Shown here: positions 1-64,000 of the stretch, in pieces | Numbering within the stretch: the first letter of the stretch is position 1 | Layout of the letters: each line of letters opens with the position of its first letter | Source of the DNA: Halohasta salina | GTDB lineage: Archaea; Halobacteriota; Halobacteria; Halobacteriales; Haloferacaceae | Assembly: GCF_024178165.1 (NCBI RefSeq) | Contig: NZ_JAMZIE010000002.1 | Coordinates: 1 to 64,000 of the forward strand | Length of the DNA: 64,000 nucleotides | Direction of reading: 5' to 3' | The notes under the pieces: generated by a model | Seen by the model: only the letters and a program-made list of their open reading frames with translations | Told to the model about the DNA's origin: nothing | Databases searched by the model: none | Made by a program: the position numbers and the translations under genes

Positions 1-119
1 CATGAAAAAGACGTACCACAGAGGTCACTCGTAGAAGACGAGTTCGATAGACTCGGGGTGTGCGCACCGAGGCAACGAGGTGTTGAGCCCACGAGAACTA
101 ACAGACCGAGCCACAATCA
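1..119 (+). rRNA. 23S ribosomal RNA, 3' end (partial)
   Basis: The opening bases match the strongly conserved 3' terminus of haloarchaeal 23S rRNA in sense orientation: the sarcin/ricin-distal stretch with GACGTACCACAGAGG, then CGAGTTCGATAGACTCGGGG and the terminal helix ending near CACAATCA. The rest of the gene lies off the left edge. The exact 3' end is approximate. It is followed by a 5S gene in the same orientation, as expected for an rrn operon (16S-tRNA-23S-5S). Confidence 0.85.
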
Positions 120-238
120 TACTATGCACTGACCCATTGTAATGGGTCCAGGCGCAAACTGGATTGCACGTATTCACACGATCGTACGGACCGTTCGACC
201 GACTTGGACTTGCAGTGGTTCGACTCCACTGGTCGGCG
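120..238 (+). other. 23S-5S internal transcribed spacer with processing hairpins
   Basis: No gene is visible in this spacer. It holds a perfect 8-bp inverted repeat at 131-148 (GACCCATT / AATGGGTC), a second small hairpin around 147-161 (CCAG / CTGG) and a third at about 212-231 (CAGTGG / CCACTG). By position these are likely processing signals of the precursor rRNA between 23S and 5S. That role is inferred from location only. Confidence 0.5.
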
Positions 239-360
239 TTACGGCGGCCATAGCGACGAGGTTCCACCCGTACCCATCCCGAACACGGAAGTTAAGCTCG
301 TCTGCGTACCACGCAGTACTGGAGTGGGAGACCCTCTGGGAGCCGTGGTTCGCCGCCCCT
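239..360 (+). rRNA. rrf: 5S ribosomal RNA
   Basis: The sequence has the hallmarks of haloarchaeal 5S rRNA: a 5' GCGGCCATAGC block, the universal CCCGTACCCATCCCGAACACGG-type region at about 268-289, CAGTACTGGAGTGGGAGACC near 314-333, and closure by GGTTCGCCGCC pairing with the 5' end. Length is about 120 bases. Ends are set by pairing of the terminal helix and could be off by two or three bases. It is the last gene of the rrn operon here; no tRNA-Cys follows within the next 200 bases. Confidence 0.93.
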
Positions 361-367
361 ACTCATC

Positions 368-414
368 GGTGATTCCGCTGGAATCACCCTCATACCGTGA
401 TCCACACGGATCAC
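368..414 (+). repeat. two perfect hairpins downstream of 5S, spaced by repeated CTCATACC
   Basis: Two perfect inverted repeats follow the 5S gene: 368-388 (GGTGATTCC, 3-base loop, GGAATCACC) and 397-414 (GTGATCC, 4-base loop, GGATCAC). The word CTCATACC follows each hairpin (389-396 and 417-423 in context), so they look like a diverged tandem unit. They lie between the 5S 3' end and the T-rich terminator hairpin and are probably part of the transcript tail. Confidence 0.55.
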
Positions 415-425
415 ACTCATACCAA

Positions 426-460
426 GCCCGCAAGCAATAGCTATCGCTTGTGGGCTTTTT
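426..460 (+). terminator. rrn operon terminator hairpin with T tract
   Basis: A 10-bp stem (GCCCGCAAGC at 426-435 with GCTTGTGGGC at 446-455, one G-T pair) encloses a 10-base loop and is followed at once by TTTTT and then GCATTTTT. This stem plus T tract at the end of an rRNA operon is the expected arrangement for termination in haloarchaea, where the T tract matters most. Confidence 0.7.
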
Positions 461-563
461 GCATTTTTGTACGTGACGAGCGATAGCTCCCGGTTGTGGC
501 TGGCTGCTCAACCATTCGTCTAATTCGAGAGCGGCTGGGCTGTCTGGTATTGGATGTGTCTGA

Positions 564-1019
564 TCAGGGTGCGTACGTTCCCTCAAGCTGGGTCTCGTCG
601 ACAACGTGGCCCTGGATCGCATCTAGGAGACTATCCTTTGTTGCCCCGGCGTCGAGATCGACCTGTTGGCCGAGGGCATAGAGGCGGAACCGGTAGCTGT
701 GTTTACGGTCCGGCGGGTTTGGGCCACCGTATCTGCGCTCCCTGTAGTCGTTGTGGCCTTCGACAGCGTTCGTAGCGTCCGAGTCTTCGGGAATGGTTTC
801 GGTATCGGGATCGATGTTCCAGACAACCCAGTGGTCCCAGACTTTACCTGCCGGTTCGACGGCATCTGGATCATCGACGATCAGTGCTAACGACGCGGCG
901 TCGTCGGGGACTGCATCGATCTCCAGCGGGGGGTTGACGTTGCGTTCCGTGTACCCGTATTCGCGGGGAATCGACTCGCCGTCCTCGAACGCCGGACTCA
1001 CGAGTTGCAGTTGTGCCAT
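564..1019 (-). CDS. YbhB/YbcL family (PEBP-like) protein
   Basis: A 151-residue cytosolic protein of the phosphatidylethanolamine-binding protein superfamily, bacterial/archaeal YbhB/YbcL branch. Visible hallmarks are the DDPDA-x-GKVWDHWVVWNI block at about residues 48-68 and the GGPNPPD-x-KHSYRFRLYAL block at about 98-116, which form the anion-binding pocket in this family. Length matches the family. The biological ligand is not known for most archaeal members. The ATG at 1019 is the natural start. It is an isolated gene between the rrn operon and a short DUF1508 gene on the same strand. Confidence 0.9.
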   Translation of the reverse strand: MAQLQLVSPAFEDGESIPREYGYTERNVNPPLEIDAVPDDAASLALIVDDPDAVEPAGKVWDHWVVWNIDPDTETIPEDSDATNAVEGHNDYRERRYGGPNPPDRKHSYRFRLYALGQQVDLDAGATKDSLLDAIQGHVVDETQLEGTYAP

Positions 1020-1069
1020 CGGTTGGCACTCGGCGTCGACATGAGTAAGTGTGCTGGCCGCCCGCGCTG

Positions 1070-1276
1070 CTACTCGTGGGTGTCTGTCGGTATGTCGACG
1101 GTCACGACGTCGGCCTCCGGCGCGTTCCGTTTGACGCTGTTGAGTCCCTGTTCACACTTCTGACGGCTGGCGTACCCCTCGCCGCTGTCAGCGATGATGT
1201 TCCCGTTTCGATGGACGAGTCGCCACCGCCACTGTCCCGCGTTGTCCTCGTAACATTCGAAGGTCGCTGAGGCCAT
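1070..1276 (-). CDS. HVO_2922/YegP-type DUF1508 small protein
   Basis: A 68-residue protein starting MASATFECYEDNAGQWRWRL. It contains the complete DUF1508 motif: an aromatic-rich strand followed by GN-x-IADSGEGYASRQKCEQGL-x-SVK. The family folds as a small beta-beta-beta-alpha domain, usually present as one or two copies, and its function is unknown. An in-frame upstream start would add 31 residues lacking any family similarity, so the internal ATG at 1276 is preferred. The short C-terminal acidic tail is typical for halophiles. Confidence 0.85.
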   Translation of the reverse strand: MASATFECYEDNAGQWRWRLVHRNGNIIADSGEGYASRQKCEQGLNSVKRNAPEADVVTVDIPTDTHE

Positions 1277-1390
1277 GGCTTGCTGTCGGTCGAGTAGCCA
1301 CTTCGGTCTGGTGGTGCCATCGCACCGAGGTGTGTTCGACCGGTCGACGAACGCCCAGTCGGGTTCCAACGAACGCCGAGCCGACTTCGG

Positions 1391-2848
1391 CTATTCGAAA
1401 GCACCGAACCAGAAGACGATGCCGACGATGACCGCGAGGATGCCGAGCATCATACTCACCGCTTCAAGACTGGCGAGCAGCGCGAGATTCGAGCCGATCG
1501 CGACCAGCGGAACCCATGGAACACCAGGAACGCGAAACCGACGCTCGCGGTCGGGCTCCCGACGTCGGGACTGAATCAGTGCCACGTTCACGAAGATGAG
1601 GCCGCTGAGAAGGAGAAAATCCGCGAAGTGGGCCAATGATTCGAGGCCGAGCACGATCCCCTCCGGCTGGCCGGTCCGCCCCGGTGCCGTCCCGAAGAGG
1701 ACCGTAAAGCTCAGAAAAAACACGAGGATTAGCCCGCCGGTCACGACGACCGCGGTCGACGGGACACCCGACTGTGGGTCGACCCGTCGGACCGGATTCG
1801 GAAGGTGGTCGCGCCGGGCCATCGCCAGTTTCACTCGTGAGCCAGCCAGAATCGTCGCGTTGGCCGCCGAAATCATCGAGACCAACGCGCCGACAATGAA
1901 CAGGTAGTAGCCGACATCTCCAAGGTAGTATTCGGCCGCACGCGCCATCGCGACCTCTCCGTTTTCGCTGAGGAACCGAGTAGCAGTGTCCGTGGAGGCA
2001 AGCCCCGTTCGCTCGGCGAGAAACGAGAGAAAGGCACTGTCGTTGATCGCGACAACGACCACAAGGACGACGAGCACGTACAGCACGGTCACGAGTCCGA
2101 TACTCAGGAAGATCGCCCGCGGAACGGTCCGCTCGGGGCGTTTGATCTCGCCCTCGCTGGTTGCGATCGCCTCGAAGCCGAAGAACGTGATGAACACGAG
2201 CCCGGAGGTGAGCGCAATGTCACCGTACTGAGTGATGTTCTTCGAAAGCGAGGTTTCAACGACAGTCGACTCGAAACCCTGGAGTCCGCCGTACAAGAAC
2301 AGGCCAATGAGTGCGATTTTGAGCCCGGTCACGACCAGCTGGAACAGCCCAGTTTCCTCGGCGCCGGCGAGATTGACGCCGATCAGCAGGGCGAGCACGC
2401 CGACACCCGGCAGCCAAAACGGGAGTACATCACCGATCGAGAGGGCCGGTAGGAGGAATCGGGCGAACCAGTCGACGAAGCTCGCGAGATAGAACGCCGC
2501 GCTCGCGGGGTAGCCGAGAATCATCAGCCAGCCGATGAGATACGACCACTCGGAGTCGAACACCTCGGCGACGTAGGCGTAGCCACCGCCGTCGACGGTA
2601 TAGATAGTCGCGAACTCGGCGTAGGTCAGCGCGGTAAACGAGGCGACAATCGCCGCGAGCCCGAACGAGACAGCCGCCGCTGCACCGACGTTGGCGACCG
2701 CAAGACCGGAGAGGACGAAAATTCCGCCCGCAATCATCGTCCCGACGCCGATTGCGGTGGCTCCAAGCAGGCCGATCTCACGGGAGAGCTCGTCGGTCGA
2801 CTCCGCTACCGACTCGGAAGAGTTTCTGTCGGGGGACACAGTAGCCAC
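1391..2848 (-). CDS. APC-superfamily amino acid permease
   Basis: A 485-residue integral membrane protein with about 12 hydrophobic segments. The first segment carries the APC signature G-x-GTMIAGGIFVLSGLA (about residues 35-51), which in the family binds the amino-acid backbone in the unwound part of TM1. The likely job is sodium- or proton-coupled uptake of amino acids or related amines; the substrate cannot be read from sequence. It starts at a GTG; no better ATG is in frame nearby. The N-terminal 25 residues are hydrophilic and acidic. No transport partner lies beside it. Confidence 0.85.
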   Translation of the reverse strand: MATVSPDRNSSESVAESTDELSREIGLLGATAIGVGTMIAGGIFVLSGLAVANVGAAAAVSFGLAAIVASFTALTYAEFATIYTVDGGGYAYVAEVFDSEWSYLIGWLMILGYPASAAFYLASFVDWFARFLLPALSIGDVLPFWLPGVGVLALLIGVNLAGAEETGLFQLVVTGLKIALIGLFLYGGLQGFESTVVETSLSKNITQYGDIALTSGLVFITFFGFEAIATSEGEIKRPERTVPRAIFLSIGLVTVLYVLVVLVVVVAINDSAFLSFLAERTGLASTDTATRFLSENGEVAMARAAEYYLGDVGYYLFIVGALVSMISAANATILAGSRVKLAMARRDHLPNPVRRVDPQSGVPSTAVVVTGGLILVFFLSFTVLFGTAPGRTGQPEGIVLGLESLAHFADFLLLSGLIFVNVALIQSRRREPDRERRFRVPGVPWVPLVAIGSNLALLASLEAVSMMLGILAVIVGIVFWFGAFE

Positions 2849-2927
2849 ATCCGAGTCGAGTCGTCGTGCTGCAGTGGCCTAATATTGTGGACAGTCGGAC
2901 CTACACCACTGTCGGAAGCGATTGCGA

Positions 2928-3251
2928 TCAGGATTGCTCGTGGCTTTCGTCACCGCTGTCGACGAAATCAGGCACCGACAGATCGTGTGAGACGACGGTG
3001 CCGTCCGACTGCAGGGTGACACTCCCGAGCGTCACGGTATCGCCGGGCGATCCCTCCGCGGCGATCGAGCACAGCGTCGACTCCTGATCGAGGTGGTCCC
3101 ACGTCACCTCGGCGACGAGCTGCTGGAAGGCTTCGGGATCGCGCCACCCCGAGTCGATATCGCTCGGGACGCGGACGACGAACTCCAGTTCCGACTCGGT
3201 GACGTGAATGGCGACCAGAAAGCGGTCGCCGTCGCTGTCGTCGGCGGTCAT
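2928..3251 (-). CDS. hypothetical haloarchaeal protein (107 aa)
   Basis: Not recognised. From the ATG at 3251 it encodes 107 residues, acidic throughout, with beta-rich text (RFLVAIHVTESELEFVVRVP, later DTVTLGSVTLQSDGTVVSHDL) and no signal peptide or membrane segment. A longer frame running further upstream is Arg/Pro-rich and lies over the promoter of the divergent ychF gene, so it is not used. The divergent pairing with ychF across about 160 bases is the only context clue. Confidence 0.6.
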   Translation of the reverse strand: MTADDSDGDRFLVAIHVTESELEFVVRVPSDIDSGWRDPEAFQQLVAEVTWDHLDQESTLCSIAAEGSPGDTVTLGSVTLQSDGTVVSHDLSVPDFVDSGDESHEQS

Positions 3252-3412
3252 AGTCTCCCTTCGACAACCGCAGGCAAAACGACTGTGGGTCGACGGCGAA
3301 CGGCCGGCGAGTAGTTTCCCCCTACTCACCGGTAGCCCGTGGCTAACGGTAGCACAACGCGGAGAGCCCGGAGGTAGAACGGTTTTTGCCGACCGAGCGG
3401 CCACCACGGGTA

Positions 3413-4603
3413 ATGAGCTACAAGATCGGCCTGGTGGGCAAGCCATCGGTCGGCAAATCCAGTTTCTTCAATGCGGCGACGATGAACGACGTTCCCGAGG
3501 GAGCCTACCCGTTTACGACGATCGACCCCAGCGTCGGCGAGGCCTACGTCCGCGTCGACTGTGCGGCCCCGGAGTTCGACGAGAGTTGCACCCCAAACGT
3601 TGGCGTTTGTGAGCACGGCACGCGGTTCGTCCCGACCAAACTCGTCGACGTCGCCGGCCTCATCCCCGGCGCACACGAGGGCAACGGCCTCGGCAACCAG
3701 TTCCTGACCGACCTCAACGAGGCCGACGTCCTGATTCACATCGTCGACTTCTCGGGGAAGACCGACATTGAGGGTGAGGCCACCGAGGGCCACGACCCGA
3801 GGGACGATATCGACTTCCTCGAAGACGAACTCGACATGTGGTATCTCGGCATTCTGGAGTCGGGCATCGAGAAACACGAGACGAAGTATCAGGGGGCGGA
3901 GGCCAAGATCGAGGTCGACCTCGCCGAGCAGATGAGCGCGTTCAAGACGAACAAAGACGAGATCAAGCAGATCATCCTCTCGCTCGGCCTCGAACTGGAT
4001 ACCGAGACGTGGGACGCCGACGACCGGGAGGCGCTGGCCCGCGAGATCCGAAAGCGCACGAAGCCGATGCTGATCGCGGCCAACAAGATGGACACCCCCG
4101 AGGCACAGGCCAACTGGGAGGAAATCACCACCGATCCCGACTACGACCATCTCACGTTCGTCCCGACGAGTGCCCACGCCGAGAAGGCGCTGAAAACCGC
4201 CGCCGAGGGGGGCGTGGTCGACTACACGGCGGGCGACGACGATTTCGAGATCGTCGACGATATTTCGGCCGAACAAGAGGCCGGCCTCGAACAGATCCGG
4301 GAGTTCGTCGGCGAGTACGGCGGCACCGGGGTCCAGCAGGCCATCGAGACTGCGCTGTTCGACGTGCTCGGAAGCATTGCGATTTTCCCCGGCAGCGCCA
4401 ACGGGAGTGCCGACGAGAAGGGCGTCTTCCGGGATTGCTTTATTCTGCCCGAAGGGTCGACAACCGAAGACTTCGCCTACTTCCTTCACTCCGATATCGG
4501 TGAGGGACTCCTCCACGGGATCGACTGCCGGAGCAACCGACAGATCGGGTCGGACCACGAACTCGACCACCGCGATGTCGTCGAGATCGTCTCGACCAAC
4601 TAA
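3413..4603 (+). CDS. ychF: YchF/Obg-family GTP/ATP-binding protein
   Basis: A 396-residue P-loop NTPase of the YchF/OLA1 branch. It starts MSYKIGLVGKPSVGKSSFFN, giving Walker A at residues 9-16. A switch region (YPFTTIDPSVGEAYV), DVAGLIPGAHEGNGLGNQFL, and NKMD near residue 225 follow. The last ~65 residues form a TGS-type domain. Family members bind ribosomes and act in translation quality control and stress responses; YchF prefers ATP in several species. The archaeal type is slightly longer than bacterial YchF. The ATG at 3413 is chosen because the 9 residues before it have no family counterpart. It converges with cinA, overlapping by 4 bases. Confidence 0.93.
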   Translation: MSYKIGLVGKPSVGKSSFFNAATMNDVPEGAYPFTTIDPSVGEAYVRVDCAAPEFDESCTPNVGVCEHGTRFVPTKLVDVAGLIPGAHEGNGLGNQFLTDLNEADVLIHIVDFSGKTDIEGEATEGHDPRDDIDFLEDELDMWYLGILESGIEKHETKYQGAEAKIEVDLAEQMSAFKTNKDEIKQIILSLGLELDTETWDADDREALAREIRKRTKPMLIAANKMDTPEAQANWEEITTDPDYDHLTFVPTSAHAEKALKTAAEGGVVDYTAGDDDFEIVDDISAEQEAGLEQIREFVGEYGGTGVQQAIETALFDVLGSIAIFPGSANGSADEKGVFRDCFILPEGSTTEDFAYFLHSDIGEGLLHGIDCRSNRQIGSDHELDHRDVVEIVSTN

Positions 4604-5124
4604 TCGTCCGCCTCGACGTCGTCGATTGCGTCGGCGAGCGCATCCAGCGCCGCCGTCGCGCTCTGCTTGGCGACCGCCTGCCGGTCACCGTCGAAGACGT
4701 GTCGATCCGCGCGCGCGAACGACGACTCGCTGCCCCACGGTCCGGCGTAGGCGACGCCGACGTAGACGAGGCCGACCGGCTTTTCCGCTGTCCCGCCAGT
4801 CGGCCCCGCGATGCCGGTCGTCGACACACCCCACGTCGTGCCGGCGGCATCACGGATTCCGCGGGCCATCTCGCGGGCGACCGACGCGCTCACTGCGCCG
4901 TCGGCGTCGAGTGACTCGCGGGAGACACCGAGTTCCTGCTGTTTGGCCGTGTTCGAGTAGGCGACGATCCCGCGGTCGACGTAGTCGCTCGCGCCGGAGA
5001 CGTTCGTGAGTCGGACACACACGCGGCCACCGGTCAGTGATTCGGCGACCGAGAGGGTTTCCCCTCGGTCCCGGAGGCGGTCGCCGACCGTTTTCGCGAT
5101 CCCATCGGTCGGGGTCGTTGGCAT
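4600..5124 (-). CDS. CinA C-terminal-type nicotinamide-nucleotide amidohydrolase
   Basis: A 174-residue stand-alone CinA C-terminal domain. The family deamidates NMN to nicotinate mononucleotide in pyridine-nucleotide recycling. Signatures visible are ETLSVAESLTGGRVCVRLT (about residues 23-41), YSNTAKQQELGV, and the loop STTGIAGPTGGTAEKPVGLVYVGV (about 108-131). No N-terminal molybdopterin-like domain is present, as is common in archaea. The ATG at 5124 is used rather than an upstream in-frame start that adds a basic, unrelated 45 residues. Its stop codon overlaps the 3' end of convergent ychF by 4 bases. Confidence 0.88.
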   Translation of the reverse strand: MPTTPTDGIAKTVGDRLRDRGETLSVAESLTGGRVCVRLTNVSGASDYVDRGIVAYSNTAKQQELGVSRESLDADGAVSASVAREMARGIRDAAGTTWGVSTTGIAGPTGGTAEKPVGLVYVGVAYAGPWGSESSFARADRHVFDGDRQAVAKQSATAALDALADAIDDVEADD

Positions 5125-5173
5125 GACCGTGTTGTCTCGGGGCGGGGGCTTGAACCGTTCGGCTGTCGAGGCG

Positions 5174-5557
5174 TCAGGTTTCCTCGCGGATCTGTGTCCA
5201 GAGCTCTTCGAGCCGCTGGTCGGCCGTCGACTCCCGGCTCGGTCGATCGATGTCGGCACTCAGGCTGTGATCCTCACTAACCCAGACCCCGATCTCGCTG
5301 AAATCGAGCTCGTATCGCGTGGTGTGTTGGCCGCCCTGTCGGATCTGTGTCGACTCGGTGACGAGCGATGCCTCGGTGAGATGGTCGAGTTTACGGTACA
5401 TCGTCGACAGCGGAATATCGCAGGCTTCCGACAGCTCGTTGGCGGTCATCGGCTCGGAGAGGGTTTCGATGATCCGTCTGGTTGGCTCGTCACCGAGCAC
5501 GTCGAGTACGTCCTCGGTCCGGAACTCGTCGTCCCGAGCCGACGGGTCGCGAACCAT
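5174..5557 (-). CDS. winged helix-turn-helix transcriptional regulator
   Basis: A 127-residue cytosolic regulator. Residues about 13-75 form an ArsR-like winged helix: VLDVLGDEPTRRIIETL, then MTANELSEACDIPLSTMYRKLDHL as the recognition helix, then TRYEL as wing. The C-terminal 45 residues are acidic and lack a known ligand domain or metal-binding cysteines. It is divergent from the halocyanin gene at 5722 with 164 bases between them, so it could regulate that gene, but no operator palindrome was identified there. Confidence 0.85.
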   Translation of the reverse strand: MVRDPSARDDEFRTEDVLDVLGDEPTRRIIETLSEPMTANELSEACDIPLSTMYRKLDHLTEASLVTESTQIRQGGQHTTRYELDFSEIGVWVSEDHSLSADIDRPSRESTADQRLEELWTQIREET

Positions 5558-5721
5558 TATACACTGGTAGAGCCGACACTCGGATAAATATACTTATTAG
5601 TCGCTGCTGTCGGTTCGCCCGCACCGTATTCCGGCCGCCACCGTGGCCTCGATCACCGTCCTCCTGAGCGCAAATACCTGTCCGTTTAGGTGTCTCGAAC
5701 ACGTACAATAGACGAGTCGTT

Positions 5722-6294
5722 ATGACTGACACAAGCCGCTACGATCGACGAACTGTTGTGCGCGCTATCGGCGGATCGACCCTCGCAGTCGGCCTCGCCG
5801 GCTGTGCAGGGAGCGAGCCGACTGCCGACGACGAACCGACCGACGAATCGACGGACGATGGAGACGCCGATGCGGACACCGGCGGCGACGGCGACGCGGA
5901 CGCCGGCGGTGACGCCGACGAGTCGGTTCCGGACGCCGTCGACAGCTACCTCAGCGACAACGATGCCCGCGGCTACGACGGAGCGGCCGTCGACGCGACC
6001 GGACAGGACACCGTGACCGTCTCGGTCGGTGCCGGCGAGATCGGCCTCGCGTTCGATCCGGCGGCCGTCCGTGTCGACGCCGGGACGACTATCGTCTGGG
6101 AGTGGACTGGCGAGGGCGGCGATCACAACGTCGTCGCTGCCGACGAAAGCGACTTCGACGTCTCGCCGCAGGAAGAACTGATCGCCGACGCGGGCCACAC
6201 CACCGAGGAAACCTTCGACGAGGCCGGCAACTTCCTCTACCTCTGTGAGCCCCACGTGGGCAACGGCAAAGTCGGCGCAGTTATCGTCGAATAA
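5722..6294 (+). CDS. halocyanin-like blue copper lipoprotein, axial Met position replaced
   Basis: A 190-residue secreted lipoprotein. The N terminus has a Tat motif (RRTVV) and lipobox LAGC at residues 25-28, so it should be exported folded and anchored by a lipid. Residues 29-68 are a low-complexity Asp/Gly/Thr linker. The rest is a cupredoxin domain as in halocyanins, electron carriers on the outer face of the membrane. Copper ligands visible are His in GGDHNVV and the Cys and second His in YLCEPHV. The usual C-x-P-H-x3-G-M motif reads C-E-P-H-V-G-N-G-K, so Lys occupies the axial Met position. A winged-helix regulator is divergent upstream. Confidence 0.88.
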   Translation: MTDTSRYDRRTVVRAIGGSTLAVGLAGCAGSEPTADDEPTDESTDDGDADADTGGDGDADAGGDADESVPDAVDSYLSDNDARGYDGAAVDATGQDTVTVSVGAGEIGLAFDPAAVRVDAGTTIVWEWTGEGGDHNVVAADESDFDVSPQEELIADAGHTTEETFDEAGNFLYLCEPHVGNGKVGAVIVE

Positions 6295-6320
6295 CCGACC
6301 AACGGCCCGACACGTCCCGA

Positions 6321-9300
6321 TCAGTCGAGCGCAGCGTCGACTTTCTCGATCGGGTGTGGCGGTTTGCCGTACTGTTTCTCGTAGTCCGCCAGCTGTGAGC
6401 GGCAGGACGTCCCCGGCGCGACGACTTCGGTGGCCGGCGACTCGTCGACGGCGTCGAACAGTAGCTGGCCGATCGCCTGACTCATCGAGTAGTGTTCGGC
6501 CTCGTAGCCGAAGGAGCCGGCCATCCCACAGCAGGTCGTATCCAGCACGTCGACATCGTAGCCCACTCGCCGGAGAACGCCCACCGCGTGGTGGTCCCGG
6601 CTGGCGGCCGTCTGGTGGCAGTGGCCGTGGTAGGCGACCTCACTGTCGGCGTCGGCCTCCAGTGCCCCGTCGAGGCGGAAGCTGTCGAGATACTCCATGA
6701 CGCTGTAGGTGTTGTCGGCGACTGCCTCGACGTCCGGCCCCGACAACAGGTCGAGGTAGTCCTCCTGATACATGACCGCATCCGAGGGCTCGACGCTGAC
6801 GACGTCCCAGCCGTCGTCGATCAGTGGTGCCAGCGCCTCGACGTTCGCCCGTGCGGTCGACCGCGAGTGGTCCAGCAGGCTCTTCGAGTGGGCCGGTCGA
6901 CCGCTGTCGGTGACCTCCTCGGGGATGGCGACGTGGACGCCGGCGGCTTCGAGCGTCCGCACCGCGGCCTTGCCGACCTCCGGCTGGGTGTAGTTCGTGT
7001 ACGGATCGGCGATCACCAACGCCTTCCGGTCGGCCTCGGCGGCCGACACCGTCGGGGTCCGACCTCGGTCCCACTTCTGGAGCGTCTCGCGTTTGAACGT
7101 CGGCAGTTCGCGCTCGCGGGCGATTCCCAGCGTCTTCTCCAGCAGCACGTTGCTGCCGGGGAGTTTCGCCGCGAGGTTCGAGAGCGGCGCGAACGTGCTG
7201 CCGAGACTGTAGAGCGTCTCGACGTTGGCGAACACCCGGTCACGGAGGGGGATCCCCTCCCGGTTGTGGTGTTCGTGTTTGACCTCCGTTTTGAGTTTGG
7301 CCATGTCGACGCCGCTTGGGCAGTCCCGTTTGCAGCCCTTACAGCCGATACAGAGATCCAGCACCTCGTGGGTGAACTCCTCGCTGAACACGTCGTCGGG
7401 GAGATCGCCGCTCATCGCCCGGCGGAGCATGTTGGCCCGGCCGCGCGTGGAGGTGATCTCTTCGTGTTCGGTCGCCCGGTAGGTCGGACACATGATCGAC
7501 CCCGTCGTATCCTGGTGGCCGGTACAGCCCGCACAGCCGTGGCAGAGTTCCGTCATCCCTTGGAACCCGTTTTCGGTCTTCCAGTTGAGTGTCGGCTCGA
7601 AGCCCGCATCGAAGCTATAGTCGCTGTCGTAGCGGAGGTTCTGGGTGGGGTCGAAGTCCCCGCTGACGTTGCCGGGGTTCAACAGCCCCTGTGGGTCGAA
7701 GGCGGCTTTGAGCTCCTTGAACGACGCCCAGATCGCCTCGCCGTACAGTTTCTTGTTCCATGTCGTCCGGGCGCGGCCGTCGCCGTGTTCGCCCGAGACC
7801 GAGCCGCCGTACTCGATGACGAGATCGGTGACGGCGTCGGAAATCTCGAACATCGTCTCGACGCCGTCGTCTGCTTTGAGGTTGATCAGCGGTCGGATGT
7901 GGAGCACACCCGGACCGGCGTGGGCGTAGTAGGAGGCGAAGGTGTCGTACTCGTCGAACAGCTCCTGGATGTCGGCGACGTACTCCGGGAGGTTTTCGGC
8001 GGGGACAGCGGTGTCCTCGACGAACGGCCAGTGTTTGTCGTCGCCAGTACGGGACAGCAGGATCGGCAGGCCGGCCTTCCGCATCTTCCAGAACTTCGCT
8101 TGGCGGTCGTCGTCGTAGGCCTCCAGCGCGTCGACGGCCTGCAACTCGTCGGTCGTCGTCACGGGATCGTCGCTGGGGTCGACCGCGGCCTCGTAGTCCG
8201 GTAGTCGGTCGGCCAGCAGATCGGCGACCTTCTGTTTGCCGTCGTCGACCGACTCGGCGTAGAACTCGACGAGCAGCGTCGAATCCGTGCCCTCCGGCAG
8301 CGTCCCCACGGCCTCTTTGAACTCCGGGGTTTCGCGGGCGAGATCCAACAGGACGTCGTCCATCACCTCAACCGCGGCCGGATCGTGGTCGAGGATCGGC
8401 GCGACGTCTTCCATCGCCGACAGCACGTCGTCGTAGGTCAGCAGGACGACCGAGGTCTCGTTGGGGACCGGTTCGAGCGAGACGGTCGCCTCGGTGACGA
8501 TGCCGAGGGTCCCCTCGCTGCCGGCCAGCAGCCGCCCGACGTTGACCTCACCCCGTTTCTCGGCGTCCTCGAGGAGTTTGTCGAAGTTGTACCCCGAGAC
8601 GTTCCGCATCAGGTCCGGATAGCGGGCCTCGATCTCCTCGCGTTGGTTCCGAAGGACGTCCGAGACGACCCGGTAGACCTGTTGTTCGATCCCCGGATCG
8701 TCGGCCGCGGCGGCCGCTTCGGCCCGTTCGTGGAGTTCGTCGACGGCCATCCAGTCGAAGGTGGTCACCGTGCCGTCCGCGAGGACGACCTCGACCGATT
8801 CGAGGTAGCCGTCGGCCTTCTCGTATTTCAGCGAGTGCGCACCGGTGGTGTTGTTGCCGATACAGCCGCCGAGGACGCTCTTGTCGCCCCACGCCGGATC
8901 GGGGGCGTATTTGAGGCCGTGGTCTTCGAGGCGGTTGTTCAGCCGTGCGAGGGTGATCCCCGGCTCGGCGGTGGCCGTTTCGGCCTCGGGGTCGACCGAA
9001 ATCACGTCGTTGAGTTCCTTTTTGAATTCGAGGACGACCGCCTCGTTGACCGTCTGGCCGGCGAGGCTGGTGCCGCCGCCGCGCGGCAACACGGGAATCC
9101 CCTCGGCGGCGCAGTACTCCATGACCGCCTGCACGTCCGCGGTCGACGTCGGAACGACGACGCCGATCGGTAGCTGGTTGTAGGCGCTGGCGTCGGTCGC
9201 ATACAGGTTGCGGGTGTAGCTGTCGAACCGGACGTCGCCGTCGACCAGCGCTTCGAGGTCGTCGACGAGGTCGGGCCGCTCGACATCTCCGCTCCGATAG

Positions 9301-9362
9301 TCGTAGTTGCTCCGGGCGTCCGCTGCCGGATCGGACGCCGCAGTTGGTTTCGGTTTACTCAT
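6321..9362 (-). CDS. FAD-linked and (Fe-S) 2-hydroxyacid dehydrogenase (GlcD-GlcF type fusion)
   Basis: A 1013-residue fusion. Residues about 55-240 form a PCMH-type FAD-binding domain (VLPRGGGTSLAGQTV at 91-105). An FAD-oxidase C-terminal domain extends to about 560. Next come cysteine clusters for Fe-S centres (LCHGCAGC near 606, CIGCKGCKRDCP near 674) and two CCG-type motifs (HGHCHQ near 914, DTTCCGMAG near 943). This layout and length match the YdiJ-type D-2-hydroxyglutarate dehydrogenases and haloarchaeal D-lactate dehydrogenases. It would oxidise a D-2-hydroxyacid and pass electrons to the membrane chain. The exact substrate is open. A lactate permease in the same block supports a hydroxyacid role. 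A palindrome lies 27-44 bases upstream of its ATG. Confidence 0.88.
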   Translation of the reverse strand: MSKPKPTAASDPAADARSNYDYRSGDVERPDLVDDLEALVDGDVRFDSYTRNLYATDASAYNQLPIGVVVPTSTADVQAVMEYCAAEGIPVLPRGGGTSLAGQTVNEAVVLEFKKELNDVISVDPEAETATAEPGITLARLNNRLEDHGLKYAPDPAWGDKSVLGGCIGNNTTGAHSLKYEKADGYLESVEVVLADGTVTTFDWMAVDELHERAEAAAAADDPGIEQQVYRVVSDVLRNQREEIEARYPDLMRNVSGYNFDKLLEDAEKRGEVNVGRLLAGSEGTLGIVTEATVSLEPVPNETSVVLLTYDDVLSAMEDVAPILDHDPAAVEVMDDVLLDLARETPEFKEAVGTLPEGTDSTLLVEFYAESVDDGKQKVADLLADRLPDYEAAVDPSDDPVTTTDELQAVDALEAYDDDRQAKFWKMRKAGLPILLSRTGDDKHWPFVEDTAVPAENLPEYVADIQELFDEYDTFASYYAHAGPGVLHIRPLINLKADDGVETMFEISDAVTDLVIEYGGSVSGEHGDGRARTTWNKKLYGEAIWASFKELKAAFDPQGLLNPGNVSGDFDPTQNLRYDSDYSFDAGFEPTLNWKTENGFQGMTELCHGCAGCTGHQDTTGSIMCPTYRATEHEEITSTRGRANMLRRAMSGDLPDDVFSEEFTHEVLDLCIGCKGCKRDCPSGVDMAKLKTEVKHEHHNREGIPLRDRVFANVETLYSLGSTFAPLSNLAAKLPGSNVLLEKTLGIARERELPTFKRETLQKWDRGRTPTVSAAEADRKALVIADPYTNYTQPEVGKAAVRTLEAAGVHVAIPEEVTDSGRPAHSKSLLDHSRSTARANVEALAPLIDDGWDVVSVEPSDAVMYQEDYLDLLSGPDVEAVADNTYSVMEYLDSFRLDGALEADADSEVAYHGHCHQTAASRDHHAVGVLRRVGYDVDVLDTTCCGMAGSFGYEAEHYSMSQAIGQLLFDAVDESPATEVVAPGTSCRSQLADYEKQYGKPPHPIEKVDAALD

Positions 9363-9388
9363 GGTAGCAGTTAGCTAGCTTTGTCTTC

Positions 9389-9406
9389 GTAATTCGGATG
9401 AATTAC
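9389..9406. promoter_or_regulatory. palindromic putative operator upstream of the hydroxyacid dehydrogenase
   Basis: A perfect 7-bp inverted repeat, GTAATTC-GGAT-GAATTAC, lies 27 to 44 bases upstream of the ATG at 9362. For a leaderless haloarchaeal gene this is where the TATA and BRE elements sit, so a dimeric regulator bound here would block transcription factor B or TBP. The regulator is not identified. Confidence 0.5.
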
Positions 9407-9453
9407 TGTTTGGGTCTCTCTTGGCAGTCGGGAACGGTACCAGGGGTCGGAGG

Positions 9454-10584
9454 TCAGGCCACGTCGACCCACGCGCCGCGGTCGTCGCTGCGCTCGATGG
9501 CGTCGAGCACCTCTTGGACCCGGTAGGCTTCGTCGAAGGACGGCGAGAACTCCTCGCCGGCGTCGACTGCCGAGAGGAACTCGAAGTTTTCGTGGACGAA
9601 GGTGTGTTCCCAGCCGACGACGTGGCCCGGCGGCCACCAGTGGTCGACGTAGGGGTCGGTCTCGTCGGTCACGAGCACGGTCTCGTAGCCGCGGCTCTCT
9701 CCCGTGAGGACTTCGAGCTCGTTGAGCCGCTCCAAGGAGAACTTGAGGCCCCCCTCCGAGCCGTGGATCTCGATGGTGTGGTCGTTCTTGTGGCCGGTGG
9801 CGAACCGGGAGGCCTCGAACGTCCCGACCGCGCCGTTTGCGAACTCGGCTTGGGCGCTGTAGGCGTCGTCGACCGTCACCGGTCGGTGTTCCTCGACGGT
9901 CCCCTCGTCGTCGTAGACCGGCCGTTCGTCGACGAACGTCTGGAGGTGGCCCGACACCCGCTCAATGTCGCCCGCCTGCTCGCCGACGAGGAACCGCACG
10001 AGGTCGACGGTGTGGGCCCCCAGATCGCCGAGCGCGCCGGAGCCCGCGAGGTCGGCGTCCATCCGCCAGGCCCACTCCGCGTCGGGGTCGACGAGCCAGT
10101 CCTGCAAGTAGCGGCCGCGAACGTGGTGGATCTCGCCGAGGTCGCCCGACTCGATCAGTCGCTTGGCGTACTGGATCGCCGGAACGAACCGGTAATTAAA
10201 GGCACAGCCCGCCGGCACGTCGGCCGCCGCCGCGGCATCCCGCATCGCCTCGGCTGCCTCCAGTGTCGGGGCCAGCGGCTTCTCACAGAGGACGGGCGTC
10301 CCGGCTTCCAGTGCCGCAATCGAGGGCTCGGCGTGGAGGTGGTTCGGTCCGAGGTTGTAGAAGACGTCGACCTCGTCGATCACCGCGGCCCAGTCGGTTG
10401 CGGTGTGCGAAAAGCCGAAGCGGTCGGCCGCATCGGCCAGCGCGTCTTCGTCGCGGCCGATCAGCGTGTGGCGCTCGACGGCGGGCGCGTCGGGAAAGAA
10501 CATCGGCAGCCGGGCCAAGGCGTTCGAGTGGGCCTTCCCCATAAACCGGTAGCCGAGCATCCCGATCGTGAGTGGCTCCGACAT
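9454..10584 (-). CDS. Gfo/Idh/MocA family oxidoreductase (first copy)
   Basis: A 376-residue NAD(P)-dependent sugar dehydrogenase. The N-terminal Rossmann motif is GMLGYRFMGKAHSNAL (residues 8-23), the EKP motif is LCEKPLAP near 100, and the C-terminal alpha/beta domain is the usual GFO_IDH_MocA_C. Members oxidise hydroxyls of sugars, inositols or glycosides. The substrate cannot be named from sequence. It starts 3 bases after the stop of the upstream isomerase gene, so the two are translationally linked. Together with a second Gfo/Idh protein and a TIM-barrel isomerase it suggests an oxidation-then-isomerisation or lyase route for an imported carbohydrate. Confidence 0.88.
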   Translation of the reverse strand: MSEPLTIGMLGYRFMGKAHSNALARLPMFFPDAPAVERHTLIGRDEDALADAADRFGFSHTATDWAAVIDEVDVFYNLGPNHLHAEPSIAALEAGTPVLCEKPLAPTLEAAEAMRDAAAAADVPAGCAFNYRFVPAIQYAKRLIESGDLGEIHHVRGRYLQDWLVDPDAEWAWRMDADLAGSGALGDLGAHTVDLVRFLVGEQAGDIERVSGHLQTFVDERPVYDDEGTVEEHRPVTVDDAYSAQAEFANGAVGTFEASRFATGHKNDHTIEIHGSEGGLKFSLERLNELEVLTGESRGYETVLVTDETDPYVDHWWPPGHVVGWEHTFVHENFEFLSAVDAGEEFSPSFDEAYRVQEVLDAIERSDDRGAWVDVA

Positions 10585-10587
10585 GGG

Positions 10588-11556
10588 TTACTCCGCCCAG
10601 TAGGCGTCGCCGGGTTCGGTTTCGAACATGGCTCGCGAGAGGACGTCGACGGCCTTCTCCAACCCTTCGGTCGCCGATGTGAGCGAGTCCTCGTGCTCGA
10701 TGGAGAGTGCACCCTCGTAGCCGACCATCCGGAGCGTCGAGACGACGTCCTTCCAGTGGCTCTCGCCGTGGCCGTAGCCGATCGATCGGAACAGCCACGA
10801 CCGGTTGGGCTCATCTGTGTAGGCGGTCGTATCGAGGACGCCCTTCTCGCGGGCCTGTGGCTCGTAGATCTTGGTGTCCTTGGCGTGGAAGTGGTGGATC
10901 GCGTCCTCCTCGCCGAGTAGTCGGATCGCGTCGGTGACCTCGATGCCCTGCCAGTAGAGATGCGAGGGGTCGAAGTTCGCACCGATCCGCTCGTTGGTCA
11001 ACTCACGGAGCCGCAGCATCCCGTGAGGCTCGTACACCAGCATGTTGGGGTGCATCTCGATGGCGACGTCGACGCCGTGGTCGGCGGCGACCTCGGCCAG
11101 CTCGGTCCAGTAGTTTTCGGCGACGGTCCACTGGTACTCGTGGGCGTCGTCGTGCTCGACCGGCCACGGGGCGGTGATCCAGTTGGGGACCTCGTCGTTC
11201 GGTCCGCCGGCGGGGAGCCCCGAAAAGCAGGTGACCGTGCCGACGTCGAGTTCGGCGGCCAACTCGATGGCCTCACGGAGCTCGCGGTCGGCTTCGGCCG
11301 CCCGCTCGTCGTCCGGATGCAGCGGGTTGTTGTGAGTCGCCAGCGCGCTGATCGACAGGTCGTACTCCTCGAGCAACCCCAGGAGGTCGGCCTGTGCGTC
11401 CTCGTCGCCGAGCAGTGCTTCCCGGTCGACGTGGTCCTCGCCGGGGTAGCCACCGACGCCGAGTTCGACACAGTCGACGCCGATGTCGGCGAAATACTCG
11501 AATGCCTCCTCACGTGGCCGGTTACCGAGCGGGACGGTTAGTACACCAAGCTCCAT
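10588..11556 (-). CDS. sugar phosphate isomerase/epimerase family TIM-barrel protein
   Basis: A 322-residue Xylose_isom-like TIM-barrel (AP endonuclease 2 superfamily). Metal-site signatures are visible: IEMHPNM near residues 170-176, NFDPSHLYWQG near 200-210, HFHAKDTK near 227-234 and SIEHEDS near 286-292. The family includes inosose dehydratase-like enzymes, sugar epimerases and 3-keto-glycoside lyases or hydrolases. Coupled to the downstream Gfo/Idh gene by a 3-base gap. A TATA-like stretch (TTTATATATG, near 11600-11609) lies upstream, so this gene may head its own transcript with a short leader. The exact reaction is open. Confidence 0.85.
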   Translation of the reverse strand: MELGVLTVPLGNRPREEAFEYFADIGVDCVELGVGGYPGEDHVDREALLGDEDAQADLLGLLEEYDLSISALATHNNPLHPDDERAAEADRELREAIELAAELDVGTVTCFSGLPAGGPNDEVPNWITAPWPVEHDDAHEYQWTVAENYWTELAEVAADHGVDVAIEMHPNMLVYEPHGMLRLRELTNERIGANFDPSHLYWQGIEVTDAIRLLGEEDAIHHFHAKDTKIYEPQAREKGVLDTTAYTDEPNRSWLFRSIGYGHGESHWKDVVSTLRMVGYEGALSIEHEDSLTSATEGLEKAVDVLSRAMFETEPGDAYWAE

Positions 11557-11635
11557 GTGAGAAGTAACTACTACACCCCGAATAAATGTTTATGAAAAAT
11601 TTATATATGGGACGTTTCAGCCGGCAGTCGGGGAG

Positions 11636-12730
11636 TTACTGCTCCGGCGGGGTGGCCCGGACGGGGTCGGGCTCCAGCGAGACAGCCGTGCCCTCCTCGG
11701 AGGACCGGTAGATGGCATCGATCACGCGCTGGACGGTGAGTGCCTCGTCGACGGTGTTACGTTCGGGGGCCGCGCCGCCGACGTGATCGAGGAAGTAGCC
11801 CAGTTCGGCGCGGTGGGTGTCGGTCGACTGGGTACGGATTTCGGCGTCGGTCAGGTGATCGGTGCCCGCGCCGTCGGCCTCGAACAGCGTGAGATCGTCG
11901 CTGGCGCGATCGAACCGCGCGCCCGCCTCGGTGCCCCGGAGGACGAACTCGTCGTTCGTTGGGCGGTTGGTCGCCCACGCGACGTCCAGCGAGATCGTCT
12001 GGCCCGCCTCGGTCCGAATGAAGGCGCTGGCCGAATCGTCGACATCGAACCCCTCGGGGCCGACATCATCGCCCCACATCTCGACGTAGGCGTAGTCCTC
12101 GCGGGTGCCGAACTGCGAGCGCGCAGTGCCCGAAACCTCGGTGACAGTCGGGAAATCCAGCAGGTAGAGCGCCAGATCGATGGCGTGAACGCCGATGTCG
12201 ATCAGCGCGCCGCCGCCGGCGACCTCCTTCGAGGTGAACCACGACCCCCGGCCCGGAATTCCCCGGCGACGGACGTAGTTGGCCTCGACGTGGGTCAGTT
12301 CGCCGAATCGGTCGGCCTGCTGGTACTCTTTGATGACCTCCACCGGCGGCGCAAACCGGTTGTTGAAGCCGACCATACAGAAGCCCTCGGCGGCGCGCGC
12401 CGCCGCGGCGATCCGCTCGGCACTGTCGACGGTGTGGGCCAGCGGCTTTTCGAGCAACACGTCGACGCCGGCCTCCAGGGCCGCGACGGCGTACTCCTCG
12501 TGGAACCGGTTGGGTGTGGTGATCAACACGGCGTCGACCGCCGCGAGCAGTTCCGCGTCGTCTTCGTAGGTCGGGACGTCGTATTTCTCGGCGAACTGGC
12601 GGCGTGCCTCGCCACTGATGTCGACGCCGCCGACGAGGGTCGCTTCGTGGTCGGCGAGCCGGTCGGCGTGGTGGTGGCCGATGCCACCAAGTCCGACGAT
12701 CCCGACTCGCAGTGGTGTGTCTTGACTCAT
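11636..12730 (-). CDS. Gfo/Idh/MocA family oxidoreductase (second copy)
   Basis: A 364-residue NAD(P)-dependent dehydrogenase starting MSQDTPLRVGIVGLGGIGHHHADRL, with a Rossmann GxGxxG motif at residues 13-18 and LLEKPLAHTVDSAERI near residues 93-108. It is a diverged paralogue of the gene at 9454; a conserved GSWFTSKEVAGGGALIDIGVH block near 175-195 supplies the His of the active site. The ATG at 12730 is chosen over an upstream start that adds a non-conserved 12 residues. It probably acts on the same carbohydrate pathway. The 147-base gap to the ATPase gene upstream may contain a separate promoter. Confidence 0.87.
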   Translation of the reverse strand: MSQDTPLRVGIVGLGGIGHHHADRLADHEATLVGGVDISGEARRQFAEKYDVPTYEDDAELLAAVDAVLITTPNRFHEEYAVAALEAGVDVLLEKPLAHTVDSAERIAAAARAAEGFCMVGFNNRFAPPVEVIKEYQQADRFGELTHVEANYVRRRGIPGRGSWFTSKEVAGGGALIDIGVHAIDLALYLLDFPTVTEVSGTARSQFGTREDYAYVEMWGDDVGPEGFDVDDSASAFIRTEAGQTISLDVAWATNRPTNDEFVLRGTEAGARFDRASDDLTLFEADGAGTDHLTDAEIRTQSTDTHRAELGYFLDHVGGAAPERNTVDEALTVQRVIDAIYRSSEEGTAVSLEPDPVRATPPEQ

Positions 12731-12877
12731 TGCTAAATAGTTACTATAGGTGTTGTTAAAGTTCACGCTACATGCCCGGTCGGGGTTCGGACCCGATGTT
12801 CGTGGGGTGCCTCCCGTTTCGGGTCCGTCCCGACCGCCGTCGAGCGGGGGAAAACCGCCGTCAGCAGGACGCAGGAC

Positions 12878-14056
12878 TCAGTCGCTGGAGCTGACCCCCG
12901 TTTCGGCCGTCGACGCGTCCGTCGGGTCGGCAAGCCCGTGGGCGATCGCCTCCCCCGAGATCGCATCGAAGAGGTGGACCTTGCTCCGGTCGAGGACGAC
13001 GTTGATCGTGTCGTTCTCGCCGAGTGTCGTGTCGGGGTCGGTGCTCATCAGCAGTTGATCGTCGGACTGGGTCGAATCCATCGAGGCTTCGGCGTCCTCG
13101 CTCAACAGCAGGTAGATGAACACCTCGTTGCCCATCGGTTCAAGCACGTCGGTCCGCGCGTCGATCTCGGCGGTCGGATCCTCGACCGTCGACACCTTCC
13201 CCACCTCGTAGACGTCTTCCGGCCGAATCCCGAGGGTGACCTGCGAGCCGACGCTCACGCCAGCAGTCGCCGGGTCGAACTCCACGCTGATGTGCTCGGA
13301 CTCGAAGCCGTCGGCCGTTACCTCGCCGTCGACGAAGTTCATCGACGGCGAGCCGATGAAGCCGGCGACGAACTTGTTGGCGGGCTCGTTGTAGCAGACC
13401 AGCGGCGGGTCGATCTGCTGGAGCTGGCCGGAGTCGATGACGGCGATCCGGTCGGACATCGTCATCGCCTCGGCCTGATCGTGCGTGACGTAGATGATCG
13501 TCGTATCCAGCTCCTTGTGGAGCCGCTGGAGCTCCGTGCGCATGTGAACCCGGAGCTTGGCGTCAAGGTTCGCCAGCGGCTCGTCCATCAGGAACACGTC
13601 GGGGTTGCGGACGATCGCCCGCGCGATGGCGACGCGCTGTCGCTGGCCGCCCGACATCTCCTCGGGCATCCGGTCCTGCATGTCCTCCAGTTGGACGACC
13701 TCGGCGGCGTGGTCGACCCGACGCTGGATCTCCTCGTCGTCGTAGTCACGGAGTCGGAGCCCGAAGCTGATGTTGTCGAAGACGTCCATGTGTGGGAACA
13801 GCGCGATGTTCTGGAACACCATCGAGATCCCACGGTCTTTCGGCGGGAGGTCGGTGACGTCCCGACCGCTGATGTTGATCGTCCCCTCGGTGGGTTTGGT
13901 CAACCCCGCGATGGTCTCCATCGTGGTCGACTTGCCACACCCCGATGGACCGACGAAGGTGACGAACTCGCCGTCCCTGATGTCGAGGTTCATGTCGTCG
14001 ACTGCCGTTACGTCGTCGTACCGCTTGGTTATGTGTTCGAGTGTAACGTTTCCCAT
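12878..14056 (-). CDS. sugar ABC transporter ATP-binding protein (MalK/UgpC type)
   Basis: A 392-residue ABC ATPase energising carbohydrate import. It has Walker A GPSGCGKST (about residues 36-44), the signature MSGGQRQRVAIARAIV (about 138-153), Walker B FLMDEPLANLDAK and the switch TH. The last ~150 residues form the TOBE/MalK regulatory domain (VTLGIRPEDVYEV). A Ser/Thr/Asp-rich C-terminal tail is present. It sits 4 bases after the stop of the permease gene, completing a binding protein-permease-permease-ATPase operon on the minus strand. Confidence 0.93.
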   Translation of the reverse strand: MGNVTLEHITKRYDDVTAVDDMNLDIRDGEFVTFVGPSGCGKSTTMETIAGLTKPTEGTINISGRDVTDLPPKDRGISMVFQNIALFPHMDVFDNISFGLRLRDYDDEEIQRRVDHAAEVVQLEDMQDRMPEEMSGGQRQRVAIARAIVRNPDVFLMDEPLANLDAKLRVHMRTELQRLHKELDTTIIYVTHDQAEAMTMSDRIAVIDSGQLQQIDPPLVCYNEPANKFVAGFIGSPSMNFVDGEVTADGFESEHISVEFDPATAGVSVGSQVTLGIRPEDVYEVGKVSTVEDPTAEIDARTDVLEPMGNEVFIYLLLSEDAEASMDSTQSDDQLLMSTDPDTTLGENDTINVVLDRSKVHLFDAISGEAIAHGLADPTDASTAETGVSSSD

Positions 14057-14060
14057 GGTG

Positions 14061-15065
14061 TTACTCCTTGAGTGCGCCCGCTGTGAGCCCGCTGACGATC
14101 TTTTCCTGTGCGACGACCACGAGGATTGCCACCGGCAACACGCCGATGATGCTCGCGGCCGCCATCACGTTGAACAGTACCTCGTATTGGCCCTGATACT
14201 GGAGGATCCCGTCGACGATGGGAGCCCAGTTGTTGGCGCTGCCGTCGGTCATGAGGAACGAGAAGAAGAACTCGTTGTAGACCGCGATGAACGTCAACAC
14301 GCCCGCGGTGGCGACGCCGGGGGCTGAAAGCGGCATGATCACGCGGAACAGCGCGCCGAGCCGCGTGGTGCCCTCGATCCGGGCGGCATCTTCGAGCCCG
14401 TCGGGGATCTGCGAGTAGAACGTCGTCAGGATGAAGATCGCCAGCGGCATGAAGATCGCGCTGAAGGGGATCACCATCGCGTACGGCGTGTTGTAGAGGC
14501 TACCGTCGGCCAAGATCGGCCGTAACACGTCGACGTTGGTGTTGAACAGCTCGTTCAGCGGGATGAAAAACGCCGCCGGTGGGAAAAAGGAGACGATCAA
14601 CACCAGCAACATCAGCGGTTGCTTACCCGGGAACTGGAGCCGCCCGAAGACGTAGCCCGCGAGGCTGGCGACGACGATGACGACGATCGTCGTCACCGTC
14701 GCGATCACGAAGCTGTTGAACATGTAGCGGTGGAACGGGATCAGCGTGAACACGTCGACGATGACGCCCGGATTCGTTCCCATCGTGAGATCCCCCTGTG
14801 CCAGCAGCGAGGGATCGAATCCAGAGGGAACCAACCCCACGTCCTGGAGGTTGTCACGGGGGGTCAGCGCCACCATGAACAGCCAGTAGAACGGGAACAG
14901 CGTGGTGACGAGGAAGAACACCGTCGCCGTGTAGAACAACGCTTTGTAGGCCCGTTTCGGGTTTTGGATCGCTTTCGCCGCCCACGCCTCGAAGGGGCCG
15001 CGATCGATCTCCGGTTCTTCGTCGTCGTCGGTCAGGACCGTCTCTGTCGGTTGGTCAGTCGACAT
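14061..15065 (-). CDS. carbohydrate ABC transporter permease (MalG type)
   Basis: A 334-residue inner permease subunit with six predicted membrane helices. After an acidic N-terminal 25 residues, the first helix begins near residue 40. The EAA loop is EDAARIEGTTRLGALFRVIMPLSAPG (around residues 235-260), which docks to the ATPase. It is of the MalG-like CUT1 type. Its ATG overlaps the stop codon of the preceding permease by one base (ATGTAA), a sign of translational coupling. Confidence 0.92.
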   Translation of the reverse strand: MSTDQPTETVLTDDDEEPEIDRGPFEAWAAKAIQNPKRAYKALFYTATVFFLVTTLFPFYWLFMVALTPRDNLQDVGLVPSGFDPSLLAQGDLTMGTNPGVIVDVFTLIPFHRYMFNSFVIATVTTIVVIVVASLAGYVFGRLQFPGKQPLMLLVLIVSFFPPAAFFIPLNELFNTNVDVLRPILADGSLYNTPYAMVIPFSAIFMPLAIFILTTFYSQIPDGLEDAARIEGTTRLGALFRVIMPLSAPGVATAGVLTFIAVYNEFFFSFLMTDGSANNWAPIVDGILQYQGQYEVLFNVMAAASIIGVLPVAILVVVAQEKIVSGLTAGALKE

Positions 15066-16093
15066 TACATGAACCCTCCTTCGGAGTCACGGAATTTCAC
15101 GAGATAGACGGCGATGAAGACGCCGATCGCAGCCGCCGTCAGGAACGCGACCGCCGCGGCGGTGCCGTAGATTCGGGTGCCGCCGAACAGCCCATCGATT
15201 ACCAGACAGGTCATCGAGGGGACGGTCGAACAGCCTGCCGTCGACTCGATGATGCCGTAGACGCGCATGGCGTCCATCGTCCGGAACAGCATCGCGACGA
15301 TGAGCGCGGGCATCACGATCGGCAGGGTGATCAGTTTGAATCGCTGCCATGGGGTCGCCCCAGAGACCTTCGCCACGTCGTAGAGGCTCCGGTCGACGCT
15401 CTGGAGGCCCGCGAGGATCAACAGCGCCATGAACGCCGAGGTCTTCCAGACGTCGGCGATCAGGACGATGAAAAACGAGTCGCTACTGGAGGCCAGTGGG
15501 TTGTCGCCGAACAGGCCGAGCGCCTGCATGATGTCGCTGCCGAAGCCGACGGTCGGCTGGAACATGAGGAAAAACAGCATCCCTTGGATGACGATCGGGA
15601 TCGCCCACGGCAGGATGATCGCCACGCGGACCCAGCGTCGACCCTTGAACTCCTGATCGAGGACCATCGCCTGTCCGAAGCCGATGGTGGTCTCGAAGAC
15701 GACGCTCAGGATCGCAAACGCGAGCGTGACAAACAGTGCTTGGCGGAAAAACGGAGTTCCGAGTTCGACGAACGGGAAGTTGGATGTGAGTGCAACGTCG
15801 ATTACTTCCCGGCTCAGCCGCGTCTCTCCCGTGAGGACGTTGATGTAGTTTTCCAGTCCGACGAACCCGCCGAGCGGCTCGGCACCGCGGGTCTCGTCGG
15901 CCAGCAACGACATCCGAAACGTCGACAAGAGGGGATAGAACGCGACCAGTGCCAAAAGCAGGAAGCCGGGAATCAACAGCAGGTAGGCGTAGGCAGCTTC
16001 ACTGAGGTTTTCCATCCACGTGAAGACGCCGCTGAACACGCCACCGCTGTCGTCCCCGGAGTCGACCGGTGTGTTGGTGTGGTCGGTTGCCAT
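15065..16093 (-). CDS. carbohydrate ABC transporter permease (MalF type)
   Basis: A 342-residue CUT1-family permease. The N-terminal 30 residues are acidic and cytosolic, followed by hydrophobic segments beginning with YLLLIPGFLLLALVAFYPLL. The EAA motif (DVAKVSGATPWQRFKLITLPIVMP, about residues 245-268) is clear. It pairs with the MalG-type subunit downstream to form the membrane channel. A 30-base gap separates it from the binding-protein gene upstream. Confidence 0.92.
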   Translation of the reverse strand: MATDHTNTPVDSGDDSGGVFSGVFTWMENLSEAAYAYLLLIPGFLLLALVAFYPLLSTFRMSLLADETRGAEPLGGFVGLENYINVLTGETRLSREVIDVALTSNFPFVELGTPFFRQALFVTLAFAILSVVFETTIGFGQAMVLDQEFKGRRWVRVAIILPWAIPIVIQGMLFFLMFQPTVGFGSDIMQALGLFGDNPLASSSDSFFIVLIADVWKTSAFMALLILAGLQSVDRSLYDVAKVSGATPWQRFKLITLPIVMPALIVAMLFRTMDAMRVYGIIESTAGCSTVPSMTCLVIDGLFGGTRIYGTAAAVAFLTAAAIGVFIAVYLVKFRDSEGGFM

Positions 16094-16123
16094 GCGAATA
16101 AGGAATGTGGTGTTGGTGGGTAG

Positions 16124-17569
16124 TTATCGGGTGTCGCTTTCTTCGAGCTGGGCCGCCAGATCGTCCATTGCCGTTTGGGGCGTTTTCTCCTGGGTGTAGA
16201 CGTCGTGGACCTCTTGGAAGATCAGTGACGACTGGTTGGGCCACAGGTCGGTCACCGGCCGAGCGATCGCGCTTTCAGCGGCGACTTCGAGCGTGTCGAT
16301 GTAGCGGCCGACGGGACCGACTTCGTCCTCGCCGACGTTGCTCATGACGCTCGGGATCGGCGGCAGGTTCCCCGCGTACTCGAAGATCGCCAGCATGACC
16401 TCCTCGCTGGTCCAGGCTTCGATGACCTGCACCGCGTCTTCGGTCTTCTGTGAGTTGGGGTTCAGCGTCAGGTGCCACCCACCGAGGGCCGCGCGGGTGC
16501 CACCGAGGTTGTCGTACTCGGATTCGCTTTCGGGGACGCCGTACGGTAGTGGCATCGTCCCGAGATCCTCGCCGAAGGCCTCGTCGTTGTTGGTGATCGC
16601 GTACGGCCAGTTGCGGTGAGCAATCGCGTTGCCCGCCGTGAACGGACCGCGGGCGTCCTCTTCGGTCCACTGAACGATCGAACTCGGAGCGATCTGTGCG
16701 TACCCCTCGGCCGCCTCGGGGTCGTCGCTGCCGTACATGAGCGCCCGCATCATGCGCAGGGCCTCGATGACGGGCTCCTCGTCGACGGTAACGGGTCGCT
16801 CGCCGACCGGACCGAAGAGGTTCTCCCGGCCGCCGAAGTACGCGCCGCCGAAGCTCGACATCGTCTCGTTGAACGTACAGCAGGACAGCCCCTCGTAGGC
16901 TGCCGCCTGCGTCGTGAAGCCGTAGTCGATATCCTCGTTTTGGCTATGGACGTCGGCGACGGCTTGGGAGAACTCCTGCCAAGACATGGCTTCGGTCGCC
17001 CAGTTGTTGCTCTCCGGACTGTACCCGGCGTCCTCGAAGAGGTCTTTCCGGTACTGCATCACCGGGTAATCCGGGAAGATCGGCACGCCGTAGAGATCGC
17101 CCGACTCGGGATGCTCGGCGGTCGCGACCGACGCCGAGAGGTATTCGTTGCGGATCCGGTCGAGTACGTCGCTCGACAGCTCCTCTTCGAGGTTCGCCAA
17201 CTGCTCGCGAACGATGAACGGGATCGTCCACCCGCTGTCCATCATGAACAGGTCCGGCGACGAACGCCCGGCGTTCAGCGCCGAACTGTAGGTCTGTCGG
17301 CGGCTGTCGGTCTCGAAGTCCTCGGCCTCGATCGAGACCTCGATGTCGTTGTCGAGTCCGGCCTCCCGGAGCGCGGCGACGATCTCCTCGGAAGCGTCGA
17401 CCATCTCTTGGTCGGCCGAGACGACGACAGCACCACTGCCACCGTCGCCGCCGCCACCCGTACAGCCGGCTACGCCGACCGCGATCCCCGATGCCCCTGC
17501 CGCCTGTACGAACCGCCGGCGCGAGATGCCGGCGGATCTGTCGCGTCCGTGTAATTCAGTATCGAACAT
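16124..17569 (-). CDS. ABC transporter sugar-binding lipoprotein
   Basis: An extracellular solute-binding protein of about 481 residues. The start at 17569 gives MFDTELHGRDRSAGISRRRFVQAAG, with a Tat motif RRRF and lipobox VAGC, then a Gly-rich linker. The mature part is a family-1 solute-binding protein (YSSALNAGRSSPDLFMMDSGW). It captures a carbohydrate and hands it to the MalFG-type pair. An earlier in-frame start would add 8 residues and sits too close to the TATA box. It is the first gene of the operon, and its promoter holds two GTATAC palindromes, pointing to a sugar-responsive regulator. Confidence 0.92.
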   Translation of the reverse strand: MFDTELHGRDRSAGISRRRFVQAAGASGIAVGVAGCTGGGGDGGSGAVVVSADQEMVDASEEIVAALREAGLDNDIEVSIEAEDFETDSRRQTYSSALNAGRSSPDLFMMDSGWTIPFIVREQLANLEEELSSDVLDRIRNEYLSASVATAEHPESGDLYGVPIFPDYPVMQYRKDLFEDAGYSPESNNWATEAMSWQEFSQAVADVHSQNEDIDYGFTTQAAAYEGLSCCTFNETMSSFGGAYFGGRENLFGPVGERPVTVDEEPVIEALRMMRALMYGSDDPEAAEGYAQIAPSSIVQWTEEDARGPFTAGNAIAHRNWPYAITNNDEAFGEDLGTMPLPYGVPESESEYDNLGGTRAALGGWHLTLNPNSQKTEDAVQVIEAWTSEEVMLAIFEYAGNLPPIPSVMSNVGEDEVGPVGRYIDTLEVAAESAIARPVTDLWPNQSSLIFQEVHDVYTQEKTPQTAMDDLAAQLEESDTR

Positions 17570-17585
17570 TACGTTTAGCAATGTC

Positions 17586-17622
17586 GTATACACATTATAT
17601 ATATTTTGGTGTTGTATACAAC
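17586..17622 (-). promoter_or_regulatory. promoter of the sugar ABC operon with two GTATAC operators
   Basis: Upstream of the binding-protein ATG (17569) a TATA-like run (ATTATATATATTTT, about 17593-17606) is centred 30 bases away, as for a leaderless gene. It is bracketed by two matching palindromic cores: CGTATACA at 17585-17592 and the perfect 12-bp palindrome GTTGTATACAAC at 17611-17622. The GTATAC cores start 28 bases apart, close to three helical turns. Operators on both sides of a TATA box fit a repressor such as a TrmB- or GlpR-type protein, which is inference. Confidence 0.6.
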
Positions 17623-17725
17623 TGCCATTATTAGTTTTATTTTTTACATATTTACCGCACTGGCAATGGTCGGAATCGGACGAGAGAACAGTTATCTCGG
17701 CAGAACAGTCGGTCGACCGGAGCGG

Positions 17726-19432
17726 CTAGAAGAGCCCCGGCCAGATCACGTACACGCCCAGCGTAGTCAGGAGGCCGCCAGCGACGAGGTAGTAGGCGAC
17801 CGGGATGAGATTGAGGCGCACGACCCGGCCGGTCGCACCGACGAGGCCGACGGTCGCCAGCGCGGCAATCACGTTGTGGATGGCGATGGTGTTGCCGATC
17901 GCCGCGCCGATCGTCTGGGCCGCGACGAGGATCGTCGCCGGCATGCCGAGAGCGGTGGCGACCTCGAACTGGAAGGCGGCGAAGGTGATGTTGCTCACGG
18001 TGATCGAGCCAGCGACGAACGAGCCGATCATGCCGACGACCGGCGCGACCAGTGGGTAGGCCGCCCCGACCGTCGACGCCGTGCTGTCGGCGAGGACGAC
18101 GATCATGCTGGCGTCGACGGCGGTCGTGGCGGCGTCGGTGTTGAGCATGATCTCGACCATGGCGATGACGAACATCAACACCACCGCCGGCGAGACGATC
18201 TTCCCGGCGGCCTCACCCCACGCGCCAGTCACCTGCTGGCGGTCCATCCCGAACAGCGGAATGGCAATCAGCGCGCTGGCGAGTAGCCACGTGCCGGGGA
18301 CGTAGGCCCACCTGATCGCCCCTTCGAGGCCGGTGCCGAAGACGTCCCAGCCGATGGCCAAAAACGGCCCCTGCTGGAGGAACGCCGCGATCGGGTCGAC
18401 GACGCGGGTGGCGATCAACAGCACCGAGAGGATGATGTACGGCGACCACGCCCGGAGCAGTCCCATCGAGGCAATCGACCCGTCGTCGCCGGTGCCGGCC
18501 TCGGATTTGGCCTCCTCACCGCCGGGTTCGATCGTGCCGACCCAGTGGTCGGGCCACGTCTCCCGGTCGGGGAACTCCCAGTCGTCGCTCGGTTCGAGGA
18601 AGCCGGCCCGCAGCAGGCCGACGACGACCCCGCCGCCGAGCATCGAGGCGAACAGCGAGGGGAGTTCGGGCCCAATCAGGTAGGCCGCCCCGACGTAGGG
18701 AACCGCGAAGGCGATCCCCGAGACGATCGCCAGCGGGAGGACGCCGACGGCGGGTTTGAGGCTGCGCTCCTCGCCGAAGAAGTAGACGACCATCGCCACG
18801 GCGACAAGCGGCATCAGGATCCCCAACAGCCCGTTCAACAGCGCCGCATAGATCCCCGCCTCCGCGGAGAACTCCGTGACCGTCAGGCCGGTCCCATCAA
18901 GGATTCGCCCCTCGACGGCCGACAGCGGCTGCTGGAAGCCGACGATGATCGGGGTGCCGACCGCGCCGAAGACGGTGGCGATGGCGTGGCCGATCAGCGC
19001 GGCGATCACCGCCGCCAGCGCTGGGAACCCCAACGCCAACAACAGCGGGGCGACGACCGCCGCGGGCGTCCCGAAGCCGGCAACGCCCTCCATGAACGTC
19101 GCCAGAAAGAAGCCGAGCAGGATGACCTGCACCCGTCGGTCGTCGCTGATCTGTGCGAAGCCGGCGTTGATCCGGTCGACCGCCCCCGAGCGCATCAGCG
19201 TGTATAACAACACGAGCGCGCCGAAGACGATCCAGAGGATCTCGATGGCCGCCATCGCACCCTTGATGCTGGCGGCGGCGATGTAGGTCGGCGGCAGCTC
19301 CCAGACCACGAACGCGATGGCCGCGGCAGTCCCCCATGCGACGGGCATCACTCTGACTGCGGGCCACAACAGCCCGACCAACAGCGCGGCGACGATCAAC
19401 AACGGGAGTGCCGCAAACAGCGTTTCACTCAT
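17726..19432 (-). CDS. L-lactate permease (LctP family)
   Basis: A 568-residue integral membrane protein with about 13-14 hydrophobic segments. Diagnostic LctP text includes LGFFLATFMEGVAGFGTPAAVVAPLL, ALIGHAIATVFGAVGTPII and, near the C terminus, MIGSFVAGSITVSNITFAAFQ plus GAAIGNTIAIHNVIAA. Such carriers import lactate or glycolate with protons. The ATG at 19432 is used; an upstream in-frame start adds a 21-residue arm without hydrophobic character. It shares strand and region with the FAD/Fe-S hydroxyacid dehydrogenase, a natural metabolic partner, though the sugar ABC operon separates them. Confidence 0.9.
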   Translation of the reverse strand: MSETLFAALPLLIVAALLVGLLWPAVRVMPVAWGTAAAIAFVVWELPPTYIAAASIKGAMAAIEILWIVFGALVLLYTLMRSGAVDRINAGFAQISDDRRVQVILLGFFLATFMEGVAGFGTPAAVVAPLLLALGFPALAAVIAALIGHAIATVFGAVGTPIIVGFQQPLSAVEGRILDGTGLTVTEFSAEAGIYAALLNGLLGILMPLVAVAMVVYFFGEERSLKPAVGVLPLAIVSGIAFAVPYVGAAYLIGPELPSLFASMLGGGVVVGLLRAGFLEPSDDWEFPDRETWPDHWVGTIEPGGEEAKSEAGTGDDGSIASMGLLRAWSPYIILSVLLIATRVVDPIAAFLQQGPFLAIGWDVFGTGLEGAIRWAYVPGTWLLASALIAIPLFGMDRQQVTGAWGEAAGKIVSPAVVLMFVIAMVEIMLNTDAATTAVDASMIVVLADSTASTVGAAYPLVAPVVGMIGSFVAGSITVSNITFAAFQFEVATALGMPATILVAAQTIGAAIGNTIAIHNVIAALATVGLVGATGRVVRLNLIPVAYYLVAGGLLTTLGVYVIWPGLF

Positions 19433-19687
19433 CGGAACCCCACAGATAGCCGTGTCGACGGTTCGACGCGACGCCGGACCGTACCCTATGTACACACATA
19501 ACCTATCACGATTGATCCCGGTTCGAGGTATAAATCACGCGTCAGCGGTGAGTATTTCATGGATCTTGTTGATAGAACTGTCCGGCCGACGGCGACGGGA
19601 TGTGAGCCGATCGGACGTGAGTTCGGCAGCCATCGATCGGGGTGTGGCCGGTCGTCGCTCCGCTGGCGGCGGTCGACAGCTAGCCGG

Positions 19688-21517
19688 TCACTTATCCGCG
19701 GTCGCCCGCGGCAGCCGCAGGGTGACACGGGTTCCCGACGGCCGGTTCTCGATGGAGACTTCGCCGCCAAGCAGTGAGACCGTCCAGTAGACCAGCCACA
19801 GTCCCAGCCCCGTCCCGTGGCGTAGCGGGGTCTCCTCGCCGGTTTCGATCGTCGCCCGCTCCTGTTCGGGGATCCCGGCCCCGTTGTCGACGATGATGAT
19901 GTCGACCCACTCTCCGGAGCGGTCGGAGTCGGTCGGGGTGGCGGTGAGTCCGACCCGCGGGGTCGCCCGCTCGTTGTGGTCGGCGGCGTTGTTGAGGAGT
20001 TCGGTCAGCGCCACCCGGAGTCGGCTGTCGGCTTTGACCGCGATGGGATCGATGTCGGCGACCGACAGCTCGGCGTCCGGGTAGGCCGCCCGGAACTCCG
20101 TGGCGACCGTCTCGAACAGCGTCCGGAGGTCGGCGGTGGCCTCTCCCGGCGGTTCGTGGTCGAACAGCGAGTCGATGGTGCCGGCCTTCCGACTGAGAGC
20201 CGCCAGTGCCGCCGCCCGCTCGGCGATCGCGTCGACGAACGACCGGCTCTCGGGGTCGTCGATTCGCTCGTTGAGCAGGTCGGCGTTCCCCTCGATGACG
20301 TTCATCCCGTTGCGGAGGTTGTGGCGCAACACCCGGTTGAGCACCGATAGCTGCTGTTCGCGGAGCCGGCGGTCGGTGACGTCGGACTCGATGGAGACGA
20401 AGTGGGTGATCTCGCCGTCGTCGTCGGTGATTGGCGAGATCTCCTGTTTGACACGGTAGAGCTCGCCGGATTGCCGCTTGTTGATGATCGTCGCCTCCCA
20501 CCGCCGGCCGTCGAGGATCGTCTCCCACAGCTCGGCGTAGAAGCCCTCGGTCTGCTTGCCGGATTTCAGGATCCGCGGGGTGCGGCCGACCGCCGTCTCG
20601 CGGCTGTAGCCCGTCTGGTCGACGAACGCCGGGTTGACGTACTCGATGATCCCCTCCCGGTCGGTGATCACGACCGCCTGACCGACGTTCTCGACGGCCT
20701 TGCGGAACAGTTGGAGCTGCTGTTCGCGTCGCTTTCGGCCGGTGATATCCCGGGCCGACAGCACGACCGCCGTCTCGCCGTCGTAATCGAGCGTCGACCC
20801 CGAGACGTCGAGATACCGGCGCTCGCCAGCTTTCGTGACACACGTTAGCTCGCCGGAGTATCCCTCTCCCGCCTCGGTGACCTGATCGAGGAACGCCCCG
20901 AACGTCTCGTCGTCGCCCCGGATCGTCTCCCGTGGATCCAGCGCGCGGAGCGCTTCGCGGCTGTACCCCGAGAGCTCGCTTGCCGCCGGGTTACATTCGA
21001 TGATCTCCTCGCCATCGGGCGTGACGACGAACAGCGCGTCGTTCGTCGCGTCGAACAGTCGCTGGAACCGCAGCCGGCTGCTGGCGTACTTCTCGCTGAG
21101 TTCGACCGACTGCCGGCGGCGAGCCAGCAAGTTCCCCAGCCGCCGGTATAGCGTCGACCGGTCGACGGGCGCGGTGACGACCTCGTCGATCAGTGGCGGC
21201 TCGGCGTCGTCGGGTTGCCGGACCGTCGTCTGCTCGGACCGCCGGAGGAGGACGACCGGGCAGAACGTCGGATGCTGGTCGGCCTTGCGCGCTTCGAGCG
21301 CCGACCGGGCCGTCGAGAGCCTGCGGTCGCCGACGAGATAGCAGTCGACCGGCTGCAGCGTCTCGTCGGTCACGACCTCGTAGCGGTGCTCGAGCAGTGA
21401 CGTCAGCGCCTCCCGATCACCGTCGCCGTTGACGAGCAGTTGGATTCGGGGGGTGTCGTCGCTCGGCTCCGCGGCCCCCGACTCCCCGACGATATCGTCG
21501 TTCGGCTGGTCCGACAT
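19688..21517 (-). CDS. PAS-domain sensor histidine kinase
   Basis: A 609-residue soluble sensor kinase. An N-terminal receiver-like or pseudo-receiver region (about residues 24-125) is followed by two PAS domains (FQRLFDATNDALFVVTPDGEEI from ~150; FRKAVENVGQAVVITDREGI from ~275). The phospho-accepting region reads LNRVLRHNLRNGMNVIEG (near 395-412), the haloarchaeal HisKA type. The ATPase domain has N, G1 and G2 boxes (LLNNAADHNE, DNGAGIPEQE, GTGLGLWLVYW). No membrane segment is present, so it senses a cytosolic signal such as redox or a ligand. It lies one base after the KaiC-like ATPase gene, so the two are co-transcribed. Confidence 0.9.
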   Translation of the reverse strand: MSDQPNDDIVGESGAAEPSDDTPRIQLLVNGDGDREALTSLLEHRYEVVTDETLQPVDCYLVGDRRLSTARSALEARKADQHPTFCPVVLLRRSEQTTVRQPDDAEPPLIDEVVTAPVDRSTLYRRLGNLLARRRQSVELSEKYASSRLRFQRLFDATNDALFVVTPDGEEIIECNPAASELSGYSREALRALDPRETIRGDDETFGAFLDQVTEAGEGYSGELTCVTKAGERRYLDVSGSTLDYDGETAVVLSARDITGRKRREQQLQLFRKAVENVGQAVVITDREGIIEYVNPAFVDQTGYSRETAVGRTPRILKSGKQTEGFYAELWETILDGRRWEATIINKRQSGELYRVKQEISPITDDDGEITHFVSIESDVTDRRLREQQLSVLNRVLRHNLRNGMNVIEGNADLLNERIDDPESRSFVDAIAERAAALAALSRKAGTIDSLFDHEPPGEATADLRTLFETVATEFRAAYPDAELSVADIDPIAVKADSRLRVALTELLNNAADHNERATPRVGLTATPTDSDRSGEWVDIIIVDNGAGIPEQERATIETGEETPLRHGTGLGLWLVYWTVSLLGGEVSIENRPSGTRVTLRLPRATADK

Positions 21518-21518
21518 C

Positions 21519-23015
21519 TCACTCGTCTCGTCGGTGGACCGGCGAGCCGTCCATGATCCCTTCGATCCCGTCGAACGCCCCCGCGACCGTTAGCCCGCGA
21601 TCGCTCTCGATCGTCACCCGGTGGAACCGGCTGTCGAAGTCCCCCAGCCGCTTTTTGACGACGCCGATCGCCCGTTCGAGCCGCCCGTCGACCTCGACGT
21701 AGGTCAGAAAGACGAGGTTGTCGGCGATGTAGCTGGTGTCGGTGCTGGTCGCCCGCGGCATGCCCGTGAGATGGTCGGCTTCGTCGGTGATCAACACCGC
21801 GATCTCGCGGTTCTTGAGCACGCGTGTCAGCCCGTGGAGTCGCCTGACCAGACGGCTCTCGTCGCCCTGCATCGAGATCTTGTACCCCGAGAGGCCGTCG
21901 ATGAGGATCACGTCGGGGTCGTGCTCGTCGGCCTCCGCCAACACGTGCTGACCGAACTCCTCGGCCGACCGTACCAACGGCTCGAACTCGGTCAACCGCA
22001 GCGACCCGCGGTCGATGTGCTCCGACACCGGAATGTCGAGGTTCTCACACCGGTAGCTGAACTGTTCGATCGTCTCCTCGAAGAGGTAGCCGAGGGCCGT
22101 CCCGCCGGCGTCGACGATCCCATCGAGGATCTGTGCGCCGGTCGTCGACTTGCCGACCCCGGTCGGTCCGCTGATAAAGGAGACGGCTCCCCGTTCGATG
22201 CCGCCGCCCAGCAGATCGTCGAGGGCCGCATGGCCCGTCGACAGCAGCGCCGGATCGAACGTGCGGTTCCGGTGTTCGGGGATCACCTGCGGGTAGATCT
22301 CGATTCCGTCTTCGCGGATCTCCAGCCCGTGGGTGCCGTCGATCTGTCCGATACCCCGGTGTTTGGGGACGGCGATCCGGCGCTCGCTCTCGTCGAGATA
22401 GAGGTTGACGATACCGTCGCTGAGCGACTCGAAATCGTCGCCGGTGTGGTGGCCCTCGTTGCCGTGGGTGGTTTTGGTGACGACGGTGGTCACCTGTCGG
22501 TCCCTGAGGAACCGGATCAGCGACTGGAGGCGCTTGCGGTACTGGTACTCGTCGCGTTCGACGTACTGGAGCTGCGTGATCGGGTCGATCAGCAGCCGGT
22601 CGGGGTCGGTCGCCTCGATGACCTCCTTGATGTCCTTGGTGAACCGTTCGGACTCGATCTCGGTGGTCTCGACCAGTTCGTAGGCGATGTCCTCGGCGAA
22701 GAAGTCCGTTCCCGGTCCGATATCGAGGAACTCCGCCTCGGCGATGTCGATGTTCAACTGGTCGGCGTTGACCACGATATCGCCCTTCGATTCCTCGCCG
22801 TGGATGTAGACGACCGTCTCGCCGTTTTTCAGTCCCGCCTCCAGAAAGTGCTGGCCCAACAGCGATTTGCCAGTGCCCGAAACGCCCTGAATCAGGTAGA
22901 TTCGACCGTGGATATACCCGCCGTGGAGCAGCTGATCGAGCTCCGGAATCCCCGAGCTGACCGGTTCGATCCCCCTGCTCGGTGTCCCGTTCGACTCGTC
23001 CATTAGATCACCCAT
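21519..23015 (-). CDS. KaiC-like double RecA-domain ATPase
   Basis: A 498-residue protein with two RecA/KaiC domains. The first has Walker A GVSGTGKS (about residues 41-48) and the second GPTGVGKST (about 280-288). Each has a KaiC-type GIPELDQLLHGGY or GHAALDDLLGGGI entry motif. In haloarchaea such proteins are called circadian-clock-protein-like or RAD55-family ATPases. They often partner with histidine kinases in signalling, and this one has a PAS kinase one base downstream. The start at 23015 (MGDLMDESNG) is preferred; another ATG lies 4 codons in, and longer upstream starts have no conserved text. Confidence 0.88.
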   Translation of the reverse strand: MGDLMDESNGTPSRGIEPVSSGIPELDQLLHGGYIHGRIYLIQGVSGTGKSLLGQHFLEAGLKNGETVVYIHGEESKGDIVVNADQLNIDIAEAEFLDIGPGTDFFAEDIAYELVETTEIESERFTKDIKEVIEATDPDRLLIDPITQLQYVERDEYQYRKRLQSLIRFLRDRQVTTVVTKTTHGNEGHHTGDDFESLSDGIVNLYLDESERRIAVPKHRGIGQIDGTHGLEIREDGIEIYPQVIPEHRNRTFDPALLSTGHAALDDLLGGGIERGAVSFISGPTGVGKSTTGAQILDGIVDAGGTALGYLFEETIEQFSYRCENLDIPVSEHIDRGSLRLTEFEPLVRSAEEFGQHVLAEADEHDPDVILIDGLSGYKISMQGDESRLVRRLHGLTRVLKNREIAVLITDEADHLTGMPRATSTDTSYIADNLVFLTYVEVDGRLERAIGVVKKRLGDFDSRFHRVTIESDRGLTVAGAFDGIEGIMDGSPVHRRDE

Positions 23016-23153
23016 ATACGATTCGGTTATCCTGAGTTTACCGTATTTCCGAATAAGGGTTTGGGTCACTGTCTTCCCGGCGGCGTCGACTGTCGTCGAC
23101 CGCTGAAATAGGTTTATTCGACCGACGGCTGTTGTCCCGGCTAGACGCCCTCC

Positions 23154-24008
23154 ATGATCCGGGAGGCCTACCACTCGCTCGTCCATTCGGTGCGGGCGTC
23201 GGCAGCCGGACTGACAGCCGCTCACCCCGCGGTTGCACCCGCGGTCTACCGGCTCCGGGATTGCGGTGCGCGGCTATTCGTCGACGCCACCCGACTCCGA
23301 GTCCGACTCCGCCACGCCGCTCCGACCGATCCCTACCGGCTCTACCGGGTCGACCCCGCAGCGATCATCGACTCGATCTCGTGGCAGGAGCTCACTCCCG
23401 ACCGGGGAGAGGCGATCCCCCACCCGCTGCGGCTCCCGAACTACCACTTCGCCGGCGGGGTGCTGAGCGGCGACTGGGACGTCGACCGCCATCCCTTCGC
23501 CGACTCGGTCGTCTACCGCTCGTTCCGGGCCCACTTCGAGGTCGGCGTGCCGTGGCCCGAGACCGACCTCTACGGCCAGTGTCTCGATACCATCGACGCC
23601 GGCGGGACGCCGTGGGGGTGTACCACTCCCGCCGACGTCGACCGGCGTTGCCGAGAGATCGATCGGCTCTACGAGCGGGTCGACCGCGAGGGGTACCGGA
23701 CGCAGGCCGAGCTGCTCGCCTCGGGGAGCGACGCGCCGCTCGACCACGCCCGGCCCAACAAATACACTCGGACGGTCGACGGCGAGATCGCCCTCGTCGT
23801 CGGCCGTGACGGCGAGCTCCTGTTCTACGACGGCCGCAATCGCCTCGCGATCGCCAAACTGCTGGAGCTAGAGACAGTGCCGGTCGTCATCTTGGCCCGC
23901 CACAGCCAGTGGCAGGCACTCCGGGACCGCGTTGCCGCCGGCGAGCGGTCGCTGGCCGGGGTGCCCGACCGGTTGCAGTCGCATCCGGATCTGGTCGACC
24001 TGCGGTAG
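23154..24008 (+). CDS. conserved hypothetical protein with ParB-like C-terminal motif
   Basis: A 284-residue soluble protein. No firm family is assigned. The C-terminal half contains a ParB/Srx-like pattern: LDHARPNKYTRTVDGEIALV, then LLFYDGRNRLAIAKLLELETVPVVIL (about residues 225-250), where the D-G-x-x-R-L helix and hydrophobic strand resemble the DGxHR motif. The N-terminal half is Arg-rich with LRLPNYHFAGGVLSGDWD near 90-107. A DNA-segregation role is not implied, because such domains occur in diverse nucleases and kinases. It is divergent from the KaiC-like gene and ends directly against a small convergent membrane-protein gene. Confidence 0.7.
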   Translation: MIREAYHSLVHSVRASAAGLTAAHPAVAPAVYRLRDCGARLFVDATRLRVRLRHAAPTDPYRLYRVDPAAIIDSISWQELTPDRGEAIPHPLRLPNYHFAGGVLSGDWDVDRHPFADSVVYRSFRAHFEVGVPWPETDLYGQCLDTIDAGGTPWGCTTPADVDRRCREIDRLYERVDREGYRTQAELLASGSDAPLDHARPNKYTRTVDGEIALVVGRDGELLFYDGRNRLAIAKLLELETVPVVILARHSQWQALRDRVAAGERSLAGVPDRLQSHPDLVDLR

Positions 24009-24221
24009 CTACTCCTCGGCGGTGTCGATACCGAGGGCCTCGTTGAGTCCGCAGAAACAGGTCGTCGCGTTGAAGCCGAGGCCAAGCGCCCCGGCTCCCG
24101 CGACCAACAGCGTCAGGTAGTTCCGATTCCGGAGCGCGCTCACCGCGACCACCGACAGCAGCGCCGCGAGCAGCGCGCGAACGAGCCGATCCGTACCGCC
24201 GACGTTCTGTTCAGGCGTCAT
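24009..24221 (-). CDS. YgaP-type (DUF2892) small membrane protein
   Basis: A 70-residue membrane protein with two helices (ALLAALLSVVAVSALR and LTLLVAGAGALGLGFNATTCF). The opening MTPEQNVGGTDRLVRALL and closing TTCFCGLNEALGIDT match the DUF2892/YgaP pattern NVGG-x-DR ... C-x-C-x3-x-LG-x-DT. The function is unknown; relatives are fused to or neighbour rhodanese domains. A longer upstream frame is basic and unrelated. Its stop is adjacent to that of the preceding plus-strand gene. Confidence 0.8.
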   Translation of the reverse strand: MTPEQNVGGTDRLVRALLAALLSVVAVSALRNRNYLTLLVAGAGALGLGFNATTCFCGLNEALGIDTAEE

Positions 24222-24436
24222 AGCAGTCCCTTGGGTCGACTGGCATATGTAGCTTCGCCAACCCGCAGTCGACGATCGCTGCCTGCCCTCACCAGTCGAC
24301 GCTGGCTCGACGAGCGACTCGTCACTGTGGTCGACCGTCCGAACTGTGTTCCATTCCAAACCGAATTTTTGAAGCGAGATTCTTCAGAGCCTGACCATAC
24401 TTAGATTTATTCGGATGTAGTTTGTCAACAATAGTC

Positions 24437-26188
24437 ATGACTGAGCACTTTGGAATTCTCGCACTGGCACCGCCATTGCTGGCGATCGTGCTGGCGATGA
24501 CGACCCGGCAGGTGTTGGTGTCGCTGTTCGCTGGCGTCTGGATCGGGGCGTTGCTCGTCGCCGGGTGGAACCCCATCGGTGCCACGGCGCTGACGATGGA
24601 CTGGCTCGTCGAGGTCCTACGGACCCCGTTCAACACCAAATTCGTCATCCTGATCCTCTTTATGGGGGCCGGGGCGGCGTTCATCTATCGGTCGGGTGGC
24701 ATTCTAGCCTTGGAACAGACAATTGGCGACCGGGTAACCACCGCCCGCGAGTCGCAGATCCTCACGTGGCTGATCGGCGTCTTCATTTTCTTCGATTCGT
24801 ATACGAGCACCGTCGTCACGGGTAACGCCACGCGCGAACTCGCCCAGGACAACGACTCCTCACGGGAGATGCACGCTTACGCGCTCGACTCGACGACCTC
24901 GCCGGTGACGACGTTCGGCCCGGTGTCAAACTGGATCGGCTTTCAGGTCTCGATGATCATCGTCGGCTTCGAGGCGACACAGGCCACCGTCGACCAGCTC
25001 GGGGTCACCGCTTTCGGGCTGTTTCTCCAGTCGATCCCGTGGAACATCTACTGTTTCATGGCGTTTTTCATGGTCGGCTTCATCGCCATCACCCAGCGGT
25101 TTTTCGGTCCGATGCTGAACGCCGAGTGGCGCGCCCGGTCGACCGGCCGGACGATCCGCGAGGATGCGACGCCGCTGTCGGACGTGTCGGCCGACGTCGG
25201 TGAACCCAGCGATAAGAACCCCTCGCTGATGAACTTCTTTGCGCCCATCCTCGTGTTGCTCGTGGTTGGGTTGGTCTCGATGTGGTATCTCGGCGGCGGC
25301 CCCCAACCCGACGTCGACATCGCGACGGCGTTTCAGGAGACCGACGTCGCCCTCGGCCTGCTGTACGGCTCCTTTGCGTTCATGCTCACCGGACTAGTCG
25401 GCTCGCTGGCCTACCGGACAATGGATCTCGAAGAGGCCAGCGAGGTCATCATTGATGGCTTCAAAACCATGGTCATCGCAATCGCGATCATCGTTCTCGC
25501 CTGGAGCATCGGGCTGGCCGCCGAGAACGTCGGCACCGCCCAGTACATCGTCGACCTACTGGTCGGCAGCGGCGTTCCCGGGAGCTTCCTGCCGTTGATC
25601 ATCTTTATCGCGGCGATGTTCGTCGCGTTCACGACGGGAACCTCGTGGGGGACGATGGCGATTTTGACGCCGCTGGCGATCCCGCTGAGTTTCGAACTCG
25701 TCGGCCCGTCGGTGCTGCCGGTCGTGATCGCGATGCTGTTCGGCGGGGCGATCTGGGGCGATCACAGTTCGCCGATCAGCGATACCACTGTCATGTCGTC
25801 GATCTTCGCCGGCTCGGACCACATCGACCACGTCAATACACAGATCCCCTTCGCCGCGACGGCCGCCGGTGTCACCGTGATCGTGCTCTTCCTGTATGGG
25901 TTCGGGATGCAGAGCCCGTTCGTCGCACTCCCGCTCGCGTTCGTGTTGACGGCCGCCGCGGTTGTCGTCCTCAACAAGCTTGATGCCCGCCGCAAGGGAC
26001 TCCCCGAGGTGATGCCGACCGCCGAGGAGATCGACTCGGGGGCCGTCGACATCGACCGGATCGAACGCGGCGAGGTCGACGGGGCCAACGGCAGTTACGA
26101 CCACCTCTCGGCGATCCCGGCGGTGACCGTCGGCGTGGTCGTCGCTTACCTCCTGCTCGTCTTCGGGTTCGCGATGCTCGGCGGCTGA
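24437..26188 (+). CDS. NhaC-family Na+/H+ antiporter or amino-acid exchanger
   Basis: A 583-residue membrane protein with about 12-13 hydrophobic stretches. Typical NhaC-family text includes TGNATRELAQDNDSSREMHAYALDSTTSPV, TGTSWGTMAILTPLAIPL and GDHSSPISDTTVMSSI (about residues 434-450). The family covers sodium/proton antiporters and related carriers such as tyrosine or malate/lactate exchangers, so the ion is not certain. A TATA-like TTAGATTTATT about 24401-24411 lies roughly 30 bases before the ATG at 24437, consistent with a leaderless message. An asparaginase-like gene follows on the same strand after 33 bases. Confidence 0.87.
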   Translation: MTEHFGILALAPPLLAIVLAMTTRQVLVSLFAGVWIGALLVAGWNPIGATALTMDWLVEVLRTPFNTKFVILILFMGAGAAFIYRSGGILALEQTIGDRVTTARESQILTWLIGVFIFFDSYTSTVVTGNATRELAQDNDSSREMHAYALDSTTSPVTTFGPVSNWIGFQVSMIIVGFEATQATVDQLGVTAFGLFLQSIPWNIYCFMAFFMVGFIAITQRFFGPMLNAEWRARSTGRTIREDATPLSDVSADVGEPSDKNPSLMNFFAPILVLLVVGLVSMWYLGGGPQPDVDIATAFQETDVALGLLYGSFAFMLTGLVGSLAYRTMDLEEASEVIIDGFKTMVIAIAIIVLAWSIGLAAENVGTAQYIVDLLVGSGVPGSFLPLIIFIAAMFVAFTTGTSWGTMAILTPLAIPLSFELVGPSVLPVVIAMLFGGAIWGDHSSPISDTTVMSSIFAGSDHIDHVNTQIPFAATAAGVTVIVLFLYGFGMQSPFVALPLAFVLTAAAVVVLNKLDARRKGLPEVMPTAEEIDSGAVDIDRIERGEVDGANGSYDHLSAIPAVTVGVVVAYLLLVFGFAMLGG

Positions 26189-26221
26189 TCGGTCGACGAT
26201 GACCACGACCCAACTCGGACC

Positions 26222-26716
26222 ATGGACGACACGTACATCCACTTCCTGACCACGGGTGGCACGATCGACAAGGAGTATCGCACACGGCGCGGGACGCGCA
26301 ACCTCACTGTTGGTCCGCCTGCAGTCGAGCGGATCCTCGACACCATCGTCCCCGAGCCGACCTTCGAGTATGCCGTCGAGACCGTCTGCAAGAAGGACAG
26401 CCTCGATGTCGACGCCGACGACAGGGCACAGGTCGCGGCGGCGTGTCGGGAGGCTCCGGGCGAGCAGGTCGTCATCACCCACGGCACCGACACGATGACG
26501 GAGACGGCTGCGGCGCTGGACGGCGACAAGACGGTTGTACTCACCGGTGCGGCCACACCCCAGCGGATGGTCGACTCGGATGCGGCGTTCAACGTCGGCA
26601 CGGCCATCGGTGCGGTCCAAACGCTCGATTCCGGCGTCTACATCGCAATGGGCGGCGGCGTCTACCCACACGACGCCGTCGAAAAACGCGACGACGGACA
26701 GTTCGCCCCGAAATAG
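26222..26716 (+). CDS. single-domain asparaginase-like protein
   Basis: A 164-residue protein corresponding to the N-terminal catalytic domain of type I/II L-asparaginases. The two catalytic blocks are present: FLTTGGTIDKEY (residues 8-19) with the nucleophile Thr, and ITHGTDTMTETA (about 82-93) with the Thr-Asp pair. The ~150-residue C-terminal domain of full-length enzymes, which helps form the tetramer active site, is absent without sign of a frameshift. Such short asparaginase-domain proteins recur in archaea and their activity is not established. It may be co-transcribed with the NhaC-type carrier just upstream. Confidence 0.85.
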   Translation: MDDTYIHFLTTGGTIDKEYRTRRGTRNLTVGPPAVERILDTIVPEPTFEYAVETVCKKDSLDVDADDRAQVAAACREAPGEQVVITHGTDTMTETAAALDGDKTVVLTGAATPQRMVDSDAAFNVGTAIGAVQTLDSGVYIAMGGGVYPHDAVEKRDDGQFAPK

Positions 26717-26720
26717 CTTT

Positions 26721-28148
26721 TCAGTCGTCCAACTGGCCGTTCAACACCTTCGCTGCGACCAAAATCGGATCCCACACCGGACTGAACGGCGGCGCGTAGG
26801 CCAGATCCAGCCGCTCGACCTCCCCGACGGTCATCCCGGCGTCGAGCGCCGTCGACAGCGTATCGATCCGCACCGCCGCCCGGTCGGGGCCGACGATCGA
26901 TCCCCCGAGCAGACGTTCTGTCTCCCGATCGGCGACGAGCGTGACGTCGGTTTCGGCCGCTCCTGGATAGTACCCCGAGCGCGACCCCGCAGTAATCGTT
27001 GCCGACACCGGATCGAACCCCGCCGCGGTCGCTTCCGCCTCGCTGACGAGTCCCACCCGACCACACTCCTGATCGAAGGCTTTGACCACTGCCGTCCCAG
27101 CGATATCGCCGACCGGCGTCGGCTCGCCCGCCACCGTCGACCCGATCGCACGGCCGGCGCGGTTGGCCGTCAGCCCCAGCGGGAGCCACGTCTCCTCGCC
27201 GGTCACCGTATGCCGGGCGGTCGCACAGTCACCTGCTGCGTAGACGTCGTCGAGGTTCGTCCGGCCGTAGTCGTCGGTCCGAAGCGCCCCGCCCGTGCCG
27301 AGGTCGACCCCGGTTTCGGCGAGCAACTCGGTGTTGGGTTCGATACCGACGCCGACGACCGCGAGGTCGACGGCCAACTCCGCGCCGTCGAAGGCGACGG
27401 CTTCGATCCGGTCGTCGCCGACCAGTGCGTCGACCGGCGTCTCGGTGTGGACGGTTACTCCCTTGTCTGCGAGTTCGGTCTCGACGCGCTCGCCGACCGC
27501 CTCGCCGAACGGCCGCAGGACGTGCTCGGAGCGCTGGAATAGATGGACCTCGAGGCCGCGGCCGACGAGGGCTTCGGCCATCTCGACGCCGACGTAGCCA
27601 CCGCCGACGATCGCCGCCGTTTCGGGCGCAGCCAATTCGGCGTTGTACGCGACTCGCTCCCGATCTACCGGCGTGTCGTCGACCCGTCCGAAATCGTACT
27701 CGTCAGGGTCGGCGATGTAGGCGTCGATGGCTGCGGCGGCGTCCATACTGTGGAGCGTGAACGCGCCGTCGACCCCTCGAACGTCGAAGGAACCAGTGGT
27801 CGCCCGGCCGCCGGTGGCCACCAGGAGATCCGAATAGGGTTGGTCGAACGTCTCATCGTCGCTCTCTACGCGGACCGTTTTGGCTTCGGGGTCGACGCCC
27901 GTTACTTCGTGGCCGCGCCGGAGATCGATCCCCCGCTCGTCGGCCTCGGCGGGCAACAGCGACAGTAGATCGGCCATGCGGTCGACCCGGCCCTCGATGA
28001 AGTAGGGCATCCCGCAGTAGGCATAGGAGATCCACTGGCCCTTTTCGAAGACGATCACCTCTCGGTCGGGGGCGGCCCGGCGGCACTTGCTGGCGGCACT
28101 CAGCCCGGCGGCATCGGCACCGACGACGACGAACGGATCGGTCGACAT
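26721..28148 (-). CDS. CoA-disulfide reductase/NADH oxidase-type flavoprotein
   Basis: A 475-residue FAD-dependent pyridine-nucleotide-disulfide oxidoreductase. It has the N-terminal FAD motif VVGADAAGLSAASKCRR, a single active-site cysteine in SYAYCGMPYFIEG (Cys near residue 44), the NAD motif VGGGYVGVEMAEAL (about 150-163) and VYAAGDCA near 290. The single-Cys pattern is that of CoA-disulfide reductases and water-forming NADH oxidases, which keep thiol balance. The haloarchaeal thiol is gamma-glutamylcysteine, so its true substrate may differ. The start at 28148 (MSTDPFVVVG) is used. A DUF1289 gene lies divergently upstream. Confidence 0.87.
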   Translation of the reverse strand: MSTDPFVVVGADAAGLSAASKCRRAAPDREVIVFEKGQWISYAYCGMPYFIEGRVDRMADLLSLLPAEADERGIDLRRGHEVTGVDPEAKTVRVESDDETFDQPYSDLLVATGGRATTGSFDVRGVDGAFTLHSMDAAAAIDAYIADPDEYDFGRVDDTPVDRERVAYNAELAAPETAAIVGGGYVGVEMAEALVGRGLEVHLFQRSEHVLRPFGEAVGERVETELADKGVTVHTETPVDALVGDDRIEAVAFDGAELAVDLAVVGVGIEPNTELLAETGVDLGTGGALRTDDYGRTNLDDVYAAGDCATARHTVTGEETWLPLGLTANRAGRAIGSTVAGEPTPVGDIAGTAVVKAFDQECGRVGLVSEAEATAAGFDPVSATITAGSRSGYYPGAAETDVTLVADRETERLLGGSIVGPDRAAVRIDTLSTALDAGMTVGEVERLDLAYAPPFSPVWDPILVAAKVLNGQLDD

Positions 28149-28262
28149 ACCGTGGAGTTCGCCTACAACTACAAAAGGCTCAGTCGGTCGTGCGGCGCTG
28201 ACGACCACGCTGGTGGCCGGGACCGAACCACGGAAGTAGGTCGGCGCGCTCTATTCGGTCGA

Positions 28263-28418
28263 ATGGTCAGTAGTCCCTGTATCAACGTCTGTACGGTCGA
28301 CGACGGCGTCTGCACGGCCTGTGGGCGGACGCTCGAAGACATCGCGAACTGGGCAGCGATGACCGAGGCCGAGCGCATTGAGCGAATGCGGGCACTCGAC
28401 GTGCCAGCGGACTCCTGA
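28263..28418 (+). CDS. DUF1289 small cysteine-rich protein
   Basis: A 51-residue protein starting MVSSPCINVCTVDDGVCTAC. Four cysteines in C-x3-C-x6-C-x2-C followed by GR-x-L-x-x-I-x-x-W match DUF1289, a short putative Fe-S or zinc-binding family of unknown role. An in-frame start 37 codons upstream has no conserved residues. It sits between the flavoprotein gene (divergent) and the 3' end of the amino-acid ABC operon (convergent). Confidence 0.88.
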   Translation: MVSSPCINVCTVDDGVCTACGRTLEDIANWAAMTEAERIERMRALDVPADS

Positions 28419-28430
28419 CCTCCGGTTCTG

Positions 28431-29447
28431 CTACTCTCGACCCGTCGACGTGCCGACTCCGGGCAGGGCGACCCGGTCTTCGAGCCGCTGCATCGCTATC
28501 GCGGTCGTCAGCACCAATCCGAGATAGCAGAGTCCGACGACGACGTAGATCTCGGTGTACTGGAAGGTATCGGAGCCGATGTCCCGTGCGCGGCGGAACA
28601 TATCGGGAACCGTGATGAAGGCGGCCAGCGAGGAGTATTTGATGAGGTAGACGAACTCGTTGGTCCAGCCGGGGATGGCGAACCGCAGCCCCTGCGGGAG
28701 GACGACGTGGCGGATCCCCTCGCGTTTCGAGAGGCCGACCGCGCGGGCGGCCGTGAGTTGTCCTTCGTCGACCGACTGGAGCGCCGCCCGAATATACTCG
28801 GCCTGATACGCCGAGGAGTTGACCGTGAAGGCAATGATGGCGACGACCGCCGCCGACCGCGGCGCTCCCGGTAGCTCCATCAGGCCGATCCCGCTGACGA
28901 GCCCCGCCAGCGGCAGCCCGAAATAGAAAAAAAACAGCTGGGCCAACAGCGGCGTCCCGCGGATCAACTCGGTGTAGGCCAGCGAGAGGCTGCTGCTGAT
29001 CGGTCCGCCGTAGACGCGTGTCACGGCGAGCGGGACCGCGATCACCAGCCCGAACGCCATCGAGATGACCGTCAGGTAGACCGTAATAAACGCCCCCGCG
29101 GCCAGCGCCGGCCCCGTCGACGTGGCGAACGCCGCCAGCTCGAAGGGCCACGCCAGCCACTCGACGAGGACCCCTGCCGGGCCGACGGCGGCTGCCACGC
29201 CGCCGAGAGCCTCGGCGACTGCCGCGAACGGTTCGGCCGGAATCCACGGCTCGCGGGCCCCGACGCGGACCTCCGAGCGGATCAGGTCCGGCAACCCGAT
29301 GGCCGTAAACACACTGTCGAGCAGCGTGTTGTGGGCTGCCCAGCGAGCCAGCAGCCACAGCCACAGCGCCCCACCGACAACCCCGGCGACCACCTTCTTG
29401 CGGCCGCGAATCGTTCCGACGGCCGCGTCGACGGTGTCGGCGCTCAT
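28431..29447 (-). CDS. polar amino acid ABC transporter permease (second)
   Basis: A 338-residue HisM/GlnP-type permease with an extra ~100-residue N-terminal region that includes a predicted helix (VAGVVGGALWLWLLARWA). The core has helices from about residue 110 and the EAA-type loop AARAVGLSKREGIRHVVLPQG (about 230-250). It probably forms a heterodimer with the permease encoded at 30175. The start overlaps the upstream ATPase stop by 4 bases (ATGA type). It closes a binding protein-permease-ATPase-permease operon. Confidence 0.9.
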   Translation of the reverse strand: MSADTVDAAVGTIRGRKKVVAGVVGGALWLWLLARWAAHNTLLDSVFTAIGLPDLIRSEVRVGAREPWIPAEPFAAVAEALGGVAAAVGPAGVLVEWLAWPFELAAFATSTGPALAAGAFITVYLTVISMAFGLVIAVPLAVTRVYGGPISSSLSLAYTELIRGTPLLAQLFFFYFGLPLAGLVSGIGLMELPGAPRSAAVVAIIAFTVNSSAYQAEYIRAALQSVDEGQLTAARAVGLSKREGIRHVVLPQGLRFAIPGWTNEFVYLIKYSSLAAFITVPDMFRRARDIGSDTFQYTEIYVVVGLCYLGLVLTTAIAMQRLEDRVALPGVGTSTGRE

Positions 29448-30178
29448 TGGTGGAGGCCGGTCAGCTCGCCGAGGAACGTGCCCGTCCGTTCGTGCTCGGG
29501 GTTCTCGAAGAGCTGTTCGGGCGGTCCCCGCTCGACGATCTCGCCGTCGTCGAGGAAGGTGATCGTGTCGGCAGCCGACCGGGCGAACCCCATCTCGTGG
29601 GTGACACAGAGCATCGTCATCCCCTCCTCGGCGAGGTCCTTCATCACCGTCAGCACCTCGCCGATGAGTTCGGGATCCAGCGCGCTGGTCGGCTCGTCGA
29701 AGAGGATGAGTTCGGGGTCCATCGCCAGCGCGCGGGCGATCCCGACCCGCTGTTGCTGACCACCGGAGAGTTCAGCCGGGTAGGAGTCGGCCTGATCGGC
29801 GAGACCGACCCGGTCGAGGTAGTCGTCGGCCTTCGCGTCGGCCTCCGCTTTCGAGAGGCCCAACACCTCCCGAAGGCCGAGGGTGATGTTGCCGCGGGCG
29901 GTGAGGTGTGCAAAGAGGTTGAAGTCTTGGAAGACCATGCCCACGCGGCGGCGGAGTTCGTTTTCGTCGACCCCGTGGATCTCCTCGTCGTCGAGGTAGA
30001 TCTCGCCGCTGTCGATCTCGGTGAGCCGATTGACACACCGCAGCAGCGTCGACTTCCCCGAGCCGCTTGGCCCGACGATGACCTCGACCTGCTGGCGGTC
30101 CATCCCGAAACTCACATCGTGCAGTACCGGTTCGTCGCCGTAGGATTTGTCGACGCTGTCGACGCGTAGTAGACTCAT
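29444..30178 (-). CDS. amino acid ABC transporter ATP-binding protein (GlnQ type)
   Basis: A 244-residue ABC ATPase. It has Walker A GPSGSGKST (residues 36-44), the Q-loop FQDFNLFAHLTA, the signature LSGGQQQRVGIARAL (about 138-152), Walker B LILFDEPTSALDPE and the H-loop VTHEM. It is of the PAAT family, powering uptake of polar amino acids. It overlaps both flanking genes by 4 bases, which indicates translational coupling within the operon. Confidence 0.93.
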   Translation of the reverse strand: MSLLRVDSVDKSYGDEPVLHDVSFGMDRQQVEVIVGPSGSGKSTLLRCVNRLTEIDSGEIYLDDEEIHGVDENELRRRVGMVFQDFNLFAHLTARGNITLGLREVLGLSKAEADAKADDYLDRVGLADQADSYPAELSGGQQQRVGIARALAMDPELILFDEPTSALDPELIGEVLTVMKDLAEEGMTMLCVTHEMGFARSAADTITFLDDGEIVERGPPEQLFENPEHERTGTFLGELTGLHQ

Positions 30179-30891
30179 GAGTTACCTCCCGGAATCGCAT
30201 ACCGACTGTAGATGTAATCGAGCGTGCGGTTCGTCGTGAACGTGAGCACGAAGTAGATCGCGCTGATGGCGATGATGACCTCGATCACCGCGGTGTCGCG
30301 GCCGGGCTGGAGGTAGAGCCGCTCGGCGCGGGTCAGCAGTTCGGCCAGCCCGATCGCGAAGGCGACGCTTGTGTCTTTGAGGACGATCGTGAACTCGTTT
30401 TGGAACCCCGGCAGCGATCGGCGGACCGCCTGCGGGAAGACGACGTGCTGGATCGCCTGTAGTTTGGTCATCCCCACCGACCGGGCGGCCTCCAGTTGGC
30501 CCTCGCCGATCGACTGGATCGACCCGCGGAACACCTGCGCCTGATAGGCTGCGCTCCGGAGTCCGAGCGCTAGCGTCGCCGCGACGAACGCGTCGACTTT
30601 CACGCCGACGACTGGGAGGGATCCCAGCTGCGGAATCGGTAGCGCGAAGTAGAACAGCACGATCAGGACGACGATCGGCGTTCCACGGAGCAGCACGCCG
30701 GCGGTACTGACGGCCTCTGCCAGCCATCCCTCGCCGTAGACCTCGATGGCACCCGAGGGAAACCCCAGTGCGAACCCGAGGGTGAGACTCGTCGCTGTCA
30801 GGAGGACCGTGACGACGACGCCCAGCGCGATCGTCTGCCAGTTGGCGAATATAAATCCCCAGTCGCTTGCCTGCAGCACGGCCGGCTCCAT
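30175..30891 (-). CDS. polar amino acid ABC transporter permease (first)
   Basis: A 238-residue HisQ/GlnP-type permease with five predicted helices. The EAA loop is AARSVGMTKLQAIQHVVFPQAVRRSLPG (about residues 150-177). The ATG at 30891 lies 5 bases beyond the stop of the binding-protein gene and is preferred to an upstream in-frame GTG that would overlap that gene. It partners with the longer permease at 28431 and the ATPase between them. Confidence 0.9.
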   Translation of the reverse strand: MEPAVLQASDWGFIFANWQTIALGVVVTVLLTATSLTLGFALGFPSGAIEVYGEGWLAEAVSTAGVLLRGTPIVVLIVLFYFALPIPQLGSLPVVGVKVDAFVAATLALGLRSAAYQAQVFRGSIQSIGEGQLEAARSVGMTKLQAIQHVVFPQAVRRSLPGFQNEFTIVLKDTSVAFAIGLAELLTRAERLYLQPGRDTAVIEVIIAISAIYFVLTFTTNRTLDYIYSRYAIPGGNS

Positions 30892-30896
30892 CGTCG

Positions 30897-31694
30897 TTAC
30901 TCGAACCACTCGGCGACGAGTTCGTCGTATGTGCCGTCGTCCTGCAGTTCGGCGAGCGCGTCGTTGATGTCGGCCAGTCGGTCGTCGTCCTGTCGCATCC
31001 CCATCCCGTAGACCTCACCGGTCTCGATGGTAAACGCGATGCTGACCGCCCGCCCGTCGGCGAAGTTCTGCGCCACGGGAATGTCGATGATCAGTGCGTC
31101 GACGTTGCCGTTTTCGAGGTCTTGGACGCCGAGCGTGTAGTTGTCGTACTGTCGGGTGTCGTCCGCAGAGACGATCCCATCGTCGACCAGCGTATCGACC
31201 TCGTCTTGGCCGGTCGTCCCCGACTGGGCACCGACCCGCTGGTCCGCGAGGTCGTCGACGCTCTCGGGACTGAGATCACTGTCCTCGGCGACGAGAACCG
31301 CCTGATCCGACTCGTAGTAGGGGTCGGTGAAAGCGATCTGCTGTTGTCGCTCCTCGTTGATCGTCATCGCCGCGGCGATCAGGTCGAGGTTGCCCTGTGT
31401 CAGCGAGGGGATTAGCGAGTCGAACTCGATTTCGGTCCACTCGCCGACCTCGTACCCAGCGCGCTCGATGGCCGCTTCCGCGAGGTCGACGTCGAAGCCG
31501 ACGAGTTCGCCGTCCTCGGTGTACTCGAACGGCGGGAACCCGGGGGCCGTCCCGGGGTTGATGACTTCGGTGCCGTCGTCCTCGCCGTCCTCGCCGTCGC
31601 CGCTGCCCGTACAGCCCGCGACCGCACCAGTCGCGCCGACCGCGCCGACTGCTTTGAGATAGCTCCGTCGATCGATAGTGGCATCAGGTGTCAT
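30897..31694 (-). CDS. amino acid ABC transporter substrate-binding lipoprotein
   Basis: A 265-residue extracellular protein. The signal contains RRSYLKAVGAVGATGAVAGC, a Tat motif plus lipobox, then a short Gly/Asp/Glu linker. The mature part is an SBP family 3 domain: FPPFEYTEDGELVGFDVDLA (about 52-71), QGNLDLIAAAMTINEERQQ, and FTDPYYESDQAVLV. These contact amino acids such as glutamine, arginine or cystine; the ligand is not assignable. The ATG at 31694 is preferred; 20 upstream in-frame residues lack signal features. It is the first gene of the operon. Confidence 0.92.
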   Translation of the reverse strand: MTPDATIDRRSYLKAVGAVGATGAVAGCTGSGDGEDGEDDGTEVINPGTAPGFPPFEYTEDGELVGFDVDLAEAAIERAGYEVGEWTEIEFDSLIPSLTQGNLDLIAAAMTINEERQQQIAFTDPYYESDQAVLVAEDSDLSPESVDDLADQRVGAQSGTTGQDEVDTLVDDGIVSADDTRQYDNYTLGVQDLENGNVDALIIDIPVAQNFADGRAVSIAFTIETGEVYGMGMRQDDDRLADINDALAELQDDGTYDELVAEWFE

Positions 31695-31977
31695 ATTACT
31701 GTACTCGTAGGAGTCGGTGTTTAACGTTTCGACACGGAGAATGTTGGCAATCACACACCATCCGCACGATTCATCACTAGGCTGTTTCGATCCCGCTGCG
31801 CGTCACGGCTCCGGCAGCCGATCGACCCCGCACTGTCGGTAGCCGGTCCGCCGAATCGGCCGCAATCGGGACCGAGGCGGCTGCTGCGGGTCGACCGGCC
31901 GATCCGGCGGTTACCCGTACAATATATCAGAGATAATGAAATATACTTTTGAACGTTACTGTTTAACGACATAATAT

Positions 31978-32490
31978 ATGTCGGAGTCCAACACGGAGCG
32001 GCCGGACGACACGCCCTGTCAGATGGAGATCGTGTTCGATCAGTCGACGCCGCCCGACGACTGTCGGACCACCGGCAACCGCGTGCGGTGTGCGCCGGTC
32101 TCTCACCACGCCGACCCGCTGTCGATCGAGAGCGGCGTCACGATCTGCAAGGAGTTCGGCTACGACGAGATCAAGGGCAGTGGGATGATGCGGGCCGGCG
32201 ACATCGTCCAGCCGGCCAACCAGCTCGATTCCGAGTTCGGCGACCGCGTCACTGGCGGCCTGTTCGCCGACGTGATGACGCCGGCCCACAGCGCCTATCC
32301 GATGACCGTCTTCCACGGTTTCCGGCTCGTGCCCGCCGTCGACGGGTTCGGTTTCGCCACCTCGGTCGGTTCGAAAGTCGAAAACCACTTCGAGACGGCC
32401 GATCTCGTCCGGACGAGTCACAACCGGCTGACCGTCATCACCAACACCGATCAGTTCTCACAGCGGCTGCTCAAATCACACACCGACTGA
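31978..32490 (+). CDS. uncharacterised 170-residue protein
   Basis: Not recognised. It encodes 170 residues without signal peptide or membrane helix. Features include a Cys pair in DDCRTTGNRVRCAPVSHHAD (residues 27-46), TICKEFGYDEIKGSGMMRAGD (about 56-76) and a beta-rich C-terminal half (VFHGFRLVPAVDGFGFATSVG). Codon use and acidity are like its neighbours. A TATA-like GAAATATACTTTT at about 31939-31951 lies 30 bases before the ATG, so the gene looks active and leaderless. Its stop codon TGA is followed, with no spacer, by a 79-bp hairpin repeat. Confidence 0.7.
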   Translation: MSESNTERPDDTPCQMEIVFDQSTPPDDCRTTGNRVRCAPVSHHADPLSIESGVTICKEFGYDEIKGSGMMRAGDIVQPANQLDSEFGDRVTGGLFADVMTPAHSAYPMTVFHGFRLVPAVDGFGFATSVGSKVENHFETADLVRTSHNRLTVITNTDQFSQRLLKSHTD

Positions 32491-32569
32491 TACTGGTTAT
32501 TGTAGACGGTTACCGCTTCGACCGCCGCCCGGTGGGCGGTCGAGCGGCAACTTCCTACAATAATCCGTA
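32491..32569 (+). repeat. 79-bp stop-codon-abutting hairpin repeat, copy A
   Basis: This element starts on the base after the TGA of the preceding gene. It folds into one long imperfect hairpin: TAC/GTA and GG/CC at the base, a perfect 9-bp stem (TTATTGTAG at 32497-32505 with CTACAATAA at 32555-32563), then CCGCT/AGCGG and an 8-bp top stem CGACCGCC/GGCGGTCG with loop GCCCGGTG. Copy B at 33637 matches at 66 of 79 positions in the same orientation. No coding potential is evident. Confidence 0.75.
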
Positions 32570-33331
32570 TGAGTGGCGGCCCCACTCCGGTCGCTTTGCT
32601 GACTACCCCGATGTGCCCTCCCGGTCCGATTCGCCCTCCCGCTTGGTCGACCGCCGGCCGTATTGGTACGGTCCCCCGGCTCACGTGTCGACAGCACGGC
32701 CCGAAGCTGGCGGGCGCTGTGGGAGCGACACCGTTGACAGGCGGGACCTCGGACGATTGTACTCGGCAGCGATGAAGGAGTGGGTGGCCACCGGAAGCCG
32801 GTGGTGGGACAACAGGAACAGCCGGAACGTGGTGCCTCAGCGGCGACGTCGGCGCGAGGTCCGCCGGAAGACGACGTTCGACGACTCCCGCAGGCGACCG
32901 TAGCGTGTCGAGCTGTGGGTCGTCGACCGGAACCGTTCGTACTGGTTCTCATTACTCGTCGTTCGTTTGTTTTTTGCTGGCTTTCGTACCATCATCACAC
33001 TCAATTCAACGGCTCAGGTATGTATTTGTGTGACTAACGCGGCAATATATCGAGCATGCTCGAAATTCCTTGACGCTGCGCAAAGAGAAACTCGGTTCGG
33101 AGTAAATAGTTCGGATCTCGGGCCGCCGATGCGAGTATATCTGTGTGTTTGTAAACTATAACAGATATTAAGGCTCGTTTTGAGCGATTCTATGTGCGAT
33201 TGGTGGAAGAATATTCATTATAGTCTCCCAGCCGTCCTTCCCGGATATGAAACCGAGGCCGTAGGTGGGGCCGCAGTCGGCGTGGCGTGTCGACTGGGGT
33301 GTGTAGGGTCTCACCTATTTCGCGCGGCAGA
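32570..33331. other. gene-poor intergenic stretch
   Basis: No supportable gene. 32570-32930 is G+C-rich with only low-complexity Arg/Gly/Pro reading frames; it contains a CCACCGGAAGCCGGTGG hairpin (32794-32810). 32935-33240 turns clearly A+T-rich (GTTTGTTTTTTGC, AATATATCGAGCATGCTCG with a 10-bp palindrome, AGATATTAAGG). The composition break suggests inserted or decayed DNA. I tested the G+C-rich half for SRP RNA and RNase P core motifs and did not find them. Confidence 0.5.
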
Positions 33332-33355
33332 AATGCGCCGGCCGGGATTTGAACC
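33332..33355 (-). repeat. duplicated 3' end of tRNA-Gly (tRNA remnant)
   Basis: These 24 bases are identical to 33456-33479, the acceptor 3' strand and T-arm side of the tRNA-Gly gene, in the same orientation and 124 bases away. The rest of a tRNA is missing. An inverted T-arm-like word (GGTTCAAATCCCTCTTG) lies between the copies at 33403-33419. A hairpin of 10 bp (33424-33433 with 33448-33457) fills the remainder. This is the form of an att-site duplication at a tRNA 3' end. Confidence 0.65.
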
Positions 33356-33457
33356 GGAGCAAGACGGTCGCGCTCACCGCGTTCGCGCGCTGCGACTCGC
33401 AGGGTTCAAATCCCTCTTGTCGATTCCTGCGGCTCGCGGAGTTGCTCGCCGCAGGAA

Positions 33458-33528
33458 TGCGCCGGCCGGGATTTGAACCCGGGCCATGAGCTTGGAAGGC
33501 TCAGGTCCTACCACTAGACCACCGGCGC
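33458..33528 (-). tRNA. tRNA-Gly (anticodon UCC)
   Basis: Read on the minus strand it starts GCGCCGGTGGTCTAGTGGTA, has the anticodon arm TGAGC-CTTCCAA-GCTCA with anticodon TCC, a T arm CCCGGGTTCAAATCCCGG, and the acceptor GCGCCGG/CCGGCGC with discriminator A. Length is 71 bases without an encoded CCA. No intron is seen. A duplicated piece of its 3' end lies 124 bases downstream in the direction of transcription. Confidence 0.95.
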
Positions 33529-33636
33529 GCGAGACGTCGACCGCGGCAACACGTCGCGTTCCAACGCCGCTGTATCGACGTACCCCACAGTTCTCGACCG
33601 GCCATTAATTACCTTACCGTTTCGCCGCGAGCGTCA

Positions 33637-33715
33637 TACTGGTTATCGGAGACGGTTCCCGCACCGACCGCCGCCCGGTGAGCGGTCGAGCGGTACCTTC
33701 CTCAAGTACTCCGTC
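33637..33715 (+). repeat. 79-bp stop-codon-abutting hairpin repeat, copy B
   Basis: Aligned to copy A it differs at 13 of 79 positions with no gaps. The central core (CGACCGCCGCCCGGTG, then GCGGTCGAGCGG) is nearly identical, with changes concentrated in the outer stem. The hairpin is kept: GAG/CTC, GGT/ACC, CCGC/GCGG and CGACCGC/GCGGTCG. It ends on the base before the TAA of the minus-strand flavoprotein gene, so it too lies directly at a gene's 3' end, but in the opposite orientation relative to that gene. Confidence 0.75.
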
Positions 33716-34750
33716 TTAGTCGTCGCCGAAACTCCGGGCCGCAGCCTGTAGATCGGCCGACACCGCCGGGACCTCGCTTTCGGCGACCGGCCCTTCGGCC
33801 TCGATCTCCGCGAGTGATTTGGGATACGTCCGCAGTTCCTTGTGGATCGCCAACCCCGCCTTCGCGCCCTTGCCCATCGCCACCGGTACCTGATTGTGGC
33901 CCGGCGTGATGTCGCCGACCGCATAGACGCCCTCAACGCTGGTTCGGCCGTGATCGTCGACGACGACCGTCCCGTCGTCGTTCAGTTCACAGTCCAGCGC
34001 CTCCGCCAACTCGGTGTTGTAGTTCGAGCCGTACATGGCGAAGCCGCCCCTGTACTCCCGGACCGTCCCGTCCTCGAACTCGAAGCTTTTGAGCCAGCCG
34101 TCGTCGCCTTTGGTCATCCCCGTGATGTCCTCGTGGATGACGTCGACCGGGTGGGCCTTGACCAGCCGCTGGGTCTCGTCGCTCCACTCGATGTCGTCAC
34201 CGCGGGTGAGGATGTCGACCTCGTCGGTGAAGTTGAGCATGATCATCGCCACGTGGGCGGCGGCCTCGCCGGTCCCCATCACGTACACCGATTCGTCGAT
34301 GAACATGTAGGCATCACAGTGGAGACAGTAGTGCAGTCCCTTCCCGGTCCGCGGCAGCGGCGGCTCCGGGCGCTCGTCGGAAAACCCGACGCCGAGGACC
34401 ACGCGGTCGGCGAGGACGTCCGCCGAGTTCCCACGCAGGTGGAACCGGCCGTCATCGGTACGTTCGATCTCGGTGACGAGGTCCCGGATGACGTCGCCGC
34501 CGTACTCTTCGACCTGCTCGGTTGCGGTCCCGAGGAACTCGTTGCCCGAGACGTCCTCGGTGACGCCGATCACGTTGTGTGTGTCGAGCATCATCGCCGC
34601 GCGGCCGCCCCCGCGGTCCACCACGACAGTATCGTGGCCGAGTCGCGTGGTGTACAACGCCGCCGACAGTCCGGCCGGTCCCCCGCCAACGACCGCGACT
34701 TCGTAGCTTTCAGCGCCCGATTCGGCGTCCGCTCCCTCTGTCTCACTCAT
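33716..34750 (-). CDS. thioredoxin-reductase-like FAD/NAD(P) oxidoreductase
   Basis: A 344-residue flavoprotein of the thioredoxin-reductase superfamily. The FAD motif is VAVVGGGPAGLSAALYTTRLG (about residues 18-38), the redox pair is YCLHCDAY (near 140), a glycine motif YVMGTGEAAAH follows near 157, and GVYAVGDITPG is near 290. The NAD motif reads GTGEAA rather than the usual GxGxxA/G with downstream Arg, so its electron donor may differ from NADPH, as in ferredoxin- or NADH-linked relatives. It is a second homologue beside a standard TrxB at 35636. The 79-bp repeat copy B directly follows its stop. Confidence 0.87.
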   Translation of the reverse strand: MSETEGADAESGAESYEVAVVGGGPAGLSAALYTTRLGHDTVVVDRGGGRAAMMLDTHNVIGVTEDVSGNEFLGTATEQVEEYGGDVIRDLVTEIERTDDGRFHLRGNSADVLADRVVLGVGFSDERPEPPLPRTGKGLHYCLHCDAYMFIDESVYVMGTGEAAAHVAMIMLNFTDEVDILTRGDDIEWSDETQRLVKAHPVDVIHEDITGMTKGDDGWLKSFEFEDGTVREYRGGFAMYGSNYNTELAEALDCELNDDGTVVVDDHGRTSVEGVYAVGDITPGHNQVPVAMGKGAKAGLAIHKELRTYPKSLAEIEAEGPVAESEVPAVSADLQAAARSFGDD

Positions 34751-34803
34751 TGTCCTCCCTACGAACTCCGGTTATATAAGCACCCCACAGTTGTGCGCGA
34801 CAG

Positions 34804-35505
34804 TTACAATACACGGTCCGGCGGCGACACCACGGCATAACAGTTCCCACTGGAGAGTCGGCAGTCGACCACCTCGACGTCGCTGGCCGCCAGATCCGCC
34901 CGGAACTCCTCTGGATCGTAGATGTGGTAGTAGCGTCCGACCTGTTTGCCGCCCGGAAGCGTCCAGTCGACGGTCGTGTCGAACCCCTCGGTTGCGTCGA
35001 ACCGGTCGTGGGCGGTACTCCACGCCGAGACGAGACCCCGGCCGCCGGGAGCCAGCACTCGGCCGACCGCCGAGAGGCTCTGTTGTCGGGCGTCGCGCGT
35101 GGGGAGATGGTGTAGCGTCGCCACGTAGACCACCTGCGAGAACCGGTCGTCGCCGAACGGGAGTCGGGCGGCATCGCCGTGGACGAGGTCGACCTCGAAC
35201 CCGCGCTCGGCGGCCCGCTGGCGGGCCTCGGCGAGGAGGCCGCGGCTCACATCGAGGCCGACGACATCGGCTCCGGCCTCGGCGAGCGCTTGGGCGTGTC
35301 GACCGTTGCCACAGCCGAAATCGAGGGCGCGGTCGAGGGAGCCACAGCGGTCGGCTTCGTCGCTGATAAACGACGCCACTTCCGGCCACGCGTACTCCCG
35401 TGTCTTGGCGAAGTGGTCGGCGATCCGGTCGTAGACGGCCTGTAGGTCCTCGGCCGGTGGCTCGGCCGTCTCGCCGTCGCCGTCGATCCGCCGGTCGGCA
35501 GTCAT
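34804..35505 (-). CDS. class I SAM-dependent methyltransferase (Trm9/ABH8-like)
   Basis: A 233-residue methyltransferase. The SAM motif I is ALDFGCGNGRHAQALAEAG (about residues 58-76), followed by VVGLDVSRGLLAEA and LPFGDDRFSQVVYVATLHHL. The opening VYDRIADHFAKTREYAWPEV and the late GRYYHIYDPEEF match the Trm9 family, which in eukaryotes methylates the wobble uridine side chain (mcm5U) of tRNAs. A tRNA role here is inferred from similarity. The ATG at 35505 is used; the longer upstream frame overlaps the promoter of divergent trxB. Confidence 0.85.
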   Translation of the reverse strand: MTADRRIDGDGETAEPPAEDLQAVYDRIADHFAKTREYAWPEVASFISDEADRCGSLDRALDFGCGNGRHAQALAEAGADVVGLDVSRGLLAEARQRAAERGFEVDLVHGDAARLPFGDDRFSQVVYVATLHHLPTRDARQQSLSAVGRVLAPGGRGLVSAWSTAHDRFDATEGFDTTVDWTLPGGKQVGRYYHIYDPEEFRADLAASDVEVVDCRLSSGNCYAVVSPPDRVL

Positions 35506-35635
35506 TATCCCTCGTCGGCGCTGGGGCGGCAAAGCGTCTGTGGATCCGAGCGGTGTCGAGGGTGGCCGGCCGGATATTCCGGCACGTACGGAACACAGCA
35601 CAACCTACATAGGACTCGTCTTCCTACCTACGGCC

Positions 35636-36718
35636 ATGTCAGACACCGATGCAGTCGTCGAACACCGACCGCTGGTGATCGCCGGAACCGGGATCGCCGG
35701 GCTCTCTGCGGCCATTTATGCCGCGCGATCGAACAACAACCCACTCGTGTTGGAGGGCGACGAACCGGGTGGCCAGCTCACGCTCACCACCGACGTCGAG
35801 AACTATCCGGGCTTCCCCGAGGGGATCTCCGGACCGGAGCTCATCAACAACATGAAAGAGCAGGCCACGCAGTTCGGTGCGGACACGAAAAACGGCGTCG
35901 TCGACACCGTCGGCGTCGAAGGCGAGGGCACCGACCGCCAGTTCCGGATCACCCTCTCGAACGGTGACGTCTACACCGCCGACGCGGTGATCGCCGCCTC
36001 CGGGGCGAGCGCCCGCACCCTCGGTGTGCCGGGCGAGGACGAACTCATGGGCTACGGGCTGTCGACGTGTGCGACCTGTGACGGCGCGTTCTTCCGCGAC
36101 GAGGAGATCGTGGTCGTCGGCGGCGGCGACGCTGCCATGGAGGAAGCCCACTTCCTCACGAAGTTCGCCTCGAAAGTCTACATCGTCCACCGCCGCGAGG
36201 AGTTCCGCGCCGAGGACGTCTGGATCGACCGCGTGATGGACAAAGTAGACGACGGCGAGATCGAGATCATGCGCAACACCGAGGTCACCGAACTCCATGG
36301 CAGCCAAGCCGATGGCCTCGATTCGATCACGATGGTCCGCAACCCCGAAGGCCACCCGACGGACAAACTCGACGATCCCGAAACCGAAGAGTTCGAGTTC
36401 GACGCCGGGGCGATCTTCTACGCCATCGGTCACACCCCAAACACCGACTATCTCGAGGGCACGGGCGTCGAAACCAACGACGAGGGCTACCTCAGAACCC
36501 ACGGCGGCGAGGGCGGCAACCAGACCGCAACCGGCGTCGACGGGCTGTTCGGCGCGGGTGACGTGGTCGACTTCCACTACCAACAGGCCGTGACCGCCGC
36601 GGGGATGGGTTCGGAGGCTGCGATGGACGCCGACGCCTATCTCGAAGACCTCGAACGCCAGCGGGCCCAGTCGGCCGCCGCGGGTGTCGACGCGGCAGCC
36701 GCCGAATCCGACGACTGA
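35636..36718 (+). CDS. trxB: thioredoxin-disulfide reductase
   Basis: A 360-residue flavoprotein that reduces thioredoxin with NADPH. It has FAD motif IAGTGIAGLSAAIYAARS (about residues 15-32), GGQLTLTTDVENYPGFPEGISG (46-67), the redox disulfide CATCDGAFF (near 145), the NADPH motif VVGGGDAAMEEA (near 160) and LFGAGDVVD (near 305). The C-terminal 25 residues are Ala/Glu-rich. The ATG at 35636 matches the family; the upstream in-frame start is unlikely. It is divergent from the Trm9-like gene. Confidence 0.93.
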   Translation: MSDTDAVVEHRPLVIAGTGIAGLSAAIYAARSNNNPLVLEGDEPGGQLTLTTDVENYPGFPEGISGPELINNMKEQATQFGADTKNGVVDTVGVEGEGTDRQFRITLSNGDVYTADAVIAASGASARTLGVPGEDELMGYGLSTCATCDGAFFRDEEIVVVGGGDAAMEEAHFLTKFASKVYIVHRREEFRAEDVWIDRVMDKVDDGEIEIMRNTEVTELHGSQADGLDSITMVRNPEGHPTDKLDDPETEEFEFDAGAIFYAIGHTPNTDYLEGTGVETNDEGYLRTHGGEGGNQTATGVDGLFGAGDVVDFHYQQAVTAAGMGSEAAMDADAYLEDLERQRAQSAAAGVDAAAAESDD

Positions 36719-36784
36719 TCGACGATACCGACGCTGTTCTCGCAATCGTCTCCGATCGGAACTCGTGGCTGGACTGGCCGACCG

Positions 36785-37402
36785 TTATTCGAGGTGGTCG
36801 ACGCGCCCCGAGAAGTCCAACTCCCAGGCGCTGCCGTTCTGTTCGATCCGTGTGAGCCCGCACAGCGGCGCGTCGACGCCGTCGGTCGAGCCGACTAGCC
36901 CGCGGGTCACGCCCCCAATGGTCAGCCCGTGGCCGATCATGAGGACGCGTCCGTCGTGGGCCGCGGCGATCCGCCGGGCGGCCTCGCCGGCCCGCTTCTC
37001 GGCCTCGTGGTGAGCTTCGGGGAACCCCGGTTCGACGAACGGCTCGTCGGGCTGCCGGATGGGATCGAAGTAGCCCGCCAGCGTCCGGTGGGAGAGGGTT
37101 TCGGGCTCGCTGTCGAACCACTCGGCGTTCCGATGTTCGCCGAGGCCGGGCTCCAGCCGCGCGGTGCCGCCGAGTTCGCCACAGATCTCGGCGGTGGTCT
37201 GGACCGTCCGCAGGAACGGCGAGCAGTAGATCGCCTCAAAGCCCATCCCGCGGTCGGCGAAAAACCGGCCGACACGCCAGGCCTGCCACCGACCGAGTTC
37301 GGTGAGCCCCGGATCGTGTACCCGGTCGGCGGTCAGCTCCCAGTCGGGGTCGACCGTATCCTGTCGTTGGCCGTGCCGTACGACCCATACGCTCTGTCCC
37401 AT
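36785..37402 (-). CDS. histidine phosphatase family protein
   Basis: A 205-residue phosphatase of the phosphoglycerate-mutase superfamily. The catalytic RHG motif is WVVRHGQRQDT (residues 6-16). A second Arg is in FADRGMGFEAIYCSPFLRTVQTT, and the second catalytic His is in VLMIGHGLTIGG (near 155). The substrate is unknown; relatives dephosphorylate sugars, nucleotides or proteins. Adjacent to trxB in convergent orientation, with no functional link evident. Confidence 0.9.
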   Translation of the reverse strand: MGQSVWVVRHGQRQDTVDPDWELTADRVHDPGLTELGRWQAWRVGRFFADRGMGFEAIYCSPFLRTVQTTAEICGELGGTARLEPGLGEHRNAEWFDSEPETLSHRTLAGYFDPIRQPDEPFVEPGFPEAHHEAEKRAGEAARRIAAAHDGRVLMIGHGLTIGGVTRGLVGSTDGVDAPLCGLTRIEQNGSAWELDFSGRVDHLE

Positions 37403-37528
37403 GTGAACGTCATACAGGCCCCGATATATCTAGTTGATGGCAGTCACGGGGAACCGACCGGGCAGTGACTGGGTAGGACACCGGCGCAGACCGGTGTTTC
37501 TATCCCTGCGTGGTCGGTAGCTATCGCC

Positions 37529-38875
37529 ATGACTGACGCCCCAGTTCGGGTCGGTGTGTTGTCGCTCCATACGAGCAAGGAGACGAAGGCGATCCTCAAC
37601 GCGGTCGAAGACCTCGGTCACGAGCCGGTGTGGCTCCGCCGGGAGAACACCGCCATCAGCATCGAAAACAGCGAGGTCACTCTCGAACCCGATGTCGACA
37701 TCATCGCCAACCGCCTGCTGCTGTCGAATACCGAGGAGCCAGCCGAGGGGTTGGGGCTCGCGACGACCTTCGAGCGGATCCGCCCGATGCTCAACACGCC
37801 CGACGCCGTGTTGGGTGCGATCCACAAGTTCGCCACCGGCGCGACGCTGGCCGACTGGAACATTCAGGTGCCCGACGCCCTGCTGGCGCTGTCGAACGAC
37901 CGTCTCAACGAGGGACGGGAGCGGTTCGGCGATGTCGGGGTTTATAAGACCGCCATCGGCACCCACGGCGGCGGCACGTGGAAGGTCGACCTCACCGAGC
38001 CGGTGAATCCAAAAGTCGGCAACCGGCAGGCCTTCCTGCAGGAGCTGATCGACCGCGACGACGAGGCCCACCGGGACCTCCGGATCTACACGGTCGGCGA
38101 CGAGATCATCGGTGCGATGTACCGCTACGCGCCGGAGGGCGACTGGCGAACCAACGTCGCCCTCGGTGGGTCGGTCCAAGACGCCAGCGGCGACCTCCCC
38201 GAGGAGGCCGCCGAGACCGCCCTCTATGCGGCAGACGTGTTGGGCCTCGACTACGCGGGCGTCGACCTCGTCGAGGGCCACGACGGCTGGTTCGTCCTCG
38301 AAGTCAACCCCACCGCCGGGTTCAAGGGGCTCTACGAGGCGACCGAGACGAGTCCCGCACCCTACATCGCCCAACTGGCGATCGAGGAGGCTGGCGGAAC
38401 GGTCGACCCCGAGCGCGTCGAGGGGCTCTCGAACACGCTCGACGACTCGATGCCGTCGTCGATGCCCCGGCCCGAACCGCCGACCAGCGACGAGGTCCCC
38501 ATGATCGGCTACATCGAGGACGTCGTCGTCATCGGCACCAGCGGCTCCAAACAGACCCTCGCCAAGTCGGATACGGGCGCGACCCGCAGCAGTATCGATA
38601 CCAGTCTCGCCGCCGAGATCGGCGCTGGCCCGATCAAAAGCATGACCAGAGTCCGCTCGGGCAGCAGCAAAACCGGCAAAGCGCGGCCGGTGGTCGACCT
38701 CGTCATTGGGATCGGCGGCAACCAGCACACCGTCACCGCGAGCGTCGAGGACCGCGGGCATATGGACTACCCGCTGCTGCTCGGGCGAGACATTTTGCAG
38801 CATTATCGTGTGGACGTGCGTCGACGGGCCGACAGCGACCACCCCGCGGGCCGCGAGTCGGATCTCGAAGAGTGA
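37529..38875 (+). CDS. RimK-like ATP-grasp ligase fused to a RimB/retropepsin-like domain
   Basis: A 448-residue fusion. Residues 1-290 form a RimK-type ATP-grasp ligase (VYKTAIGTHGGGTWKVDL near 138-155; metal site in WFVLEVNPTAGFKGLYEAT near 256-274), a family that adds glutamate or similar residues to a peptide or small molecule. Residues about 330-440 form a PF05618-type domain (often labelled ATP-dependent zinc protease) with LAKSDTGATRSSID, the DTG of retropepsin-like aspartic peptidases, and DYPLLLGRDIL. RimK and RimB are separate proteins in many bacteria. Here a ligase and its presumed antagonist are in one chain. Confidence 0.87.
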   Translation: MTDAPVRVGVLSLHTSKETKAILNAVEDLGHEPVWLRRENTAISIENSEVTLEPDVDIIANRLLLSNTEEPAEGLGLATTFERIRPMLNTPDAVLGAIHKFATGATLADWNIQVPDALLALSNDRLNEGRERFGDVGVYKTAIGTHGGGTWKVDLTEPVNPKVGNRQAFLQELIDRDDEAHRDLRIYTVGDEIIGAMYRYAPEGDWRTNVALGGSVQDASGDLPEEAAETALYAADVLGLDYAGVDLVEGHDGWFVLEVNPTAGFKGLYEATETSPAPYIAQLAIEEAGGTVDPERVEGLSNTLDDSMPSSMPRPEPPTSDEVPMIGYIEDVVVIGTSGSKQTLAKSDTGATRSSIDTSLAAEIGAGPIKSMTRVRSGSSKTGKARPVVDLVIGIGGNQHTVTASVEDRGHMDYPLLLGRDILQHYRVDVRRRADSDHPAGRESDLEE

Positions 38876-39000
38876 CCGCGAGACCGCTTGAAACAGTGCG
38901 ACAGCCCACATGATGACGATCTGTGTTTGCGTGGTGGAACCGTGAAGTAACCACTTCACTCTCAGATAAGGCTACATTCGTGGGAGACTTCTAACGAGTT

Positions 39001-39654
39001 ATGCACCACACACGACGGCAATACCTCCGCTACATGGGGGGCGCTGGCTCCGTACTCGCCGCCGGGCTCGCCGGCTGTACCGGCCGTAGCGGCCCCGACG
39101 ACAGCCAGAACGAAACGCCGCCATCGGGGACCGACGGGACGAACGGCTCCGGTGGCACGCGCCCCGAAGGGACGGGCGGCCCCGGCGTCAGTCTCGTCTC
39201 GACTGACGAGGACCCGGACCTCCCTGTTCAACCGAGCGTCGAGATCGTCCGTGATACCGCCACCGAGGACCACCCGCCGCGACTCCAAACGACGCTCACG
39301 AATACGAGCGACGAGGCGGTGCGCGTCGGCGAGGGGCGCGCGGTCCACTTCGAGTACGTCACCGACGACTCCGGGTTGCTCACACTCCTTCCGGGCAACG
39401 GCGACACCGAGTATCCCGCCGAACCAGACTGCTGGCGGCTGACCGAGGGGATCGCCACCACTGAGGAGTACCGAACGTTCGAGATCGAAGCGGGCGAATC
39501 GAGCAGTCGACCCGTCGACCTGTACGCCACACCTGACGCCGACGGCTGTCTGCCTGTCGGCGAGTATCGCTTCGAGTCGACGATCGCCGTCGTCGGAGCC
39601 GATGCTGAGGCAGAATCGTCCGCGACATGGGGGTTCTCCGTCCTTCTGGAGTAG
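39001..39654 (+). CDS. hypothetical secreted lipoprotein
   Basis: A 217-residue protein of unknown function. The N terminus MHHTRRQYLRYMGGAGSVLA has a Tat-type RRQYL and a lipobox LAGC at about residues 22-25, followed by a Pro/Thr/Gly/Ser-rich linker to about residue 60. The remainder is beta-rich (SVEIVRDTATEDHPPRLQTTLTNTSDEAV) and resembles an immunoglobulin-like extracellular domain with two Cys in the mature part. It is followed after 58 bases by a regulator gene on the same strand. Confidence 0.75.
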   Translation: MHHTRRQYLRYMGGAGSVLAAGLAGCTGRSGPDDSQNETPPSGTDGTNGSGGTRPEGTGGPGVSLVSTDEDPDLPVQPSVEIVRDTATEDHPPRLQTTLTNTSDEAVRVGEGRAVHFEYVTDDSGLLTLLPGNGDTEYPAEPDCWRLTEGIATTEEYRTFEIEAGESSSRPVDLYATPDADGCLPVGEYRFESTIAVVGADAEAESSATWGFSVLLE

Positions 39655-39712
39655 TGTCCGGACGAACAGCACCAACCAGAATACTTGAATTACCTGCCTG
39701 TCTGTCTTTTGT

Positions 39713-40504
39713 ATGGATAGCTTCTGCGACAGCATCGAACGGATCTCGTATCTGGCTCGGGCGGAGTCCAGAATTCGCGTTCTGAACCGGTTGTCAGCCT
39801 CGGAACTGATCGAACGGCGGGGATTATGTGCGTCGCTCTCGCTGTCGCGCTCGGCAGTCGTTCGCGCAGTCGACTCCCTCGAAGAACGGGGGTGGGTCGC
39901 CGTGGAGCCCGACGGCGTTCGCCTGACACCAGTCGGGCGGCTCGTCATCGAGGAGTTCCTGGAACTGGTCGACTCGATGGATACGATCACCGATCTCGCC
40001 CCCTTTCTCGAGTGGTTCCCGCTCTCGGAGTATGACCTTGATGCCACCGATCTCCAGGACGGCACCGTGACCGTCGCCGTCGACGGCGACCCCTACGCTC
40101 CGGCGCGGGAGCACACGAACCGCATCCGGACTGCCAATCGGTTTCGCGCCCTGCTCCCGTCGATCGGTCGGGATGCGATCACCGAGGCCCACCGGGGGAT
40201 CATGGCCGGTGAGCTCGAATCGACGCTGATCGTCTCACCGACCGTCGAGAGACGGATCCGAAGCGATCAGTTCGCCCCGCAGTTCGAGGAGATGCTCTCG
40301 ACCGGTCGGCTAACCGTCCGTATCGCCGAATCGATCCCCTTCTTCCTCGGTCTGGCCGACGACTGGGCGACACAGATTGGCGTCGAAGACGACGACGGGC
40401 TCCCCCGCGCGCTGCTCGACACGTCGAACGAACGGGTCCGGTCGTGGGGCGAGGAACTGTTCACCGACTACCGCCGTTCGGCAACCGATGAGATACAACT
40501 GTAA
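39713..40504 (+). CDS. helix-turn-helix regulator (FilR1/DUF1724-like)
   Basis: A 263-residue regulator. The first ~80 residues form a winged helix: RIRVLNRLSASELIERRGLCASLSLSRSAVVRAVDSLEERGWV. The rest resembles the archaeal DUF1724/methanogenesis-regulator-type sensor domain (TITEAHRGIMAGELESTLIVSP; LTVRIAESIPFFLGLADDWATQIGVEDDDG). Such haloarchaeal proteins are common, with unknown ligands. A hairpin 50 bases after its stop may terminate it. The gene after it is convergent. Confidence 0.83.
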   Translation: MDSFCDSIERISYLARAESRIRVLNRLSASELIERRGLCASLSLSRSAVVRAVDSLEERGWVAVEPDGVRLTPVGRLVIEEFLELVDSMDTITDLAPFLEWFPLSEYDLDATDLQDGTVTVAVDGDPYAPAREHTNRIRTANRFRALLPSIGRDAITEAHRGIMAGELESTLIVSPTVERRIRSDQFAPQFEEMLSTGRLTVRIAESIPFFLGLADDWATQIGVEDDDGLPRALLDTSNERVRSWGEELFTDYRRSATDEIQL

Positions 40505-40552
40505 ACGTGTTGTGTGCTAGTTGCACAGTGTGCAGCGCGTAGCGTTATATTC

Positions 40553-40571
40553 TGTAACGGGGACCGTTACA
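40553..40571. terminator. hairpin in the intergenic gap after the regulator gene
   Basis: A perfect 8-bp inverted repeat, TGTAACGG-GGA-CCGTTACA. GGGGACC (40559-40565) can alternatively pair with two GGTCCCC words further on, within 40582-40610, so mutually exclusive structures are possible. It sits between two convergent genes. There is no T tract, so a terminator role is only inferred. Nothing else was identified between 40505 and 40749. Confidence 0.35.
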
Positions 40572-40749
40572 CTGCCAAGAGGTCCCCAATCCCGCCCCCT
40601 TTGGTCCCCGCTGCCCCCTCCATGGATCTCTTGGTATCGCTTTACTATGAATTGATTCTGTCAGTTACACGACTTTCCGATAGGTAGATATGCGGCACTG
40701 CGTAGACGCGACAAGTCCGCTGACGGAGTGGTGTGGCTATAACTGTCGG

Positions 40750-41787
40750 CTACTTGCCCAGCCGCTCACGCGCCGCCGCCACGATCAGCGGGAGGTGCAC
40801 TGTCGCATCTCCGAGCACCGTCACGTTGCGGGCTTCCTTCGTCAGTTTCCCCCACGACCGCGCCTCATCGAGCGTCGCTCCCGAGAGCCCGCCCGTCGAC
40901 GACGAGTCCATCGTGATCTGGACGCCGTAATCGTACGCGCCGGGGGTCACAAGCATCGTCTGGAGCGTGAAGTTCTTCGGGACGCCGCCGCCGACCAGCA
41001 GACAGCCCGCGGTGTCGGCGTCGTAGGCCAGATCGGTGAGGGGCGTCATATCCGCCAGCGCGTCGAGGGTGAGATCCGAGATCTGCGAATACATCCACGC
41101 CTGCAGCCCGAAGACCGAATCCTGCACGGCCGGACAGTAGATCGGTACGTCGTTTTCGTACGCGGCTGCAGCGATCCCGGCGTCCTCCTCGATTCCCTCC
41201 GCCTCGTTACGCTCGGCGTTGGCCTTCCCCAGTTCGGCGCAGAGTTCCGCAATGCCGACCGAGTCCTGCTCTGCCAGCGGCGGAAAGACGTTGTCGCGGA
41301 GATGCGATTCCAGCAGCGAGAAGTACTCCTGTGGGAGGTAGACATTATAGATGCGGTCGACCTGTTCGTCGCGCAGTTGCTCGTCGAACTCCCGCTCGTC
41401 GAGGTCGGGATGCTCGTGGTCGCCGTGGTGGTGTTTGCCGCCGATGGCCTCGATAGCGTCGTGGGTCAGGTTCGCACCCGTGGTGATCAGCGCGTCGACG
41501 TGACCATCGCGGATCAGGTCGGCGACGATCTGCCGCATTCCAGTGGGGACCATCGCCCCCGCCAGCGACATGAAGACGGTACAGTCGTCGTCCGCGAGCA
41601 TCTCGGTGTAGATGTCGACCGCCTCGTGGACGCCCGCCGCGCCGATGCCAGCGTGGCCGTACTGGTCGGCCAGTTCGCCGACGCTCATGCCGGCCCAGAC
41701 GTGGCTGTGGCCGATCGGATCGTGGTCGAACGTCGTTCGCTCGGGCTCCTCGTACTCGTTGCCCTCGGCGTCGTGGTCGTCAGTCAT
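40750..41787 (-). CDS. dys: deoxyhypusine synthase
   Basis: A 345-residue enzyme that modifies the conserved lysine of the translation factor aIF5A, transferring an aminobutyl group from spermidine (or, in some haloarchaea, a related polyamine route). Family text includes SLAGAMVPTGMRQIVADLI, YCPAVQDSVFGLQAWMYSQ, and the C-terminal SWGKLTKEARNVTVLGDATVHLPLI; the Lys near residue 314 corresponds to the covalent catalytic lysine. A His/Asp-rich insert (GGKHHHGDHEHPDLDEREFD) near residues 125-144 is unusual. The ATG at 41787 is chosen over one 7 codons upstream. A tiny acidic-protein gene lies just upstream on the same strand. Confidence 0.93.
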   Translation of the reverse strand: MTDDHDAEGNEYEEPERTTFDHDPIGHSHVWAGMSVGELADQYGHAGIGAAGVHEAVDIYTEMLADDDCTVFMSLAGAMVPTGMRQIVADLIRDGHVDALITTGANLTHDAIEAIGGKHHHGDHEHPDLDEREFDEQLRDEQVDRIYNVYLPQEYFSLLESHLRDNVFPPLAEQDSVGIAELCAELGKANAERNEAEGIEEDAGIAAAAYENDVPIYCPAVQDSVFGLQAWMYSQISDLTLDALADMTPLTDLAYDADTAGCLLVGGGVPKNFTLQTMLVTPGAYDYGVQITMDSSSTGGLSGATLDEARSWGKLTKEARNVTVLGDATVHLPLIVAAARERLGK

Positions 41788-41841
41788 GGCTCGGTGTGGG
41801 TCGGCCATCGGTTTGAACCGTGCGATCGGCCACAGTGTTCC

Positions 41842-42120
41842 TCACTCCTCGTCGTCGGGTACCGGATCGGTGTCGCCGTAGCGATGGTGGGGATCGGTGC
41901 CCTCGATCTCGGCCGACCAGTGGGCTTCGGCCTCGTCGTAGAGCCCGTCGGGCGTGTCGGGCTCGTGGTCCTCGAACTCCCCGAACCAGTGGCTCTCGCT
42001 GTCGCCGTAGACGTCACCCGGCTGGACCGCCTCCGGGTCCGCCGGCTCGTGGGCCATCTCGTCGCCGTAGCGGCCGTCCTCCGACTCCTCCTCGTCGTCG
42101 ACTATCTCCGAATCCGACAT
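41842..42120 (-). CDS. small acidic protein with internal tandem repeats
   Basis: A 92-residue protein of extreme acidity (Asp and Glu make up about a third). It contains about three imperfect copies of a unit of the form YGD-S/A-E-x-HW-x-x-E-x-E-x-x-xPD: DVYGDSESHWFGEFEDHEPD (about residues 36-55), GLYDEAEAHWSAEIEGTDP (about 59-77), then RYGDTDP. The aromatic HW pairs are conserved between copies. No known family or membrane segment. It is 54 bases upstream of deoxyhypusine synthase on the same strand and may be co-transcribed. Confidence 0.7.
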   Translation of the reverse strand: MSDSEIVDDEEESEDGRYGDEMAHEPADPEAVQPGDVYGDSESHWFGEFEDHEPDTPDGLYDEAEAHWSAEIEGTDPHHRYGDTDPVPDDEE

Positions 42121-42239
42121 GTATGGTCACTCACCAGTATGTGACAATACTGCATACTAAGCGTGTCGCTGGCGGCCACTGTCGACCGGCGGACCAGTCA
42201 GTCCTCAACACACATATGTCGGGGGCGTCTCTGGGGGGT

Positions 42240-43010
42240 ATGTACCTCGCCGACGAAGCGTGGCCGGATCTCGGAGCCTACTTCGAGGCGGAATCGCTCG
42301 CGCTCGTCCCGCTCGGGTCGACCGAACAGCACGGCCCCCACCTGCCGGAGGGGACCGACCACATCATCGCCGAGGGGTTCGCACGGGCCGCGGCCGAAGA
42401 GACCGGCTTCCTCTGTACGCCGACGATCAACATCGGCGTCAGCCCACATCACCGCCAGTTCCACGGCACGATGTGGGTCGACGCCCCGGCCTTCCGCGAG
42501 TACGTCGAATCGTTCACCCGGAACCTCGCGTCCCACGGCATCGACCGGGTGATCTACGTCAACGCCCACGGGGGGAACGTCGACCACCTCCGGGAGGTCG
42601 GCCGACGGCTCCGCGACGACGAAGAACTGTACGCCATCGAGTGGATGTGGAACGAGAGCATTCCCGAGTTGGTCGACGAGGTTTTCGAACACAACGGTCC
42701 CCACGGCGGGCCGAAGGAGACCGCACTGATCCAGCATCTGCGGCCGGATTTGGTCCACGACGACCGGCTTGCCGAGGCACGGAACGGCGGGCTGACCCGG
42801 TTCGACGCCGACACGGGCCGCCAGCACGGCGCGCGGACGTTCTACGATGCCATCGACAACACCGACAACGGCGTCCTCGGCGACCAAACCGACGCCACCG
42901 CGGAGAAAGGCGAACAACTGTTCGAGGCCGCCACCGACCAGCTCGTAGCGCTCTGTGAGTGGCTGGCCGACCAGCCATTTGACGACCTGATGCCGCGCAA
43001 CCACGTGTAG
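42240..43010 (+). CDS. creatininase-family amidohydrolase
   Basis: A 256-residue metal-dependent hydrolase. Metal and active-site motifs are LVPLGSTEQHGPHLPEGTDH (about residues 23-42), VYVNAHGGNVDHL (about 103-115) and GPKETALIQHL near 158-168. The family includes creatininase and mycofactocin- or riboflavin-pathway hydrolases (ArfB-like). ArfB, the archaeal FAPy deformylase for riboflavin/F420 synthesis, is one candidate. The ATG at 42240 follows a GGGGGG stretch; an upstream ATG at 42216 would add 8 residues. KptA starts one base after its stop, so the pair is probably co-transcribed. Confidence 0.85.
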   Translation: MYLADEAWPDLGAYFEAESLALVPLGSTEQHGPHLPEGTDHIIAEGFARAAAEETGFLCTPTINIGVSPHHRQFHGTMWVDAPAFREYVESFTRNLASHGIDRVIYVNAHGGNVDHLREVGRRLRDDEELYAIEWMWNESIPELVDEVFEHNGPHGGPKETALIQHLRPDLVHDDRLAEARNGGLTRFDADTGRQHGARTFYDAIDNTDNGVLGDQTDATAEKGEQLFEAATDQLVALCEWLADQPFDDLMPRNHV

Positions 43011-43011
43011 C

Positions 43012-43641
43012 ATGGTCGACCTCCGAACCTGCGGGACCCACGGTCCCTTCGAAGGCGAGGGCTGTCCCGGCTGTGGGGCCGCCGGCATGCTCCTCCTGTC
43101 GACCGAGCGCCGAACCCGCGTCTCGAAGTTCTGTAGCGGCGCGCTCCGTCACTTCCCCGCCGACGCCGGTCTTGGTCTCGACGACGCGGGGTGGACCGAC
43201 TGGGAGACGCTCGTCGACCGGACACGAGCGAACTACGAGTGGCTCGACGAAGCGGCCCTCGCGGCCCTCGTCCGGCTGGATCCGAAAGGGCGGTTCGAAC
43301 GCGATGGCGACCGGGTGCGGGCCGCCTACGGCCACTCGGTCGACGTCGACCTCGATACCGGCGGCACACCGGTTCCGGACGTGCTCTACCACGGCACCAC
43401 CCCGGACGCACTCCCATCGATCGAGAGCGAGGGACTCCGACCCATGTCACGCCAGCACGTCCACCTCAGCGGGTCGGTCGCGGCCGCCCGTGAGGTTGGC
43501 CGCCGACACGCCGCCAAGCCGGTCGTGCTCCGGGTCGACGCCGCGGCGCTGATCGCCGACGGCTCGACGATCACGAAACGCGGTACCGAGGTGTATACGA
43601 CCGACCACGTCCCGCCGGCATACGTCGAGCGGCTGGACTGA
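43012..43641 (+). CDS. kptA: RNA 2'-phosphotransferase
   Basis: A 209-residue Tpt1/KptA enzyme that removes the 2'-phosphate left at tRNA splice junctions, transferring it to NAD+. An N-terminal Cys-rich segment (CGTHGPFEGEGCPGC, residues 7-21) looks like a zinc ribbon, typical of haloarchaeal versions. Core motifs are KFCSGALRHFPADAGL (about 39-54), LYHGTTPDALPSIESEGL (about 126-143), and MSRQHVHLSGSV with the conserved His/Arg. It begins one base after the creatininase gene. It is followed by a 3-unit palindrome array. Confidence 0.92.
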   Translation: MVDLRTCGTHGPFEGEGCPGCGAAGMLLLSTERRTRVSKFCSGALRHFPADAGLGLDDAGWTDWETLVDRTRANYEWLDEAALAALVRLDPKGRFERDGDRVRAAYGHSVDVDLDTGGTPVPDVLYHGTTPDALPSIESEGLRPMSRQHVHLSGSVAAAREVGRRHAAKPVVLRVDAAALIADGSTITKRGTEVYTTDHVPPAYVERLD

Positions 43642-43662
43642 TTCCACGTCGACCGTCGTCGA

Positions 43663-43725
43663 GTAGGTACCGCCTACCAGTTCGTAGCTACCGTCTACCA
43701 AGGTGTAGGAATCGGCTACCGACAC
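43663..43725. repeat. three 21-bp tandem units, each with a GTAG-N7-CTAC palindrome
   Basis: Three contiguous units of exactly 21 bp begin at 43663, 43684 and 43705. Each opens with a 15-bp palindrome: GTAGGTACCGCCTAC, GTAGCTACCGTCTAC and GTAGGAATCGGCTAC, followed by six variable bases. A period of 21 bp is two helical turns, so bound dimers would lie on one DNA face. The array lies between the 3' ends of convergent kptA and the NCS2 permease. A fourth copy is at 45376. Confidence 0.65.
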
Positions 43726-43761
43726 GGCGCTTCGACTGTCGAGTGCCGGCAGGGGGAGCGA

Positions 43762-45168
43762 TCAGAGCAGCAGCCCGCTGGTCTGGACGTAGAAGTAGAC
43801 CGCGAGGGTGGCAGCCATCACCCAGTGGCCCGGCCGGACGGTCTCGGGGCCGTCGGCGACGGCTTTGATGAGCGGGTAGCTGATGATCGCGATGGCGATC
43901 CCATTGGCGATCGAGTAGGTGAGCGGGATGACCATCACGGTGAGTGCCGCGGGCACCGACCACGTCGGATCGCTCCAGTCGATGTCGGAGACGCCCTCGA
44001 ACATGATGACACCGACGATGATCAGCGCGGTAAAGGAGGCGTAGGTCGGGATCGCCGCCGCCAGCGGCACCAGCGGAATCATCAGCAGGAACAGCCCAGC
44101 GACCGTCAGCGTCGTCAGCCCGGACCGGCCGCCGGCTTCGACGCCGGTCGACGATTCGACGAACGTCGTGATCGTCGAGGTCCCGAGCATCGCGCCGACC
44201 GTCGTGCCGATCCCATCGGCCATCAGCGGCTTGTTCATCTCGGGGAGCGTGCCGTCCTCGTCGAGGAAGTCGCCGTACTGGGCGATACCGATCAGCGCGC
44301 CCGCAGTGTCGAAGAAGTCGACGAAGAAGAACGTCAGCACGACCAACCCGAACGTCGCCGGGTCGGTCGTCCGCAGTCCCTCGACGAACGCGCCGGCCAG
44401 CGGCGTGATGTCGTACTGGATGCCGGCGATCATCGAAACGAGTCCCTGTTCGTTTACCTGTGTGAGGACCGACTCGTCGACCAACACGCCCGGAGAAACC
44501 AGCCCGGCGAACGTCGCAACGTAGCCCGCGACCGCGGTCGTCAGGACGCCGATGAGGATCGCGCCGGTCGTGTTGCGCGCCCACAACACCAAGATCAGTG
44601 CCGCCCCGAGCGTTCCGAGGATCGCGATCGGGTTCGTCCCGATCTCCCCGAGAGTGACCAGCGTGGCCTCGTCGTTGACGACGATCTGGAGCTCTTGGAG
44701 CCCGATCAGCAGCAGAAACGCTCCGATCCCGGCCCCGACCGCCAGTTTCACCGGCTCGGGGAAGATGTTGATCACGTACTCACGGGCCCCGGTTGCGGTG
44801 AGGGCGATGAAGATCAGCCCCTCGACGAACACCGCCGCCAGCGCCGTCTGCCACGGGACGCCCAGCCCCAACACCACGGTAAACGCGAAGTACGCGTTGA
44901 GCCCCAACCCCGGTGCCAGCGCGAACGGCCGGTTGGCGTACAGCCCCATCACGACCATCGAGATCGCCGACGTCACGATCGTGACGATCGCGAGCATCTG
45001 GAAGATCTCGATATCGGTGTACCCCTCGATCTGGATCGCCTCCGAGAGGATTGCGGGGTTGACCACGATGATATACGCGATCGCGAAAAACGTCGTGAGC
45101 CCGGCAACGAGTTCTGTTTTAACGTTCGTGCCCTTTTCTGCAAGATCGAAGTAGGATTGTAAATCCAT
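43762..45168 (-). CDS. NCS2-family purine/xanthine/uracil permease (AzgA-like)
   Basis: A 468-residue membrane protein with about 12-14 helices. Family signs include the early FLTTFFAIAYIIVVNPAIL-type text (here TTFFAIAYIIVVNPAILSEA, residues ~25-44), GPGLGLNAYFAF-like ALAPGLGLNAYFAFTVV (about 84-100) and the mid-protein LTFFFVDFFDTAGALIGIAQYGD (about 277-299). AzgA-type carriers import adenine, guanine and hypoxanthine with protons. The divergent gene 302 bases upstream encodes a deaminase, fitting purine salvage. A TATA-like run (CGTTTTAAGT on the minus strand, about 45198-45207) is about 30 bases from the ATG at 45168. Confidence 0.9.
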   Translation of the reverse strand: MDLQSYFDLAEKGTNVKTELVAGLTTFFAIAYIIVVNPAILSEAIQIEGYTDIEIFQMLAIVTIVTSAISMVVMGLYANRPFALAPGLGLNAYFAFTVVLGLGVPWQTALAAVFVEGLIFIALTATGAREYVINIFPEPVKLAVGAGIGAFLLLIGLQELQIVVNDEATLVTLGEIGTNPIAILGTLGAALILVLWARNTTGAILIGVLTTAVAGYVATFAGLVSPGVLVDESVLTQVNEQGLVSMIAGIQYDITPLAGAFVEGLRTTDPATFGLVVLTFFFVDFFDTAGALIGIAQYGDFLDEDGTLPEMNKPLMADGIGTTVGAMLGTSTITTFVESSTGVEAGGRSGLTTLTVAGLFLLMIPLVPLAAAIPTYASFTALIIVGVIMFEGVSDIDWSDPTWSVPAALTVMVIPLTYSIANGIAIAIISYPLIKAVADGPETVRPGHWVMAATLAVYFYVQTSGLLL

Positions 45169-45469
45169 TCGTCTGAATGGGACTGGTTTGGTTGTCTACT
45201 TAAAACGTGTGATGGTGGTTCTACCGACCACTCTAGATGTATATGGTCTTATTATAGGAATATAAGCTCATTCGAACGGGTGCCGATACCCGCCCCCGAG
45301 GCTAAGTCACTACCCGCACGCTCCAGCCGGCTTCGACCGACGGTACCGGTCAGCCGTCGACCCGCCGAGAAAAAAGTAGTCGCCGCCTACTTATATACGG
45401 GCCGCCGGTCGACGGGGCGGTCGCTCCTCCCAGAAGGTTTATTCGCTCGACTATCGTTCATATGAGCCG
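45169..45469. other. divergent intergenic region of the purine-salvage pair
   Basis: No gene is seen. It holds the minus-strand TATA-like run for the permease near 45198-45207, an A+T-rich centre (ATATGGTCTTATTATAGGAATATAA, about 45241-45265), a GTAG-N7-CTAC palindrome at 45376-45390, and a plus-strand TATA-like GGTTTATTCG about 30 bases before the deaminase ATG. Confidence 0.55.
45376..45397 (+). promoter_or_regulatory. GTAG-N7-CTAC palindrome touching a TATA-like element
   Basis: GTAGTCGCCGCCTAC (45376-45390) is followed at once by TTATATA (45391-45397). The same GTAG-N7-CTAC form, including a CCG-rich centre, occurs three times at 43663-43725. It lies about 80 bases upstream of the deaminase ATG, so a regulator bound here could act on the divergent promoters. 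No binding protein is assigned. Confidence 0.5.
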
Positions 45470-46804
45470 ATGTTTCTCTCTGGGACAGTCATCGTCGACG
45501 CCTCGACGGTGATCGAGGATGGCGCGGTTGTCGTCGAGGACGACCGGATCATCGCGGTCGGCGACCGCGAACAGCTCCGCGAGACGTATCCCGACCGCCG
45601 GGGGTATCATGCGGACATCCTCATGCCGGGGCTGGTCGGGAGCCACATCCACTCGGTCCAGAGCCTCGGCCGGGGAATCGACGACGACAGCGAACTGCTG
45701 GACTGGCTGTTCGACTACATCCTTCCGATGGAGTCGACGCTGACCGCCGAGGAGATGGCCGCCGCCGCCAGACTCGGCTATCTGGAACTGATCGAGAGCG
45801 GAACGACCACCGTGATCGATCACCTCTCGGTAGCCCACGCCGACCGCGCTTTCGAGGCGGCCGGCGAGATGGGGATTCGGGGGCTGCTCGGGAAGGTACT
45901 GATGGATCGGCGAGCTCCCAAGGGGCTGCTCGAAGACACCGAGGCCGCCCTCGCCGAAAGCGAACGACTAATCGAGCAGTACCACGGCAGTTTCGACGAC
46001 CGGATCCGGTATGCGGTCACCCCGCGGTTCGCGGTCTCCTGTAGCGAGGCGTGTCTCCGCGGCGCCCGGCGGCTGGCCGACGCCTACGAGGGGGTGCGGA
46101 TCCACACCCACGCCAGCGAGAACCGCAGCGAGGTCGAGACCGTCGAGGCCGACACCGGCCGGCGCAACATCGCGTGGCTCGACGAGGTCGGGCTCACCGG
46201 CGAGGACGTCGTGTTGGCCCACTGCGTGTGGACCGACGAGGCCGAACGCGAGTTGCTGGCCGAGACCGGCACCCACGTCACCCACTGTCCCTCCTCGAAT
46301 ATGAAACTCGCCAGTGGGATCGCCCCGGTCGTCGACTACCTTGATCGCGGGATCAACGTCGCCCTCGGCAACGACGGCCCGCCCTGCAACAACACGCTGG
46401 ACCCCTTTACCGAGATGAAACAGGCCAGCGTCCTCCAGAAGGTCGACCGGCTGGATCCGACGGTGACGCCGACGGCGACGATCTTCGAGATGGCGACGGT
46501 CAACGGCGCGGCCGCCGCCGGCTTCGACGACGTGGGCGAACTCAAGCCGGGCTGGAAGGCTGATATCGTCGGCCTCTCGACGGACTCGACGCGGGCGACG
46601 CCGCTGCACGACGTCTACTCGTATCTCGTCTTTGCGGCCCACGGCGACGACGTCGAATTTACCATGGTCGACGGCGAGGTCCTGCTGGAAGACGGCGAGG
46701 TGACCGTCGTCGACGCTGACGAGGTCCGTCAGCAGGCCACCGAAATCGCCGCCTCGATGGATCTCTCGGAGGCCCGCGAGAACGCCCGAGAACTGAAACC
46801 CTGA
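45470..46804 (+). CDS. amidohydrolase, 5'-deoxyadenosine/SAH- or guanine-deaminase type
   Basis: A 444-residue metal-dependent amidohydrolase. Metal ligands are visible: MPGLVGSHIHS (HxH at residues ~59-61), GVRIHTHASENRSE (near 204-217), LAHCVWTDEAE (near 246-256) and NVALGNDGPPCNN (near 293-305). The pattern is that of the MTA/SAH/5'-deoxyadenosine deaminase and related nucleobase-deaminase branch, used in recycling purines from SAM by-products. Which purine is used is not decidable. Divergent from the NCS2 purine permease. A TATA-like TTTATT lies about 28 bases before the ATG. Confidence 0.85.
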   Translation: MFLSGTVIVDASTVIEDGAVVVEDDRIIAVGDREQLRETYPDRRGYHADILMPGLVGSHIHSVQSLGRGIDDDSELLDWLFDYILPMESTLTAEEMAAAARLGYLELIESGTTTVIDHLSVAHADRAFEAAGEMGIRGLLGKVLMDRRAPKGLLEDTEAALAESERLIEQYHGSFDDRIRYAVTPRFAVSCSEACLRGARRLADAYEGVRIHTHASENRSEVETVEADTGRRNIAWLDEVGLTGEDVVLAHCVWTDEAERELLAETGTHVTHCPSSNMKLASGIAPVVDYLDRGINVALGNDGPPCNNTLDPFTEMKQASVLQKVDRLDPTVTPTATIFEMATVNGAAAAGFDDVGELKPGWKADIVGLSTDSTRATPLHDVYSYLVFAAHGDDVEFTMVDGEVLLEDGEVTVVDADEVRQQATEIAASMDLSEARENARELKP

Positions 46805-46994
46805 CCGGCGGGCGTCGCTCGCGGCGGGACTCGTTGCGGTGGGGCGACCCGCGGCTGTTTCGCCCCCGGCGGTCCGAATGCTCGACGTTCGTACCGCCTT
46901 CCGGCTCTCAACAGAGGGGCTGTCGACCACCGGGGAGCCGGACGACGACTGGAGCGCGACCTATGAGCCACGTCGTACATACCCTAACGCAGGA

Positions 46995-48233
46995 ATGAGC
47001 GCCATCACAGACACACTGACCAGCGTGCTGGTCGTCCTCTGTATCGCCCTCGGCGTCAGACTACTGGTCCGGAACCACGAGCGCATCGCCTACGCGAGCG
47101 TGCTCGTTGTCGTCGGGCTGGGTGCTGCGTTCGTCGGCCCCGATCTCGGGCTCGAACTCACCAGTGACGTCATTTTCTTCCTGCTTCTGCCGACGATCAT
47201 CTTTCAAGGAACGCTATCGATCGATGTTCGGGAACTCCGCCACGACGCGCCGCTGATCGCCGTGCTCACGCTCGTCGGACTGCCGCTGGCGGTCGTCATC
47301 TTGGGGGCCATCGGCACGGTCGCCTTCGGCTTCGAGTTGGGGATCGCGCTGCTGTTCGCGGCGATTATCCTCCCGACAGATCCGGCGGCGGTGCTGTCGC
47401 TGTTCGAGGAGTTCGATGTCGGCGAGCGGCTGGCGGTCACCATCGAGGGCGAGAGCTTGTTGAACGACGGGGTCGCCATCGTCATCTTCTCGTCGCTCCT
47501 GTCGACAGTCCAGGCGACCGACCAGTCGGTGGCCACCCTCGCCTCACTCTCGGGGATCGCTGGCTTCGCGGTCGACGTGACTCTCGTCGGCGGCGGTGGG
47601 CTCGTCCTCGGGATCGGAGTCGGCTACGCCGCTCACCAACTGGTCAACCGGCTCGACGACACGATGGCGATCCTGTTGACGACGATCGTCGTCGCCTATG
47701 GCTCCTTTCTCGTCGCCGACCACTATCTCGGTCTCAGCGGCGTCCTCGCCACGGTCGGGGCGGGGGTGGCGATGGGGGCTCACGAGGGGACTCACGCTCG
47801 GATGACCGGCCCGGAAGCGACTGTCGAAGAGGTCTGGAGCACGCTGTCGTTCCTCGTGTCGACCGTTCTCTACGTGTTGATCGGCTTGGCGACCAGCCCT
47901 GCGGCCTTCGTCGACGACTGGCGGCTCATCCTGACGGCGGCCGTCTTGGTCGTCCTCGTGCGGGCGCTCACGATCTACCCGCTGGTCTCGGCAACGAACC
48001 TGCTGTCGAGCCAGCCGGTCCCGTTGCAGTATCAGCATATCATGGTCTGGGGCGGGCTCCATACGGTGGTTCCGGTCGCGCTGGTGTTGGCAGTCCCCGA
48101 GAGCATCGCCGGCGGCCAGCCGCTCGAAACGATGGTCTTCGGCATCGCCATCATCAGTCTGGTCGTCCAAGGGTTGCTCATGCCGACGGTGCTGGATCTC
48201 ACCGGCCTCGGAAGCGGCTCCGCCGATGACTGA
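46995..48233 (+). CDS. NhaP-type Na+/H+ antiporter (CPA1 family)
   Basis: A 412-residue membrane protein with about 12 helices. Conserved CPA1 motifs are LLPTIIFQGTLSIDVRELR (about 61-79), AAIILPTDPAAVLSLFEEF (about 123-141) and EGESLLNDGVAIVIF (about 150-164), where the Asp residues carry ion exchange. It exports Na+ in exchange for protons, a core need of a halophile. The ATG at 46995 follows GCAGGA; a longer frame starting at 46839 adds 52 polar residues without family match. It is on the same strand as the deaminase after about 190 bases. Confidence 0.9.
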   Translation: MSAITDTLTSVLVVLCIALGVRLLVRNHERIAYASVLVVVGLGAAFVGPDLGLELTSDVIFFLLLPTIIFQGTLSIDVRELRHDAPLIAVLTLVGLPLAVVILGAIGTVAFGFELGIALLFAAIILPTDPAAVLSLFEEFDVGERLAVTIEGESLLNDGVAIVIFSSLLSTVQATDQSVATLASLSGIAGFAVDVTLVGGGGLVLGIGVGYAAHQLVNRLDDTMAILLTTIVVAYGSFLVADHYLGLSGVLATVGAGVAMGAHEGTHARMTGPEATVEEVWSTLSFLVSTVLYVLIGLATSPAAFVDDWRLILTAAVLVVLVRALTIYPLVSATNLLSSQPVPLQYQHIMVWGGLHTVVPVALVLAVPESIAGGQPLETMVFGIAIISLVVQGLLMPTVLDLTGLGSGSADD

Positions 48234-48347
48234 TCGTCGGTGGACGCCCACCAGTATCGTGCTGTGCGACGTGATCGGGACCGGAGTGGTCGACCCCGTG
48301 CTGTCCGCCGAGCCAACAATAATGTACCACCCTCGGAGTATGTCCGT

Positions 48348-48779
48348 ATGGGACTGACCGATTGGATTCCGGGGCTGGGATCGACCGAGGCCGGTTCGGC
48401 AGACGACGTCGACACCTACTATTTGGCCGACGAGACGCCGTGGAATACCGAACTCCGAGAGTATCGACTGCTGATCGGCCCGGCGACCGAGACGGACGAC
48501 GAGTGGACCGTCTATCGCTGCACCGACGACGATACGGAGATCCCACCCCAGACCGAACTGCTCGTGTTTCAGGAGGGCCGGGTCGTCCCGAACGACGGGT
48601 CGCCGTTTCGGCTCCATCTGGCCCAGTTGGTGTTGGGCGACCGTGTCGACAAGGAGGGTCTCGACGGTTATTTCGTGGAGTTTCCCGCGGAGTTGGCCGG
48701 CGAGCCCTACTCCGAACGCGGCCCGGTTGACGACGATGAACTGCGTCGGTTCCTGCGATCGGTTCCCGGCGACTTCTGA
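48348..48779 (+). CDS. hypothetical haloarchaeal protein (143 aa)
   Basis: Not recognised. 143 residues, soluble and acidic, opening MGLTDWIPGLGSTEAGSADD. The middle holds YRLLIGPATETDDEWTVYRC (about 42-61), then a predicted strand LLVFQEGRVVPNDGSPFRLHLAQL, and an acidic tail with RFLRSVPGDF. No signal peptide or membrane segment. The ATG at 48348 is used because 36 upstream residues are Arg-rich. It lies 114 bases downstream of nhaP on the same strand. Confidence 0.65.
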   Translation: MGLTDWIPGLGSTEAGSADDVDTYYLADETPWNTELREYRLLIGPATETDDEWTVYRCTDDDTEIPPQTELLVFQEGRVVPNDGSPFRLHLAQLVLGDRVDKEGLDGYFVEFPAELAGEPYSERGPVDDDELRRFLRSVPGDF

Positions 48780-48854
48780 TCTGGCAGACCGAAACCGGCT
48801 GCCGCGGCCGAGACCCGGTATCTGTTCGCCGCTGGCGTTGCGGGGATCAAAAAA

Positions 48855-48866
48855 CATATATAAAAC
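48855..48866 (+). promoter_or_regulatory. TATA box of the small zinc-finger gene
   Basis: CATATATAAAAC, preceded by the A-rich GATCAAAAAA, is centred about 27 bases before the ATG at 48887. This distance predicts transcription starting at or next to the start codon, so a leaderless message. The T/A-rich island stands out in G+C-rich flanks. Confidence 0.6.
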
Positions 48867-48886
48867 AAAAACATGTGATATGTTGT

Positions 48887-49015
48887 ATGAAACGCACAGT
48901 AAAACGGATTTTATGCTCGCATGAGTACACCGAATCGGCAGTGTACCTTTCCGAAAAGAAATTAGTCGAGAGCTGTTCGAACTGCGGGACCGAACGCATC
49001 CGGTCGTTGGAGTAA
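48887..49015 (+). CDS. 42-residue zinc-finger micro-protein
   Basis: An unusually small gene: ATG at 48887, TAA at 49013-49015, 42 residues. The protein starts MKRTVKRILCSHEYTESAVY and ends with CSNCGTERIRSLE. Two metal-binding knuckles are visible, Cys-Ser-His-Glu near residues 10-13 and C-x-x-C-G near 30-34. This is the form of the small zinc-finger proteins known as CPxCG-related in haloarchaea. Its well placed TATA box supports a real gene. It is basic at the N terminus, which contrasts with typical acidic haloarchaeal proteins. Function unknown. Confidence 0.75.
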   Translation: MKRTVKRILCSHEYTESAVYLSEKKLVESCSNCGTERIRSLE

Positions 49016-49157
49016 CGCCGCCACAGCCTGCCAGGTCGGCCGGCTTTCGATGTGGGCGGAAAAAGCGTGAGCGAGACGGCTCCTCGCCTGTCGACCGATC
49101 GGTCGATCAGAGCGGGACGCCACCGGCGAGCCCACTGCTGCGGGAACTACGACGCCG

Positions 49158-49715
49158 TCACGGGTTGACCGAGTGAACCTCCGATTCGGCGGGCAGCTCG
49201 TCTGCTGTCGTTCCGTCGGTCGGCAGGGGATCCTTCGACCGGAGGTACACCGTCCAGAACGTCACGATGCCGACTGCGATGAACGTGAGATTGGCACTCA
49301 GGTCTTTCGCGTACACCAGATTCAAGCTGTAGTGTGAATCGAACGGGAAGAACGGTCGGATACCCATCGGCGTGATGAGGTCGCCGAGTAGGTGACTGAT
49401 GACTCCGCCCGACCCGACGACAAATCCGAATATCGCTCGTCTGAGACTCTCGTCGGGTGTGATTGGAGTCCCACCCCATCTGGTAGTGCTGACCACGGCG
49501 ACGACAACGCCGAGACAACCCGCGGCCAGCAACGAGTGTGTCACTCCTCGGTGTGTGATCCACGGGACGACGAGGTCGACGTCGGGCACCAGCGTTACGA
49601 GGAGGGCGATCCCAACCCAACCGGGGACCTCAGCTCTGTGCCCCGAAGCGACGAGCAGGTTGACGAACGGTGCACACACAACCAACGTAATCCCCACATG
49701 TCCTATAGCTATCAC
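49158..49715 (-). CDS. metal-dependent membrane hydrolase (YdjM/DUF457 family)
   Basis: A 185-residue membrane protein with four or five helices. Residues LVPDVDLVVPWITHRGVTHSL (about 42-62) hold the conserved D-x-D and THRGxTHS metal-binding motif of the YdjM/DUF457 family, followed by GGVISHLLGDLITPMGIRPFFP (about 103-124) with H and D ligands. Relatives are called membrane-bound metal-dependent hydrolases, function unclear. The start is a GTG, with an in-frame stop three codons further upstream, so no longer start is possible. Confidence 0.85.
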   Translation of the reverse strand: MIAIGHVGITLVVCAPFVNLLVASGHRAEVPGWVGIALLVTLVPDVDLVVPWITHRGVTHSLLAAGCLGVVVAVVSTTRWGGTPITPDESLRRAIFGFVVGSGGVISHLLGDLITPMGIRPFFPFDSHYSLNLVYAKDLSANLTFIAVGIVTFWTVYLRSKDPLPTDGTTADELPAESEVHSVNP

Positions 49716-49948
49716 AGTCTACACGGCAGGATTGTGGTGGTATTACTGTATTGTTTTTATACATACTAAATTTCTTGGTATGTTTTGGTTGCATATCTCT
49801 GCCAGCGCTTTGTTGTTCACGTACTCACAGTCAGCTAGATCCGGCCAGAGAACTTGAAAACGTACTTAAGAGGGTTTCACTATCGGAGACTGTCGTTTAT
49901 TTAGTCGACCAGCAATATCATATGTATCTGACATATACGAACGGGTAT

Positions 49949-50806
49949 CTACCGGTTGGTCGACGCGATCGCTGCCAACCGGCTATACTCCTCGTTCGAA
50001 AGCGCGATCGAGGCGGCAGCGACGTTCTCTTCGAGGTGGTCAAGGCTGCCGGTACCCGGGATCGGCAGCATCACATCGGAGTGTTCGAGCAGCCACGCCA
50101 GCGCGATCTGGTAGACCGTGGCGTCGTGTGTGTCCGCAACCTCTTGGATGGCGTCGACCCCCGAAATCGACCCAGCAGCGATCGGGAAGTAGGGCATAAA
50201 GCCAATCCCGTACTCTTCGCAGGCCTGAAGCACATCCTCGTGGTCGCGGTTTAACACGTTGTACTGGTTCTGGACCGTCGCGATTTCGACGTGCTCTCTG
50301 GCCTCCTCAAGCTGGTCGACGCTGACGTTCGAAAGGCCGACGTGGTCGATAAAGCCCTCGTCTTTGAGTTCGGCGAACGCCGTGAGGCTGTCCTCGAAGG
50401 GTGTGTCCGGATCTGGGCTGTGTAGTTGGTAGAGATCGATCGAGTCGACTCCGAGGCGATCACGGCTGACGAGCACCTGATTGCGGATGTAGTCGGGATC
50501 GGCGTGGTTGAGCCACTGGCCGTCGCTGTTTCGGAGCAGCCCGGCCTTCGTGGCGATCGTCACCGCCTCGGTATCGATTGCCTCACCGAGCAGGCGTTCG
50601 CTGACACCCGGTCCGTAGGAGTCCGCGGTGTCGATGAAGTCGACGCCGAGGTCGACGGCCTGCTGGGCGACGTCTTTCGCATACTGTTCATCGTCGGGTG
50701 GGCCGATGATTCCCTCGCCACAGAGACGCATCGCGCCAAACCCGAGTCGGTTCACTGTCAGTTCGCCATCGAGGTCGAACGTGCCGCTCTCGTTTGTGGA
50801 TTCCAT
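49949..50806 (-). CDS. aldo/keto reductase
   Basis: A 285-residue NAD(P)H-dependent TIM-barrel oxidoreductase. Catalytic residues are in DFIDTADSYGPGVSERLLG (Asp and Tyr near residues 55 and 64), VTIATKAGL (Lys near 86) and YQLHSPDPDTPF (His near 123). The C-terminal part is NADPH-binding (MLPIPGTGSLDHLEENVAAA). It reduces an unidentified carbonyl compound. It is isolated; the 230 bases downstream of its 3' end are A+T-rich and gene-free. Confidence 0.9.
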   Translation of the reverse strand: MESTNESGTFDLDGELTVNRLGFGAMRLCGEGIIGPPDDEQYAKDVAQQAVDLGVDFIDTADSYGPGVSERLLGEAIDTEAVTIATKAGLLRNSDGQWLNHADPDYIRNQVLVSRDRLGVDSIDLYQLHSPDPDTPFEDSLTAFAELKDEGFIDHVGLSNVSVDQLEEAREHVEIATVQNQYNVLNRDHEDVLQACEEYGIGFMPYFPIAAGSISGVDAIQEVADTHDATVYQIALAWLLEHSDVMLPIPGTGSLDHLEENVAAASIALSNEEYSRLAAIASTNR

Positions 50807-51308
50807 ACCCCCGTTCGCGGCCCGAAACGTGTTATCTCTGGTGGTCAGCGATCTCCGAGACCGTGGGATCTCCTGCTGTCGACTTACGCTGGTTGGGTGT
50901 GCGATGGTTCGACTGTGTCGAGGACACGAACTCCGATGCGGTCATAGACCGGTGTGTAGCGAGTCTTGTTGTCGACGATCGGCGATCGGTGCACGCGGGT
51001 GCCGTCTCACCGAAAGAGGAGCCGCTGGTGTCGTTTCCGTCGGAGGAGAACCGCCCACGTGATTGCCCCGAGCCGTAGACGACTGTCGTCGACTTGATCT
51101 CTCCTCCACCCGCTTCGAGGATCTGGCGGGGCCCACCGCCCACTCAACATTTGCGGAGCCAATCGCCCGATAGCGACGGGCCGCAAGTTGTAACGACGTG
51201 GGAACCGAATCTATCGGTCGTTCTGGGACAACCGATTCAGGAAAAAACAGACTTATAAAAGGCTCTAAAGCAGAATTAGAATTAGCGGCGAAACGAATTG
51301 TGAGGAAG
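50807..51308. other. intergenic gap between aldo/keto reductase and tRNA-Arg
   Basis: No complete gene is supported. 50878-51078 reads like a decayed kinase fragment on the plus strand (separate entry). 51230-51300 is A+T-rich (GACTTATAAAAGGC at about 51250-51263, a TATA-like element on the plus strand, not oriented toward the minus-strand tRNA). Confidence 0.4.
50878..51078 (+). pseudogene. possible remnant of an HPr-kinase-like protein
   Basis: One reading frame ending at the TAG at about 51078 contains DTNSDAVIDRCVASLVVDD followed by RRSVHAGAVSPKEEPLVSFP. The HAGAV plus hydrophobic strand resembles the start of the P-loop region in HPr-kinase-like nucleotide-binding proteins, but the expected GKST loop is replaced by unrelated text and the frame then stops. 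It overlaps no other gene in its core. This reading is tentative; it could be chance. Confidence 0.22.
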
Positions 51309-51383
51309 TGGGCGCTGCAGGATTTGAACCCGCGACAACTTGGTCCGAAGCCAAGCACTCTGTCCAAGCTGAGCTAAGCGCCC
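51309..51383 (-). tRNA. tRNA-Arg (anticodon UCG)
   Basis: Minus-strand sequence begins GGGCGCTTAGCTCAGCTTGG. The anticodon arm GCTTGG-CTTCGGA-CCAAGT gives TCG, decoding CGA. The T arm is GCGGGTTCAAATCCTGC and the acceptor GGGCGCT pairs with AGCGCCC, discriminator A. It is 75 bases long with no encoded CCA and no visible intron. No duplicated 3' fragment lies beside it, unlike the other tRNAs here. Confidence 0.95.
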
Positions 51384-51506
51384 GCACCCGATTGTTCCGA
51401 ATCTGCAATAATAAGGGCGTCGGTCTCGTCGCCATGGGTCGACTGCTCACACACGGCGCGGAGCGGATCCACGTCCTTTATTCGGTGACACTCACGACCG
51501 CCATGT

Positions 51507-52358
51507 ATGGCAACGTTGGCGGCCCGTGGGCGGGCCTGTCTCGACCTCACACGGCCCGGGAACGCGATATCGGCCGGGCTGCTCACCGGTACCGGGGCGT
51601 TCGTCGCCGGCGGCATCACTGCGTCCCCAGTCGACGTCGTGGCCGCAGTGGTGGCAACGGTCACCGCGACTGGCGGCGGTAACGCGATCAACGACTACTT
51701 CGACCGGGAGATCGATGCGATCAACCGTCCCGACCGCCCGATCCCACGCGGGGATATCACGGCCCGCGGCGCGTTGTGGTTCAGCCTTGCGCTGTTCGCT
51801 GTGGCGACTGCTGCTGCATTGACCTTGCCGACGGCCGCGATCGCGATTGCCGTCTTCAACTTCGTCGCGCTGGTGGCCTACACGGAGCTGTTCAAGGGGC
51901 TGCCGGGGGTCGGCAACGCGTTGGTCGGCTATCTCACCGGGAGCACGTTCCTCTTCGGCGGCGCAGCGGTCGGCGACCCCTTCGGCGCGGTCACGCTCTT
52001 CGGCCTCGCAGCGGTCGCTACGCTCACCCGCGAGATCGTCAAAGATATCGAAGACATCGACGGCGACCGACAGGAGGGATTGCGGACGCTCCCGATCGTC
52101 CTCGGCGAGCGACCCGCGTTACTCATCGGAGGAACCGCTATGGGGCTCGCGGTCGTCGCCAGCGGGTGGCCCTTTCTGGTCGGCGAGTTCGGTGCGATCT
52201 ACCTCGCGGTCGTGCTGCCGGCGGATCTGGTGATGCTCGCCGCGACCGTCCGGGCCCGAACGGACCCCTCGGCGAGTCAACGCTGGCTCAAGCGGGGAAT
52301 GCTGCTGGCGGCGGTCGCGTTCGTTGCCGGTCGGGCGACGGTCGTCATCGGCGGGTGA
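51507..52358 (+). CDS. digeranylgeranylglyceryl-phosphate synthase (UbiA family)
   Basis: A 283-residue membrane prenyltransferase. It adds the second geranylgeranyl chain to form the core of archaeal ether lipids. The Asp-rich motifs are GGNAINDYFDREIDAINRPD (about residues 56-75) and VKDIEDIDGDRQEGLRTLP (about 171-189), which bind Mg2+ and diphosphate; eight or nine helices surround them. Length matches archaeal DGGGP synthases. The ATG at 51507 is the family start. Confidence 0.92.
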   Translation: MATLAARGRACLDLTRPGNAISAGLLTGTGAFVAGGITASPVDVVAAVVATVTATGGGNAINDYFDREIDAINRPDRPIPRGDITARGALWFSLALFAVATAAALTLPTAAIAIAVFNFVALVAYTELFKGLPGVGNALVGYLTGSTFLFGGAAVGDPFGAVTLFGLAAVATLTREIVKDIEDIDGDRQEGLRTLPIVLGERPALLIGGTAMGLAVVASGWPFLVGEFGAIYLAVVLPADLVMLAATVRARTDPSASQRWLKRGMLLAAVAFVAGRATVVIGG

Positions 52359-52419
52359 CTAGTCGGTATATCGACTAATCCGACTCGGATAATCAAAAAG
52401 AATATTACCCGCAACCGGT

Positions 52420-53118
52420 ATGGTCCATTCAGTCGATGATTCCCGGACAGTCGGACCGATCTTCGAACATCTCCCGATCGAGCGACGCTGCGACTCGGGG
52501 GCTGGACTGATGTATCAGCTCTCCGCGGACCTTGACGAGGAGGTACTCCCGGGAACGAACATTCTGATATCGGGACCACCGCTGACCGGCAAGCGATCGC
52601 TGGCGCTCGATATCCTCGCCACCGGTGTCGAGAACGGCGAAGGGGCGATCATTGTCACCACCAAGGACAGCGCCACCCGGGTCCTCGAAGACTTCGCTCG
52701 CCGCACCGAATACGAGAGTCGCCCCGTTGCCGTCGTCGACTGCGTCACGCGCCAGCAGGGCGTCGGCGAGGTACGGGAGGACAAACGCATCAAGTACACC
52801 TCTTCGCCAGTTGATATGACTGGCATCGGGATCAAGCTCTCCGAGTTCTTACAGGCGTTCCATCAGGACCAAGGCATCAGCCACAACCGGATCATGGTCC
52901 ACTCGCTGTCGACGCTGCTGATGTACGCCGATCTCCAGACCGTCTTCCGCTTCCTCCACGTCTTTACGGGCCGGATCCAGAGCGTCGACGGGCTGGGTGT
53001 CTTCTGTATCGACTCGTCGTCCCACGACGAGCAGGCGATGAACACCCTGACCCAACTGTTCGACGGCGTGATCCGCATGTCCGAAGACGAGCCGCCGGAC
53101 ATCCGACTCCAGCAGTAG
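52420..53118 (+). CDS. RAD55-family/KaiC-like single-domain ATPase
   Basis: A 232-residue RecA-superfamily protein. The P-loop is ILISGPPLTGKRSLALDILA (about residues 48-67, Walker A GPPLTGKR). A late hydrophobic strand with SVDGLGVFCIDSSSHDEQAMNTL fits Walker B plus sensor. It is one of the haloarchaeal RAD55-like ATPases, possibly regulatory rather than recombinational. A TATA-like AAAAAGAATATT at about 52395-52406 sits about 20-25 bases before the ATG at 52420. An alternative start (MYQLSADLDEE) is at 52510. Confidence 0.8.
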   Translation: MVHSVDDSRTVGPIFEHLPIERRCDSGAGLMYQLSADLDEEVLPGTNILISGPPLTGKRSLALDILATGVENGEGAIIVTTKDSATRVLEDFARRTEYESRPVAVVDCVTRQQGVGEVREDKRIKYTSSPVDMTGIGIKLSEFLQAFHQDQGISHNRIMVHSLSTLLMYADLQTVFRFLHVFTGRIQSVDGLGVFCIDSSSHDEQAMNTLTQLFDGVIRMSEDEPPDIRLQQ

Positions 53119-53188
53119 TCGGCGCCCGCGCCGACTCGGCGTCCTCGCCGACTCAACGCTTTTGTCTCGCCCACACGAAGGGAGAGCC

Positions 53189-53611
53189 ATGCCCGTCTCC
53201 GATGATGACTCGCTTCGAGAACTGTTGGCCGTCGATCGGATCGCGGTCGTCGGTTGTTCGAGCACGCCCGGCAAGGCCGCCCACGAGGTCCCCGCCTACC
53301 TCCAGCAGCAGGGGTACGAGATCGTCCCGGTCAACCCCTTCGCCGACGAGATTCTCGGCGAGACGGCCGTCGACTCCCTGAGCGAGGTCGACGGCGAGAT
53401 CGATCTGGTCGACGTCTTCCGGCCCAGCGAGGAGGTCCCCGAGATCGCCGAGGCGACGATCGAGCGCAAGGAATCGGTCGGCGACGTCGAGGCGCTGTGG
53501 CTCCAGTTGGGCATCAGCGACGACGAGGCAGCCCGGAAGGCGGAAGCCGCCGGACTCGATGTGGTTCAGGATCGGTGTCTCAAAATCGAACACGGGCGGC
53601 TGACCGACTGA
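53189..53611 (+). CDS. CoA-binding domain protein (YccU-like)
   Basis: A 140-residue Rossmann-fold protein. The nucleotide motif is RIAVVGCSSTPGKAAHEVPAYLQQQGYEIVPVNP (about 16-49). LWLQLGISDDEAARKAEAAGLDVVQDRCLKIEH (about 104-136) is the typical end with a conserved Cys. Such proteins bind CoA or acyl-CoA in vitro in relatives, role unknown. The ATG at 53189 is preferred over one 9 codons upstream. It converges with the DUF5798 gene. Confidence 0.88.
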   Translation: MPVSDDDSLRELLAVDRIAVVGCSSTPGKAAHEVPAYLQQQGYEIVPVNPFADEILGETAVDSLSEVDGEIDLVDVFRPSEEVPEIAEATIERKESVGDVEALWLQLGISDDEAARKAEAAGLDVVQDRCLKIEHGRLTD

Positions 53612-53634
53612 CCCGAGGAGCCGTCGACCGGGAG

Positions 53635-53943
53635 TCAGGCGTCGGGTTCAGCCGGTTCGGCATCGTCGACGGCCGCCGCGTCGTCGCCTGCGGCTTCGGC
53701 ATCGAGAATGTGGGCGTCGGCGGTGACCGCATCGAGGTCGATCTCGAGTTCCTCGGCGACGGCTTCGAGGATCGCCCGCTGTTCGACGATCTCGGTTTCG
53801 AGCGTCTGGACCCGCTCGCCGGTTTCGGTGACCGTCGTCTGTGTGGTCTCGACCTGCTCGCGGACCTCGTTGAGCCGGGAGTACATCTTTTCGGCGGTAT
53901 CCGCGAGCATCTGGATCTTCTTTGTCGTGCTTCCGAGTCCCAT
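53635..53943 (-). CDS. DUF5798 coiled-coil protein
   Basis: A 102-residue haloarchaeal protein opening MGLGSTTKKIQMLADTAEKM. Residues about 10-70 form a continuous coiled coil with heptad repeats (YSRLNEVREQVETTQTTVTE). An ELEIDLDAV-type segment precedes an Ala/Asp/Glu-rich tail. The pattern matches the haloarchaea-specific DUF5798. Function unknown. The ATG at 53943 is the family start; longer frames are Arg-rich. Divergent from surE by 80 bases. Confidence 0.85.
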   Translation of the reverse strand: MGLGSTTKKIQMLADTAEKMYSRLNEVREQVETTQTTVTETGERVQTLETEIVEQRAILEAVAEELEIDLDAVTADAHILDAEAAGDDAAAVDDAEPAEPDA

Positions 53944-54023
53944 ACCCGACCATGTATGTCGGGCTTTGTGTCCTTTGTGGCTTGGAGCCGAGTCCTTTTC
54001 GTCCCGCCCCGCTTGACCCCTGT

Positions 54024-54812
54024 ATGGACGAACCACGGATCCTGTTGACCAACGACGACGGGATCGACAGCGTCGGCTTCCGGGCGCTCTACGAGGGACT
54101 CGCGGATCTCGGCGAGGTCGTCGCGGTCGCACCTGCCGACGACCAGAGCGCGGTCGGCCGGACGATCTCCGAAGCCGTCGACGTCCGCGACCACGAACTC
54201 GGCTACGAGGTCGAAGGCACCCCGGTCGACTGCGTGATCGCGGGACTCGGAACCCTATGCCCGGATGCGGATCTCGTCGTCTCGGGCTGCAACAAAGGGG
54301 CCAACATCGGCGCGTACGTGCTGGGTCGGTCGGGAACGGTCAGTGCGGCCGTCGAGGCCGCCTTCTTCGAGGTGCCGGCGATCTCGGTCTCGCTGTACAT
54401 CGATGGCGGCGACGACTGGGCGCAGTTGGCGACCGACCCCGAGGATTTCCGGCACGCGACCGCCGCGACGCGGTATCTGGTCGACCGCGCGGGCGAGGCC
54501 GGGGTCTTCGAGGCCGCCGACTACCTCAACGTCAACGTCCCCTACATCGAAACCGAGTCGGGCGTTCTCGACCCCAGTGAGATGGTCGTCACCCACCCCT
54601 CGACCCGCTACGAGATGGGTGCGGAACGCGACGGCGAACAGGTCGCCCTCCGGGACGGCATCTGGGAACTCATGCGCTCGGGGTCGATCACCGACCCCGA
54701 GGGCACCGACCGCCGGGCGGTCGCCGAGGGGAAGATCAGCGTCTCGCCGCTGACCGCCCCACATTCGACCGAACGCCACTCGGCGCTCGATCGACTGGTC
54801 GACGCCTACTGA
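54024..54812 (+). CDS. surE: 5'/3'-nucleotidase SurE
   Basis: A 262-residue metal-dependent phosphatase that dephosphorylates nucleoside 5'- and 3'-monophosphates and survival-related polyphosphates. The metal-site motif is ILLTNDDGIDSVGFRAL (residues 5-21), with VAPADDQSAVGRTIS (about 39-53) and VVSGCNKGANIGAYVL (about 87-102) carrying other ligands. Length is standard. The ATG at 54024 gives MDEPRILLTNDDG, the family start. Confidence 0.93.
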   Translation: MDEPRILLTNDDGIDSVGFRALYEGLADLGEVVAVAPADDQSAVGRTISEAVDVRDHELGYEVEGTPVDCVIAGLGTLCPDADLVVSGCNKGANIGAYVLGRSGTVSAAVEAAFFEVPAISVSLYIDGGDDWAQLATDPEDFRHATAATRYLVDRAGEAGVFEAADYLNVNVPYIETESGVLDPSEMVVTHPSTRYEMGAERDGEQVALRDGIWELMRSGSITDPEGTDRRAVAEGKISVSPLTAPHSTERHSALDRLVDAY

Positions 54813-54949
54813 CTCCCCTACACCTCACCATCGGCCGCCCACGCCGGACGTATCGCCCCACTTGCCCGGGACGATCTGTCGCATCCATGGCGTGACAACT
54901 GTTACCGCCTCCCGGATGAATTTATATACACCCCGTCCAACGGACCCTC

Positions 54950-55975
54950 ATGAGCGACGACGGGGCCTTCACCTACAACGGGGGGAAGGTCGACCGCGGC
55001 GAGACACAGAACATCCGGTATGGGATCAGCGAGACCTATCTGGGCGATCCAGTCCGGATTCCGGTGACGATTATCAACGGCGAGCGCCCCGGCCCGACCG
55101 CGTTTCTGTCGGCGGCGGCCCACGGCGACGAACTCAACGGGATCGAGGTCGTCCGGGAGGTCGCCCACGACTGGGATCTCTCGGAGTTGGCGGGCACGCT
55201 GGTCTGTCTACCGGTGCTCAACGTTCCCGGCTTTCTGGCCCAACAGCGCTACCTGCCGATCTACGACCGGGACCTCAACCGTTCGTTCCCCGGTCGACAG
55301 GGGTCGACCAGCGCCAAGCGAATGGCCCACCGCATCTTCACCAACTTCATCGAACCCTGTGATTTCGGCATCGATCTCCACACCTCTACACGCGGGCGGA
55401 GCAACATGCTTCACGTTCGGGCCGACATGGCCGACCCGGCGGTGCACCGTCTTGCACTGGCGTTCGGCACGAACGTCATCCTCGACAGCGAGGGGAGCGA
55501 CGGCACGCTCCGCGGGGAGGCCACCCGCGACGGCATTCCCACGATTACCATCGAGATGGGTGAGGCCCACCGCTTCCAGCGGGGGTTGATCGACGAAGCG
55601 CTGGCGGGCGTCGAGAGCGTCTTCGCCGAGTACGAGATGCTCACCGACACGCCCGTCCGGTGGCCGGGGTGGCGCACGATCATCACCGGGGACCACGAGA
55701 AGACGTGGATCCGCGCCGACGTGGGGGGGATCGTCGACATGCACCCCGAGCGCGGGGCGTTAGTCCACGAGGGCGAGGTGATCTGTACGATCACCAATCC
55801 CTTCAAGAACGACAACGTCACGGTCACCGCCCCGTTTACCGGGCTGTTGGTCGGCATTCTCGAAAACCCGGTCGTCTATCCGGGCAACCCGCTGTGTCAT
55901 CTGGTCGAGCTCTCCGGGCGGACCCGGCAGGTGGTCGAACGCCAGCAGCGCCCGACGGCCGCCAGCGCCGCCTGA
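54950..55975 (+). CDS. succinylglutamate desuccinylase/aspartoacylase family protein
   Basis: A 341-residue zinc hydrolase. The zinc site is AAAHGDELNGIEVVRE (His and Glu near residues 58 and 61) and FGIDLHTSTRGR (His near 142), with the general base in ITIEMGEAHRFQ (Glu near 205). The last ~90 residues resemble a biotinyl/lipoyl-like beta domain (VHEGEVICTITNPF), as in AstE-like relatives. The substrate is probably an acylated amino acid or similar amide. TATTA-box TTTATATACA (54921-54930) lies about 25 bases before the ATG at 54950, so the message is probably leaderless. Confidence 0.88.
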   Translation: MSDDGAFTYNGGKVDRGETQNIRYGISETYLGDPVRIPVTIINGERPGPTAFLSAAAHGDELNGIEVVREVAHDWDLSELAGTLVCLPVLNVPGFLAQQRYLPIYDRDLNRSFPGRQGSTSAKRMAHRIFTNFIEPCDFGIDLHTSTRGRSNMLHVRADMADPAVHRLALAFGTNVILDSEGSDGTLRGEATRDGIPTITIEMGEAHRFQRGLIDEALAGVESVFAEYEMLTDTPVRWPGWRTIITGDHEKTWIRADVGGIVDMHPERGALVHEGEVICTITNPFKNDNVTVTAPFTGLLVGILENPVVYPGNPLCHLVELSGRTRQVVERQQRPTAASAA

Positions 55976-56319
55976 GGGGCGGCGGTCGTCACTACTCCGA
56001 CCCGGTCTTTCGGAGCTATTGCGTCCAAACCGACGCTCGGAGCCGGATTTGAACACTGTGGAACGGAGTTCCACAAGCTCACGCTCGCTTCGCTCGTGTG
56101 AACCTCACTCGCAGCAAAGCTGCTCGCTGGTTCAAATCCCTCTTGAGGTATTTGCGGCTCACGGCGATCCTCGCACACGTTCCGCTCACGGCTTCTTTCC
56201 GCGGGCCACCGGCCCGCTCAAATGGTCCGCGGAACTCCGTTCCGCGCTATCGCCGTTCGCTGTCGTGGCGCTACGCGCCACGCTCGCGGTGCTCGGAGTT
56301 GTTGTTCGCCACAAAAGTA
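55976..56319. other. hairpin-rich intergenic DNA with a degenerate tRNA 3' remnant
   Basis: No gene is supported. 56034-56056 matches the 3' part of the tRNA-Asp gene (56320-56342) at 20 of 23 positions, same orientation, 286 bases apart. GGTTCAAATCCCTCTTG at 56129-56145 is identical to 33403-33419 near tRNA-Gly. The rest is full of short inverted repeats (GTGGAACGGAGTTCCAC at 56059-56075; GGCGCTACGCGCC; GCGGGCCACCGGCCCGC). The layout matches the tRNA-flanking remnants at 33332 and 62970. Confidence 0.55.
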
Positions 56320-56392
56320 CGCCCGGAGCGGGATTTGAACCCGCGTCACGACCGTGACAGGGTCGTATGATGGGCCACTACACCATCCGGGC
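56320..56392 (-). tRNA. tRNA-Asp (anticodon GUC), copy 1
   Basis: Minus-strand sequence opens GCCCGGATGGTGTAGTGGCC. The anticodon arm CGACC-CTGTCAC-GGTCG gives GTC. The T arm is GCGGGTTCAAATCCCGC, and the acceptor GCCCGGA pairs with TCCGGGC, discriminator G. It is 73 bases long, without encoded CCA, and is identical to the copy at 63084. The transcript runs away from the sugar ABC operon that starts at 56568. Confidence 0.95.
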
Positions 56393-56567
56393 TTGCTGCA
56401 ATCATTCGTTTCCCGGGGAGACGTTTAAGCCTTGTTAGTTGGCCCGACGCCGTCGGCTCGTTTTTTACCCAAATGTTTGTTCACGACCATTATTGTTAAC
56501 TAATTATTGGCAAGGAATAAGTGGTCACTAGCAAAACGTTAGCTACCCACACGATGGGGGCACTATC

Positions 56568-57866
56568 ATGTCTGACAAACACAGTCAATTCTCACGTCGT
56601 ACTGTTCTCAAAACGAGCGGTGTCGCTGCAGCTGTCGGATTGGCGGGCTGTACCGGTGGCGATGGCGGTGATGGCGGCGGATCGGGCACCGAAAACGAAG
56701 TCGAGGTCGTCCACTGGTGGACCGCAGGCGGCGAAAGCGACGCCATCCAAGCGTTGATCGAGGGGTTCGAATCGGAGTACTCGGATCTCAGCGTCAACAA
56801 CAACGAAGCGCCGGGCGGGGCTGGCTCCGCGCTCAGTACCGAGATCCAGGACCGCGTGCTCCAAGACAACGCTCCGAGCACGTTCCAGATCTGGCCCGGC
56901 GGCTCGCTCCAAACGTACACCGAATCGGATGTCTTGGCCGACATCAGCGACAGCGTCTGGGACAGCGAGATGGAAGATGCCTACAAGGAGGGCGTCAGGG
57001 ACCTCTCGCAGGACGACAACGGCAACTACGTCGCCGTCCCGCTGAACATCCACCGCCTCAACAACCTGTTTTACAACGTCGACGTCCTCGACAGTGCGGG
57101 CGTCGACCCCTCGACCCTCTCGTCGCCGGCGGACCTCCTCTCGGCGATGGAGACCATCGACGCCGAGACCGACGCCGCGCCGATGGCCCAGTCGACCCAG
57201 TCGGCCTGGACGGTCCTCCAGCTCTGGGAGGACGTCCTCGTCGGCGAGGCGGGCGTCGAGACCTACGAGGCCGTGCTCGAATCCGGCGTCGAGGAGAACG
57301 AAGACGCGGTTCGAAGCGCCCTCCAGACGGTCGTCGACTACAGGGAGTACTTCAACGCCGACGCGGGGTCGGTCGCGTGGGACGAGGCGAACAACGACGT
57401 GATCAACGGCGAGGCGGCGTTCATGCATCAGGGAGACTGGGCGGCCGGACAGTACGAATCCAGTGAGGGCTTCGACTTCGAGGACAGCTGGGATCACGTT
57501 CCCTTCCCCGGCACCGAGGGCGTCTACCACATCGTCACCGACTCCTTTGTCAAACCCGAACCCAACCCCTCGCCGGATGCGACCGATGCGTGGCTGAGCT
57601 ACGTCGGCTCGGTCGACGGGCAGGAGCGATTCAACCCGATCAAAGGCTCGATTCCGGCCCGGACCGATGTGCCCGACGACGCGTTCGGGCCGTTCCTCTC
57701 ACGGCAGCGCGAGGACTTCGACAACTCGAACGCCCAGCCGGCGACCATCGCCCACGGGACGGGCGTGAGCCCACAGGTCAAAAGCAACTTTGAGGAAGCC
57801 TTCGCCTCCTTCGCCGGCGAGTGGAACGTCGACAGAACCTACAGCGATCTGACGGACGCGTTCTAA
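56568..57866 (+). CDS. ABC transporter glucose/sugar-binding lipoprotein
   Basis: A 432-residue secreted protein. The N terminus SRRTVLKTSGVAAAVGLAGC has a Tat motif and lipobox, followed by a Gly/Asp linker. The mature domain is a family-1 sugar-binding protein (VVHWWTAGGESDAIQAL; PSTFQIWPGGSLQTYTESDVLADI; AAFMHQGDWAAGQYESSEGFDF), close to glucose-binding proteins of the CUT1 type. It begins a four-gene importer. Upstream DNA is A+T-rich (TTATTGTTAACTAATTATTGG, about 56490-56510), probably part of its promoter or operator. Confidence 0.92.
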   Translation: MSDKHSQFSRRTVLKTSGVAAAVGLAGCTGGDGGDGGGSGTENEVEVVHWWTAGGESDAIQALIEGFESEYSDLSVNNNEAPGGAGSALSTEIQDRVLQDNAPSTFQIWPGGSLQTYTESDVLADISDSVWDSEMEDAYKEGVRDLSQDDNGNYVAVPLNIHRLNNLFYNVDVLDSAGVDPSTLSSPADLLSAMETIDAETDAAPMAQSTQSAWTVLQLWEDVLVGEAGVETYEAVLESGVEENEDAVRSALQTVVDYREYFNADAGSVAWDEANNDVINGEAAFMHQGDWAAGQYESSEGFDFEDSWDHVPFPGTEGVYHIVTDSFVKPEPNPSPDATDAWLSYVGSVDGQERFNPIKGSIPARTDVPDDAFGPFLSRQREDFDNSNAQPATIAHGTGVSPQVKSNFEEAFASFAGEWNVDRTYSDLTDAF

Positions 57867-57891
57867 CCGCTTCGGTCGCCGCTTGATTTCA

Positions 57892-58914
57892 ATGGATACA
57901 AACCAATCACCGGATTCCGACCCGCCGACGGAGACGGTCAGTACTGACGGTGGCCTGCCAGTCGAGGCGACGGAATCGACCGAGTCGACCCTCCAGCGGT
58001 GGAGGCGAAGCGAACTCGTCAAATCCCTTCCGTTCTGGCTTCCGGCGACGCTCCTTGTGGGGTTGTTCGTCTACGGCGCGATCGGCTGGAACTTTATCAT
58101 CTCGTTGACGGACTGGCAGGGGCTGCGCCGGGTGACCTACAACCCCGCCGAGTTCGATCTCGACAACTATTTCGAGTTCTTCGGGAAGGTCGCCGAAGGT
58201 GGCCTGCTCGGCGGGCCACAGGAGTACTGGGCGTTCCGGAACACGTTCGTCCTCCTGATCCTCTTTACCGTGGTCGCGCTGATCGTCGGCCTCCTGCTCG
58301 CACTGTTGGTCGACCAGAAGATCCGCTTCGAGAACTCCTTCCGGACGGTCTTCCTGTTGCCGATGAGCCTCTCGTTCGTCGTGACGGCAGTGTTCTGGGC
58401 GTGGATGTACAACCCCTCCTCGGGAATGATCAACGAGGGCCTCCGGCTCGTGGGGTTGGGCGCGATCACGCAAAACTGGATCAGCGATCCCCAGTTCAAG
58501 CTGTTCGCGGTGATCTTCGCGCTGATCTGGCAGTTCAGCGGCTACTGTATGGTCGTCTATCTGGCCGGCCTGCGGGCGATCCCGACCGACCAATACGAGG
58601 CGGCCAAAGTCGACGGCGCGAACACCCTCAAGATGTACTGGCGGGTGATCATCCCACAGCTCCGGGCGTCGACGACCAGCGCGGCGGTCGTGCTGATGGT
58701 GTTTGCGCTGAAGGCCTTCGACTTCCTGTTCGTCATGTTCGGCACCCAGCCCGGCCGGTCGGCCGACATCCTCGCGCTGATGATGTATCGTGAAGCCTTC
58801 GCCGGGACGGCCAACTGGGCCTACGCTTCGGCGATCGCGACGATCCTCTTCGTGATGGCCCTAGGGGTCATATCGCCGTATCTCTACCGGCAGTACAAAC
58901 GAGGTGCACTCTGA
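57892..58914 (+). CDS. sugar ABC transporter permease (MalF type)
   Basis: A 340-residue CUT1 permease. After ~45 mostly polar residues it has six helices, with EAAKVDGANTLKMYWRVIIPQLR (about residues 242-264) as the EAA loop contacting the ATPase. The ATG at 57892 is preferred to another 3 codons upstream. It is placed 25 bases after the binding-protein stop and is overlapped by the ATG of the next permease (ATGTCC within its end). Confidence 0.9.
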   Translation: MDTNQSPDSDPPTETVSTDGGLPVEATESTESTLQRWRRSELVKSLPFWLPATLLVGLFVYGAIGWNFIISLTDWQGLRRVTYNPAEFDLDNYFEFFGKVAEGGLLGGPQEYWAFRNTFVLLILFTVVALIVGLLLALLVDQKIRFENSFRTVFLLPMSLSFVVTAVFWAWMYNPSSGMINEGLRLVGLGAITQNWISDPQFKLFAVIFALIWQFSGYCMVVYLAGLRAIPTDQYEAAKVDGANTLKMYWRVIIPQLRASTTSAAVVLMVFALKAFDFLFVMFGTQPGRSADILALMMYREAFAGTANWAYASAIATILFVMALGVISPYLYRQYKRGAL

Positions 58915-59798
58915 TGTCCACGTTTTCAGCACTCACCGACAACCGCCCCGACTGGAGTCGTATCGCCCTGTATGCCACCCTGCTGGCGATGATCGCGTTC
59001 TATCTCTCGCCGCTCGAAAGCGGACTGATGACCTCGATCAAGACACAGGCCGGCTTCCAGCAGACCTCGCCGTTCGTCCCGCCGCTTCCGGGACAGTTCG
59101 CGATCGAGCCGTGGATCGAGGCCTTCGGGCGGCTGCAGTCCGGACTGGTCAACAGCGTGCTGTTCGCCATTCCGGCGACGATCCTCTCGGCGACGATCGG
59201 TTCTATCACGGCCTACGGCCTGACCAACACCAAGTGGCGGGGCCAAGCGCTCGTCCTGATGGTGCTTATCGCGGGGATCTTCATCCCCTACCAGTCGGTG
59301 CTCGTCCCGCTGTCGCGCTTCTGGACGATCGTCGACCTCGGGAGCCTACTGGCGGTGATCCCGCCGCTGGCCGACCGCTCCGAACTGATCGCGCTGACGA
59401 TCACCCATACGGCCTACGGAATCCCGATCTGTACGCTGCTGTTCCGGGCCCACTACAAATCGATCGACTCCTCGATGATCGAGGCCGCGCGGCTGGATGG
59501 GGCGACCATCGCGACGATCTACTACCGGATCATCCTCCCGCTGTCGATCCCGATGTTCGCGGTCGCGCTCATCTACCAGTTCACGAATATCTGGAACGAT
59601 CTGCTGTTCGCGATCGTGTTGATCAGCGACAACAGCAACGACGTGGTGACGATGTCGCTCCAGAAGCTGACCGGGTCGATGGTATCGCAGTACAACATCC
59701 AAATGGCGGGGGCGTTCATTACGGCCCTGCCGACACTGCTGGTGTACATCGTCTTCGGCGAGCAGTTCGCCGAGGGTGTCGCCGGCGGAGGTACCTAA
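58914..59798 (+). CDS. sugar ABC transporter permease (MalG type)
   Basis: A 294-residue CUT1 permease with six helices; the EAA loop is IEAARLDGATIATIYYRIILPLSIP (about 190-214). It shares a base with the stop of the preceding permease (TGATG type overlap at 58914), so is translationally coupled. It lacks the long N-terminal extension of the paralogue at 14061. With the MalF-type protein it forms the channel. Confidence 0.9.
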   Translation: MSTFSALTDNRPDWSRIALYATLLAMIAFYLSPLESGLMTSIKTQAGFQQTSPFVPPLPGQFAIEPWIEAFGRLQSGLVNSVLFAIPATILSATIGSITAYGLTNTKWRGQALVLMVLIAGIFIPYQSVLVPLSRFWTIVDLGSLLAVIPPLADRSELIALTITHTAYGIPICTLLFRAHYKSIDSSMIEAARLDGATIATIYYRIILPLSIPMFAVALIYQFTNIWNDLLFAIVLISDNSNDVVTMSLQKLTGSMVSQYNIQMAGAFITALPTLLVYIVFGEQFAEGVAGGGT

Positions 59799-59800
59799 CA

Positions 59801-60955
59801 ATGGCCGAACTACAACTCGATCACATTACCAAGACGTTTCACGATGACGACGAGGGCGAGATCGTCGCCGTCGACGACGTGAGTATCGACATCGCCGACG
59901 GAGAGTTCCTCATTTTGGTCGGCCCCTCGGGCTGCGGGAAGTCGACCACGCTCAGAATGGTCGCCGGACTCGAATCGATCACCGAGGGGGAGATCCGCCT
60001 CGGCGAGGCAGTCATCAACGACAAACGCCCACAGGAACGCGACACCGCGATGGTGTTCCAGAGCTACGCGTTGTATCCGCATATGACCGTCCGCGAGAAC
60101 ATGTCGTTCGGTCTCGAAGAGTCGACCGATCTCTCCGATGAGGCGATCGACGCCCGCGTCACCGAGTCGACGCGGATGATGGGCATCGAGGACCTGTTGG
60201 ACCGCAAACCGGCCGAACTCTCCGGCGGCCAACAACAGCGAGTCGCGCTCGGCCGGGCGATCGTCCGGGAACCGGAGGCGTTCCTGATGGACGAGCCGTT
60301 GGCGAACCTCGATGCCAAACTCCGCTCGCAGATGCGGACCGAACTCCAGCGGATCCAAGAGGATCTGGGCGTAACGACGATCTACGTCACCCACGACCAG
60401 ACCGAGGCGATGACGATGGGCGACCGGATCGCCATCCTCAACGACGGGATTCTCCAGCAGGTCGGCACACCGCTCGAATGTTATCACGAGCCCGAAAACC
60501 TGTTCGTCGCGGGCTTCATCGGCGAGCCCTCGATGAACTTCTTCGAGATGCGCCTTGAGGGAGACCGACTCGTCGACGACGGGTTCGAATACGCACTCAC
60601 CGAGGCCCACCGCGAGTCGATCGGCACGACCGACCGTGTGGTCCTCGGGATTCGACCCGAGGACATCGAGGTCGGCGTCGACGGCTCCGGATCCCACCAC
60701 TACGAGGTCGGTATCGACGTGATCGAGCCACGCGGCGACGAGAACAACGTCCACGTCACCTTCGAGCCGGCGGCCGCCGACCCAGAGACGTTCGTCGCCA
60801 CGATCGGCGGGATGCGACAGGCGACCCCCGGTGAGACCATCACCGTCGGCTTCCCACCGGAGGCGATCCACCTGTTCGATGCCGCGACCGAACGGACGCT
60901 CCACAACCGATCGCTCGAAACGATCGAGGACGTCGAGGTCGTCACCCAACAGTGA
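59801..60955 (+). CDS. sugar ABC transporter ATP-binding protein (MalK/UgpC type)
   Basis: A 384-residue ABC ATPase. Walker A is GPSGCGKST (about residues 43-51), the signature LSGGQQQRVALGRAIV (about 141-156), Walker B FLMDEPLANLDAKL and the switch THDQTEAMTM. The C-terminal ~140 residues are the TOBE/MalK domain (VVLGIRPEDIEV). The start at 59801 lies 2 bases after the permease stop. A longer open frame running in from 58904 is an artefact of the high G+C. It powers the glucose-type importer. Confidence 0.93.
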   Translation: MAELQLDHITKTFHDDDEGEIVAVDDVSIDIADGEFLILVGPSGCGKSTTLRMVAGLESITEGEIRLGEAVINDKRPQERDTAMVFQSYALYPHMTVRENMSFGLEESTDLSDEAIDARVTESTRMMGIEDLLDRKPAELSGGQQQRVALGRAIVREPEAFLMDEPLANLDAKLRSQMRTELQRIQEDLGVTTIYVTHDQTEAMTMGDRIAILNDGILQQVGTPLECYHEPENLFVAGFIGEPSMNFFEMRLEGDRLVDDGFEYALTEAHRESIGTTDRVVLGIRPEDIEVGVDGSGSHHYEVGIDVIEPRGDENNVHVTFEPAAADPETFVATIGGMRQATPGETITVGFPPEAIHLFDAATERTLHNRSLETIEDVEVVTQQ

Positions 60956-61013
60956 CTCGCGGTCGGCGGGATTCCCAACGGTCTTGGGCCGCGGCTGACT
61001 GGGTCGAGTACGA

Positions 61014-61685
61014 ATGATCCCTGCGCCGTTTCGGTACCCGTTCCGAAGCGACCGTGGGGTCGACACGCTTCTTATCGGTGGTGGACTCCACCTCGCAGCC
61101 GTCTACATCCCGATCGTGCCGCTGATCGTCGTCGCTGGCTATCTGGTGACGGTACTGGCCGAGACCGCAGGGAGGGATCGACTCACACGGTTCGAGTCGC
61201 TTCCACCGTTCGAGGACGTGCGCTCGATGACGCGACTCGGTATCGGTGGCTGCGCGATCGCCATCGCCTTTCTCCTGCCGGCGGGTGGGATACTCCTGGT
61301 CACAGTGTTCGGGATCACGAACCAAGCTCCCACGCCCACCACCGTCGACTTCGGGACCTCGCTGGGCTTCGTCGCCGGGTCGACGGCCTCGCTGTTGTTG
61401 GCACTCTCGGTGCTGTATGTTCTCCCGGCAGCGCTCGTCAGCTACGTCAGCCGCCGTCGCCTCCGCGCTGCCTTCGATACACGGGTGTTGGTGACCGCGG
61501 CCACGGATGGCACGTACTTCTATAACGTGACCGTCGGCCTCGTCGTTGGCGCGCTGCTGCTCACGCTCGCGAGTGGGCTGGTCGACGTCGTCGTCGGCTT
61601 CTTTCTGGCGTTTTACGCCGAGTTGGTGATGGTGGGCTACTGGAGCCGCGGGGCCAGTCTGGCCCTCCCTAGCGACGCCTCGTGA
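61014..61685 (+). CDS. DUF4013 membrane protein
   Basis: A 223-residue membrane protein with about five helices. The opening PFRYPFRSDRGVDTLLIGGGLHL and the loop GYLVTVLAETAGRD match DUF4013, a haloarchaeal family of unknown function. It is 58 bases downstream of the sugar ATPase on the same strand and may be the last gene of that operon. It converges with the AGE epimerase gene, ending 4 bases before that gene's stop. Confidence 0.83.
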   Translation: MIPAPFRYPFRSDRGVDTLLIGGGLHLAAVYIPIVPLIVVAGYLVTVLAETAGRDRLTRFESLPPFEDVRSMTRLGIGGCAIAIAFLLPAGGILLVTVFGITNQAPTPTTVDFGTSLGFVAGSTASLLLALSVLYVLPAALVSYVSRRRLRAAFDTRVLVTAATDGTYFYNVTVGLVVGALLLTLASGLVDVVVGFFLAFYAELVMVGYWSRGASLALPSDAS

Positions 61686-61688
61686 CGG

Positions 61689-62870
61689 TCAGTCGTCGAA
61701 CGACCGGAGCCCCTCGAAACAGGCCCCGATCGGGTGATAGCCCGGCTCGACCTCGGGACCCGGTTCGGTGTCGGCGGGCTCGCCGTCGACGCGTTTCTCG
61801 TACCAGTTGCCGCCCGGCGCGGTCAGGTTCGCTTCGGCGTACTCCCAGAGCCGGTCGTACCACGTCCGATACTGGTCGTCACCTGTGCGCTCGGCCAGTG
61901 CGGCGGCCGCACCGATACCCTCGGCGACCGGCCAGCCGTATCTGTCCTCGACGAGCGGCGCCCCGTCGCGGTCGAAGCTGTAATAAAAGCCGCCGTCGAC
62001 GTCGTCCCAGCCGTGCTCGATCGCGGCCGCGAACAGCTCCTCGGCGCGGTCGAGTGCCCAGTCGGTATCGGTGTCGCGGTCCAGCACCGCCAGCAGTTTC
62101 GCCCACTCGATGTGGTGGCCCGGCTGGTAGCCCCACGGCCGGAACTGGTGGCGCGGGTCGTCGCGATTGTAGGCGAAATCGTGGTCCCACTCCGTGGTGT
62201 AATGCTCCCAGAGTAGGCCGTCGGTCTCGGCCGCAAGCCGGACGGTCAGCGCGTGGGCGACCTCGCGGGCCCGATCGAGATACCGGAGGTCACCGGTGGC
62301 CTCGTAGGCCGCCAGCATCGCCTCGCAGGTGTGCATGTTGGCGTTCTGGCCGCGGTAGGGCTCGCTCTCGGCGAAATCCCCGCAAAACTCGCTTTTGCAG
62401 AGGTCGTACTCGGGTTCCCAGAACCGGTCGACCAGCAGGTCGTAGGTGTCTTCGAGCGCCGCCTTGGCGCCGTCGACGCCGGCCTCGTGGGCGCGGGTGT
62501 ACGCCAGCAGGACGAACGCGTGGCCGTAACAGACGCGTCGGTCGTCGACCGTCTCGGTCCCGTCGAGGAGCCAGTCGTAGCCGCCGGTCTCGGCATCGCG
62601 GTGGTGCTCCTGGAGGAACCTGACGCCGCGTTCGGCCGCCGGGAGCGCCCATTCGGGGCCGCCGTGGCGTGCGGCCAGCGAGAAGTTGACGACGAACCGG
62701 CTGGTCGCCACGAGGTGTTTCGAGCCGGCATCGTAGATCGCGCCCGTCTCATAGTCGAGTTGGGCGATGTAGCCGCCGTGGTCGTCGTCCAGACAGTCGG
62801 GGTAGTAAAACGAGAGGATCTCGTGGAGACGCCCGGTGAGCCACTCGTCGTCGACATACGGAGAGTCCAT
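61689..62870 (-). CDS. AGE-family sugar epimerase/isomerase
   Basis: A 393-residue (alpha/alpha)6-barrel enzyme of the N-acylglucosamine 2-epimerase superfamily. Conserved text includes LVATSRFVVNFSLAA (near 50-64), YGHAFVLLAYTRAHEAG (about 117-133), GQNANMHTCEAMLAAYEAT (about 173-191), WGYQPGHHIEWAKLL (about 245-259) and DGGFYYSFD with catalytic His residues. Members interconvert mannose, glucose or cellobiose-type sugars. Beside a sugar importer it likely processes the imported carbohydrate. The ATG at 62870 is preferred; an upstream arm of 32 residues is basic. Confidence 0.88.
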   Translation of the reverse strand: MDSPYVDDEWLTGRLHEILSFYYPDCLDDDHGGYIAQLDYETGAIYDAGSKHLVATSRFVVNFSLAARHGGPEWALPAAERGVRFLQEHHRDAETGGYDWLLDGTETVDDRRVCYGHAFVLLAYTRAHEAGVDGAKAALEDTYDLLVDRFWEPEYDLCKSEFCGDFAESEPYRGQNANMHTCEAMLAAYEATGDLRYLDRAREVAHALTVRLAAETDGLLWEHYTTEWDHDFAYNRDDPRHQFRPWGYQPGHHIEWAKLLAVLDRDTDTDWALDRAEELFAAAIEHGWDDVDGGFYYSFDRDGAPLVEDRYGWPVAEGIGAAAALAERTGDDQYRTWYDRLWEYAEANLTAPGGNWYEKRVDGEPADTEPGPEVEPGYHPIGACFEGLRSFDD

Positions 62871-62969
62871 ACCCTCACAGTTTCGCACACAACACCCTGT
62901 AGATTTCCCCCGCCGTGGTCGACTCGGAGTTCGGGGCGTTGATCGGGAGCGGTCGACGTGTAACATCGG

Positions 62970-62989
62970 CCGGAGCGGGATTTGAACCC
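62970..62989 (-). repeat. duplicated 3' end of tRNA-Asp (tRNA remnant)
   Basis: These 20 bases are identical to 63087-63106 in the second tRNA-Asp gene, same orientation, 117 bases apart. An inverted GTTCAAAT word lies at 62995-63002. A hairpin (GCTGAGCAC... GTGCTCAGC, about 63034-63062) lies between the copies. This mirrors the arrangement at tRNA-Gly, where the spacing is 124 bases. Confidence 0.6.
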
Positions 62990-63083
62990 CTGTCGTTCAA
63001 ATCACTCAGTGAATCGTTTTCCGACTCACGGTGTTGCTGAGCACATGCTACGCAGTGCTCAGCGTGTTGTTCGTCGGGAAAAG

Positions 63084-63156
63084 CGCCCGGAGCGGGATTT
63101 GAACCCGCGTCACGACCGTGACAGGGTCGTATGATGGGCCACTACACCATCCGGGC
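63084..63156 (-). tRNA. tRNA-Asp (anticodon GUC), copy 2
   Basis: Identical over its full 73 bases to copy 1 at 56320: acceptor GCCCGGA/TCCGGGC, anticodon GTC in CTGTCAC, T arm GCGGGTTCAAATCCCGC, discriminator G, no encoded CCA. It is on the same strand, so the two genes are direct repeats 6.76 kb apart that bracket the sugar ABC operon and the epimerase. A partial 3' copy lies 117 bases downstream. Confidence 0.95.
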
Positions 63157-63364
63157 TTCCTGTATCGATACTGGCCGGGTGAGATAAATAAGCCTTCCTT
63201 TTCACCCGCCGTGTGGGTGGCGGTGGCGAACCGTCGACCACATCGCCGGCCGACCAGTCGAACGACAACGACAACTGGTATATCCGTCGCTGTCCTATCG
63301 CCGGCCGTCCGCTCCCACGCCGCTGCCGGACGGTCGACGCCCGGGCGTGGGGGCTCGCTCCATC

Positions 63365-64000
63365 ATGTCCCGACCCGTCGTCATCGTCGTCGCCCTGTTG
63401 CTTGTCACCGCGGGTCTCGCCCCGGCGGTCGCAAGCACACCGGCCGCCGCGTCGACCGCCGCCCACACCACGGCGGTCGATCACGGCTCGATCGCGTCGA
63501 CTGCCCCGGCCCCGCCGACACAGCTCACCGAAACCGAAGACGACCGGATCGGCTGTGTCGACGGGGTGTGTCACGACGACGATCTCGACTTCGAGACGAC
63601 GACGAACCTCTCGGCGGCGGAACTCGACGTGCTGGTCGACCGGACGATGGCCCGCGTCGAGGAACTCCGCGGCGAGGAGTTCACCGAGGACGTGTCCGTC
63701 GAGGTCCAGAGCCGCGCGGCGTTCCGCAAGGAGGGGCTGGTGGGGAACACGCCCGCAAACGAGACGTTCGATCGGTGGAACGACGTGGTCTGGAAGGCGC
63801 TATTCGTCGTCGGCGACGACCGCGAGGCCGCCGACGCGATCGATTCGACCGTCGGCGGCGCAGTCAACGGGTTTTACGACCCCAACGAGAACCGGATCGT
63901 GATTATCACGCCGAACGCCGAGGCGCCGACCGTCTCCGAACGCACCCTGCTGCACGAACTCACCCACGCGATGCAGGACCAGCGCCACGACCTCGGGGCC
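63365..64000 (+). CDS. Hvo_1808-type surface metalloprotease-like protein (partial)
   Basis: The reading frame is open for 212 codons from the ATG at 63365 and runs off the right edge. It starts MSRPVVIVVALLLVTAGLAP with a Sec-type signal ending near AVA. A Cys pair CVDGVC follows near residue 63, then NRIVIITPNAEAPTVSERTL and the HExxH zinc motif in LLHELTHAMQDQRHDL (about residues 197-212). The layout matches the haloarchaeal Hvo_1808 surface-protein family. The likely C-terminal membrane anchor lies outside the window. Confidence 0.8.
   Translation, partial: MSRPVVIVVALLLVTAGLAPAVASTPAAASTAAHTTAVDHGSIASTAPAPPTQLTETEDDRIGCVDGVCHDDDLDFETTTNLSAAELDVLVDRTMARVEELRGEEFTEDVSVEVQSRAAFRKEGLVGNTPANETFDRWNDVVWKALFVVGDDREAADAIDSTVGGAVNGFYDPNENRIVIITPNAEAPTVSERTLLHELTHAMQDQRHDLGA

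Follow-up and report, generated by a model that had tools for sequence, protein, structure and literature searches.

The window, a stretch of 64,000 nucleotides of the Halohasta salina genome, carries two copies of a 79-bp palindromic element, both in the plus orientation and both in direct contact with a stop codon. Copy A (32491..32569) is intact, runs from TAC to GTA, and has its first base directly after the TGA of a plus-strand ORF of 170 amino acids (31978..32490), which is of unknown function and has no Pfam match. Copy B (33637..33715) is diverged and has its last base directly before the TAA of a flavoprotein gene on the minus strand (33716..34750; Pyr_redox_2, PF07992, E 1e-34). Re-alignment agrees with the coordinates, the length of 79 bp and the ungapped identity of 66/79 given in the initial annotation, and with the zero spacing to a stop codon that it reported for both copies. 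A repeat finder aligned the two copies over 92 nt, with 82% identity. Each end of copy A is formed by the outer box of a terminal inverted repeat, TACnGnTTATTGTAG at the left (32491..32505, plus strand) and the matching box at the right (32555..32569, minus strand), both conserved across 54 aligned copies. Identical triplets lie outside these boxes, with the TGA stop of the 170-aa ORF (32488..32490, plus strand) on one side and a second TGA (32570..32572, plus strand) on the other. The triplets next to copy B are a TCA on the far side (33634..33636, minus strand, where it reads TGA) and, on the gene side, what is now a TTA (33716..33718, minus strand), which differs from TCA at one position and serves the flavoprotein gene as its TAA stop. 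The 170-aa ORF belongs to a stretch (~31736-33455) that is missing from the sister genome G003. A tRNA-Gly 3'-end fragment lies at the edge of this stretch, ~100 bp beyond an intact tRNA-Gly gene (33329-33356 and 33458-33528), and looks like a trace of tRNA-targeted integration.

Copy A is a strong hairpin (-45.6 kcal/mol, z = -8.0 vs shuffled sequence), with 13 of the 15 outer stem positions paired. In copy B the hairpin is decayed; pairing in the outer stem is disrupted to a large extent (8/15 positions paired), and the fold is consequently weak (z = -1.7). The initial observation of outer stems that differ but still pair is thus borne out by copy A but not by copy B.

The likeness of copies A and B is not a matter of chance, since further copies occur in the window genome and in many related genomes. 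Two more divergent copies of the window genome (C18, about 186689-186773, and C20, about 240177-240258) each start directly 3' of a stop codon. DNA-level searches and a covariance model derived from 12 copies, with copy A as best match (101 bits), located the element in 47 of the 171 genomes of the window's family, in 13 of 28 genera. At the level of the phylum, 22 of 295 genomes gave a match; every matching genome falls within the window's order, and four families are represented. The sequence sampled beyond these matches comprised individual loci, 800 contiguous kb of Halomicrobium katesii DSM 19301 (G319) and one annotated plasmid, in place of genome-wide annotation. An exact palindrome pattern found 61 copies in G319 and, read backwards, none in the 392 genomes of the order that were searched. 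The 800 kb of G319 held 53 candidate palindromes in several subfamilies of 76-80 bp with the common ends TAC-n-G....TTGTA. Matches to the exact pattern in bacteria varied in length and were taken as chance, and phage records gave no match to the element; 72 viral contigs match the bare 16-bp half-site. The initial annotation had foreseen further copies and their clustering near stop codons, and copies do sit at exactly 0 bases from stop codons. It had also not recognised a named family. In Rfam, the window copies returned mir-920 alone, far below the cut-off, and three other copies had no match at the gathering threshold; no description of the palindrome was found in the open papers searched. 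This abundant repeat of four haloarchaeal families is therefore apparently undescribed and unnamed, both in Rfam and in those papers.

The distribution of the copies points to movement. In a sample of 75 copies from G319, 15 are identical, and copies with 92% identity adjoin different genes in different species; the occurrence of such copies beside unrelated genes means that the element has moved. Identical 3-bp flanks surround 68 of the 75 copies (38 TGA/TGA, 29 TCA/TCA and one TTA/TTA, the latter at a TAA stop). Copies in other genera show like flanks, all six copies from newly found genomes of further families carry a 3-bp direct repeat, and across the four families intact copies have an exact repeat of this length, which is nearly always TGA/TGA or TCA/TCA. 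The rare matching flanks that depart from the TSA form, i.e., TTA (twice), AGT and GAC, indicate that the repeat was copied from the target and is not part of the element. Likewise, the asymmetric parts of the element occur in both orientations relative to the TGA, which places the TGA outside it. When 35 full-length copies are aligned, the central base of the flanking triplet pairs with its mirror in 0/35, and the 16 pairs of the neighbouring helix are formed in 96% of cells, as applies to a direct repeat outside a palindrome.

Empty sites give further support. The site of copy B reads GTCGTCAGTCGTCGCC in G003 and CTTAGTCGTCGCC in G002, where the window genome has the element plus an extra triplet. 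Both relatives have one uninterrupted stop codon at this site, at the end of the same gene, with a single triplet, TCA in G003 and TTA in G002. The triplets around copy B are now unequal by one base (TCA/TTA), which counts against the mobile-element reading. Copy A has no such comparison because its stretch is absent in G003. At a second site, the gap length differs by 82 bp (79+3) between G319 and G224; for two other G319 copies the empty-site alignment with G224 is not clean at base level. We conclude that the abutment to stop codons arises because the insertion falls inside the stop codon and duplicates it. Chains of elements that share one TGA/TCA were also observed (L097 1417-1579, L160 1441-1603, L145 and L151), and are read as the result of a new element entering the triplet that a previous insertion had duplicated.

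Considering these findings, the element is very probably a non-autonomous, fully palindromic, MITE-like element that is moved in trans, generates a 3-bp target duplication and, when it lands in a stop codon, its most frequent site, thereby restores that codon. Of the two roles that had been envisaged at the outset, the 3-bp duplication, the empty site and the dispersal of near-identical copies favor that of a mobile element with 3' ends as its target. The other role, an RNA signal at the 3' end in which a hairpin selected at gene ends terminates transcription in both directions or stabilises the mRNA, would agree with the strong hairpin of copy A, the covariation in the stem and the exact abutment to stops. 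As the cause of the position, however, it is not supported: the duplication and the empty site show insertion, and the near-identical copies beside unrelated genes also speak against it. Besides, 37 of the 75 sampled G319 copies are not at a predicted stop, the elements show no preferred orientation with respect to the gene (17:16 in the main subfamily of G319), neither copy A nor copy B is followed by a T-run 3' of the hairpin, and the outer stem of copy B is mostly gone next to an intact gene. We regard this explanation as highly unlikely.

The preference of the mobile element for stop codons was quantified in the 800 kb of G319, where genes were predicted with a simple codon-usage caller, so that the site classes are approximate. 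Insertions were found at 19 of 375 TGA stops (5.1%). For the remaining TGA/TCA sites, the counts were 5/591 in the 80 bp 3' of genes (0.85%), 1/632 in the 80 bp 5' of genes, 12/4889 in the rest of the intergenic DNA and 4/10592 at genic positions (0.04%). The odds ratio for stops is 6.3 against the 3' region (p = 5e-5) and 18 against all non-coding sites (p = 1e-14). On the NCBI-annotated plasmid pHmuk01 of H. mukohataei, 6 of 9 copies lie at 0 bp from an annotated stop, which is TGA in all cases. The wider target consensus at stops is CGAC-TGA-GACGG, which gene ends of the Asp-TGA type (GAC TGA) fit, and insertions away from stops show a weaker form of this motif in which the G after TGA is kept. 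No copies were found at TAG stops, although TAG is common (30/170 on pHmuk01 and 48/138 predicted genes). The lack of TAG insertions, together with the wider consensus, supports that the machinery reads a DNA sequence and not translation termination. The targeting of 3' ends suggested initially is therefore upheld as an enrichment at stops, but not as a recognition of stops as such, the signal being a DNA consensus of ~12 bp.

A machinery that truly recognises stop codons, or the ends of translation or transcription, beyond the DNA sequence, would be in line with the preference that persists after adjusting for the motif. Stops are then still favored over other intergenic sites (logit coefficient 2.0-2.3), and weakly so over the next 80 bp (odds ratio 2.4-3.0, with 95% limits of 0.83-6.67 and 1.12-7.93). 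Survival bias at 3' ends yields a like pattern, however, and both the absence of TAG insertions and the weaker motif with G after TGA at the non-stop insertions speak against this possibility, which we find improbable. The motif and the tolerance of insertions at 3' ends explain most of the stop bias, and survival of copies where they do no harm plausibly accounts for the remainder, so that it is possible to account for the pattern with no recognition of stops as such.

The stem of the element contains two parts conserved in sequence, TACnGnTTATTGTAG and TTACCGG, which enclose a 4 x 4 internal loop with one pair formed in 0/35 copies. The sequence of the inner stem varies by subfamily yet remains paired in 93.5% of cells, with double changes in 22 of 32 pairs, and the covariation score is 0.451, compared with 0.149 in shuffled alignments and at most 0.129 in slid ones. 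The pairing and the loop argue for a recognised hairpin, which is probably recognised as DNA, given that the orientation to the gene is random. The two commonest forms of the G319 sample (15 and 13 copies) share their arms and differ solely by an inverted 11-nt loop, and hence the arms also recombine or flip. Compensatory changes could accordingly stem from templated arm-to-arm repair, i.e., quasi-palindrome correction, instead of selection on the fold, a process compatible with a mobile element. This process should however homogenise the internal loop too, including the position that pairs in none of the 35 copies, and as a general explanation we consider it possible but rather doubtful. Thus, for the selection on the fold that was suggested initially, the compensatory change is strong, but part of the covariation may be mechanical in origin.

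Bacterial REP/BIME/REPIN sequences, which are associated with RAYTs, are likewise many-copy extragenic palindromes and often lie at gene ends, and REPs are linked to Y1 enzymes. The haloarchaeal PATEs, derived from IS605, also resemble the present element in lacking a transposase and in being palindromic in part. In a REP/RAYT-type or IS200/IS605-derived (PATE) origin, the palindrome would be moved as ssDNA by a Y1 HUH transposase, with the flanking TGA as cleavage site. The hairpin of the whole element with its conserved unpaired internal loop would suit such a mode, and the GTAG motif of the outer box is reminiscent of GTAG-tagged REPs, whose ends have been reported to supply neighbouring ORFs with a stop codon, namely TAG (PMC3733652). 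On the other hand, no target duplication is made by Y1 elements of the IS605 type (PMC3119063), yet the flanks TTA/TTA, AGT/AGT and GAC/GAC occur in the present family. PATEs have neither terminal inverted repeats nor target duplication (PMC3119063), and the present element has both. Published REPs are shorter (PMC3733652, PMC12306157). They are 20-40 bp long and carry the tag at one end, whereas the present element measures 79-80 bp and has symmetric ends. Moreover, the copy-rich genome G035 gave no match to Y1_Tnp (PF01797); the other copy-rich genomes have 1-4 matches. A Y1-mediated origin is therefore highly unlikely.

The small mobile repeats SMR-A and SMR-B of Haloquadratum walsbyi also resemble the present element, as they are haloarchaeal, non-coding and about 80-110 bp long, with inverted terminal repeats. 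In the SMRs these repeats match no known transposon and the mode of movement is unknown (PMC3119063); for the present family, no transposon with such ends was found among the sequences searched. SMRs have been reported to lack target duplication, and SMR-A to insert into PATE/IS605 palindromes (PMC3119063); in contrast, the present family duplicates 3 bp of TSA form and favors stop codons. With MITEs of DDE insertion sequences it shares a short (76-80 bp), non-coding sequence, terminal inverted repeats (in 54 copies), a duplication of fixed length (3 bp in 68/75), a high copy number and both orientations. It differs from them in being wholly palindromic with a covarying inner stem, in the lack of an autonomous parent among the sequences searched and in a target that is often a stop codon; a MITE needs only its ends, so that a palindrome maintained over the whole 79 bp counts against this assignment. 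The best reading is a new, fully palindromic family of MITEs or small mobile repeats that is moved in trans.

Based on the duplication, the empty site of copy B, the dispersal, the target consensus, the enrichment at stops and the pairing with compensatory change, we propose a theoretical scheme for the insertion of this family. An enzyme supplied in trans would cut both ends of the element, recognising a terminal inverted repeat composed of the outer box TACnGnTTATTGTAG, a 4-nt spacer and the inner box TTACCGG. Insertion would then follow, through cuts staggered by 3 bp, at a short target of approximate palindromic symmetry, CGAC-TGA-GACGG with the core TSA (in full, CGACTGAGACGG), and the three target bases would be duplicated. 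When the target is a TGA stop, the gene-side duplicate would restore the stop exactly, leaving the protein unchanged and the element directly 3' of the gene. Stops would be enriched as Asp-TGA gene ends fit the target and insertions there are tolerated, and the loss of badly placed copies may add to this bias. The hairpin itself, with its internal loop, may be needed for mobilisation as extruded DNA. The fixed stagger suggests a DDE-type transposase acting in trans as the likeliest mover. A different combination, in which the whole-element hairpin with its internal loop is mobilised with 3-bp duplications and a stop preference beyond the target sequence, would amount to a self-repairing insertion into stops by an enzyme other than a recognised element-linked transposase; we consider this unlikely.

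The search for an autonomous parent of the proposed family covered part of the candidate genomes. No transposon with these ends was present among lone TIR pairs in the 800 kb of G319 or among lone half-sites in G263, G466, G428 and G224. The IS5-family groups such as IS1031 use 3-bp TNA targets and in this are like the present family; none of the 30 DDE_Tnp_1 (PF01609) loci examined in four copy-carrying genomes of the genus Halomicrobium was surrounded by matching ends. Three candidates were rejected: in C1 159340-161617, a copy has been entered by another IS, whose end is GGGTGTCATAGAA; in C2 172327-173564, two copies flank an ordinary gene; and the half-element L032 ends a small gene with no transposase features and was taken as a remnant.

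With these elements, a parasite is seen to accumulate in a compact genome without altering its proteins, since it inserts at a stop codon and makes a second copy of that codon. Every stop insertion sets a strong hairpin right after the stop, providing natural experiments on 3'-UTR structure in archaeal mRNA. The insertions can also be used as strain markers, and the mobilising enzyme is a clear target for discovery.

Other mobile sequences were observed in contact with the palindrome. A different IS, with ends GAGGGTGTCATAGAA, occurs several times inside palindrome copies near the TTGTAG box (L089 about 1570, L029 1560, L181 19362 / L182 and L458 1044), so that the palindrome itself seems to be targeted by another IS. 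One G319 copy (C1 25898-25977, L175) separates a DDE_Tnp_1 match into two segments (25695-25898 and 25943-26488) and so appears to have interrupted a gene for a transposase. Another palindromic repeat, 84 bp long and of the form TATAGTA..CATTGAAA..TACTATA, has ~8 copies in the 800 kb of G319 (C1 63793-63876, 70948-71031 and 85187-85270, among others; L177, L178), one of which is absent at the syntenic site of G224.
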